From positions 1 to 56,878 of the forward strand of contig CANJIL010000015.1 in NCBI GenBank assembly GCA_947474455.1: a stretch of DNA of 56,878 nucleotides, written 5' to 3'. The notes under the pieces were generated by a model, which was given only the letters and a program-made list of their open reading frames with translations, was not told the origin of the DNA and made no database searches. A program made the translations under genes and the position numbers. Of this stretch, positions 1 through 56,878 are shown in pieces (the first letter of the stretch is position 1; every line of letters begins with the position of its first letter). Source of the stretch: Hyphomonadaceae bacterium (GTDB taxonomy: Bacteria; Pseudomonadota; Alphaproteobacteria; Caulobacterales; Hyphomonadaceae).

Positions 1-1
1 C

Positions 2-385
2 GAGTTTGAACAAGCCCTGCAGCAGCGACGGCTGTTCCTGATCGAGCAGGGATGGATGGAGGCGCACGAGCCCGGGCCATCGCGACAGATGCTTCAGCGC
101 ATGGCGCAGTTCGAGCTCACGACGCAGGCAAGCGCGCTGAGAGAGGAGTTGGGCATTCCCGTGCTGACCTATGACGCACACCGTGTCTCCGGCATCTATG
201 CGCGGCGCATCGACATGGCGCAGGGCAGGATGGCGCTCATTCTCGGCGAGCGTCAGGCCAATCTTGTTCCCTGGCGGCCGCCACTTGAGCGGTTCGCCGG
301 GCGCGAGGTTGTGGGCGTGCTGCGCCAGCAGAGCATGTCGTGGAGTTTGCAGCGTGGAATGGGGCTTGGCTTGGGTATTGGATGA
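2..385 (+). CDS. C-terminal end of a DUF3363 (VirD2-like) relaxase, truncated by the window edge
   Basis: The reading frame is open from the first base and ends at TGA 383-385, leaving about 127 residues of a longer protein. The tail carries the pattern of DUF3363 relaxases: a segment ending in VSGIYARRIDMAQGRMALI, then NLVPWRPPLERFAGREVVG, then a serine/tryptophan-rich end (MSWSLQRG). Relaxases of this family nick the transfer origin and pilot plasmids or integrative elements during conjugation; the catalytic N-terminus lies outside the window. A small HTH gene and a tRNA follow, which suggests the edge of an integrated element. The family call rests on remembered C-terminal motifs. Confidence 0.75.
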   Translation, partial: EFEQALQQRRLFLIEQGWMEAHEPGPSRQMLQRMAQFELTTQASALREELGIPVLTYDAHRVSGIYARRIDMAQGRMALILGERQANLVPWRPPLERFAGREVVGVLRQQSMSWSLQRGMGLGLGIG

Positions 386-542
386 CCGATCGAACTTGCC
401 GCAAGTTTCAGTTCCTCACCCGTTCGCCTGAGCGTGACCATCTCGCACCGTGGATCCAACGTGCTTTCTTCCGTTGGATGAAAGTGGTGGAGCATGTCGC
501 AAGGCTTGTGGATGAATGCTCGTACGAAAGGATGACGTACGT

Positions 543-1040
543 ATGTCGCGTGCACAGCGTAGCAAGACTCAAAGGGCAGCTCGGCCAAAGAGCCAGCTCG
601 ATCTCTTCAGTGTTTCGCTGGATGTCGACGCGATGACTTCGAAGCCCATCCAAAGTCGCGCGATCGCCACTGAGGCGAACCAGACCGCCTTGTCGAGCGC
701 CGCACCTGTGTCCACGACTGAAACTGCCACGACGGTGGACGAGCGTTTGCGCGATTTTGTGATGGGCACGCAAAGACGACGCGGCCGACCTCCGAAGCTG
801 CTCGATCCCGATAGGCAGAAGGCAGCCGATGAGCGGAGGCTGCTTGACGTGCGAGAGGCGGCGATCCGCCTGGGTCTGTCCAAGTCGACTCTCGACAAGA
901 TGCGCTGTTCTGGTCGAGGGCCGCGTTTCATTCGTGCGACTGATCGTGCGATCAGGTATGACCCCGAGGATCTGCGTGCGTTCGCCGATCAGCGCCGCCT
1001 GCGTTCCACGTCACAAATCATTGAAGCTCTCAACGCGTAG
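543..1040 (+). CDS. AlpA/excisionase-like helix-turn-helix protein
   Basis: 165 residues. The N-terminal half is low-complexity Ser/Thr/Ala. An AT-hook-like RGRPPK motif lies near residue 80. The C-terminal ~50 residues (from LLDVREAAIRLGLSKSTLDK to RYDPEDLRAFAD) form a MerR/HTH_17-type winged helix as in AlpA and excisionase proteins. The ATG at 543 is preferred over the in-frame ATG at 516 because GAAAGGA sits about 10 bases upstream of it. Genes like this usually control excision or transfer in integrative elements, which fits the relaxase upstream and the tRNA downstream. Its DNA target is unknown. Confidence 0.7.
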   Translation: MSRAQRSKTQRAARPKSQLDLFSVSLDVDAMTSKPIQSRAIATEANQTALSSAAPVSTTETATTVDERLRDFVMGTQRRRGRPPKLLDPDRQKAADERRLLDVREAAIRLGLSKSTLDKMRCSGRGPRFIRATDRAIRYDPEDLRAFADQRRLRSTSQIIEALNA

Positions 1041-1142
1041 GTCGGGCGCTGCGGCGCGTGCTTCGGGCAGCTCAAATCAATTGCGGCAACGACCGACAAC
1101 GCGGGGCATCGCGCGGATATCTTGTGAACAATTGCGTGAGTT

Positions 1143-1164
1143 GGTGCTTACCAGGTGCTTACCA
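1143..1164 (+). repeat. Tandem 11-bp direct repeat GGTGCTTACCA (2 copies)
   Basis: Two identical, abutting copies of GGTGCTTACCA lie between the HTH gene and the tRNA-Thr 3' end, about 45 bp from the encoded CCA. Short direct repeats there resemble arm-type sites bound by tyrosine integrases or excisionases. The repeat is directly seen; the function is inferred. Confidence 0.6.
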
Positions 1165-1209
1165 GCGCACTTCGGCGGAGTTCAGCGGTGAGCTAAGTGC
1201 TTGAAAAGA

Positions 1210-1285
1210 TGGTGCTGCCTAGGTGACTTGAACACCTGACCCCCGCATTACGAATGCGGTGCTCTACCAGCTGAGCTAAGGCAGC
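1210..1285 (-). tRNA. tRNA-Thr (anticodon CGT)
   Basis: On the minus strand the 7-bp acceptor stem GCTGCCT pairs with AGGCAGC, followed by discriminator A and an encoded CCA (1210-1212). The anticodon loop is TTCGTAA between CCGCA and TGCGG, giving anticodon CGT, which reads ACG (Thr). The T-loop is TTCAAGT. Length is 76 nt. The 3' end faces the mobile-element genes at 1-1040, the usual geometry for an integration site in a tRNA 3' end. Confidence 0.95.
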
Positions 1286-1402
1286 GCCCGGCATTTGGCA
1301 CCGAGGCGGGCGCTATAACCCAGACGGGGTTAAGAAAGCAAGGTTCGACTACTGCGGCTTGGCGGGGGCCAACTTTTCCGTTTTGGGGCAGCCGGTTGGA
1401 AA

Positions 1403-2692
1403 TCAGCCTGCATTGCCGTTAGACGCGGCCGCCTCCAGCAGGCGGGCGTTCAGGTCCCTCAGATTCGCATCCACCGTCGCGCGCTGTTGCGCCAGCGTCC
1501 GCCAGGCGGTGAACGCCGCGCCGGCCTTGCCGGAAACGCCGGATATCGCCTCGATGGCGCCCTGCACGTCGCCAAGATCGAGCTGCCTGCGCGCGTTGCG
1601 GATAATGTCGCGGTTGCTTGCGACGAGGGGGCTTGGCTCGAAGTCGATCACGCCTGTGAAAGCCGTGCGTAGCCAATTCCAGCCATCGTCGCTTTCATCG
1701 GTTGCGAGGCGCTGGGCGCGTTCCGAGGCGGCGGCGAAATTCGACCGCAGCTGGGCGACCGTCACCACGCCGGTGCGCGCAGCGTCAGCCATGGCGTTGA
1801 GATCGGCCTCGCCGGGAAGCAGCGCTGCAAGCGCTTGATGCTCGCGGCCAAACGGTCGGTCGCCGCGGGCTGCGGCTTCAAGCGCGGAGAGGGCGCGGAT
1901 AGCCTGTGAGCGGGCTGTGGCGGCGAGAATGGGTGGCGCCGTTGCGATCCGGGCGTCAGCGTTGCGCGCCGCCGGCGGTTTGCCGCCGTTCAGCATCGTG
2001 ATGTCGGCTGCCATCGTCCTCATGCCGGTCTCGAGCGCGGCTAATGCCGCCTCGCGTCGATCGAAGGCGGCAACCAGCGTCGTGTTTGCAAGGTCAAGCG
2101 CCGTGACCTGGTCGGCGAGATTCGCGATGGCGCGCTGGACTTCCCGCGTTGTCTGCGGCGACGCCTTGTCTTCTTCGACAATCCCTTCGAGCCGGTTGAT
2201 GCGGCCGAGAAGAATGCCGAGAGGGGATTTGGCGGCGGCGGTTTCGCGAGGAGTTGACCCATCTCCGGCCCCGCTGACCGCCGAAAGCTGGCTCGCCAGT
2301 GCGGCCAGGTCGCTGCGCAGCAGCGCTTCGGCCGCGTTCTGCGCATCGAGTCGTTCAGCCTGGGCGTCGAGACGCGAACGAAAGGATATGATTTCGGCCG
2401 CGGCCTGATCGGAGCGGCTGACCAGCTCGCTTTGGCCGCGCACGAGATTGTCGATCTCGCGGGCGAGCGTGCCGGTCGGCGCGCCGGAGCTGGCGTTGCC
2501 CACGATGATGGCGACGATGGCGCCGAGCACAGCCGCCAGAACGCTGGAGACCAGCAATTCCTGCAAAGTCGCGGAGCGGCTGCGAAAGGCGCGCTTGGGC
2601 GCGCGGCGCGACGGCACGGGCTCGGGGCCGCTGGCGGGCTCGAACTCGGCGTCGATGGGTTCAGGATCGTCGTCGACAGGTCGGTTCGTCAT
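1403..2692 (-). CDS. Alphaproteobacterial Mic60/mitofilin-like inner-membrane protein
   Basis: 429 residues. An acidic, proline-rich cytoplasmic head (1-40) is followed by one transmembrane helix (about 46-66, LLVSSVLAAVLGAIVAIIVG), a long Ala/Glu/Arg-rich coiled-coil region (about 75-230) and a helical C-terminus (about 250-429) resembling the mitofilin domain. It is the third gene after hemC and hemD, the reported position of alphaproteobacterial Mic60. Mitochondrial Mic60 shapes cristae; the bacterial homologue is thought to act on intracytoplasmic membranes or envelope contacts. hemY, often next in this cluster, is absent and tRNA-Thr follows. The assignment rests on architecture and synteny. 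Confidence 0.75.
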   Translation of the reverse strand: MTNRPVDDDPEPIDAEFEPASGPEPVPSRRAPKRAFRSRSATLQELLVSSVLAAVLGAIVAIIVGNASSGAPTGTLAREIDNLVRGQSELVSRSDQAAAEIISFRSRLDAQAERLDAQNAAEALLRSDLAALASQLSAVSGAGDGSTPRETAAAKSPLGILLGRINRLEGIVEEDKASPQTTREVQRAIANLADQVTALDLANTTLVAAFDRREAALAALETGMRTMAADITMLNGGKPPAARNADARIATAPPILAATARSQAIRALSALEAAARGDRPFGREHQALAALLPGEADLNAMADAARTGVVTVAQLRSNFAAASERAQRLATDESDDGWNWLRTAFTGVIDFEPSPLVASNRDIIRNARRQLDLGDVQGAIEAISGVSGKAGAAFTAWRTLAQQRATVDANLRDLNARLLEAAASNGNAG

Positions 2693-2762
2693 CGACCACC
2701 ATCCTCATGGCGTTCGCATGCCCTCTCCCCTCGGGCAGAATAGGCGTGCGTCGGGCTTTTTC

Positions 2763-3461
2763 TCAACCTGAAACGAGGCGGGAAAGGGTGGAAAGAAGGG
2801 ATTGTTCGTCAGGATCGGCGGCGATCTCTACCCGTTGGGCCAAGGAGGCCAGCGGAGCGGCGGCGGCGCTTGAGATTGCCGCAATCGCGAGGGGTGCGGA
2901 TGTGTTTGTCGCAAAACCTGAGAGAATCTTCGCGCCGCGCGGGGAATGAATGAGCACAGCTTCGAATGCCCGCTGGCCCGCGAGGTGGGAGGCTAGCACC
3001 GGCCCAGGCGCGTCGACGGCAATCGCGCGAAAGATGGCGACAAAATTGGCGGCATGCCCGGCGCTGCGGAGCCGCCCGGTCAGGTCGCCGCGCGTTTCCT
3101 CGTTTCCGGCGTGGAGCAGACGGAGGGATGCTGGCAGTTTCTCCACAATCAGCGCCGCCAGCGCTTCAACGTCGCCGCCAGCGGACGTGACGTTTGCGTA
3201 CCCTGCCTCGCGTGCCGCCTCTGCCGTTCGCGCGCCAACGCAGAAGACCTCTGCATCGCGGCGCGCCGAAAGGCCCGAGAATATGCGCGCGCCATTGGCG
3301 CTGGTGAACGCGAGCGCATCGAAAAGCGGGACTGCAGCGGCGACAGGCTCGATCGCGAAGACAGGCTCCACGATGGGGACATAGCCGGCTTCGATCAGTC
3401 TGGCCGCTGTCTCGGAGGCGCCCGGCTCACTGCGTGTGACGAGAACCCGCGACTGCCTCAC
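2763..3461 (-). CDS. hemD: Uroporphyrinogen-III synthase
   Basis: 232 residues. It cyclises and inverts ring D of hydroxymethylbilane to give uroporphyrinogen III. The N-terminus SRVLVTRSEPGASETAARL and the segment DALAFTSANGARIF are typical of HemD. The start is taken as GTG at 3461, whose GTGA overlaps the hemC stop by 4 bases and implies translational coupling. Longer upstream extensions read antisense-like Arg-rich sequence. HemD is poorly conserved, so the call also leans on synteny with hemC. Confidence 0.88.
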   Translation of the reverse strand: MRQSRVLVTRSEPGASETAARLIEAGYVPIVEPVFAIEPVAAAVPLFDALAFTSANGARIFSGLSARRDAEVFCVGARTAEAAREAGYANVTSAGGDVEALAALIVEKLPASLRLLHAGNEETRGDLTGRLRSAGHAANFVAIFRAIAVDAPGPVLASHLAGQRAFEAVLIHSPRGAKILSGFATNTSAPLAIAAISSAAAAPLASLAQRVEIAADPDEQSLLSTLSRLVSG

Positions 3462-4429
3462 GCGCCTTCGTCCTCGTCGTCGGACCAGGGTGCAGGACCT
3501 TCGCCAAGGTCGTAGGCGCGCTCGGCGGCGACATCCTCGGCGAGGGCATTGCCCAGCACTTCGGCATCGAATTCGCTTGGGCGCCCTTCGATGATGCCTT
3601 CGGCGCGCCATCGCCTGTCACCCTCGTCGGTCAGCACTTCGCCAGCCATCTCCGCGCCGTCGTCCGTCAGCCAGAAGTGAGCGGCGATCGGCATGCGGCA
3701 GGAGCCGTCAAGGCGGCGCAGGAAGGCGCGCTCGGCAATGGCGGCGAGATGCGCGTCCCTGTCGTCGGTCTTCGCGACGGCGTCCTTCAGCCATTGCGGC
3801 GCATCGACGTGAAGTGTCACGCCAATGATCCCCTGGCCCCCAGCCGGTAGCATCTCGTCGGCCGAAAGAATGCCGGCCGCCTTGTCGATGATTCCCAGCC
3901 GGCGAAGACCGGCGGCGGCGAGAATGGTCGCCTGCGCTTCCCCTTCGGCCAGCTTGCGCAGGCGAGTCTGCACATTGCCACGGAAGGTGACAGCCTTAAG
4001 ATCGGGACGCGCGGCCAGCAACTGCGCCTTCCGGCGCAGGCTCGACGTGCCCACTACGGCGCCCTGCGGCAGCTCCGCAATGGTGGCGCGGGTTCCAATC
4101 AGGCAGTCGCGAGGGTCCTCGCGCGGCATGAAGGCGGCGAGCACAAGATGCTCCGCCAGCGTGACAGTGACGTCCTTCAACGAATGAACTGCGACATCGA
4201 TCTCGCCGATCTCCTGCGCACGATCGAGCTCCTTGGTGAAAAGCCCTTTGCCGCCGGCGTCCTGCAGCGACTTGTCGAGGATCTTGTCGCCCGTGGTGGT
4301 GAAGGTGTGGATCGACGTCGCAAGCTCCCCGCCCGCCGCCTTGTTGATGCGGTCGGCGAAATAGTGAGCCTGCGCCAGCGCCAGGGGAGAGCCGCGCGTG
4401 CCGATCCGGACTGTTTTTGCCTCTGTCAT
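3458..4429 (-). CDS. hemC: Hydroxymethylbilane synthase (porphobilinogen deaminase)
   Basis: 323 residues. It polymerises four porphobilinogens into hydroxymethylbilane. The N-terminus [16 protein letters not shown], the segment [11 protein letters not shown] and the dipyrromethane-cofactor cysteine in [10 protein letters not shown] are all present. The C-terminus has an unusual acidic tail (WSDDEDEGA). ATG 4429 is chosen because AAAGG lies about 6 bases upstream and the conserved start follows. It is first in the hemC-hemD-mic60 operon and divergent from tsaD across about 47 bp, which must hold both promoters. Confidence 0.97.
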
Positions 4430-4476
4430 TCGCGCCTTTGCTTTGGGGGTGCTTGGGGCGTACAAGCGCCGCCGCT

Positions 4477-5565
4477 ATGATGCAAGGCACAGTCACCGTC
4501 CTGGGGATCGAGACCAGCTGCGACGAAACCGCGGCCGCGGTCGTGCGCCTCACCGAGGGCAGGGTAGAGGTGCTGTCCGAACGGGTCGCCAGCCAGATCG
4601 AAGAACACGCCCTCTATGGCGGCGTGGTTCCGGAGATTGCCGCGCGGGTACATGTCGAGAAGCTGGATTCGCTGGTAAAGATGGCCATGTATGATGCAGG
4701 CATTGGCTGGGATGGCCTGTCAGGTATTGCGGCCACGGCGGGGCCTGGCCTGATCGGCGGGGTGATGACCGGGCTCTCGACTGCCAAGGCGATCGCGCTG
4801 GCCCGGGGCCTTCCGCTGATCGCCGTAAACCATCTCGAAGGCCATGCCCTGAGCCCGCGCCTCGCAAACGAGGTCAACTTTCCTTATCTGCTGCTTCTGG
4901 TGTCGGGCGGACATTGCCAGTTCGCGTTCGTCGAAGGGGTGGGCAGGTATACGCGTCTCGGCTCCACGATCGATGACGCTGTCGGGGAAGCGTTCGACAA
5001 GACCGCAAAGTTGCTCGCTCTGTCCGGTGCAGGCGGCCCCGCGGTGGAGCGTGAAGCGCTTCAAGGAGACCCGGAGGCGGTCGACCTGCCAAGGCCGCTG
5101 CTCGACCGGCAGGGTCTCGACATGAGTTTCTCCGGGCTCAAGACCGCGGTGCGCCGCGCGGCCGAAGAGAAAACACTGACGCCGAAGCGTTGCGCCGACA
5201 TCTGCGCCAGCTTCCAGGCGGCCGTGGCCGATATTCTCGCCGCGAAATCCGCACGCGCAATGGAGATCATCTCCGAGCGCACTGACCGGCGCACATTCGT
5301 CACCGCCGGAGGCGTCGCCGCCAACAAGACGCTGCGCGCCCGCCTTGAAGCCGAGGCTCACCGCGCCGGGTTTCACTTCTTCGCGCCGCCACTGCGCTGG
5401 TGCACTGACAACGGCGCGATGATTGCGCTCGCCGGCGCCGAACGTCTCGCGCGCGGCCTGACGGATCCTTTGGATACGGCCGCCCGCGCGCGCTGGCCGC
5501 TGGACGAGGCGTCCGCTTCGGCCGCGCCGATTTATGGGGCGGGCAAGAAGGGCGCGAAGGCTTAG
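4477..5565 (+). CDS. tsaD: tRNA threonylcarbamoyladenosine transferase TsaD
   Basis: 362 residues. It transfers threonylcarbamoyl from TC-AMP to A37 of ANN-decoding tRNAs, together with TsaB and TsaE. The ASKHA-fold start [14 protein letters not shown], the metal-ligand motif [18 protein letters not shown] and [11 protein letters not shown] are intact. The start is ATG 4477 (or the adjacent ATG 4480); upstream in-frame codons overlap the hemC promoter. It is divergent from hemC, a common alphaproteobacterial arrangement. The gene usually found next (gpsA) is replaced here by a decayed reading frame. Confidence 0.97.
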
Positions 5566-5575
5566 CGTCTGATTT

Positions 5576-5712
5576 ATGACCAGCATGGTTGATGGCCTGA
5601 TTGTCGGTGGCGGCGCGCGGCCGGGATTGGCGCCGCGCTGCGCCTGACTTCGGCGAATGCCTCCCATCTGCTTTTAGAAGCGCGTCCGCCGCTGGGCGGG
5701 CGGGAGGGGCCA
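5576..5712 (+). pseudogene. Remnant of an FAD-dependent oxidoreductase N-terminus (frameshifted)
   Basis: From ATG 5576 the frame reads a dinucleotide-binding start (VDGLIVGGG) and then hits a stop after 23 codons. The +1-shifted frame continues the fold (GIGAALRLTSANASHLLLEA, then GGREG), the beta-alpha-beta and GGR pattern of amine-oxidase-type flavoproteins. A one-base change near 5615-5640 therefore broke the gene, and nothing downstream of GGR matches the rest of such an enzyme. Both halves are plainly visible; the exact parent family is not. Confidence 0.6.
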
Positions 5713-5718
5713 TTGCGC

Positions 5719-5994
5719 ATGTCGGCGCTGAAAGCGTCGGGTATTGCCGGTTATGAAGTCCTGGAGGTGACGGGCCTCCGCGTCGGCGAAATCGCTCACG
5801 TCGAAACAGACGGGCAGGGCCACACGGGTTGGCTCGGCGTCGCGCTCGATGCCGGCGGCGAGGCGCGCGTTGCTTCGTTCCGTGCAGATCTTGATGCCAA
5901 GCAGAAGCCAGTTAGCTTGGGTTTTTCGGAAGACCTGCTGATCGCACGGGCGGATGTTGCAGCGAGCGAACGGCTCAGGTCACCTTCAATTTGA
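5719..5994 (+). CDS. Small PRC-barrel-like protein
   Basis: 91 residues. The ATG at 5719 has GGAGGGG about 9 bases upstream. The sequence GYEVLEVTGLRVGEIAHVET, followed by a DAKQKPVSLGFSEDLL segment, has the spacing of a PRC-barrel (a small beta-barrel found in photosynthetic reaction-centre H and RimM proteins and in many stress proteins). The 3' end overlaps the end of the convergent lipoprotein gene by 20 bp. It directly follows the flavoprotein remnant and could be part of the same decayed tract, so expression is uncertain. Confidence 0.5.
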   Translation: MSALKASGIAGYEVLEVTGLRVGEIAHVETDGQGHTGWLGVALDAGGEARVASFRADLDAKQKPVSLGFSEDLLIARADVAASERLRSPSI

Positions 5995-6709
5995 ACTTGA
6001 ACGTCGACGCGTCGGGTTCGGCTGTGGTCTCCCATGGGCGGCGCTGGGCCAGCGTGATCTCGCCTTCGCCCGCGGCCGCGGCTTCGATGATGACAACTTC
6101 CCAATGGCTGCCGCCGGCAAAACCCGGCGTGAATTGCGCGGTCGATGTTGCTCCGCCCGGTCCGTCCGTCGCCCTGATGAAGGCTGGCGGCGTGGAGACG
6201 CTCCACACATAGCCAGCCGTCGGAACGCCGACGAGGGCGACCGATATTTTCTCCCCGAGCTTCATCTCGACACTGGCGCCAGCATCCGCTTCCCCCAGCA
6301 TGCGCACGACGCCGTCAACTCTGGGTGCGGGCAGTTCGCGGGTTTTGATCATGCAGATCTTTGTCGTTGCGCCCGACTTCCAGGCCACCGATGATCCGTC
6401 CGTCTGAAGCGTGGTTGTGGCGTTCTTGAATTCCATGCCGGTCTGGCTGTCAGGATTCATCGGCAGTGTTTCGGTGCCGCCGCCGTCCAGCCGCGCAACA
6501 ACGCCGTTTCCGCTATTGTAGACGACATCGACCACGCCGCCGCCTTCGCATTCGTAATTGACCGCGTTGGCGAACGCATCGGGCGTGGGGAACGTCGCCG
6601 GCTGGTCAGCGACGGGCGTTGGCTCGGCCGGTACTGGCGGGGCGGGCTGGTTGCAGGCTGCGACCAGAAGTCCAAGCCCTGCGAAGGCGGCGATTGCCCT
6701 GATGCTCAT
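5975..6709 (-). CDS. Lipoprotein combining an MliC-like lysozyme-inhibitor domain and a chagasin-like (I42) protease-inhibitor domain
   Basis: 244 residues. The lipobox LVAAC gives a lipidated Cys19, followed by a proline-rich linker. Residues about 45-125 resemble MliC (YECEGGGVVDVVY, a MNPDSQTGMEF turn, then TTKICM); MliC/PliC proteins inhibit c-type lysozyme. Residues about 130-244 resemble chagasin: GVPTAGYVWSV (the NPTTGY-type loop) and GEGEITLAQRRPWE (the RPW loop), both used by I42 inhibitors to block papain-like proteases. The start at 6709 places the signal peptide correctly. Both domain calls are from motifs; inhibitory activity is inferred. Confidence 0.72.
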   Translation of the reverse strand: MSIRAIAAFAGLGLLVAACNQPAPPVPAEPTPVADQPATFPTPDAFANAVNYECEGGGVVDVVYNSGNGVVARLDGGGTETLPMNPDSQTGMEFKNATTTLQTDGSSVAWKSGATTKICMIKTRELPAPRVDGVVRMLGEADAGASVEMKLGEKISVALVGVPTAGYVWSVSTPPAFIRATDGPGGATSTAQFTPGFAGGSHWEVVIIEAAAAGEGEITLAQRRPWETTAEPDASTFKFKLKVT

Positions 6710-6858
6710 GTGAGTTCCCCGGTGCATTGTCCGGGGCTACTTCTCAGGCCGGGCCAGGGTGGTGGCAATCCCCCAACACCATGCAATTCCTGCCTTTTTT
6801 GGTAGTGGCGACAGCGCAGCGCGAATCCGTCCAGACTGCATGCGCGTGATTTGCGGGG

Positions 6859-7284
6859 ATGGCGGACATGGACCTGATTGCACTGATGCATGCTGCCGCC
6901 GCCCTGTGTGCGGGCGGAGCGGCCGCCTCCGGCTGGACGGCGGCGGTAATCGTCGCAAACACAGCATTCGATGGTCTCGATCACGGCCGCGCAGACCGCA
7001 TGCTGCGCAAGGTGATCGCGGCCACTGCCGGCTTCCAGGCAGCGTTGTTGGGTATCGCCACCGGCGCCGCCCTGCTGTCAAACGCGCGCGCGGCCGCTAT
7101 CGTCGCGGGTGTTTCGGCGCTCGGCTTCCTCTCGAACGTCTGGACGTTGGCTCCGCGGCGCGACAAGGCGCCGGAAGGCCTGAAAAAGAAAAACTCTACC
7201 CAGCGCATCGTCGCTGTCGCGTTGACGCTCATGATGACAATGGCCGCCTTGGCTGCAGGCATAATGGCGGCCTTCGGGATCTGA
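6859..7284 (+). CDS. Hypothetical four-helix membrane protein
   Basis: 141 residues. Four hydrophobic segments (about 8-35, 55-75, 78-97 and 117-140) are separated by a basic cytoplasmic-looking loop (RRDKAPEGLKKKN). I recognise no family. ATG 6868 is an alternative start, since the GGGG upstream is too close to 6859 to serve it well. It is divergent from the MliC-chagasin lipoprotein across about 150 bp and followed by a convergent lipoprotein gene. Confidence 0.65.
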   Translation: MADMDLIALMHAAAALCAGGAAASGWTAAVIVANTAFDGLDHGRADRMLRKVIAATAGFQAALLGIATGAALLSNARAAAIVAGVSALGFLSNVWTLAPRRDKAPEGLKKKNSTQRIVAVALTLMMTMAALAAGIMAAFGI

Positions 7285-7313
7285 GAAGGCGCACCTGAGG
7301 GCGCGCCTAGAGC

Positions 7314-7616
7314 TCAGACGAAGCAACTCATCGTTGCCTGTGTGAAGATCTCAGAGATCTTTTCTTTGGCGGTCAGATTGTTCGGCAGCATCGCCGACGA
7401 AAGCTTGTTTGCTTCCATCGCCGTGGCGACTTCACTGAACTCCTCAGGCGTCAGGTTCTTCTCAAGCGCGTCAGCAAAGCAGGCGCACTTCGTTTCGGAA
7501 CCCATTTTCGTAGTGCACGCCCCGGCGACCTCGGGTTTGCCAGCCGCCGCTGCACCGCACGCAGCGACGCCCAAGGCCATAGTAAGGGACGCTAGAAGTG
7601 AAACCGGACGTTTCAT
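7314..7616 (-). CDS. Small predicted lipoprotein
   Basis: 100 residues. The signal peptide MKRPVSLLASLTMALGVAAC ends in a lipobox Cys. The mature part has four more cysteines (GACTTKMG, CACF, SCFV) and is helical. GGGAG sits about 6 bases upstream of ATG 7616. No family recognised; four cysteines in a short secreted protein suggest disulfides. Confidence 0.7.
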   Translation of the reverse strand: MKRPVSLLASLTMALGVAACGAAAAGKPEVAGACTTKMGSETKCACFADALEKNLTPEEFSEVATAMEANKLSSAMLPNNLTAKEKISEIFTQATMSCFV

Positions 7617-7838
7617 GAAAACTCCCTCATTTCTATGCGGGTCCTGATACCCGCTGGACAAATTGACGCGCCTCCCGAGGGCGGGTGTCAAACGAAGTTT
7701 TTGCAGATTTTTCGCGCTCTTATCTGTACCTTACGTCATGCCGTAGGGGGCGAGCGGTCCGGTATTCGCCCTGAGCGCCAAGCTGCTCGCGTCATGCGGT
7801 AATGCGTGTAAGCCGTCAGACTAGGGCCGGAGCCAGAC

Positions 7839-8246
7839 ATGGACATTGCCATCCGATCTTTCGTGAACGGGTTTCCTGAGTTCATGATCCAGGGCGGCGT
7901 CACCCTCGGCCTGCTGATTACGGGATGCATCGTTCATGTGCTGCTGACGCCCATGAGGGAGATGCAACTGATCAAGAGCGGAAATATTTCCGCAGGCGTC
8001 AGTGTCGCGGCGGTGATCGTCGGTCTGGCTGTTCCGATGGCCGCATGTCTCGCGACAGCCAATTCCGTCTATGACCTGCTGATCTGGGGCGTGGTGGCCA
8101 TCCTGTTGCAATTGCTGGCGTTTCGGGTCGCCGAGCTGCTGCTGCGCGACCTGCCGCGGCGTATCGAGAGGGATGAAATTGGCGCCGCGCTGGTGCTGGC
8201 GGCCGTGAAGCTGGCTGCCGCTTTGGTTATGGCTGCGGCCTTGTGA
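7839..8246 (+). CDS. DUF350 (YjfL-type) membrane protein
   Basis: 135 residues, four transmembrane helices. The pattern LLITGCIVHVLLTP, EMQLIKSGNISAGVSVAAVI and VYDLLIWGVVAILLQ matches DUF350, small inner-membrane proteins of unknown function often near stress genes. It precedes the trypsin-like protease by 43 bp on the same strand and may be co-transcribed with it. Confidence 0.75.
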   Translation: MDIAIRSFVNGFPEFMIQGGVTLGLLITGCIVHVLLTPMREMQLIKSGNISAGVSVAAVIVGLAVPMAACLATANSVYDLLIWGVVAILLQLLAFRVAELLLRDLPRRIERDEIGAALVLAAVKLAAALVMAAAL

Positions 8247-8289
8247 GTTTAGAGCCACGCCCGAATATTAGGGTGTTGCGGAGACATGA

Positions 8290-9207
8290 ATGAGAATCCC
8301 TGACTGGGTCGTCTACGCGGTCGTGTTAGTTGTCATCGTCGGGACCCTGTTTTCCAGCGGCTCCGGGGATCGGGACGAGCCGTGGCGCTTTGGGCGCGAA
8401 CGGGCCGAGGTCGAGCCCGAATATGCCGACCGCGGCCGCACGCTCGTTATCGAGGACCTGGACGTCGCTGCGCCAGACTACGACCTGGCCGACGCCGAAG
8501 GCGAGCCTCTGCCAGATTCCGATCCCTTCGATGAGCGTGTGTTGGTCCAGGTGAGCGACGCGGAAGACGGCATCGGCACGGCTTTCGCGATCAACCAGTC
8601 CGGCGCCTGGCTGACGGCCCGGCATGTGGTCGATGGCTGTTCCCGCGTCGGCCTCGCTGTGGGCAATGGGCGGATGGTCCATGTCGACGCCGTGCGAACG
8701 TCGGAGAACACCGACCTTGCGCTCCTGCTCACAGACCGCGCGCCGACATCGCTTCCGCTGGCGCTCGACCGCGAGCTGCGAATCGGCGAACCCGGCTACC
8801 ATGTCGGCTTTCCTCAGGGACGGTCGGGCGAGGCCGTCTCCCTCCTCGAATCCCGCTCCAACCTCGTGACGCGCGGCCGCTATGCGATGGAGGAGCCTGT
8901 GTTGGCCTGGGCCGAGCAGGAAAGATCAGATGGCATCGAAGGCACCCTATCCGGCATGAGCGGCGGACCCGTGTTCAACCAGGACGGCGCCGTCATTGGG
9001 GTCACCGTGGCGGAGAGCCCGCGGCGGAATCGCATCTACACCGCGTCGCCCGACTCTATCCGCGATTTTCTGGAAGAGCAGGGTCTCGTGGCGCCCGGCG
9101 GCGAGGCGCACGCGCTCAGCGCTTCGTCGTACACGCAGGAAGCCGACCGCCTGCGCGATGAACGCGCGGTGGTGAAGGTGCTGTGCCGCGTGGGTGAGGA
9201 TCCGTGA
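8290..9207 (+). CDS. Membrane-anchored trypsin-like serine protease
   Basis: 305 residues. One N-terminal transmembrane anchor (about 6-22) is followed by an acidic linker and a chymotrypsin-fold domain from about residue 80. The triad is intact: His in WLTARHVVDG, Asp in NTDLALLLT, and Ser in GTLSGMSGGPVF. No PDZ domain is present, unlike DegP/HtrA. CGGAGA is about 7 bases upstream of the ATG. The stop overlaps the GTG of pyrF by 4 bases (GTGA), so the two are probably translated in tandem. The substrate is unknown; the active site should face the periplasm. Confidence 0.85.
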   Translation: MRIPDWVVYAVVLVVIVGTLFSSGSGDRDEPWRFGRERAEVEPEYADRGRTLVIEDLDVAAPDYDLADAEGEPLPDSDPFDERVLVQVSDAEDGIGTAFAINQSGAWLTARHVVDGCSRVGLAVGNGRMVHVDAVRTSENTDLALLLTDRAPTSLPLALDRELRIGEPGYHVGFPQGRSGEAVSLLESRSNLVTRGRYAMEEPVLAWAEQERSDGIEGTLSGMSGGPVFNQDGAVIGVTVAESPRRNRIYTASPDSIRDFLEEQGLVAPGGEAHALSASSYTQEADRLRDERAVVKVLCRVGEDP

Positions 9208-10118
9208 AAACAAGTTTCGCCGACCGTCTGATCGCGGGTGTCCGTGACAAAGGCCCGCTGTGCGTCGGCATTGATCCGCATGCAGCGATGATGCCCGCGC
9301 TATTCGGCGCACCCGGCCCTGACGCCGCGGCGAAATGGGGCGTCGCTCTTGTCGAGCGTTGCGTCGGCCGCGCCGCGGTGGTGAAGCCGCAGGCGGGATT
9401 GTTTGAGCGCTGGGGCGCCGCCGGCCTTTATGCGCTGGAGCAGGTCTGTCAGGCCGCGACGCGTGCCGGGCTGATCGTGATCCTCGACGCCAAGCGCGGC
9501 GATATCGGCTCGACCGCTGAAGGCTATGCCGAAGGCTATCTCGGCGCCGGCTCGTCCTGCCCGTGCGACGCCATCACCGTGAACCCGTATATGGGCGTCG
9601 ATACGATCGAGCCGTTCGTGTCAGTGGCGGAGCGCGAGGGGAAAGGCGTCGTCGTGCTGGCACGCACATCCAATCCGGGCTCCAAGGATTTCCAGCAGAA
9701 GTTGATCGCAGGTCCCGAAGGCGAACCGCTCTTCATACACGTCGCCCGCGCGCTCGCGCCCATGATCGCACGCCTGCGCGGACCTGAAACGGGATGGTCG
9801 GGGCTCATGCTGGTTGCGGGCGCAACCGGTCCTGCAGAGGCCGCCAGGCTGCGCGCGACATCTGGCGACGCCCTGTTCCTCGTGCCCGGCTATGGCGCGC
9901 AGGGCGCTGGTGCGCGTGACTCAATGGCGGGTTTTGTCCAGCGGCCAAACGGTCTCGAAGGTGGGGTGGTTAACGCCTCCCGGTCCGTCGCAATGCCCGA
10001 CAGCGCCAAGGGCGCAGCAGCAGCAAAAGACTGGGAACGCGCCATCGATTTCGCCATCGCCGCCGCCCAGGCCGAGCTGGTCGAGGCCGCCCGCGCCGCG
10101 GCGCCTGCCGCTTCGTAA
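9204..10118 (+). CDS. pyrF: Orotidine-5'-phosphate decarboxylase, type 2
   Basis: 304 residues. It decarboxylates OMP to UMP, the last step of pyrimidine synthesis. The active-site motif VILDAKRGDIGSTAEGYA and the long type-2 form (about 280-300 residues against about 230 for type 1) identify the subfamily. The GTG start overlaps the protease stop and has GAGGA just upstream. No other pyr gene is in the window. Confidence 0.93.
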   Translation: MKTSFADRLIAGVRDKGPLCVGIDPHAAMMPALFGAPGPDAAAKWGVALVERCVGRAAVVKPQAGLFERWGAAGLYALEQVCQAATRAGLIVILDAKRGDIGSTAEGYAEGYLGAGSSCPCDAITVNPYMGVDTIEPFVSVAEREGKGVVVLARTSNPGSKDFQQKLIAGPEGEPLFIHVARALAPMIARLRGPETGWSGLMLVAGATGPAEAARLRATSGDALFLVPGYGAQGAGARDSMAGFVQRPNGLEGGVVNASRSVAMPDSAKGAAAAKDWERAIDFAIAAAQAELVEAARAAAPAAS

Positions 10119-10182
10119 GCGTCCGACCACGAAAATTTTGCTATTTTGTGCGAGTGCGCCCGTACTCTGACGGTAATGGGCG

Positions 10183-10528
10183 ATGAAAAAAGCAGATATG
10201 GCAGGCCGCGATCTTCTCGTCGGCCATCCTGGTCGCCGCCAGGGCGATCGACTTCCTGATTGGGAATGTCAGCTATGTCTCCAAGCCCATCGACCAGGGC
10301 GAGTTGCTCTCGGTGATCGGCCATGTGCTCGGCAGCGAGCAAGGCGGCATTGCCACGCAATCGTCGGAAGTTGCCGATGCTGGTTTCGATGATCTGATCG
10401 CTGATCTCGGCTGGATGACCGGCGGTCAGCCGCCCGCCCGGCGCGCACGCATCCGTCGCGATCTTTTGCTAAACCCTCTCGAAAATGCTGAAACCGCGCC
10501 TCGGCACGGGACGTGGAGCCTCGGATGA
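10183..10528 (+). pseudogene. Probable decayed response-regulator receiver gene
   Basis: An ATG at 10183 begins a frame (MKKADMAGRDLLVG) resembling a receiver N-terminus, but it soon turns to nonsense. A second frame, open from 10187, carries SYVSKPIDQGELLSVIGHVL, the conserved Lys-Pro and last helix of a receiver domain, then a non-conserved tail ending at TGA 10526-10528. The central Asp-bearing part is missing. This fits an internally deleted, frameshifted gene. The open frame ends overlapping the next ATG. Confidence 0.4.
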
Positions 10529-12666
10529 GATTGGGGTTGGCCTTGCTGGCCGGCGCAGCGCTCGTTGCGGCGTCTGGATGCGATGAAGCCAATAGGCCGC
10601 CGCTGCCGATCACCGCAGCCGAGGTGAACGCCGCCGCCATTATTGCTGCCGACCAGCGGCCCGGCGTGTGGCTCTCGCACGGCCGCACCTATTCGGAGCA
10701 GCGATACTCGCCTCTGAAACAGGTGACCGCGAAAAACGTCACCAGCCTCGGTATCGCCTGGTCCGGCACGCTCGACACCGACCGCGGCATGGAAGCAACG
10801 CCTATCGTGGTCGACGGCGTGCTGTATATCACTTCCGCCTGGTCAGTTGCCTACGCCTATGACGCAAAGACGGGCCAGCGGCTATGGGAGTTCAACCCCA
10901 AGGTCGACAGGTCGCGCGGCGTGCTTGCCTGCTGCGATGTCGTCAACCGCGGCGTCGCGCTCTGGGAAGGCATGATCTATCTCGGTGCGATCGACGGCCG
11001 CCTCATCGCGCTCGACGCAAAGACCGGCGAGAAGAAGTGGGAGCAGGTCACAGTCGACCAGTTGCAGCCCTACACGATAACAGGCGCGCCGCGCGTGGTG
11101 AAAGGCAAGGTGATCATTGGCAACAGCGGAGCCGAGCACGGCGTGCGCGGCTACATCTCTGCTTTTGACGCAAAGACCGGCGAGATGGCCTGGCGTTTCT
11201 ACATGACGCCAAACCCGGACAAGCAGCCGGACAACGCCGCCTCCGACAAATTCTTCGCCGAGATCGGCAACGCCTCGTGGGGCGACAATGGCGAATGGAC
11301 CGAAACGGGCGGCGGCGGCACGGCGTGGGACGGGATGGCCTACGACCCCGATCTCGACCTCCTCTATGTCGGCGTCGGCAACGGATCGCCTTGGAACCAG
11401 CCCCTGCGCGATCCATCGGGCAAGGACAACCTGCTGCTTTCGTCCATTCTCGCGGTGAAGCCCGACACCGGCGAATATGTCTGGCATTACCAGACAACGC
11501 CCGGCGATAGCTGGGCCTACACGGCGACGCAGCCGATCATCCTCGCCGATCTCAAGCTCGGCGGTGAGACGAAGAAAGTGCTGATGCAGGCGCCGAAGAA
11601 CGGTTTCTTCTACGTGCTCGATCGCGCCAGCGGCAAACTGATCTCCGCCGACAAGTATCAGGACAACATCAACTGGGCCTCAAGCGTCGATCTCGCGACG
11701 GGCCGGCCTGTCGAAGCTGCTACCGCGCGCTACGATGAGCCACAGATGCAGATCCCCGGCCCGCTGGGGGCCCACAGTTGGCATCCGATGGCGTTCAGCC
11801 CTGACACCGGCCTCGTCTACATCCCCGCGCAGACCCTGCCGTCGGTCTACGCCGAGATGGAGAACTTCCAATTCCGGCCCGGCGCGTGGAACACAGGGAC
11901 TGATTTCACGGCAGCAGCGCTGCCAACCGAAACTGCAGCGCGCCTCGCCGCTCTGGCCGCCGCAAAGGGTCAGCTGGTCGCGTGGGACCCAGTCGCCGGC
12001 AAACCGAAATGGACGCACGACTATCCCAATCCGTGGAACGGCGGCGTACTGGCCACGGCTGGCGGCCTTGTTTTTCAGGGCGCGCTCGATGGAAAGTTCC
12101 GCGCTTTCGATGCGGCGACAGGTGAGCCCGTATGGGAAGCCGACACCGGTTACCCCGCGCTGTCGGGCCCTGTAAGCTATGAGATCGATGGCGAGCAGTA
12201 CGTGGCCGTCACCGCAGGCTGGGGCACGGCGCTGCCGCTTTTGGGCGTCACGGGCGTGCGCGATGGCGCGCTACAGATGGCGTCGCCCGCCATGGGCAAG
12301 ATCGTCGTCTTCAAGATCGGCGGGACAGCCGTGCTCGAAACGGACGCACCGTTCCCGCCAGATCCCACGCCGCTTGCCGATGACTTCGGCTCGCTCGCGA
12401 TGATCGAGCATGGGCGCGAGCTGTTCTTCAACACCTGCGTGTTCTGCCACGGCGACAACGCCCGATCGAGCGACATCGTGCCGGACCTGCGCTGGTCCCA
12501 GGTATCCGCCGCGAAGGACACCTTCGCCGAAGTCGTCCTTGACGGAAAATACGCCAGCACTGGCATGGCGAGCTTCGCGAAAATCCTGTCCCCCGACGAT
12601 GTGGAATCCATCCGCGCCTACATCATCAACCGCGCTAACGAGGACGCGGCCGCCGCGCCACCCTGA
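10525..12666 (+). CDS. PQQ-dependent quinohaemoprotein alcohol dehydrogenase, lipoprotein form
   Basis: 713 residues. The start at ATG 10525 gives a lipoprotein signal (ALVAASGC). An eight-bladed PQQ propeller (about 45-600) carries the adjacent-Cys pair in GVLACCDVVNRG, several W-motif turns (AKTGEKKWEQ and similar), and GGGGTAWDGMAYDPDLDLLY. The C-terminal c-type cytochrome domain (about 615-705) has CVFCH and an axial Met (STGMASF). The enzyme oxidises alcohols in the periplasm and passes electrons through haem c. Lipidation suggests anchoring at a membrane. No pqq genes are nearby. Confidence 0.92.
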   Translation: MRLGLALLAGAALVAASGCDEANRPPLPITAAEVNAAAIIAADQRPGVWLSHGRTYSEQRYSPLKQVTAKNVTSLGIAWSGTLDTDRGMEATPIVVDGVLYITSAWSVAYAYDAKTGQRLWEFNPKVDRSRGVLACCDVVNRGVALWEGMIYLGAIDGRLIALDAKTGEKKWEQVTVDQLQPYTITGAPRVVKGKVIIGNSGAEHGVRGYISAFDAKTGEMAWRFYMTPNPDKQPDNAASDKFFAEIGNASWGDNGEWTETGGGGTAWDGMAYDPDLDLLYVGVGNGSPWNQPLRDPSGKDNLLLSSILAVKPDTGEYVWHYQTTPGDSWAYTATQPIILADLKLGGETKKVLMQAPKNGFFYVLDRASGKLISADKYQDNINWASSVDLATGRPVEAATARYDEPQMQIPGPLGAHSWHPMAFSPDTGLVYIPAQTLPSVYAEMENFQFRPGAWNTGTDFTAAALPTETAARLAALAAAKGQLVAWDPVAGKPKWTHDYPNPWNGGVLATAGGLVFQGALDGKFRAFDAATGEPVWEADTGYPALSGPVSYEIDGEQYVAVTAGWGTALPLLGVTGVRDGALQMASPAMGKIVVFKIGGTAVLETDAPFPPDPTPLADDFGSLAMIEHGRELFFNTCVFCHGDNARSSDIVPDLRWSQVSAAKDTFAEVVLDGKYASTGMASFAKILSPDDVESIRAYIINRANEDAAAAPP

Positions 12667-12726
12667 CTTTCATCAGCAAGAATCAACTCAGTCTCTTTAC
12701 TGTCAGTTTTGATATATCTATTCGAA

Positions 12727-12748
12727 GTATCGAAAGATATTTCGATAC
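12727..12748. promoter_or_regulatory. Perfect inverted repeat, likely PadR operator
   Basis: GTATCGAAA-GATA-TTTCGATAC: two perfect 9-bp arms around a 4-bp spacer, in the AT-rich promoter gap just upstream of the padR-like gene. A palindrome of this size immediately before a PadR gene suggests autoregulation. The repeat is directly seen; binding is inferred. Confidence 0.65.
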
Positions 12749-12759
12749 GGAAATTCTTT

Positions 12760-13395
12760 GTGAGATATGGGAAATTCCACGACAGCCACGGCCATCGGCA
12801 CGGAAAATGGGCTGCCTTTCGTGAAGCTGCCGAGATAATGGCGGCCCGTCACCAGCGCTGGGGCGGCAGGGGCGGCGAAGACGAAGGCGGCGAAGGTGGT
12901 GGCCGATGGGGCCGGGGCGGCTGGGGCCGCGGCGGTGGCCGCATGCTGGGCCATGGCGACCTGCGCACGCTGGTCCTCGCCCTGATCGGCGAAAAGCCAC
13001 GCCACGGCTACAACCTCATCCGCGCAATAGAGGAAAGCTTCGCCGGCGCCTACGCCCCGAGCCCGGGCGCGGTCTATCCGCTTCTAACCATGCTCGAGGA
13101 AGAGGAGCTGGTCCGCGCAACGGCTGAAGGCACCAAGAAGCTCTATACGCTGACGCCCCAGGGCGAAGCGTGGCTCAAGGACAACGACGCGCTGGTCCAG
13201 GGCATCTTCACCCGTATCGACATGGCGGCCTCGGCCTATTCCAGCCAGACCGCTCCTGAACCGGTGTGGGAGGCGTGGAAAACGCTGAAGCAGGCGATGA
13301 ACATGCCGCGCGCGCCGTGGACCGAAGAAGAGGCCGAACGCATCCGCGCAATCCTTGAAAGAGCAGCGAAGGAGATCGTCACGCGCAAGTCCTAG
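12760..13395 (+). CDS. PadR-family transcriptional regulator
   Basis: 211 residues from GTG 12760. A His/Gly/Arg-rich leader (about 1-70) precedes a winged helix with the PadR pattern GDLRTLVLALIGEKPRHGYN, SPGAVYPLLTMLEEEELV and KKLYTLTPQG. The C-terminal helical region mediates dimerisation. The start is uncertain: ATG 12838 is an alternative, and anything upstream of 12760 would overlap the operator. Gly/His-rich heads are common in alphaproteobacterial PadR proteins. The inducer is unknown. Confidence 0.85.
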   Translation: MRYGKFHDSHGHRHGKWAAFREAAEIMAARHQRWGGRGGEDEGGEGGGRWGRGGWGRGGGRMLGHGDLRTLVLALIGEKPRHGYNLIRAIEESFAGAYAPSPGAVYPLLTMLEEEELVRATAEGTKKLYTLTPQGEAWLKDNDALVQGIFTRIDMAASAYSSQTAPEPVWEAWKTLKQAMNMPRAPWTEEEAERIRAILERAAKEIVTRKS

Positions 13396-13436
13396 AGCCT
13401 GCACAAAGACCACAACTTCAACCCGGTGACTGACAC

Positions 13437-13462
13437 GCCCCGGGATGATGGCCCGGGCTTTG
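13437..13462 (+). terminator. Probable rho-independent terminator of the padR gene
   Basis: GCCCCGGG-ATGATG-GCCCGGGC hairpin (with one bulge) followed by a short TTTG. It lies 40 bp past the padR stop and before the next gene on the same strand. Confidence 0.5.
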
Positions 13463-13550
13463 TCATATCAGGGGTGCTGGCCGGAAACGCGCGGCGGGTC
13501 TAGGAAGACGGCGGGACGGTTCTACGAGTGATGCGCCAAGGGAGATCCGT

Positions 13551-15608
13551 ATGAAACGTCTTCTGCTTGTGTCCGTGGTGGGATTGACGGCGTGTTCGCC
13601 GCCGGGACCGGCCGCGGCGCCGGAGGTGAAATATACGGCAAGCGTCGATGCCGCCGGCATGGACAAGGCGATAAAGCCCGGCGACGATTTCTTCGCCTAC
13701 GCCAACGGCGCCTGGGACAAGGCGACGGAAATTCCCGCCGACCGGTCCAGCTGGGGCGGCAACGCCATTCTGGCGGAGAAGGTCGACAAGGATGTCGCCG
13801 CGCTGATCGAGAGCGCCGGCGCCGGCAATCCCGCGCCGGGATCGGAAGCAGCGAAAGTCGCGGACTACTACACAGCGTACATGGATGAAGCGGGCATCGA
13901 GGCAAAGGGGATCGAGCCGCTGAAGCCCGTGCTGGCGCAGATCGCAGCGATCAAGGACCGCAATGGGCTCTCGTCCTATCTCGGCTCGACGCTGCGCGCT
14001 GACGTCGATGTCATGAACAACACGCGATACGCGACCGACAATCTCCTTGGCCTGTGGGTGGCGGCGGACTTCGACGAGCCGACGAAATATTCGCCCTTCC
14101 TGCTGCAGGGCGGGCTCAGCCTGCCGAACCGGGAATACTATGTTTCGGACTCGCCAAAGATGGCCGAGATCCGTGACGCGTTCAAAGCGCACATCGAGGC
14201 CGTGCTGAAGCTCGTGGGCGTCGCCGATGCGAAGGCAAAGGCCATGCGTATCTTCGCGCTTGAGGACAAGATCGCGCGCGTGCACGCGCCGATGAGCGAG
14301 ACCAGCGACCCGGCGAAGGGCAACAATCACTGGGCCCGCGCCGATCTGGACGCCAAGGCCAAGGGCATCGATTGGGCCGCCTTCCTCGAAGCGGGCGGCA
14401 TCGCAGACCAGCAGACCTTCGTGATCTGGCAGCCAGCCGGGTTCACCGGCGAATCCGCGCTGGTCGCTTCGCAGCCAATCGACGTGTGGAAGGACTATCT
14501 GACGTTCCACTACATCGACCGCAATTCAAACCTGCTGCCGAAGGCGTTTGTCGACGAGCGATTCAACTTCTACGGCAAGACCCTGTCCGGCACGCCGCAG
14601 CTCACCGAACGGTGGAAACGCGCCGTTGCTTCCACCAACTCTTCGCTCGGCGAGGCCGTGGGCAAGCTCTACACCGCCAAATACTTCCCCGAATCGTCGA
14701 AGAGGGCGGTGTCGGAGATGGTCGTGAACATCACAGCGGCGTTCGAGAGGCGCGTCGACGCGCTCGACTGGATGGCGCCAGCCACGAAGGCTGAGGCGAA
14801 GGAAAAGCTGAAAGCGCTGCGTGTCGGCGTCGGCTATCCGGATGTGTGGCGCGATTATGCGGCGCTTGAAGTGAAGAAAGACGACCCCTTCGGCAACGTC
14901 CAGCGCGCACAGAAATTCGACAGCAATCTCAAAATCGCTCGGCTAGGAAAGCCGGTTGACCGCGGCGAGTGGGTGATGAACGTGCAGCTGGTGAACGCAG
15001 TGAACCTGCCGATCCTCAACGCGCTGAACTTCCCGGCCGCCGAACTGCAGCCGCCACATTTCGATCCGGGCGCGCCGGCTGCGGTAAACTACGCCTCGAT
15101 CGGCGCGATCATCGGCCACGAGATCAGCCATTCCTTCGACGACTCGGGCGCGCTTTTCGATTCGACGGGGCGGATGCGCAACTGGTGGACGCCGGAAGAT
15201 CTCGCGCACTTCCAGGCTTCGGGCGTCGCGCTGGCAAAGCAGTATGACGGCTACAAGCCGTTCCCCGACCTGGCGGTGAAGGGCGAGCAGACGTTGGGCG
15301 AGAACATCGCTGACGTCGCGGGCCTGTCGGCCTCCTACGACGCCTACCGTACATCGGTGGGCGGGAAAGAAGGGCCGACGGTCGATGGCGTCGCCGGCGA
15401 CCAGCAGTTCTTCATCGCCTATGCCCAGACTTGGCGCTTCAAAGCGCGTGAACCAGCCCTGCGCCAGCAGATCATGACGGACGGCCATGCCCCAGCGCAG
15501 TATCGTGCACTGACCGTGCGCAATCTCGACGCATGGTATTCAGCCTTTGGCGTGAAGGAGGGCGAAGCGCTCTACCTCGCGCCGGCGGAAAGGGTGAAGG
15601 TCTGGTAG
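13551..15608 (+). CDS. M13 (neprilysin/PepO) family zinc metallopeptidase, lipoprotein
   Basis: 685 residues. The signal MKRLLLVSVVGLTAC ends in a lipobox Cys. The M13 N-terminal domain begins near PGDDFFAYANGAW. The zinc site HEISH sits in IIGHEISHSFDDSGA, with the third ligand Glu in ENIADVAGL. The C-terminus ends with the family's typical Trp. GGGAG precedes the ATG. M13 peptidases cleave peptides of up to about 40 residues; lipidation places this one in the periplasm or outer envelope. Full-length and intact. Confidence 0.93.
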   Translation: MKRLLLVSVVGLTACSPPGPAAAPEVKYTASVDAAGMDKAIKPGDDFFAYANGAWDKATEIPADRSSWGGNAILAEKVDKDVAALIESAGAGNPAPGSEAAKVADYYTAYMDEAGIEAKGIEPLKPVLAQIAAIKDRNGLSSYLGSTLRADVDVMNNTRYATDNLLGLWVAADFDEPTKYSPFLLQGGLSLPNREYYVSDSPKMAEIRDAFKAHIEAVLKLVGVADAKAKAMRIFALEDKIARVHAPMSETSDPAKGNNHWARADLDAKAKGIDWAAFLEAGGIADQQTFVIWQPAGFTGESALVASQPIDVWKDYLTFHYIDRNSNLLPKAFVDERFNFYGKTLSGTPQLTERWKRAVASTNSSLGEAVGKLYTAKYFPESSKRAVSEMVVNITAAFERRVDALDWMAPATKAEAKEKLKALRVGVGYPDVWRDYAALEVKKDDPFGNVQRAQKFDSNLKIARLGKPVDRGEWVMNVQLVNAVNLPILNALNFPAAELQPPHFDPGAPAAVNYASIGAIIGHEISHSFDDSGALFDSTGRMRNWWTPEDLAHFQASGVALAKQYDGYKPFPDLAVKGEQTLGENIADVAGLSASYDAYRTSVGGKEGPTVDGVAGDQQFFIAYAQTWRFKAREPALRQQIMTDGHAPAQYRALTVRNLDAWYSAFGVKEGEALYLAPAERVKVW

Positions 15609-15625
15609 GCAATCCGCCTTAAACG

Positions 15626-15656
15626 AAAAAGGCCCGCTCGATGGAGCGGGCCTTTG
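15626..15656. terminator. Rho-independent terminator, likely bidirectional
   Basis: AAAAA-GGCCCGCTC-GATG-GAGCGGGCC-TTTGTGT: a 9-bp perfect stem flanked by A-rich and T-rich runs, between the convergent M13 peptidase gene and a lipoprotein gene. Confidence 0.85.
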
Positions 15657-15677
15657 TGTATCTGCGATTCGCCCAAC

Positions 15678-16286
15678 CTATTTCGGGTTGCAGTAGGCGA
15701 CGAAGTCCGTCGCCTGTTTCGGCATGTCTTTCAGCGAAGCGATGTACTTCGCCTGCGGCTTGGCGCTGACGTCTTTCACGAGCGCCCATTGCACTTCGCC
15801 TGTGTCGGACAGCACCGAGACCATGTCGAGCTGGCTCAGCGCCAGCAGGTCGGCCTGACGGATCGGGAAGATGAAATCCGCATCGCCTGATTTCGCATTC
15901 GCCTGGAACTTGCCCTCAACCTCCTGCAGACCGGCGCCAGTGCGGACGCGATAGGTTGCAGTCTCGCCAACGCGCGTGCGCAGCTGCTTGCCCAGCTTAA
16001 CGACAGTTCCGCCGTTCGCTGCATTGCACGTGATGACGATGCCCTGCGGGCTGTCAGTGCTGCCATTGGTGGCTGCCACGAGCGCCAGAACCGGGTCATC
16101 GGGGATCAGGTTTTCCTCGGCGACCCACGCCGTCGTGGCTGCCAGGTTCGCAACGGTCACTGTGACCGGCGCAGTGCTCGCCGCCGGCGTTGCAGGCGAG
16201 GTCGCCACGGGGCCTGCGGCCGGACTCGAGGCGCAGGCTGTGGCCAGAGCGCCAGCTGCAACCAGCAGGGTGAGGCGTTTGAACAT
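15678..16286 (-). CDS. Hypothetical lipoprotein
   Basis: 202 residues. The signal MFKRLTLLVAAGALATAC is followed by an Ala/Pro/Thr-rich linker (about 20-50). The mature domain has two cysteines (IVITCNAANG and FVAYCNPK) that could pair. AAGGGGAT lies 6 bases upstream of ATG 16286. No family recognised. Confidence 0.7.
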   Translation of the reverse strand: MFKRLTLLVAAGALATACASSPAAGPVATSPATPAASTAPVTVTVANLAATTAWVAEENLIPDDPVLALVAATNGSTDSPQGIVITCNAANGGTVVKLGKQLRTRVGETATYRVRTGAGLQEVEGKFQANAKSGDADFIFPIRQADLLALSQLDMVSVLSDTGEVQWALVKDVSAKPQAKYIASLKDMPKQATDFVAYCNPK

Positions 16287-16343
16287 GTGAAATCCCCTTG
16301 TTGAACATATTGAAGAGCGGGCGTTGCTTCCTGTCATACGGTC

Positions 16344-17336
16344 TCAGATCTCGATCACAACTTTGCCCTTTGCGCGGCGCTGCGACAGCTCCTTGATGGC
16401 GTCGGCAGCCTGCGCGAGCGGATACCTGTTAGACACATGTGGCCGAATTTTGCCGTCTTGGTAGAGTCGGAACAGGTCGGCAAGGTTTTCTGCATGTGCT
16501 TTCGGGTCGCGCATGACGAAAGCGCCCCAGAACACGCCGATCACCTGGCAGGATTTCAAAAGTGTAAGGTTCAGCGGCAGCTTCGGTATCCCGGCAGGGA
16601 AGCCGATGACCAGGAAGCGCCCATCCCAGTTCAGCGCGCGCACGGCCGGCTCGGCATAGTCGCCGCCAACGCCATCATAGATCACGTCAACGCCGCCCCC
16701 GCCCAGCTCCTTGATCTGGTCCGAGAACGCTTTCTGCTGTTCCTTCGACAGCGGATTTTCCGGATAGACGATCCCCTTGTGCGCACCTTTCGAGATGCAG
16801 AAGTCCACCTTCTCCAGGCTTGACGCAGCGGCGATCACCGTCGCGCCCATCGCAACGCCAAGCTCGACAGCCGCAATGCCCACCCCGCCAGCAGCGCCCA
16901 GCACCAACAAAGTCTCGCCCGGCTTGATGTGGCCGCGATCCTTCAGCGCGTAGTGCGACGTGCCATAGGTCATCAGGAAACCGGCGGCTTCATCGAACGG
17001 CATGAAGTCCGGCAGCTTGTGCATGCGGCCCGCCGCCACCACGATTTCCTCTGCCATGCCGCCGGCGCCGGTCGAGCCGAACACCTTGTCGCCTGCCTTG
17101 AACTGCGTGACGCCTTCGCCCACCGCTTTCACAACGCCTGAAATCTCCCCGCCCGGCGAGAAGGGGCGCGGCGGCTTGTACTGATACATGTCCTGGATGA
17201 TCAGGAAGTCCGGGAAATTGACGCCAACCGCCTTTACGGAAACTACCACTTCGCCAGCCTTCGGCGTCGGCGAGGGCACATCCTCCAGCACCAGCGTATC
17301 CGGCCCGCCCGGGTCCTTGGAGAGGATGGCTTTCAT
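16344..17336 (-). CDS. NADPH:quinone oxidoreductase-like MDR enzyme
   Basis: 330 residues. This is a medium-chain dehydrogenase/reductase: a GroES-like N-terminal domain (GVNFPDFLIIQDMY, then RPFSPGGEISGVV) and a Rossmann domain with LVLGAAGGVGIAAVELG near residue 145. The zinc ligands of alcohol dehydrogenases are absent, as in zeta-crystallin-type quinone reductases. C-terminal KGKVVIEI is typical. The substrate could be a quinone or an enoyl/acryloyl compound. Confidence 0.85.
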   Translation of the reverse strand: MKAILSKDPGGPDTLVLEDVPSPTPKAGEVVVSVKAVGVNFPDFLIIQDMYQYKPPRPFSPGGEISGVVKAVGEGVTQFKAGDKVFGSTGAGGMAEEIVVAAGRMHKLPDFMPFDEAAGFLMTYGTSHYALKDRGHIKPGETLLVLGAAGGVGIAAVELGVAMGATVIAAASSLEKVDFCISKGAHKGIVYPENPLSKEQQKAFSDQIKELGGGGVDVIYDGVGGDYAEPAVRALNWDGRFLVIGFPAGIPKLPLNLTLLKSCQVIGVFWGAFVMRDPKAHAENLADLFRLYQDGKIRPHVSNRYPLAQAADAIKELSQRRAKGKVVIEI

Positions 17337-17459
17337 GGTCCGACATTCCTGCTCATGACTCGCTCACGGATTACCTAAGCAATGTGGGGCTGTCGACCCG
17401 CGCGCTCGCTTGTGCCACGCTGCGATCAGCGCAGAATGAGCGCGCGCAAAGGGAGAGTG

Positions 17460-18539
17460 ATGATGGCTTTCGGCATCAGGCATTCATTGGCTGCGGCCAT
17501 GCTGTTTCTTACGCCACTGACGGCGGCCTCCTGTGTGCAGGCGCCATCACCCGCACAGGAACTGGGCGCGAGCTTTCGCATCATCGACGCAGGGGGCGTC
17601 AATTTGCGTGTGGCCGAGATGGGTTCTGGCCCGCTGGTGATCCTCGTCCATGGCTTTCCGGAGTCCTGGTACTCCTGGCGCCATCAGATCCCCGCGCTGG
17701 CTGCGGCGGGCTATCACGTCGTCGCGCCCGACATGCGCGGCTACGGAAAATCCGACAAGCCCGCGGCGACTACGGATTACGACATGAAGCATCTGACCGA
17801 CGATATCGTCGGCATCGTCGATGCGATGGGAGAAAAGAAGGCGATCCTCATCGGTCATGACTGGGGCGCAGCCGTCACGTGGAATGCGATGCTGCTGCAT
17901 CCGGATCGTTTCACTGCGGTTGCTGCGTTGAGCGTCCCCTATCGTGGCCGCAATCCTGATGTGCGTCCCATGGATGCAACGCGGAAGCAGTACGGCGAAA
18001 ACTTCTGGTACACGATCTACTTCCAGGATCCGGGCGTCGCCGAGAAGGAGTTCGACGCCAATCCGCGCGAATTTCTCAGCCGCATGTATGTGCTCTATGG
18101 CGCGAAAAACCTGCCGGTCGAAACACCCGAACTGACGGATCCTCGCGCCTCGGCCGGCGGATGGATTCCGCGGATGGGTAAGCCGAAGTCATTGCCTGCC
18201 TGGCTCTCCCAGAAAGACCTCGACTACTATGTCAGCGAGTTCACTGAGGCAGGCTTCCGCGGCGGGATAAACTACTACCGCAACAGCAATCGCAACTGGG
18301 AAATCACGCCGCAGCTTACCGGCGCCAAGATCAATGCGCCGGCCCTGTTCATTGCAGGGCAGGATGATCTCGTGATCCGCGGCGCTTCTGCGGCGGAGCT
18401 TAGGGAGGGAATGAGCAAGATCATTCCGGATCTTCGCGGCGTTGTGGTGATACCGGGCGCCGGTCACTGGATCCAGCAGGAACGGCCCGCAGAGGTCAAC
18501 GCGCAACTCCTCGCCTTCCTGGCGGGTCTTCCGAAATAG
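17460..18539 (+). CDS. Epoxide-hydrolase-like alpha/beta hydrolase, exported
   Basis: 359 residues. The start at ATG 17460 (or 17463) follows GGGAGA. A signal peptide or lipobox (LTPLTAASC) precedes the hydrolase. Motifs: oxyanion HGFPESWYSWRHQ, nucleophile elbow IGHDWGAAV (Asp nucleophile, as in epoxide hydrolases and haloalkane dehalogenases) and catalytic His in GAGHWIQQERP. An exported enzyme of this class would act on envelope or extracellular substrates. The gene is divergent from the quinone oxidoreductase. Confidence 0.85.
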   Translation: MMAFGIRHSLAAAMLFLTPLTAASCVQAPSPAQELGASFRIIDAGGVNLRVAEMGSGPLVILVHGFPESWYSWRHQIPALAAAGYHVVAPDMRGYGKSDKPAATTDYDMKHLTDDIVGIVDAMGEKKAILIGHDWGAAVTWNAMLLHPDRFTAVAALSVPYRGRNPDVRPMDATRKQYGENFWYTIYFQDPGVAEKEFDANPREFLSRMYVLYGAKNLPVETPELTDPRASAGGWIPRMGKPKSLPAWLSQKDLDYYVSEFTEAGFRGGINYYRNSNRNWEITPQLTGAKINAPALFIAGQDDLVIRGASAAELREGMSKIIPDLRGVVVIPGAGHWIQQERPAEVNAQLLAFLAGLPK

Positions 18540-18595
18540 CGGAAGCGTCAGCAAGGCGTTGACATTTCTGCTGTGCTGGCTTCGACACTTCCGTC

Positions 18596-19093
18596 ATGAA
18601 GCATGTCCGCGGCTATTACGGGATAGGCGTTGAATCGCTCAGCAAGCCGATGAATCTCGGGGCGCTGCAGCGCACCGCGCATGCATTCGGCGCCGCTTTC
18701 ACCTTCACAGTCTCGGCGGCGCCGAAGATCCGCATTATGCACAATGCCGATACGTCGAAATCGGATCTGCATGTGCCCTGGTATCTGTGGGATTCGATCG
18801 ACGAGATGCAGCTCCCTAAGGGCTGCCAGCTCGTCGGTATCGAGCTCACCGACGACGCGGTCGAGCTCCCCACCTTCCGCCACCCGTTGCGCGCCGCCTA
18901 CGTCTTGGGCGGGGAGGCGAGGGACCTCTCGCTCGCGATGCAGGCGCGTTGCTCGCACATCGTGAAGATACCGACCAAGTTCTGCATCAACGTCGCGCTC
19001 GCAGGCGCACTGGTGATGTATGATCGCACGCTATCGCTCGGCGGCTATCCCGCCCGCCCCGTAGCGGTCGGCGGACCTGATCAGTCGAGATAG
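18596..19093 (+). CDS. SpoU/TrmH-family RNA methyltransferase
   Basis: 165 residues. SPOUT motif 1 is PMNLGALQRTAHAFGA, motif 2 is AYVLGGEARDLS, and motif 3 is IPTKFCINVALAGALVMYDR. It is expected to 2'-O-methylate tRNA or rRNA using SAM bound in a trefoil knot. There is no N-terminal RNA-binding domain, so it is a short form like TrmL. Its 3' end overlaps the convergent gene by 13 bp. The target nucleotide is unknown. Confidence 0.88.
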   Translation: MKHVRGYYGIGVESLSKPMNLGALQRTAHAFGAAFTFTVSAAPKIRIMHNADTSKSDLHVPWYLWDSIDEMQLPKGCQLVGIELTDDAVELPTFRHPLRAAYVLGGEARDLSLAMQARCSHIVKIPTKFCINVALAGALVMYDRTLSLGGYPARPVAVGGPDQSR

Positions 19094-19521
19094 CTGCGTC
19101 CGCTGCGCTGGCGGATGCGCATGCCCAGCGCGCTGAGGCCGATCCCTGCAACAGTTCCGGCGCCAAGCACGAAAGCAGCGGTGGCGTCTTCCGGCTTCAC
19201 GCCGGTCAGCAGGATGAAGAGAAGCATGGCGCCCAGCGCCGTGGCAACGAACATGCCCGCGCTGCGAATGAAAAATGCGAGCGCATGGATGACGGGCGAG
19301 CGGTCGCTCCAGTCGCCATAGATCCGCCGGCCAAGCATCAGCACCAGTGCGCTCGCCAGTAAGATAGGTGCAGCCAGGCTCGCCGCTCCGCCAAGCACGC
19401 TGGCCGCGTTCTCGAGCCTCAGGTATCGCGCAATGATGACGCCGGCCGCCACGACCATGCCGGACGCGGCGGCCGCGCCGGTGATCATCAGACAAGCGCC
19501 AGAAACGCGCCGCCACAACAC
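19081..19521 (-). CDS. Hypothetical four-helix membrane protein
   Basis: 146 residues from GTG 19521, chosen because GGAG lies about 9 bases upstream. Four hydrophobic segments (about 5-30, 43-63, 78-105 and 112-132) are joined by short charged loops. No family recognised. The tail overlaps the SpoU gene on the other strand. Confidence 0.6.
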   Translation of the reverse strand: MLWRRVSGACLMITGAAAASGMVVAAGVIIARYLRLENAASVLGGAASLAAPILLASALVLMLGRRIYGDWSDRSPVIHALAFFIRSAGMFVATALGAMLLFILLTGVKPEDATAAFVLGAGTVAGIGLSALGMRIRQRSGRSYLD

Positions 19522-19715
19522 GATGGCAAACTCCAAGGACAGGCTTGGCCAGCGCGCGGAATCCCGCGCGCGCCGTCCTTGCAGGAAGCAGGGGCGGCGC
19601 CGTTATGGGTTTAGTTAATTGCGGAGCTCCAGGCCCGCGCAGACTCGGTTTTTGGCGCCAGATTGAGCCAAAATACCCTCAAAACCGTGCGTTAGACGAA
19701 ATTCGCGGGACCGGA

Positions 19716-19730
19716 TTAAGCTGACTTTCA
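19716..19730 (+). promoter_or_regulatory. Candidate CtrA box (one mismatch)
   Basis: TTAA-N7-TTCA, one base off the TTAA-N7-TTAA full site bound by CtrA, about 70 bp before the TacA-like gene. In Caulobacter, tacA is CtrA-activated, which makes the site plausible. A single near-match in GC-rich DNA is weak evidence. Confidence 0.35.
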
Positions 19731-19800
19731 ATCCTTCGTGCCAGTTTGATGCGAACAGGGAGGCCGCCCAAGAGCCCCCGGCATTTGATGGTGTGGTGAC

Positions 19801-21243
19801 ATGGCTAAGACCGTTCTGGTCGTCGATGACGACCCTACCCAGCGTCGTCTCATGCAAGCCGCTGCCGAAAAGCAGGGCTTCCGTGCGCGCGTCGTCGAGA
19901 CCGGCGAGAAGGCGCTTGAAGAAGCTTCCGACGTCAAGAGCGGCGTCGATGTCGTCCTCCTCGATCTGGTGATGCCGGGTCTCTCGGGCATGGAAACGCT
20001 CGAACGCCTGATGGAACGCCGCCCCGATCTTCCGGTGATCGTCCTCACCGCGACCGGCGGCATCGACACCGTCGTCCAGGCCATGCGCGCCGGCGCCGTC
20101 GACTTCTTCGTGAAGCCGGCCTCGCCCGAACGCATCGCCATCTCCATCCGCAACGCCCTCAAGCTCTCGGATCTGCGCGGCGAGGTGAAACGCCTCTCCA
20201 AGAAAGCCGAAGGCAGGATGAGCTTCGACGACATGATCGCCGAAGCAGCTGCCATGCGCCAGGTCGTGCGCCTTGGCCAGCGCGCCGCGTCGTCGTCGAT
20301 CCCGATCCTCATCCTCGGCGAATCGGGCGTCGGCAAGGAAGTCATCGCCCGCTGCATCCAGGGCGCGTCCGAGCGCTCGGGCAAGCCGTTCATCTCGGTC
20401 AACTGCGGCGCAATCCCGGAAAACCTCGTCGAATCGATCCTGTTCGGCCATGAAAAGGGCTCGTTCACCGGCGCGCACGAGAAGAAGCTGGGCAAGTTCG
20501 TCGAAGCTGACGGCGGCACGCTTTTCCTCGATGAAGTCGGTGAACTGCCGCTCGACATGCAGGTGAAGTTGCTGCGCGTCCTGCAGGAAGGCGAAGTCGA
20601 CGCCGTCGGCTCGCGCCGCCCCACCAAGATCGACGTCCGCATCATCTCGGCGACCAACCGCGACCTCGAGCAACAGGTAAAGGAAGGCCGCTTCCGCGAA
20701 GACCTCTACTATCGTCTCAACGTATTCCCTATCGAGATCCCCTCGCTGCGCGAGCGCCGCGAAGACCTGCCGGCCATGGTCGAGCACTTTGTCCGGCGCT
20801 TCAATGCCGAAGAGGGCAAGGCCTCGCCGGGCGTGTCCCCCGAAGCGCTGACCATGCTGATGAGCTATGACTGGCCAGGCAACGTCCGCCAGCTCGAGAA
20901 TGCGGTGTTCCGCGCCGTCGTGCTGTCAGATGGCGGCGCGCTGAAGCCGGACGACTTCCCGCAGATCTCGGGCCTGGTCGGAACGATGCCGGCGCCAAGC
21001 CTTGTCGCGCCGAAGCCTGCCAATGATGCGGCTGACCAGCCCGTGCTGATCACCAGTCCCACCGGCGAGCTGCGCACGCTGGAAGCGATCGAGCGCGACC
21101 TGATCCAGTTCGCCATCGATCACTATTCCGGCCACATGTCGGAAGTCGCCCGCCGCCTCGGCATCGGCCGCTCGACGCTCTATCGCAAGGTCCGCGAATA
21201 CGACCTGAAAGTCCGCGAGGACGATCTCGAAGACGTGGGCTGA
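19801..21243 (+). CDS. Sigma-54-dependent NtrC-family response regulator (TacA-like)
   Basis: 480 residues. Receiver domain (1-125): VLVVDDDPTQRR, phospho-Asp in VVLLDLVMPG, and Lys in FFVKPAS. AAA+ domain (about 145-380): Walker A GESGVGKE, sigma-54 contact loop GSFTGA (a variant of GAFTGA) and Walker B GTLFLDEVGE. C-terminal Fis-type HTH: HMSEVARRLGIGRSTLYRKV. It activates RpoN promoters when phosphorylated. The N-terminus and organisation resemble Caulobacter TacA, which controls stalk genes. No partner kinase is adjacent, which also fits TacA, but orthology is inferred. Confidence 0.93.
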   Translation: MAKTVLVVDDDPTQRRLMQAAAEKQGFRARVVETGEKALEEASDVKSGVDVVLLDLVMPGLSGMETLERLMERRPDLPVIVLTATGGIDTVVQAMRAGAVDFFVKPASPERIAISIRNALKLSDLRGEVKRLSKKAEGRMSFDDMIAEAAAMRQVVRLGQRAASSSIPILILGESGVGKEVIARCIQGASERSGKPFISVNCGAIPENLVESILFGHEKGSFTGAHEKKLGKFVEADGGTLFLDEVGELPLDMQVKLLRVLQEGEVDAVGSRRPTKIDVRIISATNRDLEQQVKEGRFREDLYYRLNVFPIEIPSLRERREDLPAMVEHFVRRFNAEEGKASPGVSPEALTMLMSYDWPGNVRQLENAVFRAVVLSDGGALKPDDFPQISGLVGTMPAPSLVAPKPANDAADQPVLITSPTGELRTLEAIERDLIQFAIDHYSGHMSEVARRLGIGRSTLYRKVREYDLKVREDDLEDVG

Positions 21244-21270
21244 GCCCGGTCTCAATACGCCAGACGCAGA

Positions 21271-21302
21271 CAGGCCGGAGATGCGCATGCATCCCCGGCC
21301 TG
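21271..21302. terminator. Strong hairpin between convergent genes, probable terminator
   Basis: CAGGCCGG-A-GATGC-GCAT-GCATC-C-CCGGCCTG: a 13-pair stem with one mismatch and a 4-base loop, 27 bp after the regulator stop and 36 bp before the rpsU end on the opposite strand. No T-run follows, so the terminator role is inferred from position. Confidence 0.6.
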
Positions 21303-21338
21303 TTCGAATCTGTACGCGAGTTTGCCGGCTCGGCGACT

Positions 21339-21557
21339 CTAGGTCTTCGGCAGGAGGCCTTCACGCTGGGCACGTTTGCGAGCCAGTTTCCGCGCGCGGC
21401 GGACGGCTTCAGCTTTTTCGCGAGCCTTGCGCTCGGAGGGCTTCTCGAAATGGTTGCGGCGCTTCATCTCACGGAAGAGACCTTCGCGCTGCATCTTCTT
21501 CTTCAGCGCTTTCAACGCCTGATCGACGTTGTTATCGCGGACAACGATCTGAACTAT
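21339..21557 (-). CDS. rpsU: Ribosomal protein bS21, apparently initiated at ATA
   Basis: 72 residues. The frame reads [20 protein letters not shown], then [20 protein letters not shown] and a basic tail [17 protein letters not shown], an excellent and full-length bS21. The codon where the initiator Met belongs is ATA (21557-21555), with GGAG about 8 bases upstream; no ATG, GTG or TTG is in frame nearby. The overlapping ATG at 21567 is out of frame and stops after five codons. bS21 is a 30S protein needed for initiation. The start is either truly non-canonical or a sequence error. COQ9 lies divergently upstream. Confidence 0.9.
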
Positions 21558-21768
21558 TTGAAACTCTCCATCGGTTTCCCGGCCGGCTCCGGGGCTGGTC
21601 TTGGAACGTCAGAAACGCCTAAACGGCCGCAAACGCTCCCTTTGGGGATACGCGGGCCCGTCCGACGGGTGATTTTTCCAGCCCATTACGGGCAGGCGCG
21701 GGTCCGATATCATAGGAAAAAGGCCCTGCCTACTGCCCCCCGCCTCAGATTTGGAGCAGGATGCGAGC

Positions 21769-22404
21769 ATGACTGAAACTCCAGAATCCGCCCCGAGCGA
21801 CCAATTCCGCGAGCGCCTGCTCGACGCCATGCTCGAGCTTGCATCCGAAACTGGATGGACAATGGCCGGCATGGAGGCGGCGGCGAAGAAGGCCGGCCTC
21901 ACCAAAGGCCAGGTCCTGTTGGCCACCCCGCACGGGGTCGCCGATCTTCTGGAAGCCTTCGGCCAGCGCGCAGCGAAAGCCGCCGGCGCCCGGCTGGGCC
22001 AACCCGACATCGCCGCTCTCAAGATCCGCCAGAAGGTGCGGGCAGGGGCCAAGGCATGGCTCTCTGCGCTCAACCCGCACAAGGCGGCGGTCAAACGCGC
22101 AGTGTCGACGCCCGCCAACCTGCTGACCGGTCCGAAGGGGCTATGGACGGCGGCGGACGCGATCTGGATCGCGCTGGGCGACAAATCCACCGACTTCAAC
22201 TGGTACACTAAGCGCACCATCCTGTCGGGCGTGCTGGGCTCGACGCTAGCGGCGTGGATCGGAACGGACGACGAAGCGGAAGTCGACGCCTTCCTCGACC
22301 GCCGCATCGAAAACGTCATGCAGTTCGAAAAGCTCAAGACGCAAGCCAAGGATGCCTTCGCCAAGATGCCCGATCCGATGGACCTGTTCGGCCAACGCAA
22401 ATAA
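21769..22404 (+). CDS. COQ9-family ubiquinone biosynthesis protein
   Basis: 211 residues. A TetR-like N-terminal fold (FRERLLDAMLELASETGWTM) is followed by the COQ9 C-terminal pattern (IWIALGDKSTDFNWYTKRT, LSGVLGSTLAAWI, then RRIENVMQFEK). COQ9 is a lipid-binding partner of the COQ7 hydroxylase in ubiquinone synthesis. The divergent rpsU-COQ9 pair is common in alphaproteobacteria. ATG 21769 is preferred over TTG 21751. Confidence 0.88.
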   Translation: MTETPESAPSDQFRERLLDAMLELASETGWTMAGMEAAAKKAGLTKGQVLLATPHGVADLLEAFGQRAAKAAGARLGQPDIAALKIRQKVRAGAKAWLSALNPHKAAVKRAVSTPANLLTGPKGLWTAADAIWIALGDKSTDFNWYTKRTILSGVLGSTLAAWIGTDDEAEVDAFLDRRIENVMQFEKLKTQAKDAFAKMPDPMDLFGQRK

Positions 22405-22426
22405 TCCGGGGCACAGGGTTCGCAGC

Positions 22427-22732
22427 ATGACGGCTGAACGCCTGACCAAGGAAATCTTCCGCCAGGAAGGCGACAACTTCCGCTCGGTCTGCGTGACACT
22501 CGAACCCGACGGCACGCTGATGCTCGATGCACAGGATATGGGGCCTCTTGTGAAAGAGGTCTGGGGCGATTCAGACTACGAATTCGGGTACCGCGTGCCG
22601 CCCGAAGCGGTGGGCAAGCTCGCCTGCGTTCTGCTGAGGAAACTGTATGCCGGCCGCGAGCAGGCCGTGGATGAAATGCGCGCGCTTTGTGCGGCCGAAG
22701 GCGTCGCCTGCGAGAACGGCAGCTACGCCTGA
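22427..22732 (+). CDS. Conserved hypothetical protein
   Basis: 101 residues, 22 bp after COQ9 on the same strand and so probably co-transcribed. Acidic, soluble and without a signal peptide; central segment GPLVKEVWGDSDYEFGYRV and a helical C-terminus with three cysteines. I do not recognise a family. Confidence 0.65.
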   Translation: MTAERLTKEIFRQEGDNFRSVCVTLEPDGTLMLDAQDMGPLVKEVWGDSDYEFGYRVPPEAVGKLACVLLRKLYAGREQAVDEMRALCAAEGVACENGSYA

Positions 22733-22798
22733 AGCCGCCCTCCGCCATCTGCGCAGACGTAGACTCTGTTTGACTGACAGGCCTTGAGGGAGAAAACA

Positions 22799-23469
22799 TT
22801 GACCGTTCGTATCGAGAAGTCCGGTTCCGTGTGGACGGCGATCCCAAGCCGCTATGAAGCGCGCAACGTCATGGACCCGAAAGCGCCGATGATCTCATTG
22901 CCGCGTTCGAGGAATTCGACGCTGATCCATCCGTCAATGTCGCCGTGTTCTAGGGCGAGGGCGGCGCCTTCTGCGCTGGCTGGGATCTGAAAGCGGTCTC
23001 CGATCTCGATCCGAATGATCCCCTCGGCGCCATCGATTTTCCCTCCGATGGCGGTAAACCTCCGCGCGGCCCACTAGGCCCGTCGCGTCTCCAACTCTCC
23101 AAGCCCGTCATCGCCGCTGTCGAAGGTCCGGCGGTCGCCGGCGGCATGGGCAAGGCGCTCGAGATCATCATGACCGGCCGAAAGATCCCCGCTGAGGAGG
23201 CCGATCGCATCGGTCTGTGCGAGAGGGTCGCGCCGCACGGCAAGGCCCGTGACGTCGCCGAACTGATGGTGCAGGAAATCGCCCGCTTCCCGCAGGAATG
23301 CATGCGCGCGGATCGCCGGTCGGTCTACAGCGCCTGGGCCAAGCCGGTGCGCGAGGGTCTGGAGATCGAGTGGAGAACAAGCGCACACATCATGAGAGCC
23401 GAAGGCGTCCGTGGCGCCGCCCGCTTCGCCGAAGGCAAAGGCCGCCACGGCGACTTCGGAAACATCTGA
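22799..23469 (+). pseudogene. Decayed enoyl-CoA hydratase/isomerase (crotonase)
   Basis: A TTG start after GAGGGAG begins a crotonase (TVRIEKSGSVWTAI). A one-base shift near 22881 is needed to continue the fold (SADDLIAAFEEFDADPS). A TAG at 22951-22953 then stands where the family usually has a codon before GEGGAFCAGWDLKA. Further on, about 45 codons normally lying between AAVEGPAVAGG and KALEIIMTGRKI are missing. The C-terminus continues in frame to TGA. Three independent lesions make a functional enzyme unlikely. Confidence 0.85.
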
Positions 23470-23655
23470 GGGCGCGCCGCGCCTACGATCGTTCATGGGG
23501 CGCGCGGCAATGCGTATCCGCTAGCGCCTGCTGGCATAGACTCTATACCCACGGCGCGTTCCGCTCTCCCCGCTACCTCATGTCCGAGGCGCACGAACGA
23601 CAGCATACCGCAGGGCAAGCTCGCCCATGCGAAGGTGAGATTGCGCCGCGCCGCA

Positions 23656-24750
23656 TCAGCTACGCGGCTTCAGCCTTGTGACATGCCCCATCTTGCGGCC
23701 GCTGACCGCGCGGCGCTTGCCATAGAGGTGCAGCTTGGCGCCATCCGCCAGATGCCGCTCCCAAGCGTTCGCGTCTTCGCCGAGAAGGTTGATCATCTCG
23801 CCGTCGGAGTGGCGCGCAGCATTCCCCAGCGGCCAGCCGCAGACGGCGCGGATGTGCTGCTCGAACTGGCCGGTAAAGCAGGCATCCTGCGTCCAGTGGC
23901 CAGAATTGTGGACGCGTGGGGCAAACTCGTTGGCGAGCAGGCGGCCGTCCTTCGTCAGGAACAGCTCCAGGGCAAGGACACCTACATAATCCAGTTCATC
24001 GGCCAGCTTCTTCGCAAGGCGCTTGGCTTCCTCGATGATCGCCGGAGAAGCTGAGGATGGAAACACGGAACGTCTCAGAATGCCGCCCGAATGATCATTC
24101 TCCGGCGGATCATAGGCGACAAACTCGCCCTCGGCGCTGCGTGCAGCGATGACGGAGATTTCTCGGTCGTGCTCGATCCAGGCTTCCATCACCGCCTTGG
24201 TCGTCCCAATCTCGGCCCAGGCAGGATAGGGCGCGATCTTGCCCTGCAACCGCACCTGTCCCTTGCCATCATAACCCGAAAAGCGCGATTTCAGGACGCC
24301 GCTGCCGCCAAGCCCGGCGAGCGTCGGCTCGATCTCATCCGGCTTGTCGACACGGGCAAAAGGCGCCGGCTCAATTCCGATGTCGCGGAAGAAGGATTTT
24401 TCCGCAAGACGATCCTGCGCGCGCGCGAGCGTCAGTCCATTCGGACGCACCGGCACGCCTTCGTCCTCGATCAGGTCGACGGCGTCGACGGGAACATTCT
24501 CGAATTCGATTGTGGCGACGGAGATGCTAGCTGCGAACTCGCGCAATGCATCGCGGTCATCGAAGGGAGCTACCCATGTCTTCCGCGCAACCCGTGACGC
24601 CGGGCTGTCGATCTCCGGCGTGAAGATATGAACGTCGAGGCCAAGCTCGCCAGCCGCCATCGCAAGCATGCGACCAAGCTGTCCGCCGCCGAGAATGCCG
24701 ATCGTGTCGCCCGGCTTGGCGAGCACGCCCATGGCCTTGCTCGCTGTCAT
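23656..24750 (-). CDS. purK: 5-(carboxyamino)imidazole ribonucleotide synthase
   Basis: 364 residues. It makes N5-CAIR from AIR, bicarbonate and ATP. ATP-grasp fold: N-terminal [20 protein letters not shown], central [18 protein letters not shown] and metal-site [17 protein letters not shown]. The start overlaps the purE stop by 4 bases (ATGA), so the two are translationally coupled. Confidence 0.97.
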
Positions 24751-25244
24751 TTCCCGGCTTCCACCGTCTCGGCGACTGAATCCGTCTGCGCTTTCCGCCA
24801 GGCATCGAGCCGCGCGAGCAGTGTGGCGTCATCATTGGCGAGGATGGAGGCGGCCAGCACGCCGGCATTGGCCGCGCCTGGATCGCCGATAGCCAGAGTG
24901 CCCACAGGCACACCCTTGGGCATCTGGACGATAGATAGAAGGCTATCGAGGCCGGACAGGGCGCTGGACTTCACCGGCACGCCAAGCACGGGCAGGGAGG
25001 TCATCGACGCGACCATGCCCGGCAGATGAGCAGCCCCGCCGGCGCCGGCGATGATGATCTTGATCCCGCGGCCACGCGCGGACTTCGCATAATCCACCAG
25101 CCTGTCGGGCGTGCGGTGGGCAGAGACCACCTTCGTCTCATACGGAACGCCGAGTTCTGTGAGTATCTCGGCCGCTTTCGACATGGTCGGCCAGTCCGAG
25201 CGGCTGCCCATGATGATGCCCACAGCAGGGCTTTTAGTTGGCAT
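24747..25244 (-). CDS. purE: N5-carboxyaminoimidazole ribonucleotide mutase
   Basis: 165 residues. It converts N5-CAIR to CAIR in purine synthesis. The conserved [24 protein letters not shown] and [15 protein letters not shown] are all present. It is first in purE-purK and divergent from the diguanylate cyclase across about 100 bp. Confidence 0.97.
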
Positions 25245-25343
25245 TCGGCTCTCCGGCCCGGAAAGCGGGATTCTACTCGCTTCCCCCTCATCTCCGCAAC
25301 GGCGCGTCTCGTTCGTTTGGCGGCGAGAGGGGTCCGGGCAGGC

Positions 25344-26120
25344 ATGATTAATCAGACGCTAACAAGCTTGGACGACAGTCCGGCAGGAGAAGCAGACACC
25401 CAGAATGCCCGCCCTATGAAGATTTTCTCGATCTTCGCCCCGCGAAGCAGATCCGGCGATGCCGCTCCGCTCGACAAGCCCGTGGATCTGGCGAAGCGCG
25501 TGGCCGGTATTTTCGGCGTACCGGAACACCAACTGACCCCGCAGGTGCGCACCGCGTTCAACATGCTGATCAGCGAGGTGGACTCGCTGCGCCTCGACGT
25601 CGAACAGCTGCAGCTGTCCCTGGCCGAGGCGGAGGCTTCCGCCGACCACGACACGCTGGCGCCGGTCTACAACCGCCGCGCCTTCGTCCGCGAAAGCTCG
25701 CGCGTCCTCGCGATGGTCAAGCGGCACGAGGTCGAGGCCAGCCTAATCTATTTCGACCTCAACAACTTCAAGGCGATCAACGATGCGCACGGCCATGCCG
25801 CCGGCGATGCCGTGATCCGGTCGATCGGCGAATTGCTGATCCGGCAGACGCGTCAGACCGACATTGTTGGCCGCATTGGCGGCGATGAGTTCGCCGTGGT
25901 GTTGACGCACATCGATCGGCAGGCTGCTCAGGGAAAAGCCGAAGCGCTGGCGGCTGCGCTGCGCACCGAGAAAGTGCTGCACGAAGGCGAAGCGCACTAC
26001 GTGACAGCTGCATTCGGCGTCACGCACATCACTGCACAAGATACCGTGGAGCTGGCGCTCGCGCGCGCCGACGAGGCCATGTACGCCGACAAGGCGCTGC
26101 ACCGCCGCGCGCAGGCCTAG
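25344..26120 (+). CDS. Diguanylate cyclase (GGDEF domain)
   Basis: 258 residues. An N-terminal helical region (about 30-95, [19 protein letters not shown]) precedes a GGDEF domain with [18 protein letters not shown] and the signature [11 protein letters not shown]. An RQTD sequence five residues before GGDEF fits an inhibitory I-site, implying product feedback. ATG 25344 follows a GAGAGGGG stretch; ATG 25416 is an alternative but lacks a ribosome site. It makes c-di-GMP. No transmembrane or known sensor domain is visible. Confidence 0.9.
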
Positions 26121-26126
26121 ACTGAT

Positions 26127-27005
26127 CTACTGACGCGGATAGTTGCCGTATCCGCCATACCCGCGGCCGCCCCAGACCTTTTCGCCGATCATGCAGTCTG
26201 TCTTCTGGGTCGGCAGCTTGAGCTGCGCCCGGACGACGCCAGGCGTTTCGGCGAACTGGATCGGGGCCATGTCGGGTTCGATGTCGATCGAGGCGATCTC
26301 CATCACTAGCTTCTTGCGGATGGTGGCGGACAACTGGCGGAGGTCGAACACCGGCGCGAGGAAGGCGCCGACGCCGCCGATGACGCAGTGCCGGTAATAT
26401 CGATCGAGATGGTCGATGTCGTAGAATTCCTTCGGCTTGTTCAGCATGATCGGCAGGCCGTTGATCACGATGCCGCTCTTCACCACCTCGTCGCGCACCT
26501 GTTCGACAACACGGCCGGCATTGTTGGCGCCGTCGCCCGAGACATCGACCACCTGGCGCGGCGATGAGATGTTGTTCTTCAGGATATAATCCTGAGCCGC
26601 GAGCAGGGCCGTCGAGATCGAGGTGCGCTGTTCGCCGAAGATAGGCTCCTTCTCGAGGCGGTCTGCGAAGTCATGGGCGGCCTTCGGGCTGTCGATGATG
26701 GTCCACGGGATTGTGGGAATGGGGTCGAAATCGCCCGCCCATTCCATGTACATTACCGCGATCTTGCCTTCAGGCCCCGACACCAGCGCTTCTATGACGT
26801 CCTGATGGCGGAAAGCCTCGACATAGCCGTTGCGCTGGACCGTGTGTTCATCCAGGTCCATCGACTGCGAGATATCGACGGCGAGAAGAAGTTCGAGGTC
26901 GACATTGATCCGCTGGCCCTGCTGGGCGGTAATCGGCGCGGCGAGGCCGGCGACCCCGGCGATCACCAGGGCCGCAACGCCCCTGAGGCTCGACTTCAAG
27001 TCCAT
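26127..27005 (-). CDS. DUF1194 secreted vWA-like protein
   Basis: 292 residues. A signal peptide (about 1-28, ending in the ITAQQ region) is followed by a von Willebrand A-like fold with the metal-site motif LLLAVDISQSMD and DVSGDGANNAG. The tail is Gly/Tyr-rich (GGRGYGGYGNY). GGAG lies 8 bases upstream of ATG 27005. DUF1194 proteins are common in alphaproteobacteria; function unknown, predicted periplasmic. Confidence 0.85.
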   Translation of the reverse strand: MDLKSSLRGVAALVIAGVAGLAAPITAQQGQRINVDLELLLAVDISQSMDLDEHTVQRNGYVEAFRHQDVIEALVSGPEGKIAVMYMEWAGDFDPIPTIPWTIIDSPKAAHDFADRLEKEPIFGEQRTSISTALLAAQDYILKNNISSPRQVVDVSGDGANNAGRVVEQVRDEVVKSGIVINGLPIMLNKPKEFYDIDHLDRYYRHCVIGGVGAFLAPVFDLRQLSATIRKKLVMEIASIDIEPDMAPIQFAETPGVVRAQLKLPTQKTDCMIGEKVWGGRGYGGYGNYPRQ

Positions 27006-27222
27006 TAACCCGCTCCGGTCAGTGGCCCAGCTTGCAGGCCAACCCCACGGCAGGCAAGCTGGCAATCATCACGAAGTCACGACCTTGTTGCGGAGCGGCA
27101 AGCCTGATCAAGGCTCGCCTGCCACGAGATGAACAGGGTGGGTTACCGGCCAACGTATTCATCATGGGATACCGGCCGGCGCTTTGATCAGGAGAATTGC
27201 AAGGATTGGTCGTTGGGTCGGC

Positions 27223-27912
27223 TCAAGCTAGGGCGAAATCCACCAGCGCTTCGGCGTGCAGCTCCAACGTGTCGTAGCCCGGCAGGCAGGCCTCGGTCGG
27301 CGGGAACAGCATGCCGATCTCGGTGCAGCCGAAGATGACGCTGTCGGCTTCTCGGCCCCCCGACTTCCCGATCATAGCGTGGACGGCTTCCCGGGATCTG
27401 TCTGTGACAACGCCCTTGATGAGCTCGTCGTAGATGATGGCGTGAAGCGCATCGCGATCAGCTTTGTCGGGCGTGAGGGCCGCGATGCCCTTCTTGGCAA
27501 GATGATCGACCATGAACGGGTCTTCCATCGTGTAGCGCGTGCCTAGAAGGAGAGGGCGCGAACGGCCGTCTCGCTTGAGGCCGTTCGCCATCGTGTCGCC
27601 AATATGTATCAGGGGCAGCCGCACCGATGCCATCACCTGGGCGGCAACCTTGTGCATGGTGTTGGCGCCTATGGCGATGACGTCAGCTCCCGCACGTTCG
27701 AGCGACTGGGCTGCGTTAGCCAGCACCGCGCCGGCTTCCTTCCAGCCCCCCTCAGCCTGCATGCGGGCGATGGGCCCGAAGTCGAGTGAGTTGACGATGA
27801 GCTGCGCCGAATGCGCGCCGCCCCGGCGATCCGTGACCAGCTGGTTGATACGCTCGTAATAGATTCTCGAACTTTGCCAGCTCATGCCGCCAATGAGGCC
27901 GATGGTGCGCAT
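27223..27912 (-). CDS. Aspartate/glutamate racemase-family protein (YgeA-like) lacking the first catalytic residue
   Basis: 229 residues. The N-terminus TIGLIGGMSWQSSRIYYERI and the SVIFGCTEIGMLFPP segment (Cys196) match YgeA-type racemases. In E. coli YgeA the first catalytic position is Thr83 in LCTNTMHK; here the aligned residues read IGANTMHK, so Thr is Ala83 and the neighbouring Cys is Gly. A one-base racemase is unlikely to be efficient; it may be a lyase, an isomerase of another substrate, or inactive. Length is normal. Confidence 0.85.
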   Translation of the reverse strand: MRTIGLIGGMSWQSSRIYYERINQLVTDRRGGAHSAQLIVNSLDFGPIARMQAEGGWKEAGAVLANAAQSLERAGADVIAIGANTMHKVAAQVMASVRLPLIHIGDTMANGLKRDGRSRPLLLGTRYTMEDPFMVDHLAKKGIAALTPDKADRDALHAIIYDELIKGVVTDRSREAVHAMIGKSGGREADSVIFGCTEIGMLFPPTEACLPGYDTLELHAEALVDFALA

Positions 27913-27966
27913 ATCGTGTTCCCGGACTGATCGCGGGTTAGCATCCGCCGTGTGGCGGGTACAGTC

Positions 27967-28812
27967 TCAGGCCAGCTTCGCGACATCGACCCCAACACGC
28001 AGGGTCGAGGTGGCGCCATAGCCCGTGAAGGCCCCGGAAATCGGGGTGAGTTCCGCTCCGGTCGCTGCGGAGGCGACGGGGATGAGGTCGCCATCATCTA
28101 CAAGTCCATTGGTGGCATCGAGCTCGATCCAGCCCAGGGCTGGAAGATAGATCTCAGCCCAGGCGTGCGGCGAGGACGAGTCGGGGGCTGCGTTGGGCGC
28201 AAACACGTAGCCGGTTACAAATCGCGCCGCGCAGCCGAGCGAGCGGGCAGCGGCCATCATCAGCTCTGCGAAATCACGGCAGGTGCCGGAATGCAGTTGA
28301 AGCGTTTCCTGCGGAGTCTGCAGGCCCTGCTCGTAACGGATGCGGTAGTCGAATTCGTAACGGATGCGGGCGGCGCATTCGAGCAGGCGCTCGTACTGCC
28401 CTTTCCGGACGCTCGTGGCCCCGCGCCGGATCCATTCGGCCGCGGCGTTACCGGCTTCCCAAGGCTGGTTGATATAGGGGCCAAGCATGCGCCGCTCGAT
28501 GGCGGAATATTCCGCTGTGCCGTTTTCCAGAAGCAGGCGGCGCTGGCTTTCGCTGCGTGGGAACGTCTCGACTTCGAGTTCGCTGATGATGTCGAGCTGG
28601 GTGGCTTGGCTGGTGAAATGCGCGATGGCGACTGAATTGCCGTAGAGATCGTTGCGCCAAACCACTTCAGCCAGCGGCGACAGGGTAAGGCTGGAGGTCT
28701 GGACCCGGAGTTTATGGTCGGCGCGCGGGCGCAAGTGGAGCTGATGCGGGGACAATGTCACCGGCGAGGAAAAGACGTAAGCCGTCGCGTGACGCAACTT
28801 GAAGACGGGCAT
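27967..28812 (-). CDS. Transglutaminase-like cysteine protease family protein
   Basis: 281 residues. The bacterial N-terminal beta domain (HATAYVFSSPVTLSPHQLHL) precedes the transglutaminase core with Cys in LHSGTCRDFAEL, His in SPHAWAEIYLP and Asp in IELDATNG, so the triad is complete. It has no signal peptide and is presumably cytoplasmic. Often genes of this kind sit near circularly permuted ATP-grasp proteins; none is here. Substrate unknown. Confidence 0.87.
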   Translation of the reverse strand: MPVFKLRHATAYVFSSPVTLSPHQLHLRPRADHKLRVQTSSLTLSPLAEVVWRNDLYGNSVAIAHFTSQATQLDIISELEVETFPRSESQRRLLLENGTAEYSAIERRMLGPYINQPWEAGNAAAEWIRRGATSVRKGQYERLLECAARIRYEFDYRIRYEQGLQTPQETLQLHSGTCRDFAELMMAAARSLGCAARFVTGYVFAPNAAPDSSSPHAWAEIYLPALGWIELDATNGLVDDGDLIPVASAATGAELTPISGAFTGYGATSTLRVGVDVAKLA

Positions 28813-29137
28813 TTAGGGCTCGGGAATCTGGGGGTCGCCCAGCAACGTGCGCTGATGCAGCGGGTTCCGTGGTAAGCACAGTTTCCCCCCTTTCCGGGCC
28901 TTTGCCTTGACCTTGTCCACAGCGGGGGGTAGGGAACGCGGCTTCCGCGCAGAACCTGTTTCTGTGCTTTGACCGGCACGACCCCGTTTCCCTCGTTTTG
29001 GGCTTCGGACGAGGCTGGCGAGGTCCCCCGCCCGGCGCGTTGCGCTCAGCGGGGCTTCTGGGCGTTTGGGCCGGGTTTGACCGCGGAAAACAGGCTCACC
29101 ATGTCGGGCATTCGGTCCGGCATGGAAGGGAAACGCG
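28813..29137. other. Intergenic region between divergent transglutaminase and ffh genes
   Basis: 325 bp with both promoters. On the plus strand TTGACC occurs three times (near 28906, 28968 and 29079), possible -35 elements. On the minus strand a GTG-started 35-codon frame (28920-28813) ends with TAA directly before the transglutaminase ATG. No convincing RNA gene was found. Confidence 0.5.
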
Positions 29138-30649
29138 ATGTTCGACGCGCTGACAGACAAGCTTGGGAAAGTGTTCGACGGCCTCACCGGCCGCGGTGCG
29201 CTTTCCGAGAAGGACGTCAACGAAGCCTTGCGCGAGATCCGCGTTGCGCTGCTGGAAGCCGACGTCGCGCTGCCAGTGGTCAAGAAATTCATCGATGACG
29301 TGCGGCCAAAGGCGGTTGGCGAGAACGTCATCAAGTCGATCAAGCCGGGTCAGCTCGTCGTCAAGATCGTATACGACCAGCTCGTCGCAACGCTGGGTGG
29401 GGATGAAGAACCGCCGCCGCTTAAGATCGACAGCCCTCCCGCCGTCGTCATGATGGCCGGCCTGCAGGGCTCAGGCAAAACCACGACCACCGGCAAGCTC
29501 GCGAAACGGCTGCGGGAAGTCGAACGTAAGAAGGTGCTGGTCGCATCGCTAGACGTGCGCCGCCCGGCGGCGATGGAACAGCTGAGAGTTCTTGCCGGGC
29601 AAGCCGGCGTCGATGCGTTACCGATCGTCGATGGACAGTTGCCGCCCGATATCGCCCGCCGCGCCATTCAGGCGGCGAAGTTCGGCGGCTATGACGTGAT
29701 CATCCTCGACACGGCGGGACGCACCACCCTCGACGACCAGATGATGAACGAGGCAGCGCAGATCGCCGAGATTGCGAAGCCTCAGGAAACCCTGCTGGTG
29801 GCCGACGCGCTCACCGGCCAGGACGCCGTCGAAACGGCGCGTCGTTTCAACGAACGGCTGCCGCTGACGGGTCTCGTTTTGACACGGATGGACGGCGACG
29901 GCCGGGGCGGCGCTGCGCTCTCGATGCGTGCGGTCACGGGCCTGCCGATCCGCTTCATCGGCATGGGCGAGAAGCTCGACGGACTCGACGTGTTCGATGC
30001 GCGCCGGATCGCGGGGCGCATTCTCGGACAGGGCGACATCGTCTCGCTCGTCGAAAAGGCCAAGGCCGAGATGGACCTGGCCGAGGCCGAGCGCGTCGCC
30101 AAGAAGATGCAGAAGGGTCTGTTCGACCTGGAAGATCTCGCCGGACAGCTGCGCCAGATGCAGCGCATGGGCGGCATGAGCGGCATGATGGACCTGCTGC
30201 CCGGCGTGAAGAATGCAAAGCAGCAGATGGCGGCTTCGGGCATCGACGACAAGATGCTCAAGCGGCAGGAAGCGATCATCATGTCGATGACGCCGCACGA
30301 GCGGAAGAAGCCCGACATCCTCGCCGCCTCGCGCAAGCGCCGCATCGCGGCCGGCGCAGGGGTGGATGTGGCTGAGGTCAACAAGGTGCTGAAGATGCAC
30401 CGGAATATGGCCGATATGATGAAGAAGATCGGCAAGGGCGGCATGAAGGGCATGGCCCAGGCGCTCGGCGGTATGATGGGTGGCGGCATTCCGGGCCAAG
30501 GCCCGCAGGTGAACCAGGCTCAGCTCAATGCCCTCAAGAATCTCGGTGGCGGCCAGAATCTTGGTGGAATGGGCGGCGCCGGCGCGCCGAAACTGCCGGG
30601 CCTCGGTGGCGGGCTCCCCGGCCTGGGCGGGGGAGACAAGAAGAAATGA
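29138..30649 (+). CDS. ffh: Signal recognition particle protein Ffh
   Basis: 503 residues. N-domain helices (1-90) are followed by the G domain with GLQGSGKTTTTGKLA, DVRRPAAMEQL, LDTAGR and LTRMDGDGRGG, and the Met-rich M domain (about 330-440) that binds signal peptides and SRP RNA. The last 60 residues are Gly/Met-rich (GGMGG and GLGGG repeats). It overlaps the chorismate mutase start by 4 bases (ATGA). Confidence 0.98.
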   Translation: MFDALTDKLGKVFDGLTGRGALSEKDVNEALREIRVALLEADVALPVVKKFIDDVRPKAVGENVIKSIKPGQLVVKIVYDQLVATLGGDEEPPPLKIDSPPAVVMMAGLQGSGKTTTTGKLAKRLREVERKKVLVASLDVRRPAAMEQLRVLAGQAGVDALPIVDGQLPPDIARRAIQAAKFGGYDVIILDTAGRTTLDDQMMNEAAQIAEIAKPQETLLVADALTGQDAVETARRFNERLPLTGLVLTRMDGDGRGGAALSMRAVTGLPIRFIGMGEKLDGLDVFDARRIAGRILGQGDIVSLVEKAKAEMDLAEAERVAKKMQKGLFDLEDLAGQLRQMQRMGGMSGMMDLLPGVKNAKQQMAASGIDDKMLKRQEAIIMSMTPHERKKPDILAASRKRRIAAGAGVDVAEVNKVLKMHRNMADMMKKIGKGGMKGMAQALGGMMGGGIPGQGPQVNQAQLNALKNLGGGQNLGGMGGAGAPKLPGLGGGLPGLGGGDKKK

Positions 30650-30939
30650 GCGCCGATCCCGCCGAAACCCTGAAACGCCTACGCGCCTCGATCGACAATA
30701 TCGATGCGGCCGTAGTGCACATGCTGGCCGAGCGTTTCAAGGCGACCAAGGCCGTGGGCAAACTCAAAGCGGCCCACAATATGCCGCCCGCCGACAAGAC
30801 ACGCGAAGCCGAACAGATCGCCCGCCTGCGCAAGCTAGCCCACGACGCCGATCTCGATCCCGACTTCGCGGAAAAATTCCTCGCCTTCATCGTGACGGAA
30901 GTGATCCGCCATCACGAGAAACTGCAGGGCAAGGGCTGA
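30646..30939 (+). CDS. Chorismate mutase (AroQ type)
   Basis: 97 residues, all-helical AroQ fold: LKRLRASIDNIDAAVVHMLA, then RFKATKAVGKLKA and REAEQIARLRKLA. It converts chorismate to prephenate for Phe/Tyr synthesis. Its position between ffh and rpsP is common in Caulobacterales relatives and implies co-transcription with ffh. Confidence 0.9.
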   Translation: MSADPAETLKRLRASIDNIDAAVVHMLAERFKATKAVGKLKAAHNMPPADKTREAEQIARLRKLAHDADLDPDFAEKFLAFIVTEVIRHHEKLQGKG

Positions 30940-31005
30940 GGCCCCGCCTGATCATCATCAACAACAACGCCAACTCATCGAAAAGCTGAAAGAAGAGAGT
31001 AGACC

Positions 31006-31401
31006 ATGTCCCTGAAAATCCGCCTGGCCCGCGGCGGCTCCACCCACCGTCCCTATTACAACGTCGTGGTCGCCGACTCGCGTTCGGCCCGCGATGGCCG
31101 CTTCATCGAAAAGATTGGCGCCTACAACCCGCTGCTCGCCAAGGAGGACGAGAAGCGCTTCACGGTCGACATCGAAAAGGCCAAGGCCTGGATCGCCAAG
31201 GGCGCCCAGCCGACCGATCGCGTCGCCCGCCACCTCGCCAAGGCCGGCGTGGGCAAGTGGGAAAACAGCAACAACCCGAAGAGCGCCGAGCCGGGCGAAA
31301 AGGCCAAGGAACGCGCCAAGGAGCGCGCCGATCGCGAAGAGGCCCGCCGCGCCGCGGCTGAAGAAGCCAGGAACGCGCCGACAGAACCCGCCGCGGAGTA
31401 A
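31006..31401 (+). CDS. rpsP: Ribosomal protein bS16
   Basis: 131 residues. The core [20 protein letters not shown] and KIGAYNPLL is typical. A C-terminal Lys/Arg/Glu/Ala-rich extension (about 90-131) is longer than the E. coli protein (82) but usual in alphaproteobacteria. AAGAAGAGAG lies upstream of the ATG. Confidence 0.97.
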
Positions 31402-31406
31402 TCCCC

Positions 31407-31895
31407 GTGGCGCTGGCAGTCCGCGAGGCGGCCGCAGGGGACGAGGCGCTTATCCTCGCCCTCAACGCCGCCTCGACGCCAGCCGTCTCGGAGATGTCCG
31501 CGGACCTCTATCGCGATATCGCCGACTGGGCATATCGCGTTCTGATCGCAGAGGCCGGCGGCGAGCCCGCTGGTTTTCTGATTCTCATTCGCCCAGGCTC
31601 AGCCTATCCGAGCGATAACTACGGCTGGTTCGAAGAGCAATTCGCCAACCATCTCTACATCGACCGGATCGCCGTTGCTGCCAGCGCCAAGGGCCTCGGC
31701 GTCGGACGTGCGCTTTACGAGGAAGCGCTCCGCCTTGCGGCGGATCTGGGCGAGCAGCGGCTGACCGCCGAGGTCAATGAAGAGCCACCCAATCCGGACA
31801 GCATGGCGTTTCACGCAAGGCTGGGCTTCCGGCATCTGCTCTCGCGGCCCTCGCGATCCGGCAAGGTCGTGGCCATGCTGGAGCGGCCCCTTTGA
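31407..31895 (+). CDS. GNAT-family N-acetyltransferase
   Basis: 162 residues. The GNAT fold has a central strand YIDRIAVAASAKGLGVGRALYE, which is motif A (the acetyl-CoA pyrophosphate loop), and a C-terminal FHARLGFRHL motif B. It lies 5 bp after rpsP and overlaps the TTG start of rimM by 4 bases, so it is inserted within the usual rpsP-rimM order. Ribosomal-protein acetylation (as by RimI) is tempting from position but unproven. Confidence 0.88.
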   Translation: MALAVREAAAGDEALILALNAASTPAVSEMSADLYRDIADWAYRVLIAEAGGEPAGFLILIRPGSAYPSDNYGWFEEQFANHLYIDRIAVAASAKGLGVGRALYEEALRLAADLGEQRLTAEVNEEPPNPDSMAFHARLGFRHLLSRPSRSGKVVAMLERPL

Positions 31896-32461
31896 GCGAC
31901 AATGGGAGCGGCAAGCCAGTCCTGATCGTCGTTGCGCAGATCATCGGCGCATTCGGCGTGAAAGGCGAGGCGCGCGTTCGTTCCTTTACCGACGACCCAG
32001 AGGACTGCTTCTCCTACGGCCCGCTCCTCAATGCCGTTGGCAAGGTCGTACTGACGCCGGTGAAGCATCGCCCACTGAACGAGGGCTTTGGCGTAACGGC
32101 GGAGGAACAGCGTCAGCGCGAGGAATGGGAAGCGATGCGCGGCACGCTGCTGCATGCGGCGCGAGGGGCGATGCCAGAGGCCGACGCGGAAGACGGCGGG
32201 GTCTACGTTGCCGACCTCATCGGCATGGCGGTCAACCATGTCGATGGGCGCAACTTGGGGCACGTGAAGGCGGCGCATGATTTCGGCGCCGGCGACCTGA
32301 TCGAAGTGCAGCCGGCAATCGGCGCAAGCTTCCTGCTGCCCTTCACTGAAGAAGTTTTCCCTGCGATCGACTTGGAAGCGCGCATACTTAGCGCCGATCC
32401 CGACGATGGCTACCTGCCTGATAGCCTTCAGCGGCAGGATGCCGATGGCCGCACGAACTGA
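31892..32461 (+). CDS. rimM: Ribosome maturation factor RimM
   Basis: 189 residues. N-terminal RimM barrel (VAQIIGAFGVKGEARVRSFT) and C-terminal PRC-barrel (YVADLIGMAVNHVDGRNLG, LLPFTEEVFPAIDLEARI). The linker contains a charged EEQRQREEWEAMRGTLLH stretch. The TTG start overlaps the upstream stop (TTGA). RimM assembles the 30S head around uS19. trmD and rplS, its usual partners, do not follow; a convergent gene overlaps its last 34 bp. Confidence 0.93.
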   Translation: MSDNGSGKPVLIVVAQIIGAFGVKGEARVRSFTDDPEDCFSYGPLLNAVGKVVLTPVKHRPLNEGFGVTAEEQRQREEWEAMRGTLLHAARGAMPEADAEDGGVYVADLIGMAVNHVDGRNLGHVKAAHDFGAGDLIEVQPAIGASFLLPFTEEVFPAIDLEARILSADPDDGYLPDSLQRQDADGRTN

Positions 32462-34089
32462 TAGTAGAGCGTCGCGGCCTTGTCGTTCGACTGGCGGAGA
32501 TACCGCCGAATGGCCCCCTCCGCCCCTTGGTCGCGCGGTAAAGTGTAGAGCCGGTCGGTGAGATAGGCCACCAGTTCACGCGGCATCACCGCGATGTTGC
32601 GCTGCTCGTTGAATTCCGTATCGCGCCACACAACAAGGCAGGCTCCGTTAGTCTTCGGCGCCGGGAAGGCAGTCGGCGGCATCGCCGCGTCGATGACACG
32701 GGCGTGCGGGAATGCCGCGCGCAGATTCCCGGTAAGGTGGCGGTCGGCCCCGACGATTGTGCCCTCCTCGAAGCCCGCCTTCTTCAGCTCGTCAGCCCAT
32801 TCCTTGATCGGCGTATAGGGACGGCAGCCGCCCTCGTTGCACATGTCGATTTCCATCTGCCATTCGACAAATCGCCCGCCCGCCACCAGAAGCGCAAACG
32901 CGATCACCACGGCGCCGAATGCACGGATGGCGACCGGAAATTCCCCGCCCCGTTTGACGTGAAGGAACAGCCAGACCGGGGCCGTGAACAGGACAGGCAT
33001 CATCCAGTGCGCCTTGTAGGCCTGAACGCCAAGCGGCACGCTGAGCAGATAGGCGCCCAGCGCGAACAGGGTCGATTGCATGAACAGACGGCGCCAGGCC
33101 AGCTCGTGCGGCTCCTCGTCCGTATTGCGGCGCTGGAATATCGGATAGATGACGGGCAGCCACAGCGTCCAGAACAACATCATCCAGAACAGCGACAGCG
33201 GCAGGCTGAATTCAAGGAGCGCCCTGCCAAGCTGGGCGGCGGCGTTGCCCGCTCGCTCAGCCCATGCCGAATCGATCTCCCAGGACGCCGCATATTCGCT
33301 CCACGCATCGCCTATCGAGCCGATGTGGGTCGTGACCCAGGCGGCGTAGGGCAGATAGATCAGACCGGCGACCAGCAGCATGATGCCCATGCGCGGCAGC
33401 GTCATCGCATCGCGGAAGAAGGGCGAGAGCGCGATGGCGAGAAGCAGCGCGACCGGGAACACGACGAACAGGTGATGGGTGAGGAGTCCGATCCCGATGG
33501 CGCCGCCGAGATAGACCCAGTCGCGATAACGCCGCCATGTCAGGATGCGCGTCACGGCATGCAGGCAAAGCGACAAGCAGGCCATCAGGCCAACGGCGCC
33601 GAGCAGATCTTCATGCACCGACCAGCCGACCTGGAAGGTCAGTGCCCATGCGGCGACGGCTGCCGCTGAGACGCTCGGGCGAACCAGCACGTTGCGCGCG
33701 GCGAGGTAATAGAAAGTCAGCGCGATGAAAAGCAGAAGGTATTTCACCGCGAACACGATGGGCGGCGAAAGCGTGCCCCCCATCAACGCGAACGCATGCA
33801 GCCAGGCTAGCATGGGCGGCTGGCGCGCCTCGTAGCCGACCTGCAACGACTGCGCGAGCAGAAGCTGGTCCGCCTCCTCGATCGTGTAGATGGGCGCAAT
33901 GAAGGTACGGATCGCCCAGTGGGTCAGGCAGAACAGGAAAATCGCGAGGATGACCGCCGATTTGTCGAGTCGAAGGAAAGATTCGGAGAATGAGCCTTGC
34001 TCGCGCTGAGGCTTGCGGCCCTTGGCCGTCTTGGCGACGGATTTGGCCGGCTTTTTTAACTGCTTCGGCTGCCGAATCGGCTGCTTCAC
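32428..34089 (-). CDS. GT39/ArnT-like membrane glycosyltransferase
   Basis: 553 residues. A basic cytoplasmic head (about 1-40) is followed by many transmembrane helices and a C-terminal soluble domain (about 430-553). The first periplasmic loop has the ArnT/PMT-like IYTIEEADQLLLAQS, where an acidic pair is catalytic, and RQPPMLAWLHAF. Such enzymes move a sugar from polyprenyl phosphate onto lipid A, glycan or protein on the periplasmic face. The GT2 gene just upstream probably makes the lipid-linked donor. Confidence 0.8.
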   Translation of the reverse strand: MKQPIRQPKQLKKPAKSVAKTAKGRKPQREQGSFSESFLRLDKSAVILAIFLFCLTHWAIRTFIAPIYTIEEADQLLLAQSLQVGYEARQPPMLAWLHAFALMGGTLSPPIVFAVKYLLLFIALTFYYLAARNVLVRPSVSAAAVAAWALTFQVGWSVHEDLLGAVGLMACLSLCLHAVTRILTWRRYRDWVYLGGAIGIGLLTHHLFVVFPVALLLAIALSPFFRDAMTLPRMGIMLLVAGLIYLPYAAWVTTHIGSIGDAWSEYAASWEIDSAWAERAGNAAAQLGRALLEFSLPLSLFWMMLFWTLWLPVIYPIFQRRNTDEEPHELAWRRLFMQSTLFALGAYLLSVPLGVQAYKAHWMMPVLFTAPVWLFLHVKRGGEFPVAIRAFGAVVIAFALLVAGGRFVEWQMEIDMCNEGGCRPYTPIKEWADELKKAGFEEGTIVGADRHLTGNLRAAFPHARVIDAAMPPTAFPAPKTNGACLVVWRDTEFNEQRNIAVMPRELVAYLTDRLYTLPRDQGAEGAIRRYLRQSNDKAATLYYQFVRPSASCR

Positions 34090-34128
34090 GCGCCTTTTCC
34101 ACTCAACAAAACAAACGCCGAGGACCGG

Positions 34129-34917
34129 TCAGCGCGAGGCGCGCGGGTCGTTCCATTCAGCGGCCACGCCATAGCCCCCACGCCGCACAAGCCACATCAT
34201 GCCGAACAGGTCTACCAGCCCGGCGCCGAAGCGACCGAGAAAGCCGTATTTTGAGACGCCGTGACGCCGTTGCCGGTCTGCAACGGGCTCTTCGCGCACC
34301 TCCCAGCCAGCGCGTTTCACCAGCGCCGGCAGGAATCGGTGCATCGCGGCGAAAAAAGGCAGGTCCTGGAACGCGCGGCGCCGGATCAACTTGAAGCCGC
34401 AGCCTGTATCCGTGGCGTCGTCGCGCAAGCAGAAGCGGCGAATGCCATTGGCGACGCGCGACTGAAGCCATTTGAAGCCGCTGTCGTTGCGGCTCGTGCG
34501 GCGGCCGCAGATGATTCCGAGGGCCGGATTCTCGTCCTTTGCAGCGACCAGGTCCCAGATCCGGCGGGTGTCGGCCGGGTCGTTCTGCCCGTCGCCATCA
34601 AGCAGCTGCACCCAATTTCCGGCGCAGATGCGCAGCCCCGTGAACAGGGCCGCTGATTTTCCCCGCCGTATCACATGCGTAAGAACCTTGATGCGGTCGG
34701 GCCGCACGGCCTGGGCCGCAACGAGTTCCACGGCGGTCGAATCGCTGGAACAGTCATTGACGCAGACAATCTCATAGTCGACGCCCTCCAGGGCCGCGTG
34801 CACTTCGTCGATCAGCGGCTGGATGTTGCCGGCCTCGTTGTAGAACGGGATCAGCACGGAGAGGGATCGTCGCGGCTGGGGTGGCTGGTCAGATCCCAAG
34901 GCGGCGGTCCCTATCAA
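34129..34917 (-). CDS. GT2 family polyprenyl-phosphate sugar transferase (DPM1/ArnC-like)
   Basis: 262 residues. GT-A fold with SVLIPFYNEAGNIQPLIDEV, VNDCSSDST and the metal motif QLLDGDGQNDPAD. No long C-terminal membrane domain is visible, so it is closer to soluble DPM1-type enzymes. Expected to charge undecaprenyl phosphate with a sugar. It lies 39 bp upstream of the GT39 gene on the same strand and presumably feeds it. Confidence 0.85.
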   Translation of the reverse strand: MIGTAALGSDQPPQPRRSLSVLIPFYNEAGNIQPLIDEVHAALEGVDYEIVCVNDCSSDSTAVELVAAQAVRPDRIKVLTHVIRRGKSAALFTGLRICAGNWVQLLDGDGQNDPADTRRIWDLVAAKDENPALGIICGRRTSRNDSGFKWLQSRVANGIRRFCLRDDATDTGCGFKLIRRRAFQDLPFFAAMHRFLPALVKRAGWEVREEPVADRQRRHGVSKYGFLGRFGAGLVDLFGMMWLVRRGGYGVAAEWNDPRASR

Positions 34918-35071
34918 AGGCGCTGGAAGCAGCGCCGGCGCGGAAGGGATGGACGTCTAGCATATTCGCCGCCGCCCGAAAGACGCTGCTTCCGCTCCCG
35001 CTGTCGCGACCGCACGGCTACCGATTACCCTGATCGCCAAAAAATCCGCTGCAATTGCCCTTAGGACAGGA

Positions 35072-35087
35072 CTGCCGCGAGCGGCAG
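35072..35087. promoter_or_regulatory. Palindrome upstream of the P450 gene
   Basis: CTGCCGC-GA-GCGGCAG, perfect 7-bp arms, about 65 bp before the P450 start. It could be an operator; no regulator gene is adjacent, so this is weak. Confidence 0.35.
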
Positions 35088-35150
35088 CCTCTGTTAGATT
35101 GTATCGGGGCAGGCAGGGCAACGATTGTCGGCTTTATGAGGAGTAGCGTG

Positions 35151-36443
35151 ATGGCCGACACGGCGGCGCCCACACGCACCGGTGTGGAAGCCTTCCGGAA
35201 GAACGGCATCCCGAAGGATTCGCCGCTCCCGATGGCATTGGACATCGACCTGTCGAATTTCGACATCAGCGATCCCGAATGGTGGCGGCGCGACGCCCAA
35301 TGGGGCATCTTCGCCCGCATGCGGAAGGAAGATCCGGTCAACTGGTGTCCGGACAGTCCGTACGGCCCCTACTGGAACATCACCACCTACAAGGACATCA
35401 TGACGGTGGACACGTCGCACGATGTCTTCTCCTCGGTCGGCGGCATCACGATCGCCGACGAGTATGTGGACTTTGCCCTGCCGATGTTTATCGCCATGGA
35501 TCCGCCCAAGCATGATCTCCAGCGCAAGACGATCCAGTCAATCGTCAGCCCCCACAACCTCAAGGGCTTCGAGAGCCTGATCCGTTCACGCACCGCCACG
35601 CTGTTCGATAACCTGCCGATCGACGAGCCGTTCGACTGGGTCGACAAGGTCTCGGTCGAACTGACGGCGATGATGCTGGCGACGCTGTTCGATTTCCCGT
35701 TCGAGGATCGCCGCAAGCTGACGCGATGGTCGGATGTGGCGACCGGCCGGCACAATCGCGCCATCGTGTCCGGCGAGGAGCAGTGGCGCGCCGAACTTCT
35801 GGAATGCCTCGGCTATTTCACCCGGCTCTGGAACGGGCGCGTAAACGCAGAACCGCGCGGCGATCTGATCTCGATGCTCGCGCACGGAGAGCACACCCGC
35901 AACATGACGTCGAACGAATATCTCGGAAACCTGATCCTGCTGATCGTCGGGGGTAACGACACCACCCGCAACTCCATGACGGGCGGCGTCTACGCGATGC
36001 ACAAATGGCCGGACCAGTGGCGAACGCTGCAGGCCAATCCATCGCTCCTGCCATCCGCCGTGCCGGAAATCATTCGCTGGCAAACGCCCCTGGCGCACAT
36101 GCGTCGCCGCGCGCTGCAGGACTACGAGATCGGCGGCAAGACCATCTGCAAGGGCGACAAGGTGCTGATGTGGTATGCCTCGGGCAACCGGGACGAGACG
36201 CAATTCACCCGGCCCAACGATCTTTGGATCCAGCGACCGATGGTGCGCCGCCATCTCGCCTTCGGCTTCGGCATCCACCGCTGCGTCGGCAATCGCCTTG
36301 CTGAACTGCAACTGCAGGTGCTGTGGGCGGAAATTCTCAAGCGCTTCGAGACCATCGAAGTGCTGGCCGAGCCCGGCCGCGTGCCGAGCTCGTTCGTGAA
36401 GGGTTACACGAAGATGATGGTGAAGGTGACGCTGAAGCGTTAG
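35151..36443 (+). CDS. Cytochrome P450, CYP153-like alkane hydroxylase
   Basis: 430 residues. The I-helix LLIVGGNDTTRNSMTGG, the PEIIRWQTPLAHMRRRA segment and the haem-thiolate loop FGFGIHRCVGNRLAELQL are all distinctive of CYP153 enzymes, which hydroxylate medium-chain alkanes at the terminal carbon. ATG 35151 is chosen for GAGGAG about 8 bases upstream; ATG 35136 is an alternative. CYP153 needs ferredoxin and ferredoxin reductase, usually adjacent, but neither is here. Converges with the TIR gene (6-bp gap). Confidence 0.9.
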   Translation: MADTAAPTRTGVEAFRKNGIPKDSPLPMALDIDLSNFDISDPEWWRRDAQWGIFARMRKEDPVNWCPDSPYGPYWNITTYKDIMTVDTSHDVFSSVGGITIADEYVDFALPMFIAMDPPKHDLQRKTIQSIVSPHNLKGFESLIRSRTATLFDNLPIDEPFDWVDKVSVELTAMMLATLFDFPFEDRRKLTRWSDVATGRHNRAIVSGEEQWRAELLECLGYFTRLWNGRVNAEPRGDLISMLAHGEHTRNMTSNEYLGNLILLIVGGNDTTRNSMTGGVYAMHKWPDQWRTLQANPSLLPSAVPEIIRWQTPLAHMRRRALQDYEIGGKTICKGDKVLMWYASGNRDETQFTRPNDLWIQRPMVRRHLAFGFGIHRCVGNRLAELQLQVLWAEILKRFETIEVLAEPGRVPSSFVKGYTKMMVKVTLKR

Positions 36444-36449
36444 CTGGCG

Positions 36450-38102
36450 TCAGACATCACCGCACACCGGCGGCAACTCCGCATCCTTGACCTTCCGTCG
36501 CGCGATATCGAGCACCAGCCGGAACGACACGCCATAACCGAAAATGCCAAGCTCGTCGCCGGTCCCCGGGCCGATGCTCGTGTGGATCGCCACAACCTTT
36601 CCCGTGGTCAGGTCGAGCACGGCCGATCCCGTGGCCCCTGCTGATGTCGCATAGGTGTAGCGGATCGCATAAGGATCCGATTTGTCCCGTCGCTCGCTGA
36701 CATAGAGCGTGACGGCAGCCTTTTCAGGGGCGGCCGGATCGATCTTCACGCCATACATTGCGAGATGAACAGCCTCGCCGGGGCTGTCGCCTCCGCCCAT
36801 GCCGAGGGCGGAGCAATCGACATCCGACGCCTGCAGGGCGCGCGCGCCTCTCGGTAGATCGCCCGACAGCAGCCAGAGCTCGAACGGTTTTATCCCCGCC
36901 ATCTCGATCGGCGTGCGCCACACCATTTCGGTCGCTTGCAACGGCTTATCGCCCGACTGCTCGACGGCCGGGAAGCGCACCGAGGGCTTGTCGCTCGCGG
37001 CGCCGCCGGAATTCAGCGTAGTCTGCTGGTCGGCTGGCGTGCCGGTGGGTGTGGGATCCACGCGCGCCTGGGGCGCGCCTGTCAGCAGCAGAGCCTTCCC
37101 GGCATAGCGCGGATGCACCAGCGCGCCGTCGATGACGAAGCCGGAGTTGGCCGCCGGAACGCCGTCAAGGTTGAGGCGGTCGACGCGCGCGACCGCTCCG
37201 GAAAACTGCGCCGCCGTCTGGAACCAGCCATCCGGCAGGGTGAGCCGCCCTTCATACTCCGCAACCTGCAGCCCGATGCGCGCGGACAGGCGCATATTGG
37301 CCGACTCGAGCAGATTCTTAGCCGCCACCGCCTCGTCACGGCTGACCTTCGCCTCCCCCTCGGCCTTCGATGCGCTCTGCCATTGCCACGCCGCGACCGC
37401 TGCAAGACCTGCAAACACCACGGCGACGGCGGAGACCGTGGTCAGCAGTCCGCGCCTTGCCGCCATCGCCTTGTGTTCGGCTTCCGTGCGGGCGTCCGCG
37501 GAGGCCTTGATGAAATCAGCCTGTTCGTCGGTGACGGCAGCCGCTGAGATCGGCTTGTCAGCCATCCACTTCCTGGCTGCATCTATGTCATCGCCACGCA
37601 GAAGCAGTGCGGGCGCACGGCTGCGCGCGGACCAGCGCCGGCTGAGTTCGGCCAGCCGCGTGTGCTCGCGGATCCAGTCGATATCTGTACGCACCGCCGC
37701 CGCGAGATCGGCTAGGCCGGCCGCGAAGGTGCGCCCCTCTCCGGTGAAGAGGATGTAGTTCAGGCGCTTCATCGCTGCCGGCGCCGCTGCATCGTCGACC
37801 GGACGCCACACGACGGGAAGAATGCGCTTCCGCAACGCCAGCGCCTGGCGGAACTCCTCCGCGCAATTTTCCGATTTCAGCGAGTCGGGTGAAATCACAT
37901 AGACGATGCTGTCAGCCTCGGAGATCAATCCCGCGAGGCGCTTCTCCCAGTCTTCGCCCGCGGCGATATCCTGCCGATCGATGTAGGGTGCAAAGCCGCA
38001 CGCCGCTAGACCAAGTACGAGATCGGACGCGAACGCCTTGTCGGCGCGCGAATAGGAGACGAACACCTTGATGCGCGTTTCAATGTCGACCGACTGCGCC
38101 AT
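36450..38102 (-). CDS. TIR-domain protein with transmembrane helix and C-terminal degenerate trypsin-like domain
   Basis: 550 residues. The TIR domain (about 10-140) has VFVSYSRADKAFASDL, then YIDRQDIAAGEDWEKRL, and SENCAEEF with the candidate NADase Glu83. A helical linker (DLAAAVRTDIDWIREHTRL, about 133-210) is shared with TIR-WD40 proteins. One transmembrane helix spans 218-239. The C-terminal ~290 residues look chymotrypsin-like: SGFVIDGALVHPRY (possible His330) and SAGATGSAVLDLTTGKVVAI, where Thr491 occupies the expected Ser position, so peptidase activity is doubtful. GGAGGGG precedes the ATG. Roles in defence or signalling are possible; no partner gene is evident. Confidence 0.8.
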   Translation of the reverse strand: MAQSVDIETRIKVFVSYSRADKAFASDLVLGLAACGFAPYIDRQDIAAGEDWEKRLAGLISEADSIVYVISPDSLKSENCAEEFRQALALRKRILPVVWRPVDDAAAPAAMKRLNYILFTGEGRTFAAGLADLAAAVRTDIDWIREHTRLAELSRRWSARSRAPALLLRGDDIDAARKWMADKPISAAAVTDEQADFIKASADARTEAEHKAMAARRGLLTTVSAVAVVFAGLAAVAAWQWQSASKAEGEAKVSRDEAVAAKNLLESANMRLSARIGLQVAEYEGRLTLPDGWFQTAAQFSGAVARVDRLNLDGVPAANSGFVIDGALVHPRYAGKALLLTGAPQARVDPTPTGTPADQQTTLNSGGAASDKPSVRFPAVEQSGDKPLQATEMVWRTPIEMAGIKPFELWLLSGDLPRGARALQASDVDCSALGMGGGDSPGEAVHLAMYGVKIDPAAPEKAAVTLYVSERRDKSDPYAIRYTYATSAGATGSAVLDLTTGKVVAIHTSIGPGTGDELGIFGYGVSFRLVLDIARRKVKDAELPPVCGDV

Positions 38103-38171
38103 AGCCCCTCCGCTAACCGGCGAGCTTAATTCAGAAGAGGGCAGGGAAGAAGCGCTCCCAATGCACTGAAA

Positions 38172-38558
38172 TTACTGCGGGGAGCCGATCAGATCCCAGG
38201 CATTTCCATAAAGATCCTCGAAGACAGCGACCTTCCCGTAAGGTTCGGAACGGGGCGCTTCGCGGAAACGGACGCCTTGACGGACCATGTTTGCATGATC
38301 GCGGTCGAAATCATCTGTCTCGAGAAAAAGAAAGACACGGCCGCCGGACTGGTTGCCGATGGCGGCTTCCTGCTGCGGGCTGGCGGCGCGTGCGAGGAGC
38401 AGGGCTGCGCCTCGCGCACCCGGCGGCTCGACGACCACCCAGCGCTTGCCGCCGCCTGAATCGACGTTCTGGGCCAGCACGAACCCAAGGCAACGCGTGA
38501 ACCAGTCTATCGCTTCTTCATAGTCGCGAACGACGAGCGCGAGCTTGGCGATCTGCAT
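38172..38558 (-). CDS. VOC/glyoxalase-superfamily protein
   Basis: 128 residues. Two beta-alpha-beta-beta-beta repeats: IAKLALVVRDYEEAIDWFTR and a C-terminal FEDLYGNAWDLIGSP. Members include glyoxalases, dioxygenases and antibiotic-binding proteins; the reaction cannot be told. Its ATG directly follows the fhs stop with no spacer, implying co-translation. The TIR gene starts 69 bp downstream on the same strand. Confidence 0.82.
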   Translation of the reverse strand: MQIAKLALVVRDYEEAIDWFTRCLGFVLAQNVDSGGGKRWVVVEPPGARGAALLLARAASPQQEAAIGNQSGGRVFLFLETDDFDRDHANMVRQGVRFREAPRSEPYGKVAVFEDLYGNAWDLIGSPQ

Positions 38559-40229
38559 CTATGAAAGCCCGTGGATGTTTCCATCGACGTCGACCGACAT
38601 GATCTCCGCCGCCGGCGCACGCGGGAGGCCGGGCATGGTCATAAGGTCCCCGCAGATGGCGACGACAAAGCCCGCGCCCGCCGACAGGCGAACCTCGCGC
38701 ACGTCAAGCACATGGCCTTCGGGCGCCCCGAGCCTGGTGGGGTCGGTGGAGAAGGAGTACTGCGTCTTCGCAATGCAAACGGGCAGACGGCCAAAGCCAT
38801 CATCCTCCCAGCGTTTCAACTGCGCGATGATCTTCTGCGAGGCGGCCACGCTTTCAGCGCGATAGATGCGTCTAGCCGTCGCGTCGATCTTGGCAAGCAG
38901 CGGCAGATTGTCGTCATAGAGGACGCGGAAATCAGCCTTGTTCTTCGCCAGCGTGGCAATGAGGGCCCGGGCAAGATCCTCGGCGCCCTTGCCGCCCTCG
39001 GCCCAGTGCCGGCAGACGTGAGCCTGGGCCCCCATCTCCGCAACAATGCGTTTCACCGTTTCGAGTTCGGCCGCCGTATCGCTGGTGAAGTGATTGAGCG
39101 CCACAAGAACCGGAAGGCCATAGCCACGCAGGTTCTCGATATGGCGCTTCACGTTCACCGCGCCGCGCGTAAGGGCTGCGACATCTTCCTTGCCGAGGTC
39201 GGCTTTCGCCACGCCGCCATTCATCTTCATCGAGCGTATTGTGGCGACAAGCACCGCAGCCTTGGGCTTGAGGCCGGACAGCCGACATTTGATGTCGAAG
39301 AACTTCTGCGCGCCAAGGTCTGCGCCGAAGCCGGCTTCCGTCACCACGATGTCGCCAAGTTTCAGCGCCGCGCGCGTGGCGACCACGGAATTGCAGCCAT
39401 GAGCAATGTTGGCGAAAGGGCCGAGATGAACAATGGCGGGCGTGTTCTCGATCGTCTGCACAAGGTTGGGCAGGATCGCGTCCTTCAGCAGCACGGCCAT
39501 GGCGCCATCCGCCTTAATGTCGCCAGCCGTCACCGGCTTCCGCTCCCGCGTCTCCGCCACGATGATGCGAGCAAGCCGCGCCTTCAGGTCGGCAAGGTCT
39601 TCAGCCAGGCAAAGGATCGCCATGACTTCGGACGCAACCGTGATGTCGAACCCTGTTTCAATCGGGGCGCCATTGGCGGATCCGCCAAGCCCGGTGATAA
39701 TGCCGCGCAATTGCCGGTCATTTACATCAAGCGCACGCCTCCAGCGCACCCGGCGTGGGTCGATGCCCAGCGCATTGCCCCAATGGATGTGGTTGTCGAC
39801 CATTGCCGCCAGCAGGTTGTGCGCCGCCGTGATGGCGTGGAAGTCACCGGTGAAATGCAGGTTGATCTCGTCCATCGGCAAAACCTGGCTATAGCCACCA
39901 CCTGTTGCGCCGCCCTTCTGGCCGAAACACGGCCCGAGGGACGGCTCGCGCAGCGCGATGACGGCCTTCTTGCCGAGGCGGGTGAGGGCGTCGCCCAGCC
40001 CCACCGTCGTCGTGGTCTTGCCTTCGCCCGCCGGCGTCGGATTCATGGCTGTCACCAGCACAAGAGTGCCGTCGGGCCGGCCTTCCAGCTGTTTCAGGAA
40101 GCCAGCCGTCAGCTTGGCCTTGGTGTGGCCATAGGGAATCAGCGCATCTGCCGGAATACCGAGTTTCTCGCCGATCGCTGCAATCGGCATCAGGCGCGCA
40201 GCCCGCGCAATCTCACCATCGCTGTCCAT
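38559..40229 (-). CDS. fhs: Formate-tetrahydrofolate ligase
   Basis: 556 residues. ATP-dependent formation of 10-formyl-THF. It has the P-loop region [59 protein letters not shown], and a C-terminal [18 protein letters not shown]. Full-length. Upstream is a divergent lipoprotein gene. Confidence 0.97.
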
Positions 40230-40378
40230 CGAGACCCCGAATTGTTGCGGGGTGATCTAAGCGAGCAACCGCATGCCTGTCATCCTTTCGCAGAGCGGCC
40301 GGCACGTGCCATTTGTTCGGCCGCCTTTGCGCCGCATTGGCGGGCGCTATTTGAACACGCGGATGTGTGGAGCGGATC

Positions 40379-40822
40379 ATGGAACTTCGTCTTTTAGTTC
40401 TGGCCGGCGCCTTAGCGCTGCCTGCCGCTTGTGCAACCGGCGCCGCCGGCCAAGCCACGCTGCACGAAATCGCCAGCCTTGTGGTGTCGATCGGCCAGCA
40501 CGGCGAGGGTATGGGCACGGGCAACATCACCGACATGTCCGCCCAACTCGACCAGCAGGTCGCCGCGACGCCAGACGATCCCTACGTGCTAAAACTCGCC
40601 GCTCAGTCTCGCCGCGCTCTATCAGACTATTCGCAGGACCGCGCCCAGCGTGTCCACCTGCGTCACACAGCGCTCGCCGAATTCGACAGGGCGATCACCC
40701 TGTCAAAGCCGACTGACCCGGCCCGCTTCATCATGCTCAACGGCCAGGAATCTGAAGTTGATTTCAAGGACCTCGCAACCCTTCGCGCGGACCTGTTCAA
40801 TCAGGTGCAGACGGATCGCTAG
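40379..40822 (+). CDS. Hypothetical small lipoprotein
   Basis: 147 residues. The signal MELRLLVLAGALALPAAC ends in a lipobox Cys; the rest is helical with no cysteine and a TPR-like feel (YVLKLAAQSRRALSDYSQD). GGAG is about 6 bases upstream of the ATG. Its stop codon overlaps the stop of the convergent acyl-CoA dehydrogenase. No family recognised. Confidence 0.65.
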   Translation: MELRLLVLAGALALPAACATGAAGQATLHEIASLVVSIGQHGEGMGTGNITDMSAQLDQQVAATPDDPYVLKLAAQSRRALSDYSQDRAQRVHLRHTALAEFDRAITLSKPTDPARFIMLNGQESEVDFKDLATLRADLFNQVQTDR

Positions 40823-41979
40823 ATCTCTCCGGCTTTCGCCATGCGCTGCAACTCGCGGCCAATGACAATCTGCTGGATCTGCGTCGTGCCCTCATAGAGC
40901 CTCAGGATGCGCACATCGCGATAGAACCGCTCCACCGCACAATCCGCGATATAGCCGGCTCCACCGAAGACCTGCACGGCGCGGTCCGCCACGCGCCCCA
41001 CCATCTCCGTGCACCACATCTTCGTCGCAGCGGCGAGAAGCGTGATCTTGTCCTTGGCGTCGTACTTGCGCACCGCATTTAGGACCATCGCGCGCCCCGC
41101 AGCTGCCTCGGCATAGCTGTCCGCGATCATGCCCATCACCAGCTGATGCTCGATGATCGGCTTGCCGAACTGCTTCCGCTCCGATCCGTAACGCGTGATC
41201 TCCTCGACCAGTCGCTCCGCAATGCCGACGCTGAGCGAGGCAATATGCAGGCGCCCGCGATCAAGAACCGACATCGCTACTTTCATCCCTTCGCCTTCCT
41301 CGCCCAGCCGGTTGGCGATCGGCACGCGCGCATTGTCGAAGACAACGTCGCACACATTGGCGCCCTGCTGCCCCATCTTCTTCTCAGGTTCGCCGATCGT
41401 GATGCCGGGCGTCGCACGGTCGACAATGAATGCCGACAGACCCTTTGCCCCGGGCGTATCAGGATCCGTGCGCGCCATCACCGTGAAGATGTGCGCCTTG
41501 TCGGCATTGGTGATGAACCGCTTGGAGCCGTTGAGCACATAGTGATTGCCGTCCTTCGCCGCCTTCGTCTTCACCGATCCGGCGTCCGATCCGCTGTCCG
41601 GCTCGGTCAGCGCAAAGCTCGCAATCGCTTCGCCGGTCGCGAGCTTCGGAAGCCAGTCATGCTTCTGGTCTTCGCGGCCGAACATCACGATGCCCTGGCT
41701 GCCAATGCCGACATTGGTGCCGAAGGCGGAGCGGAACGCCGGCGATGTATGACCCATCTCCAGGATTACCAGCGCCTCTTCCTCCATCGTGAGGCCAAGC
41801 CCGCCATAGGCCTCCGGAATCGATAGGCCGAAAAGGCCGAGATCGCGCATTTGCCGCACGATTGCGTCGGGTATCGCGTTGGTCTCGGAAAGAAGCTGTT
41901 CGTTCGGCCGGCACACCTCGTTGACAAACCGCCTGACAGTCTCGATGAGCTGCTGCCGAGTTTCTGGATCGAGCGCCAT
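40819..41979 (-). CDS. Acyl-CoA dehydrogenase
   Basis: 386 residues. FAD/ETF-linked family: ALTEPDSGSDAGSVKTKA, KRFITNADKAHIFTV, and C-terminal AVQVFGGAGYIADCAVERFY with RLYEGTTQIQQIVIGREL. The catalytic base is probably the Glu of YEGTT. The start at 41979 has GGAG 6 bases upstream and removes a non-conserved extension. The substrate chain is unknown. Confidence 0.93.
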   Translation of the reverse strand: MALDPETRQQLIETVRRFVNEVCRPNEQLLSETNAIPDAIVRQMRDLGLFGLSIPEAYGGLGLTMEEEALVILEMGHTSPAFRSAFGTNVGIGSQGIVMFGREDQKHDWLPKLATGEAIASFALTEPDSGSDAGSVKTKAAKDGNHYVLNGSKRFITNADKAHIFTVMARTDPDTPGAKGLSAFIVDRATPGITIGEPEKKMGQQGANVCDVVFDNARVPIANRLGEEGEGMKVAMSVLDRGRLHIASLSVGIAERLVEEITRYGSERKQFGKPIIEHQLVMGMIADSYAEAAAGRAMVLNAVRKYDAKDKITLLAAATKMWCTEMVGRVADRAVQVFGGAGYIADCAVERFYRDVRILRLYEGTTQIQQIVIGRELQRMAKAGEI

Positions 41980-42538
41980 TTGCTTCTCCGGAGTGCCCGT
42001 GCAGGCTGTCGTTTTCGTTGGCGCGACGTCACTGCTTATCAACAGGATCGTCAACAGTTTCCACAGACCCGCGCCATTCTCCGGTGCCGAAGTTTGTGAG
42101 AGCCTGATCGTGTTCAGAGAGGAGACCGTCGCGGGTCGAGCAACTGAATGTCCCCACTGGTAAGCCGGATTGGACCGGCGCTGAACAAGGGGAGCAAGGA
42201 GCACCGGAAGTGGCGCCGACGCCCCGCAAGGCTGGCCTCACGCTCAGGCGGGATCCAAGACCGCCAGAGTCCTCGAGAGGGGATAAAACGGACACGAGCG
42301 TGGTCTCAGCCGCGCGGGCGTATGGAAGTGGGATGTCATGTCCCAGAGTCATGCGGTCGCCGAACCAAGACGCTCCAGGCTCAGCTTCGCCGGATGGCGT
42401 CGAACGGGTGTGCCCCTGATCAGGGCCAAGGCTCGAAGGACGAACTGGCGGACAACCATGGTGTCGCCCCGGCCCTGTGAAAGCAGAGGCCGGGGTCGCC
42501 GCTTCTGGAGCTACTTGCCGGAGCGCGCTTGCCGGACC
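41980..42538. other. Gene-poor 559-bp stretch
   Basis: No convincing gene on either strand. A short translated segment near 42290-42345 (DTSVVSAARAYGSGMS) has a faint resemblance to IS66/IS3-type TnpA helix-turn-helix sequence but is not extendable. A hairpin of CCCCGGCC with GGCCGGGG (42467-42495) may be a terminator. No tmRNA, RNase P or 6S RNA signature was found. Confidence 0.4.
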
Positions 42539-42880
42539 CTACTTGATGGTGACGCTGGTTGTGCCGCGTGCGCCTGTCGTGGCGAACGAGTCGCCCGATT
42601 TCTTGCCGCGCGGATAGAGCACACAGTCTTCCGTTGTGGCTTCCGTGGACGAGCATAGCTTGTCCCCGTCAATGCGCCACTTGCCGGTGATCTGCCCGCC
42701 CATCGCGCTGAACGTGCCGTCGGCTTTGTAAGTCACCTGGATTGCCGAACCGCCTGTCCCGAGTACGATGCCCTTGGCAATCACTTCCTTCAGCGTATCC
42801 GATCCCTGCGCAATTGCGGGCAGGGCGAATGCAAGGCCTGTGAGGCCGAGGAGCAGCGCTGCTTTCACGGAAAACTCCAT
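42539..42880 (-). CDS. Hypothetical secreted protein
   Basis: 113 residues. The signal peptide MEFSVKAALLLGLTGLAFAL is cleaved before about residue 28. The mature part is beta-rich with two cysteines (KLCSSTEATTEDC) likely disulfide-bonded, and resembles small calycin-like or lysozyme-inhibitor folds only vaguely. ATG 42880 gives the clean signal peptide. No family recognised. Confidence 0.65.
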   Translation of the reverse strand: MEFSVKAALLLGLTGLAFALPAIAQGSDTLKEVIAKGIVLGTGGSAIQVTYKADGTFSAMGGQITGKWRIDGDKLCSSTEATTEDCVLYPRGKKSGDSFATTGARGTTSVTIK

Positions 42881-43431
42881 TACCCGGACTGTTCGGGCCA
42901 AGCATAACGGTTCAGCCCTTTGGCGCAAACACGCGGCGACAGTGCAAGCTGCTGGAAAGCAGCCAAGTGTCGCGGCCCGCGCCAGGCGGCGGAGGCGTTC
43001 GGCGAGGTTGAGCGGGCCAGGGTTTTCAGACTCGGTATTCACCCAAGTCATGCGGCAGTCTCCCGCCGACCGCTGTCCGTGTTCGGGCGTGGCAAGGCGG
43101 AATGGAAGAACGATTGAATCGACTGCTCCAATTCGGCTGCTCAACGCAGCGCTACCCAAGGAACTTCTGGCCCCAGCGCCATGCCCGGGAAGTTCCCCAA
43201 CACATGCCGGTCAGTGCGTTTGCGGATGTGGAAATACGCTCGTGAGGTTCTCGCCGGAAAGGCGTCTTTCGCGGTCCTGCCGTCGGCTTCGCCTGCCTTT
43301 TGACGTTGTGCGGCGCCCTGCCTTCGCCAACTATCTGCTTTACAAGGGAAAGTACGCGCGGATGTTCCAGAAACAGCGGTTGAAGCTGCAGGGCTTCCCG
43401 CGTAGTTTTCGCCCGCTTTCCGGAGACAGTT
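42881..43431. other. Gene-poor 551-bp stretch
   Basis: No frame on either strand looks coding. It holds the promoter of the secreted-protein gene (minus) and of the GST-like gene (plus), and no clear repeat or RNA was seen. Confidence 0.4.
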
Positions 43432-44748
43432 ATGTCCTATCGCCTGTTTGGGGCCGAGACCTCGGCCTATTCGACCAAGATGCGGTCCTACCTCAAGTAC
43501 AAGGCGTTCAGTTTCGACTGGGTGCCGCGCACCCAGGATTCGGAAGAAGAGCTCAAGCGCCTCTCGCGCTTTGGCACGTTGCCCGTGCTCGTTACGTCGT
43601 CCGGCTTCGCCGTGCATGACACGACCCCGATGATGGAAGCGCTTGAGGCCGACAGCCCCGAGCCCTCCGCGACGCCCGCCGATCCCGCGACTGCCTTCCT
43701 CGCTTGCGTGCTGGAGGAATATGCCGATGTATGGCTGGCTAAGTCTGCCTTCCACTATCGCTGGACGCGCAAGAAGGACCAGCGCCTCGCCGCTCAGCGC
43801 TCGATCGAGGAATACTATCCCGCCGGCGCGCCAGGCGACCGGAAGGCGACGGAAGACCTTGCCATCGAGACAATGGCCGGCCAGCTCAAAACCATGCAGC
43901 TCGATGGTGAGCTGGGTCCGGTGGTCGAGAAGTCGTTCAAGAAGTTCATCAAGCTGCTCGATGAACATCTAAAGAAGCATCTCTTCATCTTCGGCGACCG
44001 CCCCTCTATCGCGGATTTCGCGATTGCTGGTCAGCTGATCCAGATGCTGAAGGATCCCACCCCTACCAAGATCATCGAGAAGGACGGCGAGTTCGTCGCC
44101 AAGTGGTGCGAGTTCATGTCCGCGCCGATGGCGTCTGGCCCGTTCGCCGCGCTTGACGATCTCAAGGAAACGCTGGCGCCGTTGTTCGCTGAAGATCTCG
44201 CGGCGTTCTTTCTGCCCTGGGCCGCCGAGAATCTTGAATCGGCGCTCGCTGGCAATGAGTCATTCGAGGTCACGTTTGGCAAGGACACACTTAAGCTAGC
44301 GCCGCTGCGCTCGGCCGCGCGTTCGTTCCGCGAACTGCGCCGCAAGTTCTTGATGGGCCAGACTATCGAGCCGCTGAAAGCCTTCACCGACGCAACCGAA
44401 TCCACCGTCTTCCTCCTGCGCCCGCCCAGGCAGGACCAGCGCCCGCCGCGCGACGAGCCCGTGACGGAAAGCGAAACACCCGAAGCCGACGCGTCCGAAA
44501 CGTCGGAGGCCGAGGCGGCCCAGCCGCGCGATGGTGAATCCGGAGAAGAGAGTGACGCCACCCGCAGGCGCAAGCGCCGCCGCCGGCGTCGCGGTGGCCG
44601 CAACCGCGGTGAAGGCGAAGACGTCTCGGGCGAAGTCATGGCCGATGGCGAAGCTGACGCCGCCGCCGAAGACGACGTCGTGAACGGCGCTGCATCCGCC
44701 AGTGATGACGGCGCGGCGCCGACGCCGGACGACGACGCACAGGACTGA
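43432..44748 (+). CDS. GST-like protein with a charged, Arg-rich C-terminal tail
   Basis: 438 residues. The thioredoxin-like N-terminus (YRLFGAETSAYSTKMRSYL, then FGTLPVLVTSSG) and helical C-domain (about 80-230, FGDRPSIADFAIAGQLIQML) match glutathione S-transferases. A further folded part ends near residue 330. The last ~100 residues are acidic (Glu/Asp/Ala) around a very basic RRRKRRRRRRGGRNRG run, as in RNase E or Rho tails, suggesting disorder and nucleic-acid binding. GGAGA precedes the ATG. The enzymatic role is unproven. Confidence 0.75.
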   Translation: MSYRLFGAETSAYSTKMRSYLKYKAFSFDWVPRTQDSEEELKRLSRFGTLPVLVTSSGFAVHDTTPMMEALEADSPEPSATPADPATAFLACVLEEYADVWLAKSAFHYRWTRKKDQRLAAQRSIEEYYPAGAPGDRKATEDLAIETMAGQLKTMQLDGELGPVVEKSFKKFIKLLDEHLKKHLFIFGDRPSIADFAIAGQLIQMLKDPTPTKIIEKDGEFVAKWCEFMSAPMASGPFAALDDLKETLAPLFAEDLAAFFLPWAAENLESALAGNESFEVTFGKDTLKLAPLRSAARSFRELRRKFLMGQTIEPLKAFTDATESTVFLLRPPRQDQRPPRDEPVTESETPEADASETSEAEAAQPRDGESGEESDATRRRKRRRRRRGGRNRGEGEDVSGEVMADGEADAAAEDDVVNGAASASDDGAAPTPDDDAQD

Positions 44749-44770
44749 CGCCAGTCCCGGAGCGCGCGCC

Positions 44771-45406
44771 ATGAACGAGATCGAACTGCTCCTGCATTCG
44801 CCAGCCACGCTGGCGTTGCTGGTCTCGAACATCGCTATCTCGATCGTTGGCTTCAACAACTCTTCCCTGATGGACCGCCTCTTGTTCGATGTCGGCCGCA
44901 TGCGCCGCAACAAGGAATGGTACCGGATGCTAACGTCGGGCTTCATCCACGGCGACCCGTTCCACCTCTTTATGAACATGCTGGCCCTCTATTTCATGGG
45001 CCCGTTCCTTGAGGTCTTCGCCGGCACGCCCGGCTTCCTCACCATCTATTTCGGCTCGCTTCTCGGCGGCTCGCTCTGGACTTACATGGAGCACCATCGC
45101 GATACGAACTACCGCGCGCTTGGCGCATCCGGCGCCGTGTCCGGCGTCACGACGGCGACAGCCATCTTCGCGCCCTTCGCTCAGATCATGGCGTTCTTCT
45201 TTCTGCCGATGCCCCTGATCGTGTTTGCCGCCTGCTACATCGTCTGGTCAGCATGGGCTTCGCGCAGCGGCATTCGCGACGGCATCGGTCATGCGGCTCA
45301 CCTTCGCGGCGCGTTGATGGGCGTCGTCATCGTCTGCCTGTTCTGGCCCGAGGCGCCACGAATAGCATGGGCCCAGTTCATGCAGACCTTGCCCGCGTCA
45401 CTCTGA
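44771..45406 (+). CDS. Rhomboid-family intramembrane serine protease
   Basis: 211 residues, six predicted helices. Catalytic Ser in ALGASGAVSGV, catalytic His in GHAAHLRGALMG, and the conserved HGDPFHLFMNMLAL loop in the second helix region. ATG 44771 follows GGAG by about 8 bases. It starts 22 bp after the GST-like gene and is probably co-transcribed with it. Substrate unknown. Confidence 0.88.
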   Translation: MNEIELLLHSPATLALLVSNIAISIVGFNNSSLMDRLLFDVGRMRRNKEWYRMLTSGFIHGDPFHLFMNMLALYFMGPFLEVFAGTPGFLTIYFGSLLGGSLWTYMEHHRDTNYRALGASGAVSGVTTATAIFAPFAQIMAFFFLPMPLIVFAACYIVWSAWASRSGIRDGIGHAAHLRGALMGVVIVCLFWPEAPRIAWAQFMQTLPASL

Positions 45407-45430
45407 CGTTCACCGTCAGGTCAAAAGAAA

Positions 45431-45467
45431 AGCGGCGCACTCCGGGGGGAATGCGCCGCTCTCTTTT
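45431..45467 (+). terminator. Rho-independent terminator after the rhomboid gene
   Basis: AGCGGCGCA-12 nt-TGCGCCGCT followed by CTCTTTT: a 9-bp perfect stem 25 bp past the rhomboid stop. Confidence 0.85.
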
Positions 45468-45579
45468 GCGGGATCCAGGCTGCCCAACAACCGGGGGAGG
45501 GAGGGGGGCAGCCGGCTCACCGGCAGGTCATCGACCAGACATTCAGATCGGAATGCGCGGCCGGTATTTCAAGTGCCTG

Positions 45580-46065
45580 CTAGGCAGCCGAAGCCGGGCG
45601 AATTTTCGTCGCGCCGTTCTCGATCACCTGCGGGCTCACAGTCTCACCGATCGCTATCTTGCGAGGTTTCATCGCCTCGGGAAGTTCGCGTTTCAGTTCG
45701 ATGCGAAGCAGGCCGTTCTGGAGCACCGCGCCCGACACAACAACGTGATCGGCAAGCTGGAAGCGGCGGATAAAGCCACGCTCCGCAATGCCGCGGTGCA
45801 GGAACTTCCGGTTGGCTTCCCCTCCATCTTTCTTGCCCACGACGATCAGCTGGCCTTCCTTCACTTCGAGATCGAGATCGCCTTCAGCAAAGCCGGCCAC
45901 AGCCAGTTCGATCGAATAGGCATTCTCGTCCTCGATGGACTGCTCAATGTTGTAAGGAGGGTAGCCTTGCGCGCCATCAAGCCGCTGTGCGGTGTCGATC
46001 AGGCTGGCCAGCCGGTCGAAACCGACGACGGTGCGATAAAGGGGGGAAAAGTCGAACGTGCTCAT
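45580..46065 (-). CDS. Small heat-shock protein (Hsp20/IbpA type)
   Basis: 161 residues. N-terminal DFSPLYRTVVGFDRLASLID, alpha-crystallin core with YSIELAVAGFAEGDLDLEV and GIAERGFIRRFQLADHV, and a C-terminal extension ending KIRPASAA. ATP-independent holdase for unfolding proteins. I found no clear sigma-32 promoter or ROSE thermometer upstream, so its regulation cannot be read from the sequence. Confidence 0.93.
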   Translation of the reverse strand: MSTFDFSPLYRTVVGFDRLASLIDTAQRLDGAQGYPPYNIEQSIEDENAYSIELAVAGFAEGDLDLEVKEGQLIVVGKKDGGEANRKFLHRGIAERGFIRRFQLADHVVVSGAVLQNGLLRIELKRELPEAMKPRKIAIGETVSPQVIENGATKIRPASAA

Positions 46066-46296
46066 GTCTGTTCTCGCTCAAGCAACAGGGCTGGCCAGTT
46101 CAGGGGCCAGCGGTTTCAATCGGAAGGCCGTTCGCGGCGCCACCATTCGGTCAACGCCTCCGCCTCCAAGGCCCACTTATGTGGCTCCTCGGCATTCGAG
46201 TTGGGAATGCGGTCCCGGGTGGTCAAGTGATCCTGATTGGATAATGTCACCCCCGCGAATAGGCTTCGGAATCAGGCGGCTAGTGCGGAAATCGAC

Positions 46297-47181
46297 ATGA
46301 AAACGAGCTTCCTGCTTCTTTCCATCGCCACACTTGCGTTAGCGGCGAGCTGCGGCGGAGAAAGCCCTGCGCCCGCGCCTGCCGGCGCAATCGCCGCCGT
46401 CGAGAAACCCGCCGGCGGCGGTCTCGACTGGGCCATCGCCGGCGACTGGCGGCTCGACGCGGTGAAGGCGCGGGACAAATGGCGCCACCCCGCAGAGACG
46501 CTTTCCTTCTTCGGTGTCAAACCGACCGACACCATCGTCGAGCTCTGGCCCGGCGGCGGCTACTACACCGCCATCCTCGGCCCCTGGCTCAAGGCCGGCG
46601 GCGGCAGGCTCTTTGCGGCTCAGATGGAATCAGCTGAAGCAGAGGCCGCCTGGAAGGTCGCCTATGGCGATCATCCCGAAGTTTATGGCGACATCGCTGT
46701 GACAACCGCATCAAAGACCGCTCCTAACATCGCAGCTGATGGCTCGGCCGACGCCGTGCTCACCTTCCGCAACATCCACAACTGGATGGCGGGCGGATAC
46801 GCCGACAAGATTTTCTCTGACGCCTTCCGCGCGATGAAACCTGGCGGCGTGCTCGGCGTCGAAGAGCACCGGCTGCCCTCCGCCCGCGATCAGGATCTCA
46901 CCGCCTCCACCGGCTATGTCCTCGAAAGCTATGTCGTGCAGCTCGCGCAGAATGCAGGCTTCGTCCTAGAGGCCTCTTCGGAGATCAACGCCAACCCGAA
47001 GGACAACGCGGATCATCCATTGGGAGTCTGGATGCTGCCGCCAAACCTGCGCGCCCCGCAGCCGGGAGCGCCCGAAGCCGAAGGCTATGACAAAGCCAAA
47101 TACGAAGCCATCGGCGAAAGCGACCGCATGACCCTCCGCTTCCGCAAGCCCACCGCCGCACCCAGCGCGCCAGCGCCTTAA
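46297..47181 (+). CDS. Predicted methyltransferase with lipoprotein signal
   Basis: 294 residues. The signal MKTSFLLLSIATLALAASC has a lipobox. The body is a Rossmann methyltransferase of the COG4798 kind: VELWPGGGYYTAIL as motif I, an FRNIHNWMAGG segment, and GGVLGVEEHRL. SAM is not expected outside the cytoplasm, so lipidated export makes catalysis puzzling; these proteins may use another ligand. Followed by an alpha/beta hydrolase after 29 bp. Confidence 0.82.
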   Translation: MKTSFLLLSIATLALAASCGGESPAPAPAGAIAAVEKPAGGGLDWAIAGDWRLDAVKARDKWRHPAETLSFFGVKPTDTIVELWPGGGYYTAILGPWLKAGGGRLFAAQMESAEAEAAWKVAYGDHPEVYGDIAVTTASKTAPNIAADGSADAVLTFRNIHNWMAGGYADKIFSDAFRAMKPGGVLGVEEHRLPSARDQDLTASTGYVLESYVVQLAQNAGFVLEASSEINANPKDNADHPLGVWMLPPNLRAPQPGAPEAEGYDKAKYEAIGESDRMTLRFRKPTAAPSAPAP

Positions 47182-47210
47182 GTCGCAGCTCCCGCCACGC
47201 CGCCCGCGCA

Positions 47211-47885
47211 ATGAGCGCCAAGGAACGCACACTGAAACTGCCCGACGGCTCGACTGTCTCGGCGCTATGGCATAAGCCCGAAAACGCAAAGGCCGTGCTT
47301 GTACTTGCACATGGCGCCGGCGCGGGCATGACGCACAAGAACATGGCCGCAACAGCCGACGGGCTTGAAGAACGCGGCGTCGCCGTACTGCGCTACAACT
47401 TCCCCTACATGGAAAAGGGCTCGAGCCGCCCCGACAATCCGCTCATCGCGCACGCGGCCGTACGCGCTGCAATCACTGACGCCGCAAAGCTCGCAGTTGA
47501 CCTTCCTCTCTTCGCCGGCGGCCGCTCCTTCGGCGCCCGCATGACCTCACAGGCGCAGGCCCTCGAGCCGTTGGCAAAGGTACACGGCCTCGTGTTCTTC
47601 GCCTGGCCGCTCCACGCCCCCGGCAAACCCGGCGTCGATCGCGCCGAACATCTTGCCGCCGTCAATATTCCGATGCTCTTCCTGCAAGGCACAAAGGACG
47701 AGTTCGCAGAACTCGACCTCCTGAAGGCAACAACAAAATCCCTCGCCAGGCGTGCAACCCTCCACCTCGTCGATCGTGCCGACCACTCTTTCCACGTCCC
47801 CGCAAAAACCGGGCGCAAGGACCCAGAAGTCCTCGCCGAAATCCTGGACGTGTCCCGCGACTGGATGCTCAAACACTCCGCGTGA
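47211..47885 (+). CDS. Alpha/beta hydrolase of the KANL3/Tex30-like family
   Basis: 224 residues. VLVLAHGAGAGMTHKNMA gives the oxyanion region, GGRSFGARM the nucleophile Ser, QGTKDEFAE the acid, and DHSFHVP the His. A short dienelactone-hydrolase-like fold with no lid domain. Substrate unknown. Confidence 0.85.
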   Translation: MSAKERTLKLPDGSTVSALWHKPENAKAVLVLAHGAGAGMTHKNMAATADGLEERGVAVLRYNFPYMEKGSSRPDNPLIAHAAVRAAITDAAKLAVDLPLFAGGRSFGARMTSQAQALEPLAKVHGLVFFAWPLHAPGKPGVDRAEHLAAVNIPMLFLQGTKDEFAELDLLKATTKSLARRATLHLVDRADHSFHVPAKTGRKDPEVLAEILDVSRDWMLKHSA

Positions 47886-47911
47886 CGCGCGGGCATGCGC
47901 ACAGCCTCCAA

Positions 47912-48005
47912 TCACCGTCATTCCCTCCGAGCCCGAACGGCGAAGAGCGGGAACCCTGCGACCAAGCTCTCAACCCTTCCCGATTTACATTGGGATGACC
48001 GGTGA
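47912..48005. repeat. Imperfect palindromic intergenic element
   Basis: Ends are TCACCGTCATTCCC and GGGATGACCGGTGA, inverted copies differing by a G and a T/C change. The ~95-bp unit contains an internal hairpin-prone GAGCCCGAACGGCGAAGAGCGGG tract's arms. CGTCATTCC/GGGATGAC-ended palindromic repeats occur in many alphaproteobacteria. Only one copy is in the window. Confidence 0.5.
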
Positions 48006-48179
48006 AGAACCGGCGCCACATCCAGCGCCCTAAAGGCGCTAACAACCCAAACCCACGCAAGTCGCACCTGCGGGATTGCGGCTCCATGGCCGCACCTCAT
48101 TATCATCCAAGGCGCCATGGTTGCGCCCCGGCTCGCAACGCGCGAGAAAGGTGCAAACGACTCTTGTCAGGAGCTCCCG

Positions 48180-48482
48180 ATGGATCTGGATGATGTGACG
48201 AAAAAAGTGCAGGCCGCCCTGGCCGGAGGCACGGGCTTCGACAAGAAGGTGAAGTTCGATTTCGGAACGGTCGGCAAGCTTCTCATCGACGGCGCAGCCG
48301 GCAAAGCCACGAACGAGGATGGCGCGGCGGACGCAACCGTGACCGTCGGCTTCGATGACTTCCTGAAGCTGACGCAAGGCGCGCTCGATCCGACCATGGC
48401 GTTCATGCAGGGCAAGCTGAAAGTCGCTGGCGACATGGGTGTCGCGATGAAGCTCCAGTCGTTGTTCTCCAAGATCAAATAG
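48180..48482 (+). CDS. SCP2 sterol-binding domain protein
   Basis: 100 residues. A single SCP2 domain: KKVKFDFGTVGKLLIDG, ADATVTVGFDDFLKL, and GKLKVAGDMGVAMKLQSL. AGGAG is about 7 bases upstream of the ATG. These small proteins bind lipids or acyl-CoA. It precedes the lysophospholipase-like gene by 4 bp, so the pair may form a lipid-handling unit. Confidence 0.87.
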   Translation: MDLDDVTKKVQAALAGGTGFDKKVKFDFGTVGKLLIDGAAGKATNEDGAADATVTVGFDDFLKLTQGALDPTMAFMQGKLKVAGDMGVAMKLQSLFSKIK

Positions 48483-48486
48483 CGCC

Positions 48487-49446
48487 ATGGGCGACGGCGC
48501 TTCGCAAACCGAAGCCGACCTTGTTCTCCTGCCGGACAATCCGCCGCCGCAAGGCGCTGAAGTGATCTGGTATGAAGGCAGGGGCGGCATGCGTCTGCGG
48601 ATGCTCTATGCGCCCGAGCCAAAGAACAATGGCGTCAAAACTCGCGGCCTCGCCATCGTCTGTCCGGGCCGAACCGAATTCATCGAGAAGTATTTCGAGG
48701 TCGCGCGCGACCTGCAGGATCGCGGCTTCGCCGTCGCGATTTTTGACTGGCCGGGTCAGGGTCTTTCGCAAAGGCCGCTCAAGAACCTACTCGCCGGACA
48801 CATCAAGAGTTATGACTGGTATGTCGACGCGCTGATGCGCGCTCTCGCAAAGATCGAGCGTCGCGCGCCGAAGACATGGGTGATCCTGGCGCATTCGATG
48901 GGCGGCGCGATCGCACTTGAAGCGCTGCGCTCGCGCAAGCTGACAGTTGCCGCCGCCGCCTTCTCGGCGCCGATGTGGGGCATCCCGATCTGGTTTTTCC
49001 AGCGCTGGTATGGCCACTCCATGCGCCTGTTCGGCGCGGGCGCACTGCAGGCGCGGCCGCCCCAGCCCGATGAATCGTTCGAGAGCAATCAGCTGACGCA
49101 CGACGAACGACGCTGGCGCCTCCAGCGCCGCCTGGTTGAAGCTGAGCCGAAGCTGGCGCTGGGCGAACCGACGATCGCGTGGGTTGTCGCATCTCTGAAG
49201 GCGTTCACGAGTCTGTTCACGGCGAATGCGCTCAATCATCTGCGCGATCTTCCCGTGCTCGTCGCCATCGCATCGGAAGAAACGATCGTGAAAAAGTCCG
49301 CCCAGCGAAAGATCGCCGACCGCCTCAAGGGCGGGAAGGTGATCAACATTCAGGGTGCAGGCCACGAGATCCTGATGGAGACAGATGAACGTCGCACCCA
49401 GTTCTGGAAAGCGTTCGAAGAGATGTGCAGGCGCGCGAAGATCTAG
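48487..49446 (+). CDS. Lysophospholipase-like alpha/beta hydrolase
   Basis: 319 residues. Serine hydrolase with RTEFIEKYFEVARDLQDRG, the nucleophile elbow VILAHSMGGAIAL and catalytic His in GAGHEILMETDE, as in PldB and monoacylglycerol lipases. Likely cuts lysolipids or monoglycerides. Its tail overlaps the convergent membrane-protein gene by 4 bp. Confidence 0.87.
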   Translation: MGDGASQTEADLVLLPDNPPPQGAEVIWYEGRGGMRLRMLYAPEPKNNGVKTRGLAIVCPGRTEFIEKYFEVARDLQDRGFAVAIFDWPGQGLSQRPLKNLLAGHIKSYDWYVDALMRALAKIERRAPKTWVILAHSMGGAIALEALRSRKLTVAAAAFSAPMWGIPIWFFQRWYGHSMRLFGAGALQARPPQPDESFESNQLTHDERRWRLQRRLVEAEPKLALGEPTIAWVVASLKAFTSLFTANALNHLRDLPVLVAIASEETIVKKSAQRKIADRLKGGKVINIQGAGHEILMETDERRTQFWKAFEEMCRRAKI

Positions 49447-50051
49447 TGCAGCGGGGTGTGCGTTTCGTCGACCGTGCGATTGAGCAGACGCATCAGCGAG
49501 GATGACAACGTGCGGTTCGATTGCGTCAGCCGGCGCTGGCGGAACATCTTGTTTTCTTCCCGCGTCAGTGCACCGAGCGAGGCGGCTTCGTCTTCAGGCC
49601 TTTCTTCGCCCACAAACACGTAGGCGGCGACGCCATCCTTCCTGGCGAACTCTTTCATCAGCTTGCGAGCGGTCTGCTCAGGCGTACGGCCCCGCATAGC
49701 CCGGCGGATCATCCACACGGCGGCGTAAACGGCGACGGCAAATACCAAGAGGCCAAGCAGCGCCATGTTGCCGGCCCCCATCATGCCGGCGGCTGTGGAG
49801 CGGATGAACTCGCTTGCAGTCGAAATCAGCGCCTGATTCTGGATCGATGCAAAAGATCCCACGCCAAGGCCAAAGCAGGCCAGACGAACCGGCCATTTCC
49901 AGCGACGCTCGACATTGAGCTTGGTTTCAGCGCGAAACAGATCTTGCCGCGTCTCCTTCAACATCTCATCGTGCTCACGCGCGAGGCTCAGGACCTCGAC
50001 AACAAGGCTGGGCTCCAGCGCAACTGGCCGTGTTCCTGCTCGCGGTCTCAT
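49443..50051 (-). CDS. Hypothetical membrane protein
   Basis: 202 residues. A short N-terminal helix region (EVLSLAREHDEMLKETR) is followed by two transmembrane segments (about 57-75 and 92-115), then a charged cytoplasmic tail with KEFARKDGVAAYVFVGEER. No family recognised; the soluble ends suggest a membrane scaffold or regulator. Confidence 0.6.
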   Translation of the reverse strand: MRPRAGTRPVALEPSLVVEVLSLAREHDEMLKETRQDLFRAETKLNVERRWKWPVRLACFGLGVGSFASIQNQALISTASEFIRSTAAGMMGAGNMALLGLLVFAVAVYAAVWMIRRAMRGRTPEQTARKLMKEFARKDGVAAYVFVGEERPEDEAASLGALTREENKMFRQRRLTQSNRTLSSSLMRLLNRTVDETHTPLH

Positions 50052-50191
50052 GAATGCTTACCAGCTTCCCGAATGCGCAGCCGCCAGCCATACCGGCACA
50101 TGGCGATGCACAAGCCCGACAAATCGGAAGAAGAACTCTTCAGGCGAGCGCCATGTTCCCTGGATTGCCCAATAGTTAGGGCGAGGGCGGC

Positions 50192-50557
50192 CTAGTAGTT
50201 TTCGGGATCGAGCCCAAGTGCCTCGGCCAGCGAGCTGACGGCCTGGTTTTCCTGCAGCTCCAGCCGGCCGTCAGCGACAAGGGCAGCCTGTGCGACGCGC
50301 ATCACCAACGCCTTGTCAGCAGCGCTGGCGATCTCGGTCCGGATCGCCAGCAGCGCCGGCCCGAAGCTCTGGGCGGCGTGGACTTCCTTGGCCGCCTGCT
50401 CCCAGGCGTCGGCGATCTCGGCGTGGCCGGAATGGTTCAGCGCCGGCTCATTGTGCGCGAACTTCGCGAAGCGGTGTGCCTCGGCCGGTGCGAGCCTGCC
50501 ATCCGAAAAGGAAACCATTGCAAAGGCGCGGGCGGCGTTCAGCAGGGTCGGGGTCAT
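50192..50557 (-). CDS. TerB-like helical protein
   Basis: 121 residues. Two related helical hairpins (FAMVSFSDGRLAPAEAHRF and ALVADGRLELQENQAVSSL), each with a D-G-R-L-x-x-x-E metal-binding-like turn, match the TerB/DjlA N-domain. Function in this context unknown. It lies 17 bp downstream of hisN on the same strand, possibly co-transcribed. Confidence 0.7.
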   Translation of the reverse strand: MTPTLLNAARAFAMVSFSDGRLAPAEAHRFAKFAHNEPALNHSGHAEIADAWEQAAKEVHAAQSFGPALLAIRTEIASAADKALVMRVAQAALVADGRLELQENQAVSSLAEALGLDPENY

Positions 50558-50574
50558 GGGCTAGCTGTCCGTGG

Positions 50575-51381
50575 CTAGAGGGCGGAACGATGGAGCGAGA
50601 TAAGGGCCTCGTCGAGAATCCTGCGGCTCGATGCAGCGATGATTTGGCCGCCCAGCTGGGCGGGCGCGCCACGCCAATCTGTCACGACGCCGCCAGCCCC
50701 TTCGATCACCGGGAACAAGGCGGCGACATCGTGCGGCTTGAGGCCGCTTTCAGCCACCATGTCGATTGTGCCAGCTGCGAGCCGCGCATAGGCGTAGGCG
50801 TCCAGACCATAGCGGGTGAGACGGGCGGTGGCGCGCAGATGCTCGAAGGCGCCGCGCTCTGGCGGCGTGAGGATGAATGGATCGGTCGTCGAAAGGACAG
50901 CTTGCGTCAGCACTGGGCAGTCGCGTGTCCGCAGCCTCGTGCGTGCGCCGCGGCAATCCATCCAGGCCTTATCGCCCAAGCCAACATAACGCTCATCCAG
51001 CCAGGGCTGGTCGATGATGCCGAGGATGGGGCGGCCTTCCTTCACCAGCCCGATCAGAACGCACCAGGAGGGCAGGCCAGCGACGAATGCGCGCGTGCCA
51101 TCGATGGGGTCCAGATACCAGGTGAGGCCCGACGTGCCGGATGTCGACCCGTATTCCTCGCCCTCGATGGCGTCGTTTGGGCGTTCGGAGGTAATGATCT
51201 CGCGCATCACACGTTCGGAAGCGCGATCGGCCTCCGTAACGGGGTCGAAACCGTCTATGTCCTTGTTGTGGGGATTGCTGGCCGCCGCCGTGCGGAAAAT
51301 CGGAAGAATGGCTGCTCGCGCTGCATTCGCAAGACGCGAAGCCAGCGGCAGAAGCGATTGGGCGAGGGCGGGATCCGGCAT
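50575..51381 (-). CDS. hisN: Inositol monophosphatase family, histidinol-phosphatase-like
   Basis: 268 residues. Metal-binding EGEEYGS, then LDPIDGTRAFVAGLPSWCVL, and C-terminal GLKPHDVAALFPVIEGAGG (the WD/HD-type motif) define the IMPase family; the RAF after DPIDGT is typical of HisN rather than SuhB. It would dephosphorylate histidinol phosphate in histidine synthesis. Other inositol-phosphate substrates remain possible. Confidence 0.85.
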   Translation of the reverse strand: MPDPALAQSLLPLASRLANAARAAILPIFRTAAASNPHNKDIDGFDPVTEADRASERVMREIITSERPNDAIEGEEYGSTSGTSGLTWYLDPIDGTRAFVAGLPSWCVLIGLVKEGRPILGIIDQPWLDERYVGLGDKAWMDCRGARTRLRTRDCPVLTQAVLSTTDPFILTPPERGAFEHLRATARLTRYGLDAYAYARLAAGTIDMVAESGLKPHDVAALFPVIEGAGGVVTDWRGAPAQLGGQIIAASSRRILDEALISLHRSAL

Positions 51382-51440
51382 GGCCCGGACCTTTGCCTCT
51401 CAAGGCCTCCTCCGGCAAGACAAAGTCCTGCGCGACGCTT

Positions 51441-51470
51441 GCGCCCGGCCTGGATTACCCGGCCGGGCGC
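51441..51470 (-). terminator. Hairpin after the XRE regulator, possible terminator
   Basis: GCGCCCGGCC-10 nt-GGCCGGGCGC, a perfect 10-bp stem 22 bp past the regulator stop. No T-run on the minus strand, so the role is inferred from position. Confidence 0.45.
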
Positions 51471-51491
51471 TGGCGCAGGGGGCGTCAGGTC

Positions 51492-51890
51492 TTACGAGGC
51501 GACGGCGTCAGAGCCATCGCCTTCGAGGGCTTTGGCAAGATCGAGCAGACGGCGGCGCGGACGCTCCGAGAGCCTGTAATAAGCGCGCACGAGTTCGAGC
51601 GTCTCTTTCTGCGAAAGAATATCGCCAGGCAGGCGTTCATTCTGATCGTTGGCCGGAGCCTGTTTGCCGTCCGGCGCGAGGCCGTCGAAGAAATAGTTGA
51701 TTTGGACGTTCAGGGCAGTGCCGAGGCTGAAGAGCCGGCTCGCCGTGATGCGGTTCGCGCCGCATTCGTATTTCTGGATCTGCTGAAAACGCACGCCGAC
51801 CTGGCCAGCCAGGTCCTGCTGGGTGAGGCCCAGCAGCCGGCGACGGCGGCGAAGCCGCTTGCCGACATAAATATCCACATCCGTGGCCAT
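51492..51890 (-). CDS. XRE-family helix-turn-helix regulator
   Basis: 132 residues. The HTH_3 domain (about 8-70) has GKRLRRRRRLLGLTQQDLAG, then GVRFQQIQKYECGANRITAS. The C-terminal tail (DILSQKETLELVRAYYRLSE) resembles a widespread alphaproteobacterial group of small XRE regulators with that helix. Targets unknown. It is flanked by hisN and a small RNA. Confidence 0.88.
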   Translation of the reverse strand: MATDVDIYVGKRLRRRRRLLGLTQQDLAGQVGVRFQQIQKYECGANRITASRLFSLGTALNVQINYFFDGLAPDGKQAPANDQNERLPGDILSQKETLELVRAYYRLSERPRRRLLDLAKALEGDGSDAVAS

Positions 51891-52099
51891 AACTCATACT
51901 CCCGCTACGCCGGGCCCGTACCATTCAGGGACCGTCGTGCGGTTGATCAGCAAGGCGCTTGCCACACGCTCAGCGTGAACTTTGTGCAACGCAGCATAAT
52001 TCGGGTGACCAATAAGTGGACAAAGCTGCCTTAGAACCCGTCAGAATCTGAATTTTCCCTTCAAACTGCGCAAATTCGCCGCAGGAACGGGATTTGGGC

Positions 52100-52127
52100 T
52101 TGAGCTTTTCGCACTGCAGCGTAGGTT
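52100..52127 (+). promoter_or_regulatory. Predicted sigma-70 promoter of the small RNA
   Basis: TTGAGC (52100-52105), 16 bp, TAGGTT (52122-52127). This places the first transcribed base at about 52134-52136, exactly where the first hairpin begins. Confidence 0.6.
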
Positions 52128-52134
52128 CAACCCG

Positions 52135-52216
52135 TGGCTCTTCGGAGCCGCTGCCCTTACGGGCGTTTCCTCCCTAAACCTTTGGCCGCGCTGGTATCCA
52201 GCGCGGCCTTCTTCTT
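52135..52216 (+). ncRNA. suhB/alpha-r14-like small RNA
   Basis: About 80 nt. Hairpin 1 is GGCTC-TTCG-GAGCC; hairpin 2 is GCCC-TTAC-GGGC; then single-stranded GTTTCCTCCCTAAACC, carrying an anti-Shine-Dalgarno CCTCCC. It ends in a terminator stem. This order matches the alphaproteobacterial suhB (alpha-r14) RNA family as I remember it. The terminator lies within the antisense 3' end of the N-formylglutamate amidohydrolase gene. An inositol-monophosphatase-family gene is nearby, recalling the family name. It probably represses mRNAs by pairing at ribosome sites. Confidence 0.75.
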
Positions 52217-53143
52217 TGTATTTTCAGTAGTTAGTCCGGCTTCGGCACGCGTGTAGGTGCAGATCGCCTGGGCGATCTCGCTCATGTGCCGGCGCAGCGT
52301 CAGAAAGCCTTCGTGAGGCTCGACCGTCGCCTCGTCGAGGTAAAGCCGGCGGCGAATCTCAATCTGCAGGGCGTGGCGGCCGAGCAAAGGCTGACCGTGG
52401 GCCAGGGTTGCGTAACCGCCAGCGTAAGGCGTGTTTCTGGCGGTGGTATAACCCCGGGCGCGGAACAGCGCTTCGACATAGTCCGCCAGCCCGTGACTGC
52501 AGGATGCGCCGAAACGGTCGCCAATGATGATATCCGGGGAGCGCTTTGCTTCGGTTTCCGCCGGCATCGAATGGCAATCGATCAGCCAGGCCTGCCCGAA
52601 CATGGCCTGGGCCCGCCGCAGCAGCGCTTCCAGCGCGCGGTGATAAGGCCTGTAAACCTGCTCCAGCCGCCGTTCAGCCTCTTCCCGCAAGATCTTCCGC
52701 CGATAAATCGCGGCGCCGTTGAAGGCCACCCTGGGAATGCAGCCAAGGCCGGCGTCGACCCGGGGTGAACGCTGGGAGAACCAGCCGGGAGCCGGATCTT
52801 CAAACATGGCGGGATCCATTTCGGACTCGGCCCGGTTCAGGTCGACGAAGCCACGCGCCACAAGGCCGCAGATCACGGGCGATCCGGACGCATGAACGTC
52901 CGCTAGCAGCCGGTCGACATACGCGTCCTCGATCCGCCGCAGGTCGAGGGTCGACGCCGCGCACGTCTCCAGAAACCCCTTCGGATAAAGCCGGCCGGAG
53001 TGGGGAGAGGCAAAAACCGCAGGCGAAACGATCGAAACCGGCTCGTCAATGGAAAAGGAAAACCCGGTCCGTTCCGCCTCTGGCGAACGGGATTTCGAAG
53101 CGGCAGCCGCCGGATCGGAGAAAATCATGAGCCCGGGAAACAT
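52157..53143 (-). CDS. N-formylglutamate amidohydrolase-family protein
   Basis: 328 residues. FGase fold: VFASPHSGRLYPKGF, GFVDLNRAE, WLIDCHSMPAE, then NTPYAGGYATLAHGQP and QIEIRRRLYLDE. His/Asp metal ligands are in place. Usually cleaves N-formylglutamate in histidine breakdown, but the family member paired with cpdR has no proven substrate. Starts at 53143 or 53128; neither has a strong ribosome site. The final ~20 residues are coded over the small-RNA terminator. Confidence 0.85.
   Translation of the reverse strand: MFPGLMIFSDPAAAASKSRSPEAERTGFSFSIDEPVSIVSPAVFASPHSGRLYPKGFLETCAASTLDLRRIEDAYVDRLLADVHASGSPVICGLVARGFVDLNRAESEMDPAMFEDPAPGWFSQRSPRVDAGLGCIPRVAFNGAAIYRRKILREEAERRLEQVYRPYHRALEALLRRAQAMFGQAWLIDCHSMPAETEAKRSPDIIIGDRFGASCSHGLADYVEALFRARGYTTARNTPYAGGYATLAHGQPLLGRHALQIEIRRRLYLDEATVEPHEGFLTLRRHMSEIAQAICTYTRAEAGLTTENTKKKAALDTSAAKGLGRKRP
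52184..52216 (+). terminator. Rho-independent terminator of the small RNA
   Basis: GGCCGCGCTGG-TAT-CCAGCGCGGCC then TTCTTCTTTG: an 11-bp perfect stem, 3-base loop and T-rich tail on the plus strand. No plus-strand protein gene precedes it, which is what points to an RNA gene. Confidence 0.85.
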
Positions 53144-53252
53144 TCGCCCATATTTTCGGACCCAGCGTCCGGGTCAAGGCGTGTTCATACCTGCTTTACC
53201 ATGCCGGATCACAAATCGTACCTTAACTCGTCGGTCGAAGATTCGGGACTTC

Positions 53253-53612
53253 ATGGCCAAGATTCTCCTTGCCGAGGACGACGACAGCCTTCGGGGCTTC
53301 CTCGTCAATGCGCTGAAACGCGCGGGACATGTCGTCAAAGACTTTGACGAGGGCCGAACCGCCCTCAAAGCGCTCGAGCGGGAAGTCTTCGACCTTCTGC
53401 TGACCGACATCGTCATGCCGGGTCTCGATGGCATCGAGCTCGCCCGCCGTGGCGCTGAACTCGATCCCGCGATGAAAATCGTCTTCATCACCGGCTTTGC
53501 CGGCGTCGCCCTTTCGCCCGGCGGTCCCACGCCAGCCGGGGCCAAGGTGCTTTCCAAGCCTTTCCACCTGCGTGAACTGGTGGACGAGGTCGAGCGGGTC
53601 ATGGCGGCCTGA
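53253..53612 (+). CDS. cpdR: CpdR-type single-domain response regulator
   Basis: 119 residues, one receiver domain only: KILLAEDDDSLRGFLVNALK, phospho-Asp in LLLTDIVMPGLDG, and Lys in KVLSKPFHLRELVDEV. In Caulobacter, unphosphorylated CpdR brings ClpXP to the pole to degrade CtrA and other substrates. Sequence and pairing with the amidohydrolase support the name. ATG 53253 gives the conserved start. The CckA-ChpT relay that phosphorylates it lies elsewhere. Confidence 0.9.
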   Translation: MAKILLAEDDDSLRGFLVNALKRAGHVVKDFDEGRTALKALEREVFDLLLTDIVMPGLDGIELARRGAELDPAMKIVFITGFAGVALSPGGPTPAGAKVLSKPFHLRELVDEVERVMAA

Positions 53613-53699
53613 CCTAGGTCAGCGGCTGGCATTGACGCCCGCCCCCTGCACATGCATTACACCCGCCTCGCCCGGAAGGGCGCTTTTCGAGGCTGGTCC

Positions 53700-53774
53700 G
53701 GGCGGTTAGCTCAGCGGTAGAGCACTACCTTGACATGGTAGGGGTCACAGGTTCGATCCCTGTACCGCCCACCA
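53700..53774 (+). tRNA. tRNA-Val (anticodon GAC)
   Basis: GGGCGGT acceptor pairs with ACCGCCC, followed by ACCA. The anticodon stem CTACC/GGTAG encloses TTGACAT, anticodon GAC (Val, GTC/GTT). The T-loop is TTCGATC. 75 nt including encoded CCA. It follows cpdR by 87 bp. Confidence 0.95.
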
Positions 53775-53794
53775 GCCTTGGAAGCCCCAGGGCG

Positions 53795-55714
53795 CTAGGT
53801 GTGTGCTTCACTTGTTTCCACAACGCGTGCCGACGCCAGTGTTGCCGAGACCGGGGACGGCGGAAGCTTGCGCTGCGTGTCGACCATAGCCTGCCAGTTG
53901 AACCAGCCCATAGCGCGCCGTGTGGCGCTGACCACGGGTGGCGGCTTCAAGTCTTCCGGCGTGGCGAGCGCGCGCCAGAGCCAGCTGCGGCGGCGCGGTG
54001 CGCGCGCGAGCAGCGTGGACACTTGTTTCGCGAAGACGAGGCTCAGGGCGACGGGCAGTGTCCACGCGGCGAAGCCCGGGTTAGCAAGCATGGTTGCGAC
54101 AAGAACGAGGCCGACGATCACCTGTGGTGTGAAATGCGAACCGTTGTCTGCGCCCGCCACGGCAACGCGCGCCTGTGGTCGCCAGCCTGCATCACGGCCG
54201 AGGAAGGGAGTTAGCACGGCCTGCGCCTGGCTGATCATGAGGATCGGCGCCGACGCGGCTGAAACGGCTGCTTCCACGAAGAGTCCAACGACGAAACCTG
54301 GCTGCTTTCCCCAGCCCGGCAGCCGGCCCAACGCCCACAGGATCAGCGCGAGCCACTTCGGCGACAGCACGATCAGGGCTGTCAGGAATATCAGCGAAAG
54401 ATCAGGCGTAACGGTGGCATGGTCGTCCGCGCGGCTTCCAACCCAGGCGAGGATCGCGCTGACCAGGATCAGCAAGAACCAAAGAAGCGCAGACGCATAA
54501 CCCATCACGCCAGCAAAGATGTGCGCGCGACTCACGGGATCGAAGCCCTTCGCAGCAATCAGCTTGAGGTGCTGCAGATTCCCTTGCGCCCAGCGCCTGT
54601 CGCGAGCGGCGAGATCGTCAAGCGTCGGCGGCGATTCTTCATAGCTGCCTTCGATCTCCGGCGCGATCTCGACGCGCCATCCAGCGCGGCGGAGGAGGGC
54701 GGCTTCAACGAAATCATGGCTCAGGATCTGCCCGCCAAGCGGACCGCGTCCCGGGAGATCGGGCAGGCCAGCGTGGGAGGCAAAAGCTTCCGTACGGACG
54801 ATGGCGTTGTGACCCCAGAAATTGCCGGCGCCGCCTGACCACCACGCAAGGCCGGCTCCGAAGATCTGGCCATAGGCGCGCATGGCGAATTGCTGCGAAC
54901 GCGCCATCATTGTCTGCGCGTTCACGATTGATGGCACTGTCTGGATCAACGCTGTGCCGGGCTGCGCATCCATGCGCTGCACCAGTTCGATAAGCGCTTC
55001 GGCCGACATCAGGCTGTCTGCGTCGAACACGGCCATGTAGTCGTAACGACCTCCCCAGCGGCGCACGAAGTCGGCGACGTTGCCGGCTTTGCGTCCGTGA
55101 TTGAGCGTGCGGCGACGATAGAAGATAGCGGCGTCGGGCCGTGCGATGCGCAAGCGCCGGATGGCGTTCTCTTCTTCACGCGCAAGGTCGGCGTCCGTCG
55201 TGTCGCTAAGGAAGAAAATCTCGAATGAGTCCTCTGCGCCGGCGCGCACCAGCGAGTCATGAATCGCCTGGACGCCTGCCGTCACGCGGCCAGCGTCTTC
55301 GTTGCGGATGGGGAAGACGATTGCAGTCAGGGACGTTGTGTCGAGCAGCCTCGGGATTGGCCGTTGTCCTGGTTCGCGCGAGATTAGGATGGCGGCCCCC
55401 GCCAAAGCGGTGGCGGCGGCGAGAGAGATCCAGGCAAGGTTGGCCGCGAGCAGGGCAAGGCCAACCCATTCAAGCAGCACGATACCGTCGGCATTCATGG
55501 CGGACCAGGCATGCGCCGTCGCCAGACCCGTTATCCCCAGCGTCGCCATCAGCAGCACGCCGAGGCGCCAGCGGCCGTCGGTTTCGCCGTGCACATGCAC
55601 GCGCGAGCCGGCTATCCTCTGCTGCGGCATGGCCAACGGAGATTCCGGCGGTGTCTGAGGGCCGACTGGCTTGATCGCCAGCGGGGGGGAATCGAGCTTC
55701 ACTCTGACGTCCAT
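53795..55714 (-). CDS. opgH: Osmoregulated glucan glucosyltransferase OpgH (MdoH)
   Basis: 639 residues. A short head is followed by two transmembrane helices, a GT2 domain (about 130-390) with AIVFPIRNEDAGRVTAG, FDADSLMSAEAL, LSHDFVEAALLRRAG and the QXXRW-like DRRWAQGNLQHLKL, and then further membrane helices. It polymerises the beta-1,2 glucan backbone and threads it out. ATG 55714 overlaps the end of opgG by 16 bp. The opgGH order and coupling is typical. Confidence 0.93.
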   Translation of the reverse strand: MDVRVKLDSPPLAIKPVGPQTPPESPLAMPQQRIAGSRVHVHGETDGRWRLGVLLMATLGITGLATAHAWSAMNADGIVLLEWVGLALLAANLAWISLAAATALAGAAILISREPGQRPIPRLLDTTSLTAIVFPIRNEDAGRVTAGVQAIHDSLVRAGAEDSFEIFFLSDTTDADLAREEENAIRRLRIARPDAAIFYRRRTLNHGRKAGNVADFVRRWGGRYDYMAVFDADSLMSAEALIELVQRMDAQPGTALIQTVPSIVNAQTMMARSQQFAMRAYGQIFGAGLAWWSGGAGNFWGHNAIVRTEAFASHAGLPDLPGRGPLGGQILSHDFVEAALLRRAGWRVEIAPEIEGSYEESPPTLDDLAARDRRWAQGNLQHLKLIAAKGFDPVSRAHIFAGVMGYASALLWFLLILVSAILAWVGSRADDHATVTPDLSLIFLTALIVLSPKWLALILWALGRLPGWGKQPGFVVGLFVEAAVSAASAPILMISQAQAVLTPFLGRDAGWRPQARVAVAGADNGSHFTPQVIVGLVLVATMLANPGFAAWTLPVALSLVFAKQVSTLLARAPRRRSWLWRALATPEDLKPPPVVSATRRAMGWFNWQAMVDTQRKLPPSPVSATLASARVVETSEAHT

Positions 55715-56878
55715 CGGAACAACCACGTTTCTGTTTTCTGGGAGGTAGAGTCCGTGAGGGCGGCGTGCAGTTCGATTACCGGCGCAGCGCCAGCATCGAG
55801 GTCGAAAAAGAGGGTCGCAGTCGTGTCTGCGCCGGGGACGATCCGTATGTTGGAGACAGCGCCCGACGTGGCCCACACATCGGCGCTGAAGTCTTTCGCG
55901 GTGAAACCAGCCGTCCCTTGAAACTCGATCGTGAAGCGTTGGATACGTGCGCTCTCGGGCGCAGGGACGACGTGTGTCGAGACTGCGCGCGCCACGGGCG
56001 ATAGGCGTGGCCTGTCGGACCAATGCAGCCGGTAGGCCAGACGTTGCACTGACCCAGCGCGCCAGATTTCGGCCGGGCGCCAGAAGGCGGCGACATTGTC
56101 GGCATACTCGTTGGCAGTCGGGAATTCGAGCAGACGGACTTCGCCCTTGCCCCAGTCGCCCTGCGGCTCAATCCATAGGCTGGGGCGGCGCTCGTACTTC
56201 GCTTCGGAGTCCGCATATGCTGCGGGATCGCGGCGACGCTGTTCGAGACCAAAACCAGCGAGCGTTCCCGCGAAGGCGGAGAGCTGGACGGATGAGGGAT
56301 TGGCCAGCGGACGCCAGATGTGTTCGCCGGTCAACGACAGAATGGCCAGGCCATCGCTATCATGCACTTCGGGCCGGTCATCGATTTTCGCATGTCCGTC
56401 GGATGATCCGTGCAGGTACATGCTGGACATGGGCGCGATGCCTGCTTCCGAGACGTCGATCCGTGGATGAATCTCACCCACGACATCGATGACTGCGTCT
56501 TTTCCGGGCCGGAGCACGAAGCGATAGGCCGCAGCGACCGATCGCGAGTCCGCCAGCGCCACGAAGGTCAGGGTGTCGTCGGCATTTTCAGGTTCGGCGA
56601 TCCAGAAATCGGTGAAGCGCGGGAATTCCTCGCCGGCCACTGATCCTGTGCCAATAGCGAGCGCACGGGCGGAGATGCCGTAGACCTGGCCTTCGCTGAC
56701 AGCACGGAAGTAGGTCGCGCCCTGCAAGACCGCGAACTCATAACCGATGCCGGCCTGACCCGGCTTGCTGATGGCGCGCCAGCCAGACACGCCGAGAGCG
56801 ACGCGCTCATCGTCGGTCGCTCCCGGGTAGTCGACGAAATCGATGAAGTTCGACGATGTGTGAGGTGTTGTCTCGCCG
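55699..56878 (-). CDS. opgG: Glucan biosynthesis protein OpgG (MdoG), 5' end beyond the window
   Basis: The frame runs off the window edge; 392 visible residues plus stop. SSNFIDFVDYPGATDDERVA, VLQGATYFRAVSEGQVYG, then GLAILSLTGEHIWRPLAN match the OpgG/OpgD periplasmic branch-forming proteins, which shape the glucan backbone. The signal peptide and N-terminal part lie outside. OpgG and OpgD cannot be separated from this portion; pairing with opgH favours OpgG. Confidence 0.9.
   Translation of the reverse strand, partial: GETTPHTSSNFIDFVDYPGATDDERVALGVSGWRAISKPGQAGIGYEFAVLQGATYFRAVSEGQVYGISARALAIGTGSVAGEEFPRFTDFWIAEPENADDTLTFVALADSRSVAAAYRFVLRPGKDAVIDVVGEIHPRIDVSEAGIAPMSSMYLHGSSDGHAKIDDRPEVHDSDGLAILSLTGEHIWRPLANPSSVQLSAFAGTLAGFGLEQRRRDPAAYADSEAKYERRPSLWIEPQGDWGKGEVRLLEFPTANEYADNVAAFWRPAEIWRAGSVQRLAYRLHWSDRPRLSPVARAVSTHVVPAPESARIQRFTIEFQGTAGFTAKDFSADVWATSGAVSNIRIVPGADTTATLFFDLDAGAAPVIELHAALTDSTSQKTETWLFRWTSE

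Follow-up and report, generated by a model that had tools for sequence, protein, structure and literature searches.

A gene encoding a predicted membrane protein, in which a TIR domain is tied through a single hydrophobic helix to a trypsin-like domain devoid of its entire active site, was identified in a Hyphomonadaceae genome (contig CANJIL010000015.1; the whole stretch of 56,878 nucleotides that was analysed is called the window below). Because the outer protease domain has lost its complete active site, the protein is probably a sensor, and the best explanation, to which we assign a probability of roughly 0.55, is a single-pass receptor transmitting signals from outside the cell to its TIR domain. 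A genome survey, proposed in a preliminary description of this DNA, showed the same architecture in 12 of 105 genomes sampled from the window's family (the members below).

Gene structure and domain architecture

The gene occupies positions 36450..38102 on the minus strand as one uninterrupted open reading frame of 550 codons (550 aa), the plus strand of the same interval being broken by stops; its start ATG lies at 38102, with a Shine-Dalgarno-like GGAGGGG (38105-38111) directly upstream. From the N-terminus, the protein consists of a TIR domain (residues 13-132; 37707..38066, minus strand as all features of this gene; Pfam TIR_2 E 5e-24, scoring 85.6 bits where the cut-off is 28), a helix-rich-looking linker delimited by alignment (residues about 136-215; 37458..37697), a membrane helix (residues about 219-237; 37392..37448) recognized by a hydropathy maximum of 2.28 over 19 residues, and an outer pseudotrypsin domain (residues about 285-550; 36453..37250) assigned by a profile test, hhalign and a sub-threshold Trypsin_2 match. 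The layout of TIR, helix and degenerate protease given in the preliminary description was borne out by the TIR_2 match, the hydropathy maximum and the trypsin profile.

No Pfam family exceeded its cut-off in the linker, which is common to other TIR proteins: blastp matches to the TIR-linker part reached about residue 200-280 in proteins with different C-termini. Ten such proteins that were scanned carried WD40 repeats (three), TPR repeats (four) or no C-terminal family (three), while among eight further ones, several of whose frames end at the edge of their stretch, WD40 repeats were present in three (L107 also having an M23 domain) and no family in five. The best hydrophobic stretch started at residues 216-271 in 15 of the 18 TIR-linker proteins checked and at 303-326 in L014, L016 and L017, that of L014 being doubtful. 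With the common linker and one hydrophobic helix after it, the window protein fits this TIR-linker-membrane helix chassis. It shares the TIR, the linker and, usually, the following helix with the alphaproteobacterial proteins bearing WD40, TPR or M23 modules (among L014-L053, and L107), but differs from them in its C-terminal module, the pseudotrypsin. One of these proteins, encoded on the Agrobacterium plasmid pAtCG920 (L107:2971-5904), unites in a single chain a TIR, a hydrophobic helix at about 232-254, WD40 repeats and an M23 peptidase; M23 enzymes act on the cell wall. The occurrence of one TIR-linker part with various C-terminal modules favours the receptor reading.

In all 12 members, Lys and Arg are more numerous in the 15 residues before the helix than after it, and exactly two cysteines follow the helix, both at invariant places: Cys430 (36813..36815) and the sole other one, Cys547 (36462..36464). 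The charge bias and the two invariant cysteines suggest that the TIR domain is inside and the pseudotrypsin outside, with Cys430 and Cys547 as likely disulfide partners. An outside position of the dead protease had been considered likely before; it is now favoured by the positive-inside charge and by the cysteine pair, of which there had been no mention. Bacterial TIR proteins are mostly regarded as cytoplasmic enzymes. In the animal Toll-like receptors a single membrane helix connects a sensor on the outside with a TIR in the cytoplasm; compared to them, the chain order of the window protein is reversed and its outer domain unrelated, and the likeness is an analogy only.

Relationship of the outer domain to trypsin-like proteases

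The Pfam Trypsin_2 match in the outer domain (residues 468-506) stayed below threshold (E 0.0026, 18.9 bits against a cut-off of 27.6), and the trypsin assignment is not safe from Pfam alone. An independent profile was made of six live trypsin domains, which were found via TPR-S domains and not via the family profile, and were picked for showing both the His and the Ser motif. With this profile, all 12 members outscored every decoy, 4,800 of them shuffled and 12 reversed, and a chance similarity to trypsins was set aside with these 4,812 decoys; the window protein scored 28.6 bits, the two weakest members 15.3 and 10.7 and the best decoy 10.1, the margin between the last two values being small. 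The best single stretch of the window protein reached only E 0.004, indicating that the signal is spread over several segments. A comparison of the family with the independent trypsins by hhalign resulted in a probability of 98.0, and with the trypsins found through the family profile of 98.7, each being a single comparison and the latter partly circular. For four further Trypsin_2 proteins from the window's genome the probabilities were 0.1 against the family and 0.7 against the live TPR-S trypsins, a comparison that was not sensitive, since the live TPR-S trypsins gave no signal either.

At a threshold of E 10, a profile search of the PDB returned 24 matches, the best with E 0.036; several were to trypsin-like proteases in the region of the Ser, and the search was not taken as proof. 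Structure prediction, recommended in the preliminary description, produced models of the C-terminal domain of low confidence, with a mean pLDDT of 41.1 for the window target and 36.8 for the L036 target (AlphaFold, three sequences each); Foldseek with the former model found 79 PDB matches at E 10, of which none reached E 0.001, and this result was treated as meaningless. As both models were of low confidence, the fold rests on sequence profiles. Judged by these profiles, the outer domain is homologous to trypsin-like proteases, and the chymotrypsin-like C-terminal domain proposed earlier was upheld as sequence homology by the independent profile. Elsewhere in the window, a Trypsin_2 domain above the Pfam cut-off was observed at 8575-9003 on the plus strand, in a 305-aa open frame.

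Loss of the active site and conserved positions

Among the proteins combining TPR-S with Trypsin_2 (PF20308 with PF13365), L074:3160-6825 has the trypsin domain that is the nearest live kin found; it contains GTGF, LTNAH, an Asp and GSSGSPVF, which align in the same order with SGFVIDG, LLLTGAP, PFELW and GATGSAVL of the window protein. In L074:3160-6825 the triad is present together with TPR-S, in contrast to the window protein, which has lost the triad, has a TIR and a membrane helix, and gave no Pfam match to PF20308 (TPR-S) at E 1. The catalytic His is replaced by Pro344 (37071..37073; LLLTGAP against LFLTNAH of live relatives), the catalytic Asp by Pro406 (36885..36887; DCTIVEL in a live relative) and the catalytic Ser by Thr491 (36630..36632; G(S/N)SGSPVF in live relatives), and each of the three triad residues was found in 0/12 members. 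The residues at the Ser column are T, G, M, G, G, F, F, T, T, F, F and L, with a Ser one residue ahead of it in L036, L008 and L037; the Asp column is never Asp, G071 and G192 having one a residue earlier; and the members' counterparts of LTNAH read LLLTGAP, LLVLPA, LLVTPK, LLVLYA, FLLTPRF, YILTPTF, LLLSPHF or LLVPAM, none with His at the His place and one (G244) with His one residue earlier. The alignment thus confirmed Thr491 at the catalytic Ser position, and the survey of this position found Ser in none of the members; the loss of His and Asp, and its extension over the whole family, had been missed before. His507 (36582..36584) is invariant (12/12) and corresponds to the first His in the IAIHH segment of live relatives, a position which we take to be near the substrate pocket in trypsin-like folds.

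As no member retains a triad residue at its aligned position, the outer domain may well bind rather than cut, as the preliminary description had it. According to the available part of PMC7159879, the inactive trypsin effector domains of the MoxR-vWA conflict systems have likewise lost catalysis and were proposed to be peptide binders or dominant-negative regulators. They belong, however, to vWA/MoxR systems, while no PADLOC match was present beside the window gene, and a fusion of these inactive trypsins with a membrane TIR was not found in the same part of that paper. More generally, no earlier description of a membrane TIR with an inactive trypsin domain was found among the entries listed in literature searches, which covered few subscription-journal papers and included the available parts of PMC7159879, PMC8195603, PMC10907252 and PMC12799240.

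TIR domain

TIR_2 was above its cut-off in all 11 members scanned, one of the 12 being left out of the scan. The candidate NADase residue of the preliminary description, Glu83 (37854..37856), sits at the TIR glutamate position and is Glu in 12/12 members, which makes it a candidate catalytic glutamate and is consistent with an enzymatically active TIR in this family. The TIR domains of G019 and G028 kept the Glu and lost residues 16, 42, 49, 80 and 99, common to the other ten members, so that the feature retained by the family may be something other than catalysis. The degraded members, L013 (G019) and L015 (G028), represent a natural test of the importance of TIR catalysis. The window TIR also resembled Thoeris ThsB/ThcB4, matching NF058526 and the ThsB models weakly; however, its NF058526 score of 50.5 bits is far from the family cut-off of 220, and PADLOC detected no ThsA-like partner among the eight neighbours of the gene.

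Distribution, selection and phylogeny

A search profile of nine C-terminal domains (alignment A2) placed the outer domain in 11 of the 89 good-quality genomes among the 105 of the window's family, and in 6 of 10 genera. At E 0.001, 15 of the 299 genomes sampled from the order matched, nine of them with members and six with weak matches only; those of the six that were scanned were trypsin-like proteins, and L067 and L068, which had no Pfam scan, carry the Ser motif. In the overlapping class (385 genomes) and phylum (398 genomes) samples, with at most five candidates scored per genome, a member was found only in the window's own genome, the class sample adding two weak matches.

The reading frame is uninterrupted in all 12 members. 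Outer-domain dN/dS values were 0.125 (G021/G029), 0.254 (G071/G192), 0.216 (G010/G005) and 0.583 (G000/G011), and those of the TIR, in the same pair order, 0.026, 0.165, 0.056 and 0.139, below the outer domain in 4/4 pairs; the values are rough, since some synonymous distances exceed 1, and the G019/G028 pair was dropped as saturated for both domains. They suggest that the outer domain remains under constraint despite the triad loss, and the lower TIR values make the pattern expected for a receptor. The highest value belongs to the window and G011, whose outer domains are 37% identical, and could also mean relaxed constraint. A decaying gene, that is, a once-active TIR-protease losing its function, would agree with this value, with the disappearance of every triad residue and with the degraded TIR in G019 and G028, but hardly with intact frames in the whole family, an invariant Cys pair and His507, and dN/dS of only 0.125-0.254 in three pairs; it was set aside as highly improbable.

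The gene tree groups the members by genus. Ten of the 12 members are kept in one group by the TIR-linker tree (support 82/97), and the pair of G019 and G028 sits elsewhere on a long branch; accordingly, a recent swap of outer domains was not seen.

Genomic surroundings

The gene order in the window is rimM, a PMT_2-type transferase, a family 2 transferase, a P450, the TIR-pseudotrypsin gene, a glyoxalase and a ligase. The transferases, P450, amidase and ribosomal L19 of the neighbourhoods were named by Pfam, while rimM, trmD, glyoxalase and formate-tetrahydrofolate ligase are our assumptions made by eye. The two glycosyltransferases (32428..34917, minus strand) are near the gene in three genera and are not claimed as parts of the mechanism. 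G010, G011 and G020 have rimM, both transferases, the P450 and the TIR-pseudotrypsin gene, and G019 and G028 the same set minus the P450, beside trmD, with the gene and the two transferases side by side in the same direction. In G005 the pieces of the locus are on two contigs in a consistent order, and in the other five members neither transferase was present in the stretches fetched around the gene; the same glycosyltransferase genes adjoin it in 6 or 7 of 12 cases.

Of the 15 same-genus genomes, 4 have the gene. The locus was readable on both sides in five of the eleven without it: in G009 a gap of 7 bases separates the P450 from the amidase, and the place is taken by other genes in G003, G013, G008 and G001. 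Of the remaining six, G006 and G014 allowed a reading of one side, G004 and G002 were limited by their contig ends, and no transferase match was obtained in G007 and G012. Where the TIR gene is absent, the P450 or amidase is adjoined by a conserved gene in which AVAHQDDWQLF or a very similar sequence lies close to the start (L094:6090-7016, with like genes in L095, L096, L098 and L099); by eye, we presume a resemblance to PIG-L deacetylases.

These surroundings raise the alternative of a sensor of envelope stress, glycans or the cell wall, linked to the adjoining glycosyltransferases, whose TIR would give a regulatory signal instead of killing. It would be consistent with the two transferases being adjacent or one P450 away in the window, G010, G011, G020, G019 and G028, with their codirectional arrangement with the gene in the latter two, and with the M23 module found on the same TIR-linker part; but the transferases also occur without the gene in other same-genus genomes and are missing around it in five members, and we regard this explanation as unlikely.

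The other alternative is abortive-infection defence, in which the outer domain or the whole receptor would detect phage at the envelope and the TIR would deplete NAD+ to stop it. TIR domains are common defence effectors, the PADLOC TIR models matched the window TIR (E 6e-12 and weaker), and the presence in 12 of 105 family genomes is patchy. However, none of the eight neighbouring window genes scanned gave a PADLOC match at E 1e-5, the protein had no match in a phage collection, two virus scans found no relative, and the four plasmid records that matched did so through the TIR or TIR-linker part alone; grouping with defence or mobile genes was, therefore, not found in the neighbourhood, plasmid and phage comparisons or by PADLOC on the window's neighbours. 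Taken with the tree grouped by genus, the conserved locus in three genera speaks for long vertical residence with losses and not for a defence island. Phage defence is thus possible but rather improbable, and the candidate conflict system of the preliminary description is so far unsupported. The absence of the gene in close relatives and the degraded TIR in one genus provide built-in natural controls for the receptor reading.

TPR-S trypsins as nearest live kin and possible partners

The nearest live kin found were trypsins mostly with TPR-S domains, one of them in the same genome. Nine weak matches to the family profile had either both the His and the Ser motif (five) or the Ser motif only (four), and all four of the former five that were Pfam-scanned matched TPR-S (L063 just below the cut-off). 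Of the TPR-S loci, 16 of 23 were examined by their longest open frame with a coarse pattern: eight had the His-Ser pair, seven had just the Ser motif, and one lacked both. TPR-S matches occurred in 23 of the 105 family genomes, namely in 7 of the 12 that have the gene and in 16 of the 93 that lack it (Fisher p 0.0039, with no correction for relatedness; G021, whose related trypsin L071 was not scanned for TPR-S, counted as lacking it), and several of these matches lie in proteins that also have a live trypsin. In view of this co-occurrence, one cannot conclude, as had been claimed earlier, that the protein does without a partner gene.

TIR signalling to a caspase-like protease is the topic, by its title, of a paper by Rousset et al. 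(2025). The kinship with TPR-S trypsins, which carry a domain reported to sense nucleotide-derived signals, and their co-occurrence with the gene suggest a two-part circuit of immunity or stress running from outside to inside, in which the dead trypsin would be a periplasmic receptor and the TIR would produce a signal derived from NAD; this signal would be read by a TPR-S protein encoded at another locus, which would then activate its fused live trypsin. We consider such a circuit quite doubtful. If it were true, a dead receptor and a live effector would have come from one protease lineage. The same genome encodes a 1222-aa protein with TPR-S and a live-looking trypsin domain (L074:3160-6825, G000:C6), the C-terminal stretch of which presumably resembles, by eye, a phage-type lysozyme (no Pfam match at 0.001). 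It also has a second TIR-linker gene (L075, G000:C43:16509-17128), a two-piece match with an internal stop that looks like a pseudogene.

Proposed mechanism and significance

In the receptor reading, the TIR would reside in the cytoplasm, and the dead trypsin domain would be periplasmic, with a disulfide holding it and its protease fold kept as a binding module after catalysis was lost. The outer domain would bind a peptide, a protein or an envelope fragment in the periplasm, and this would change the receptor assembly and bring the TIR domains together, resulting in NAD+ cleavage or in production of an NAD-derived signal, with defence, cell death or envelope stress signalling as possible outcomes. 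With a TIR domain tied through the membrane to a trypsin domain whose active site is fully lost in 12/12 members, this putative receptor would represent a concrete candidate for bacterial outside-in TIR signalling.
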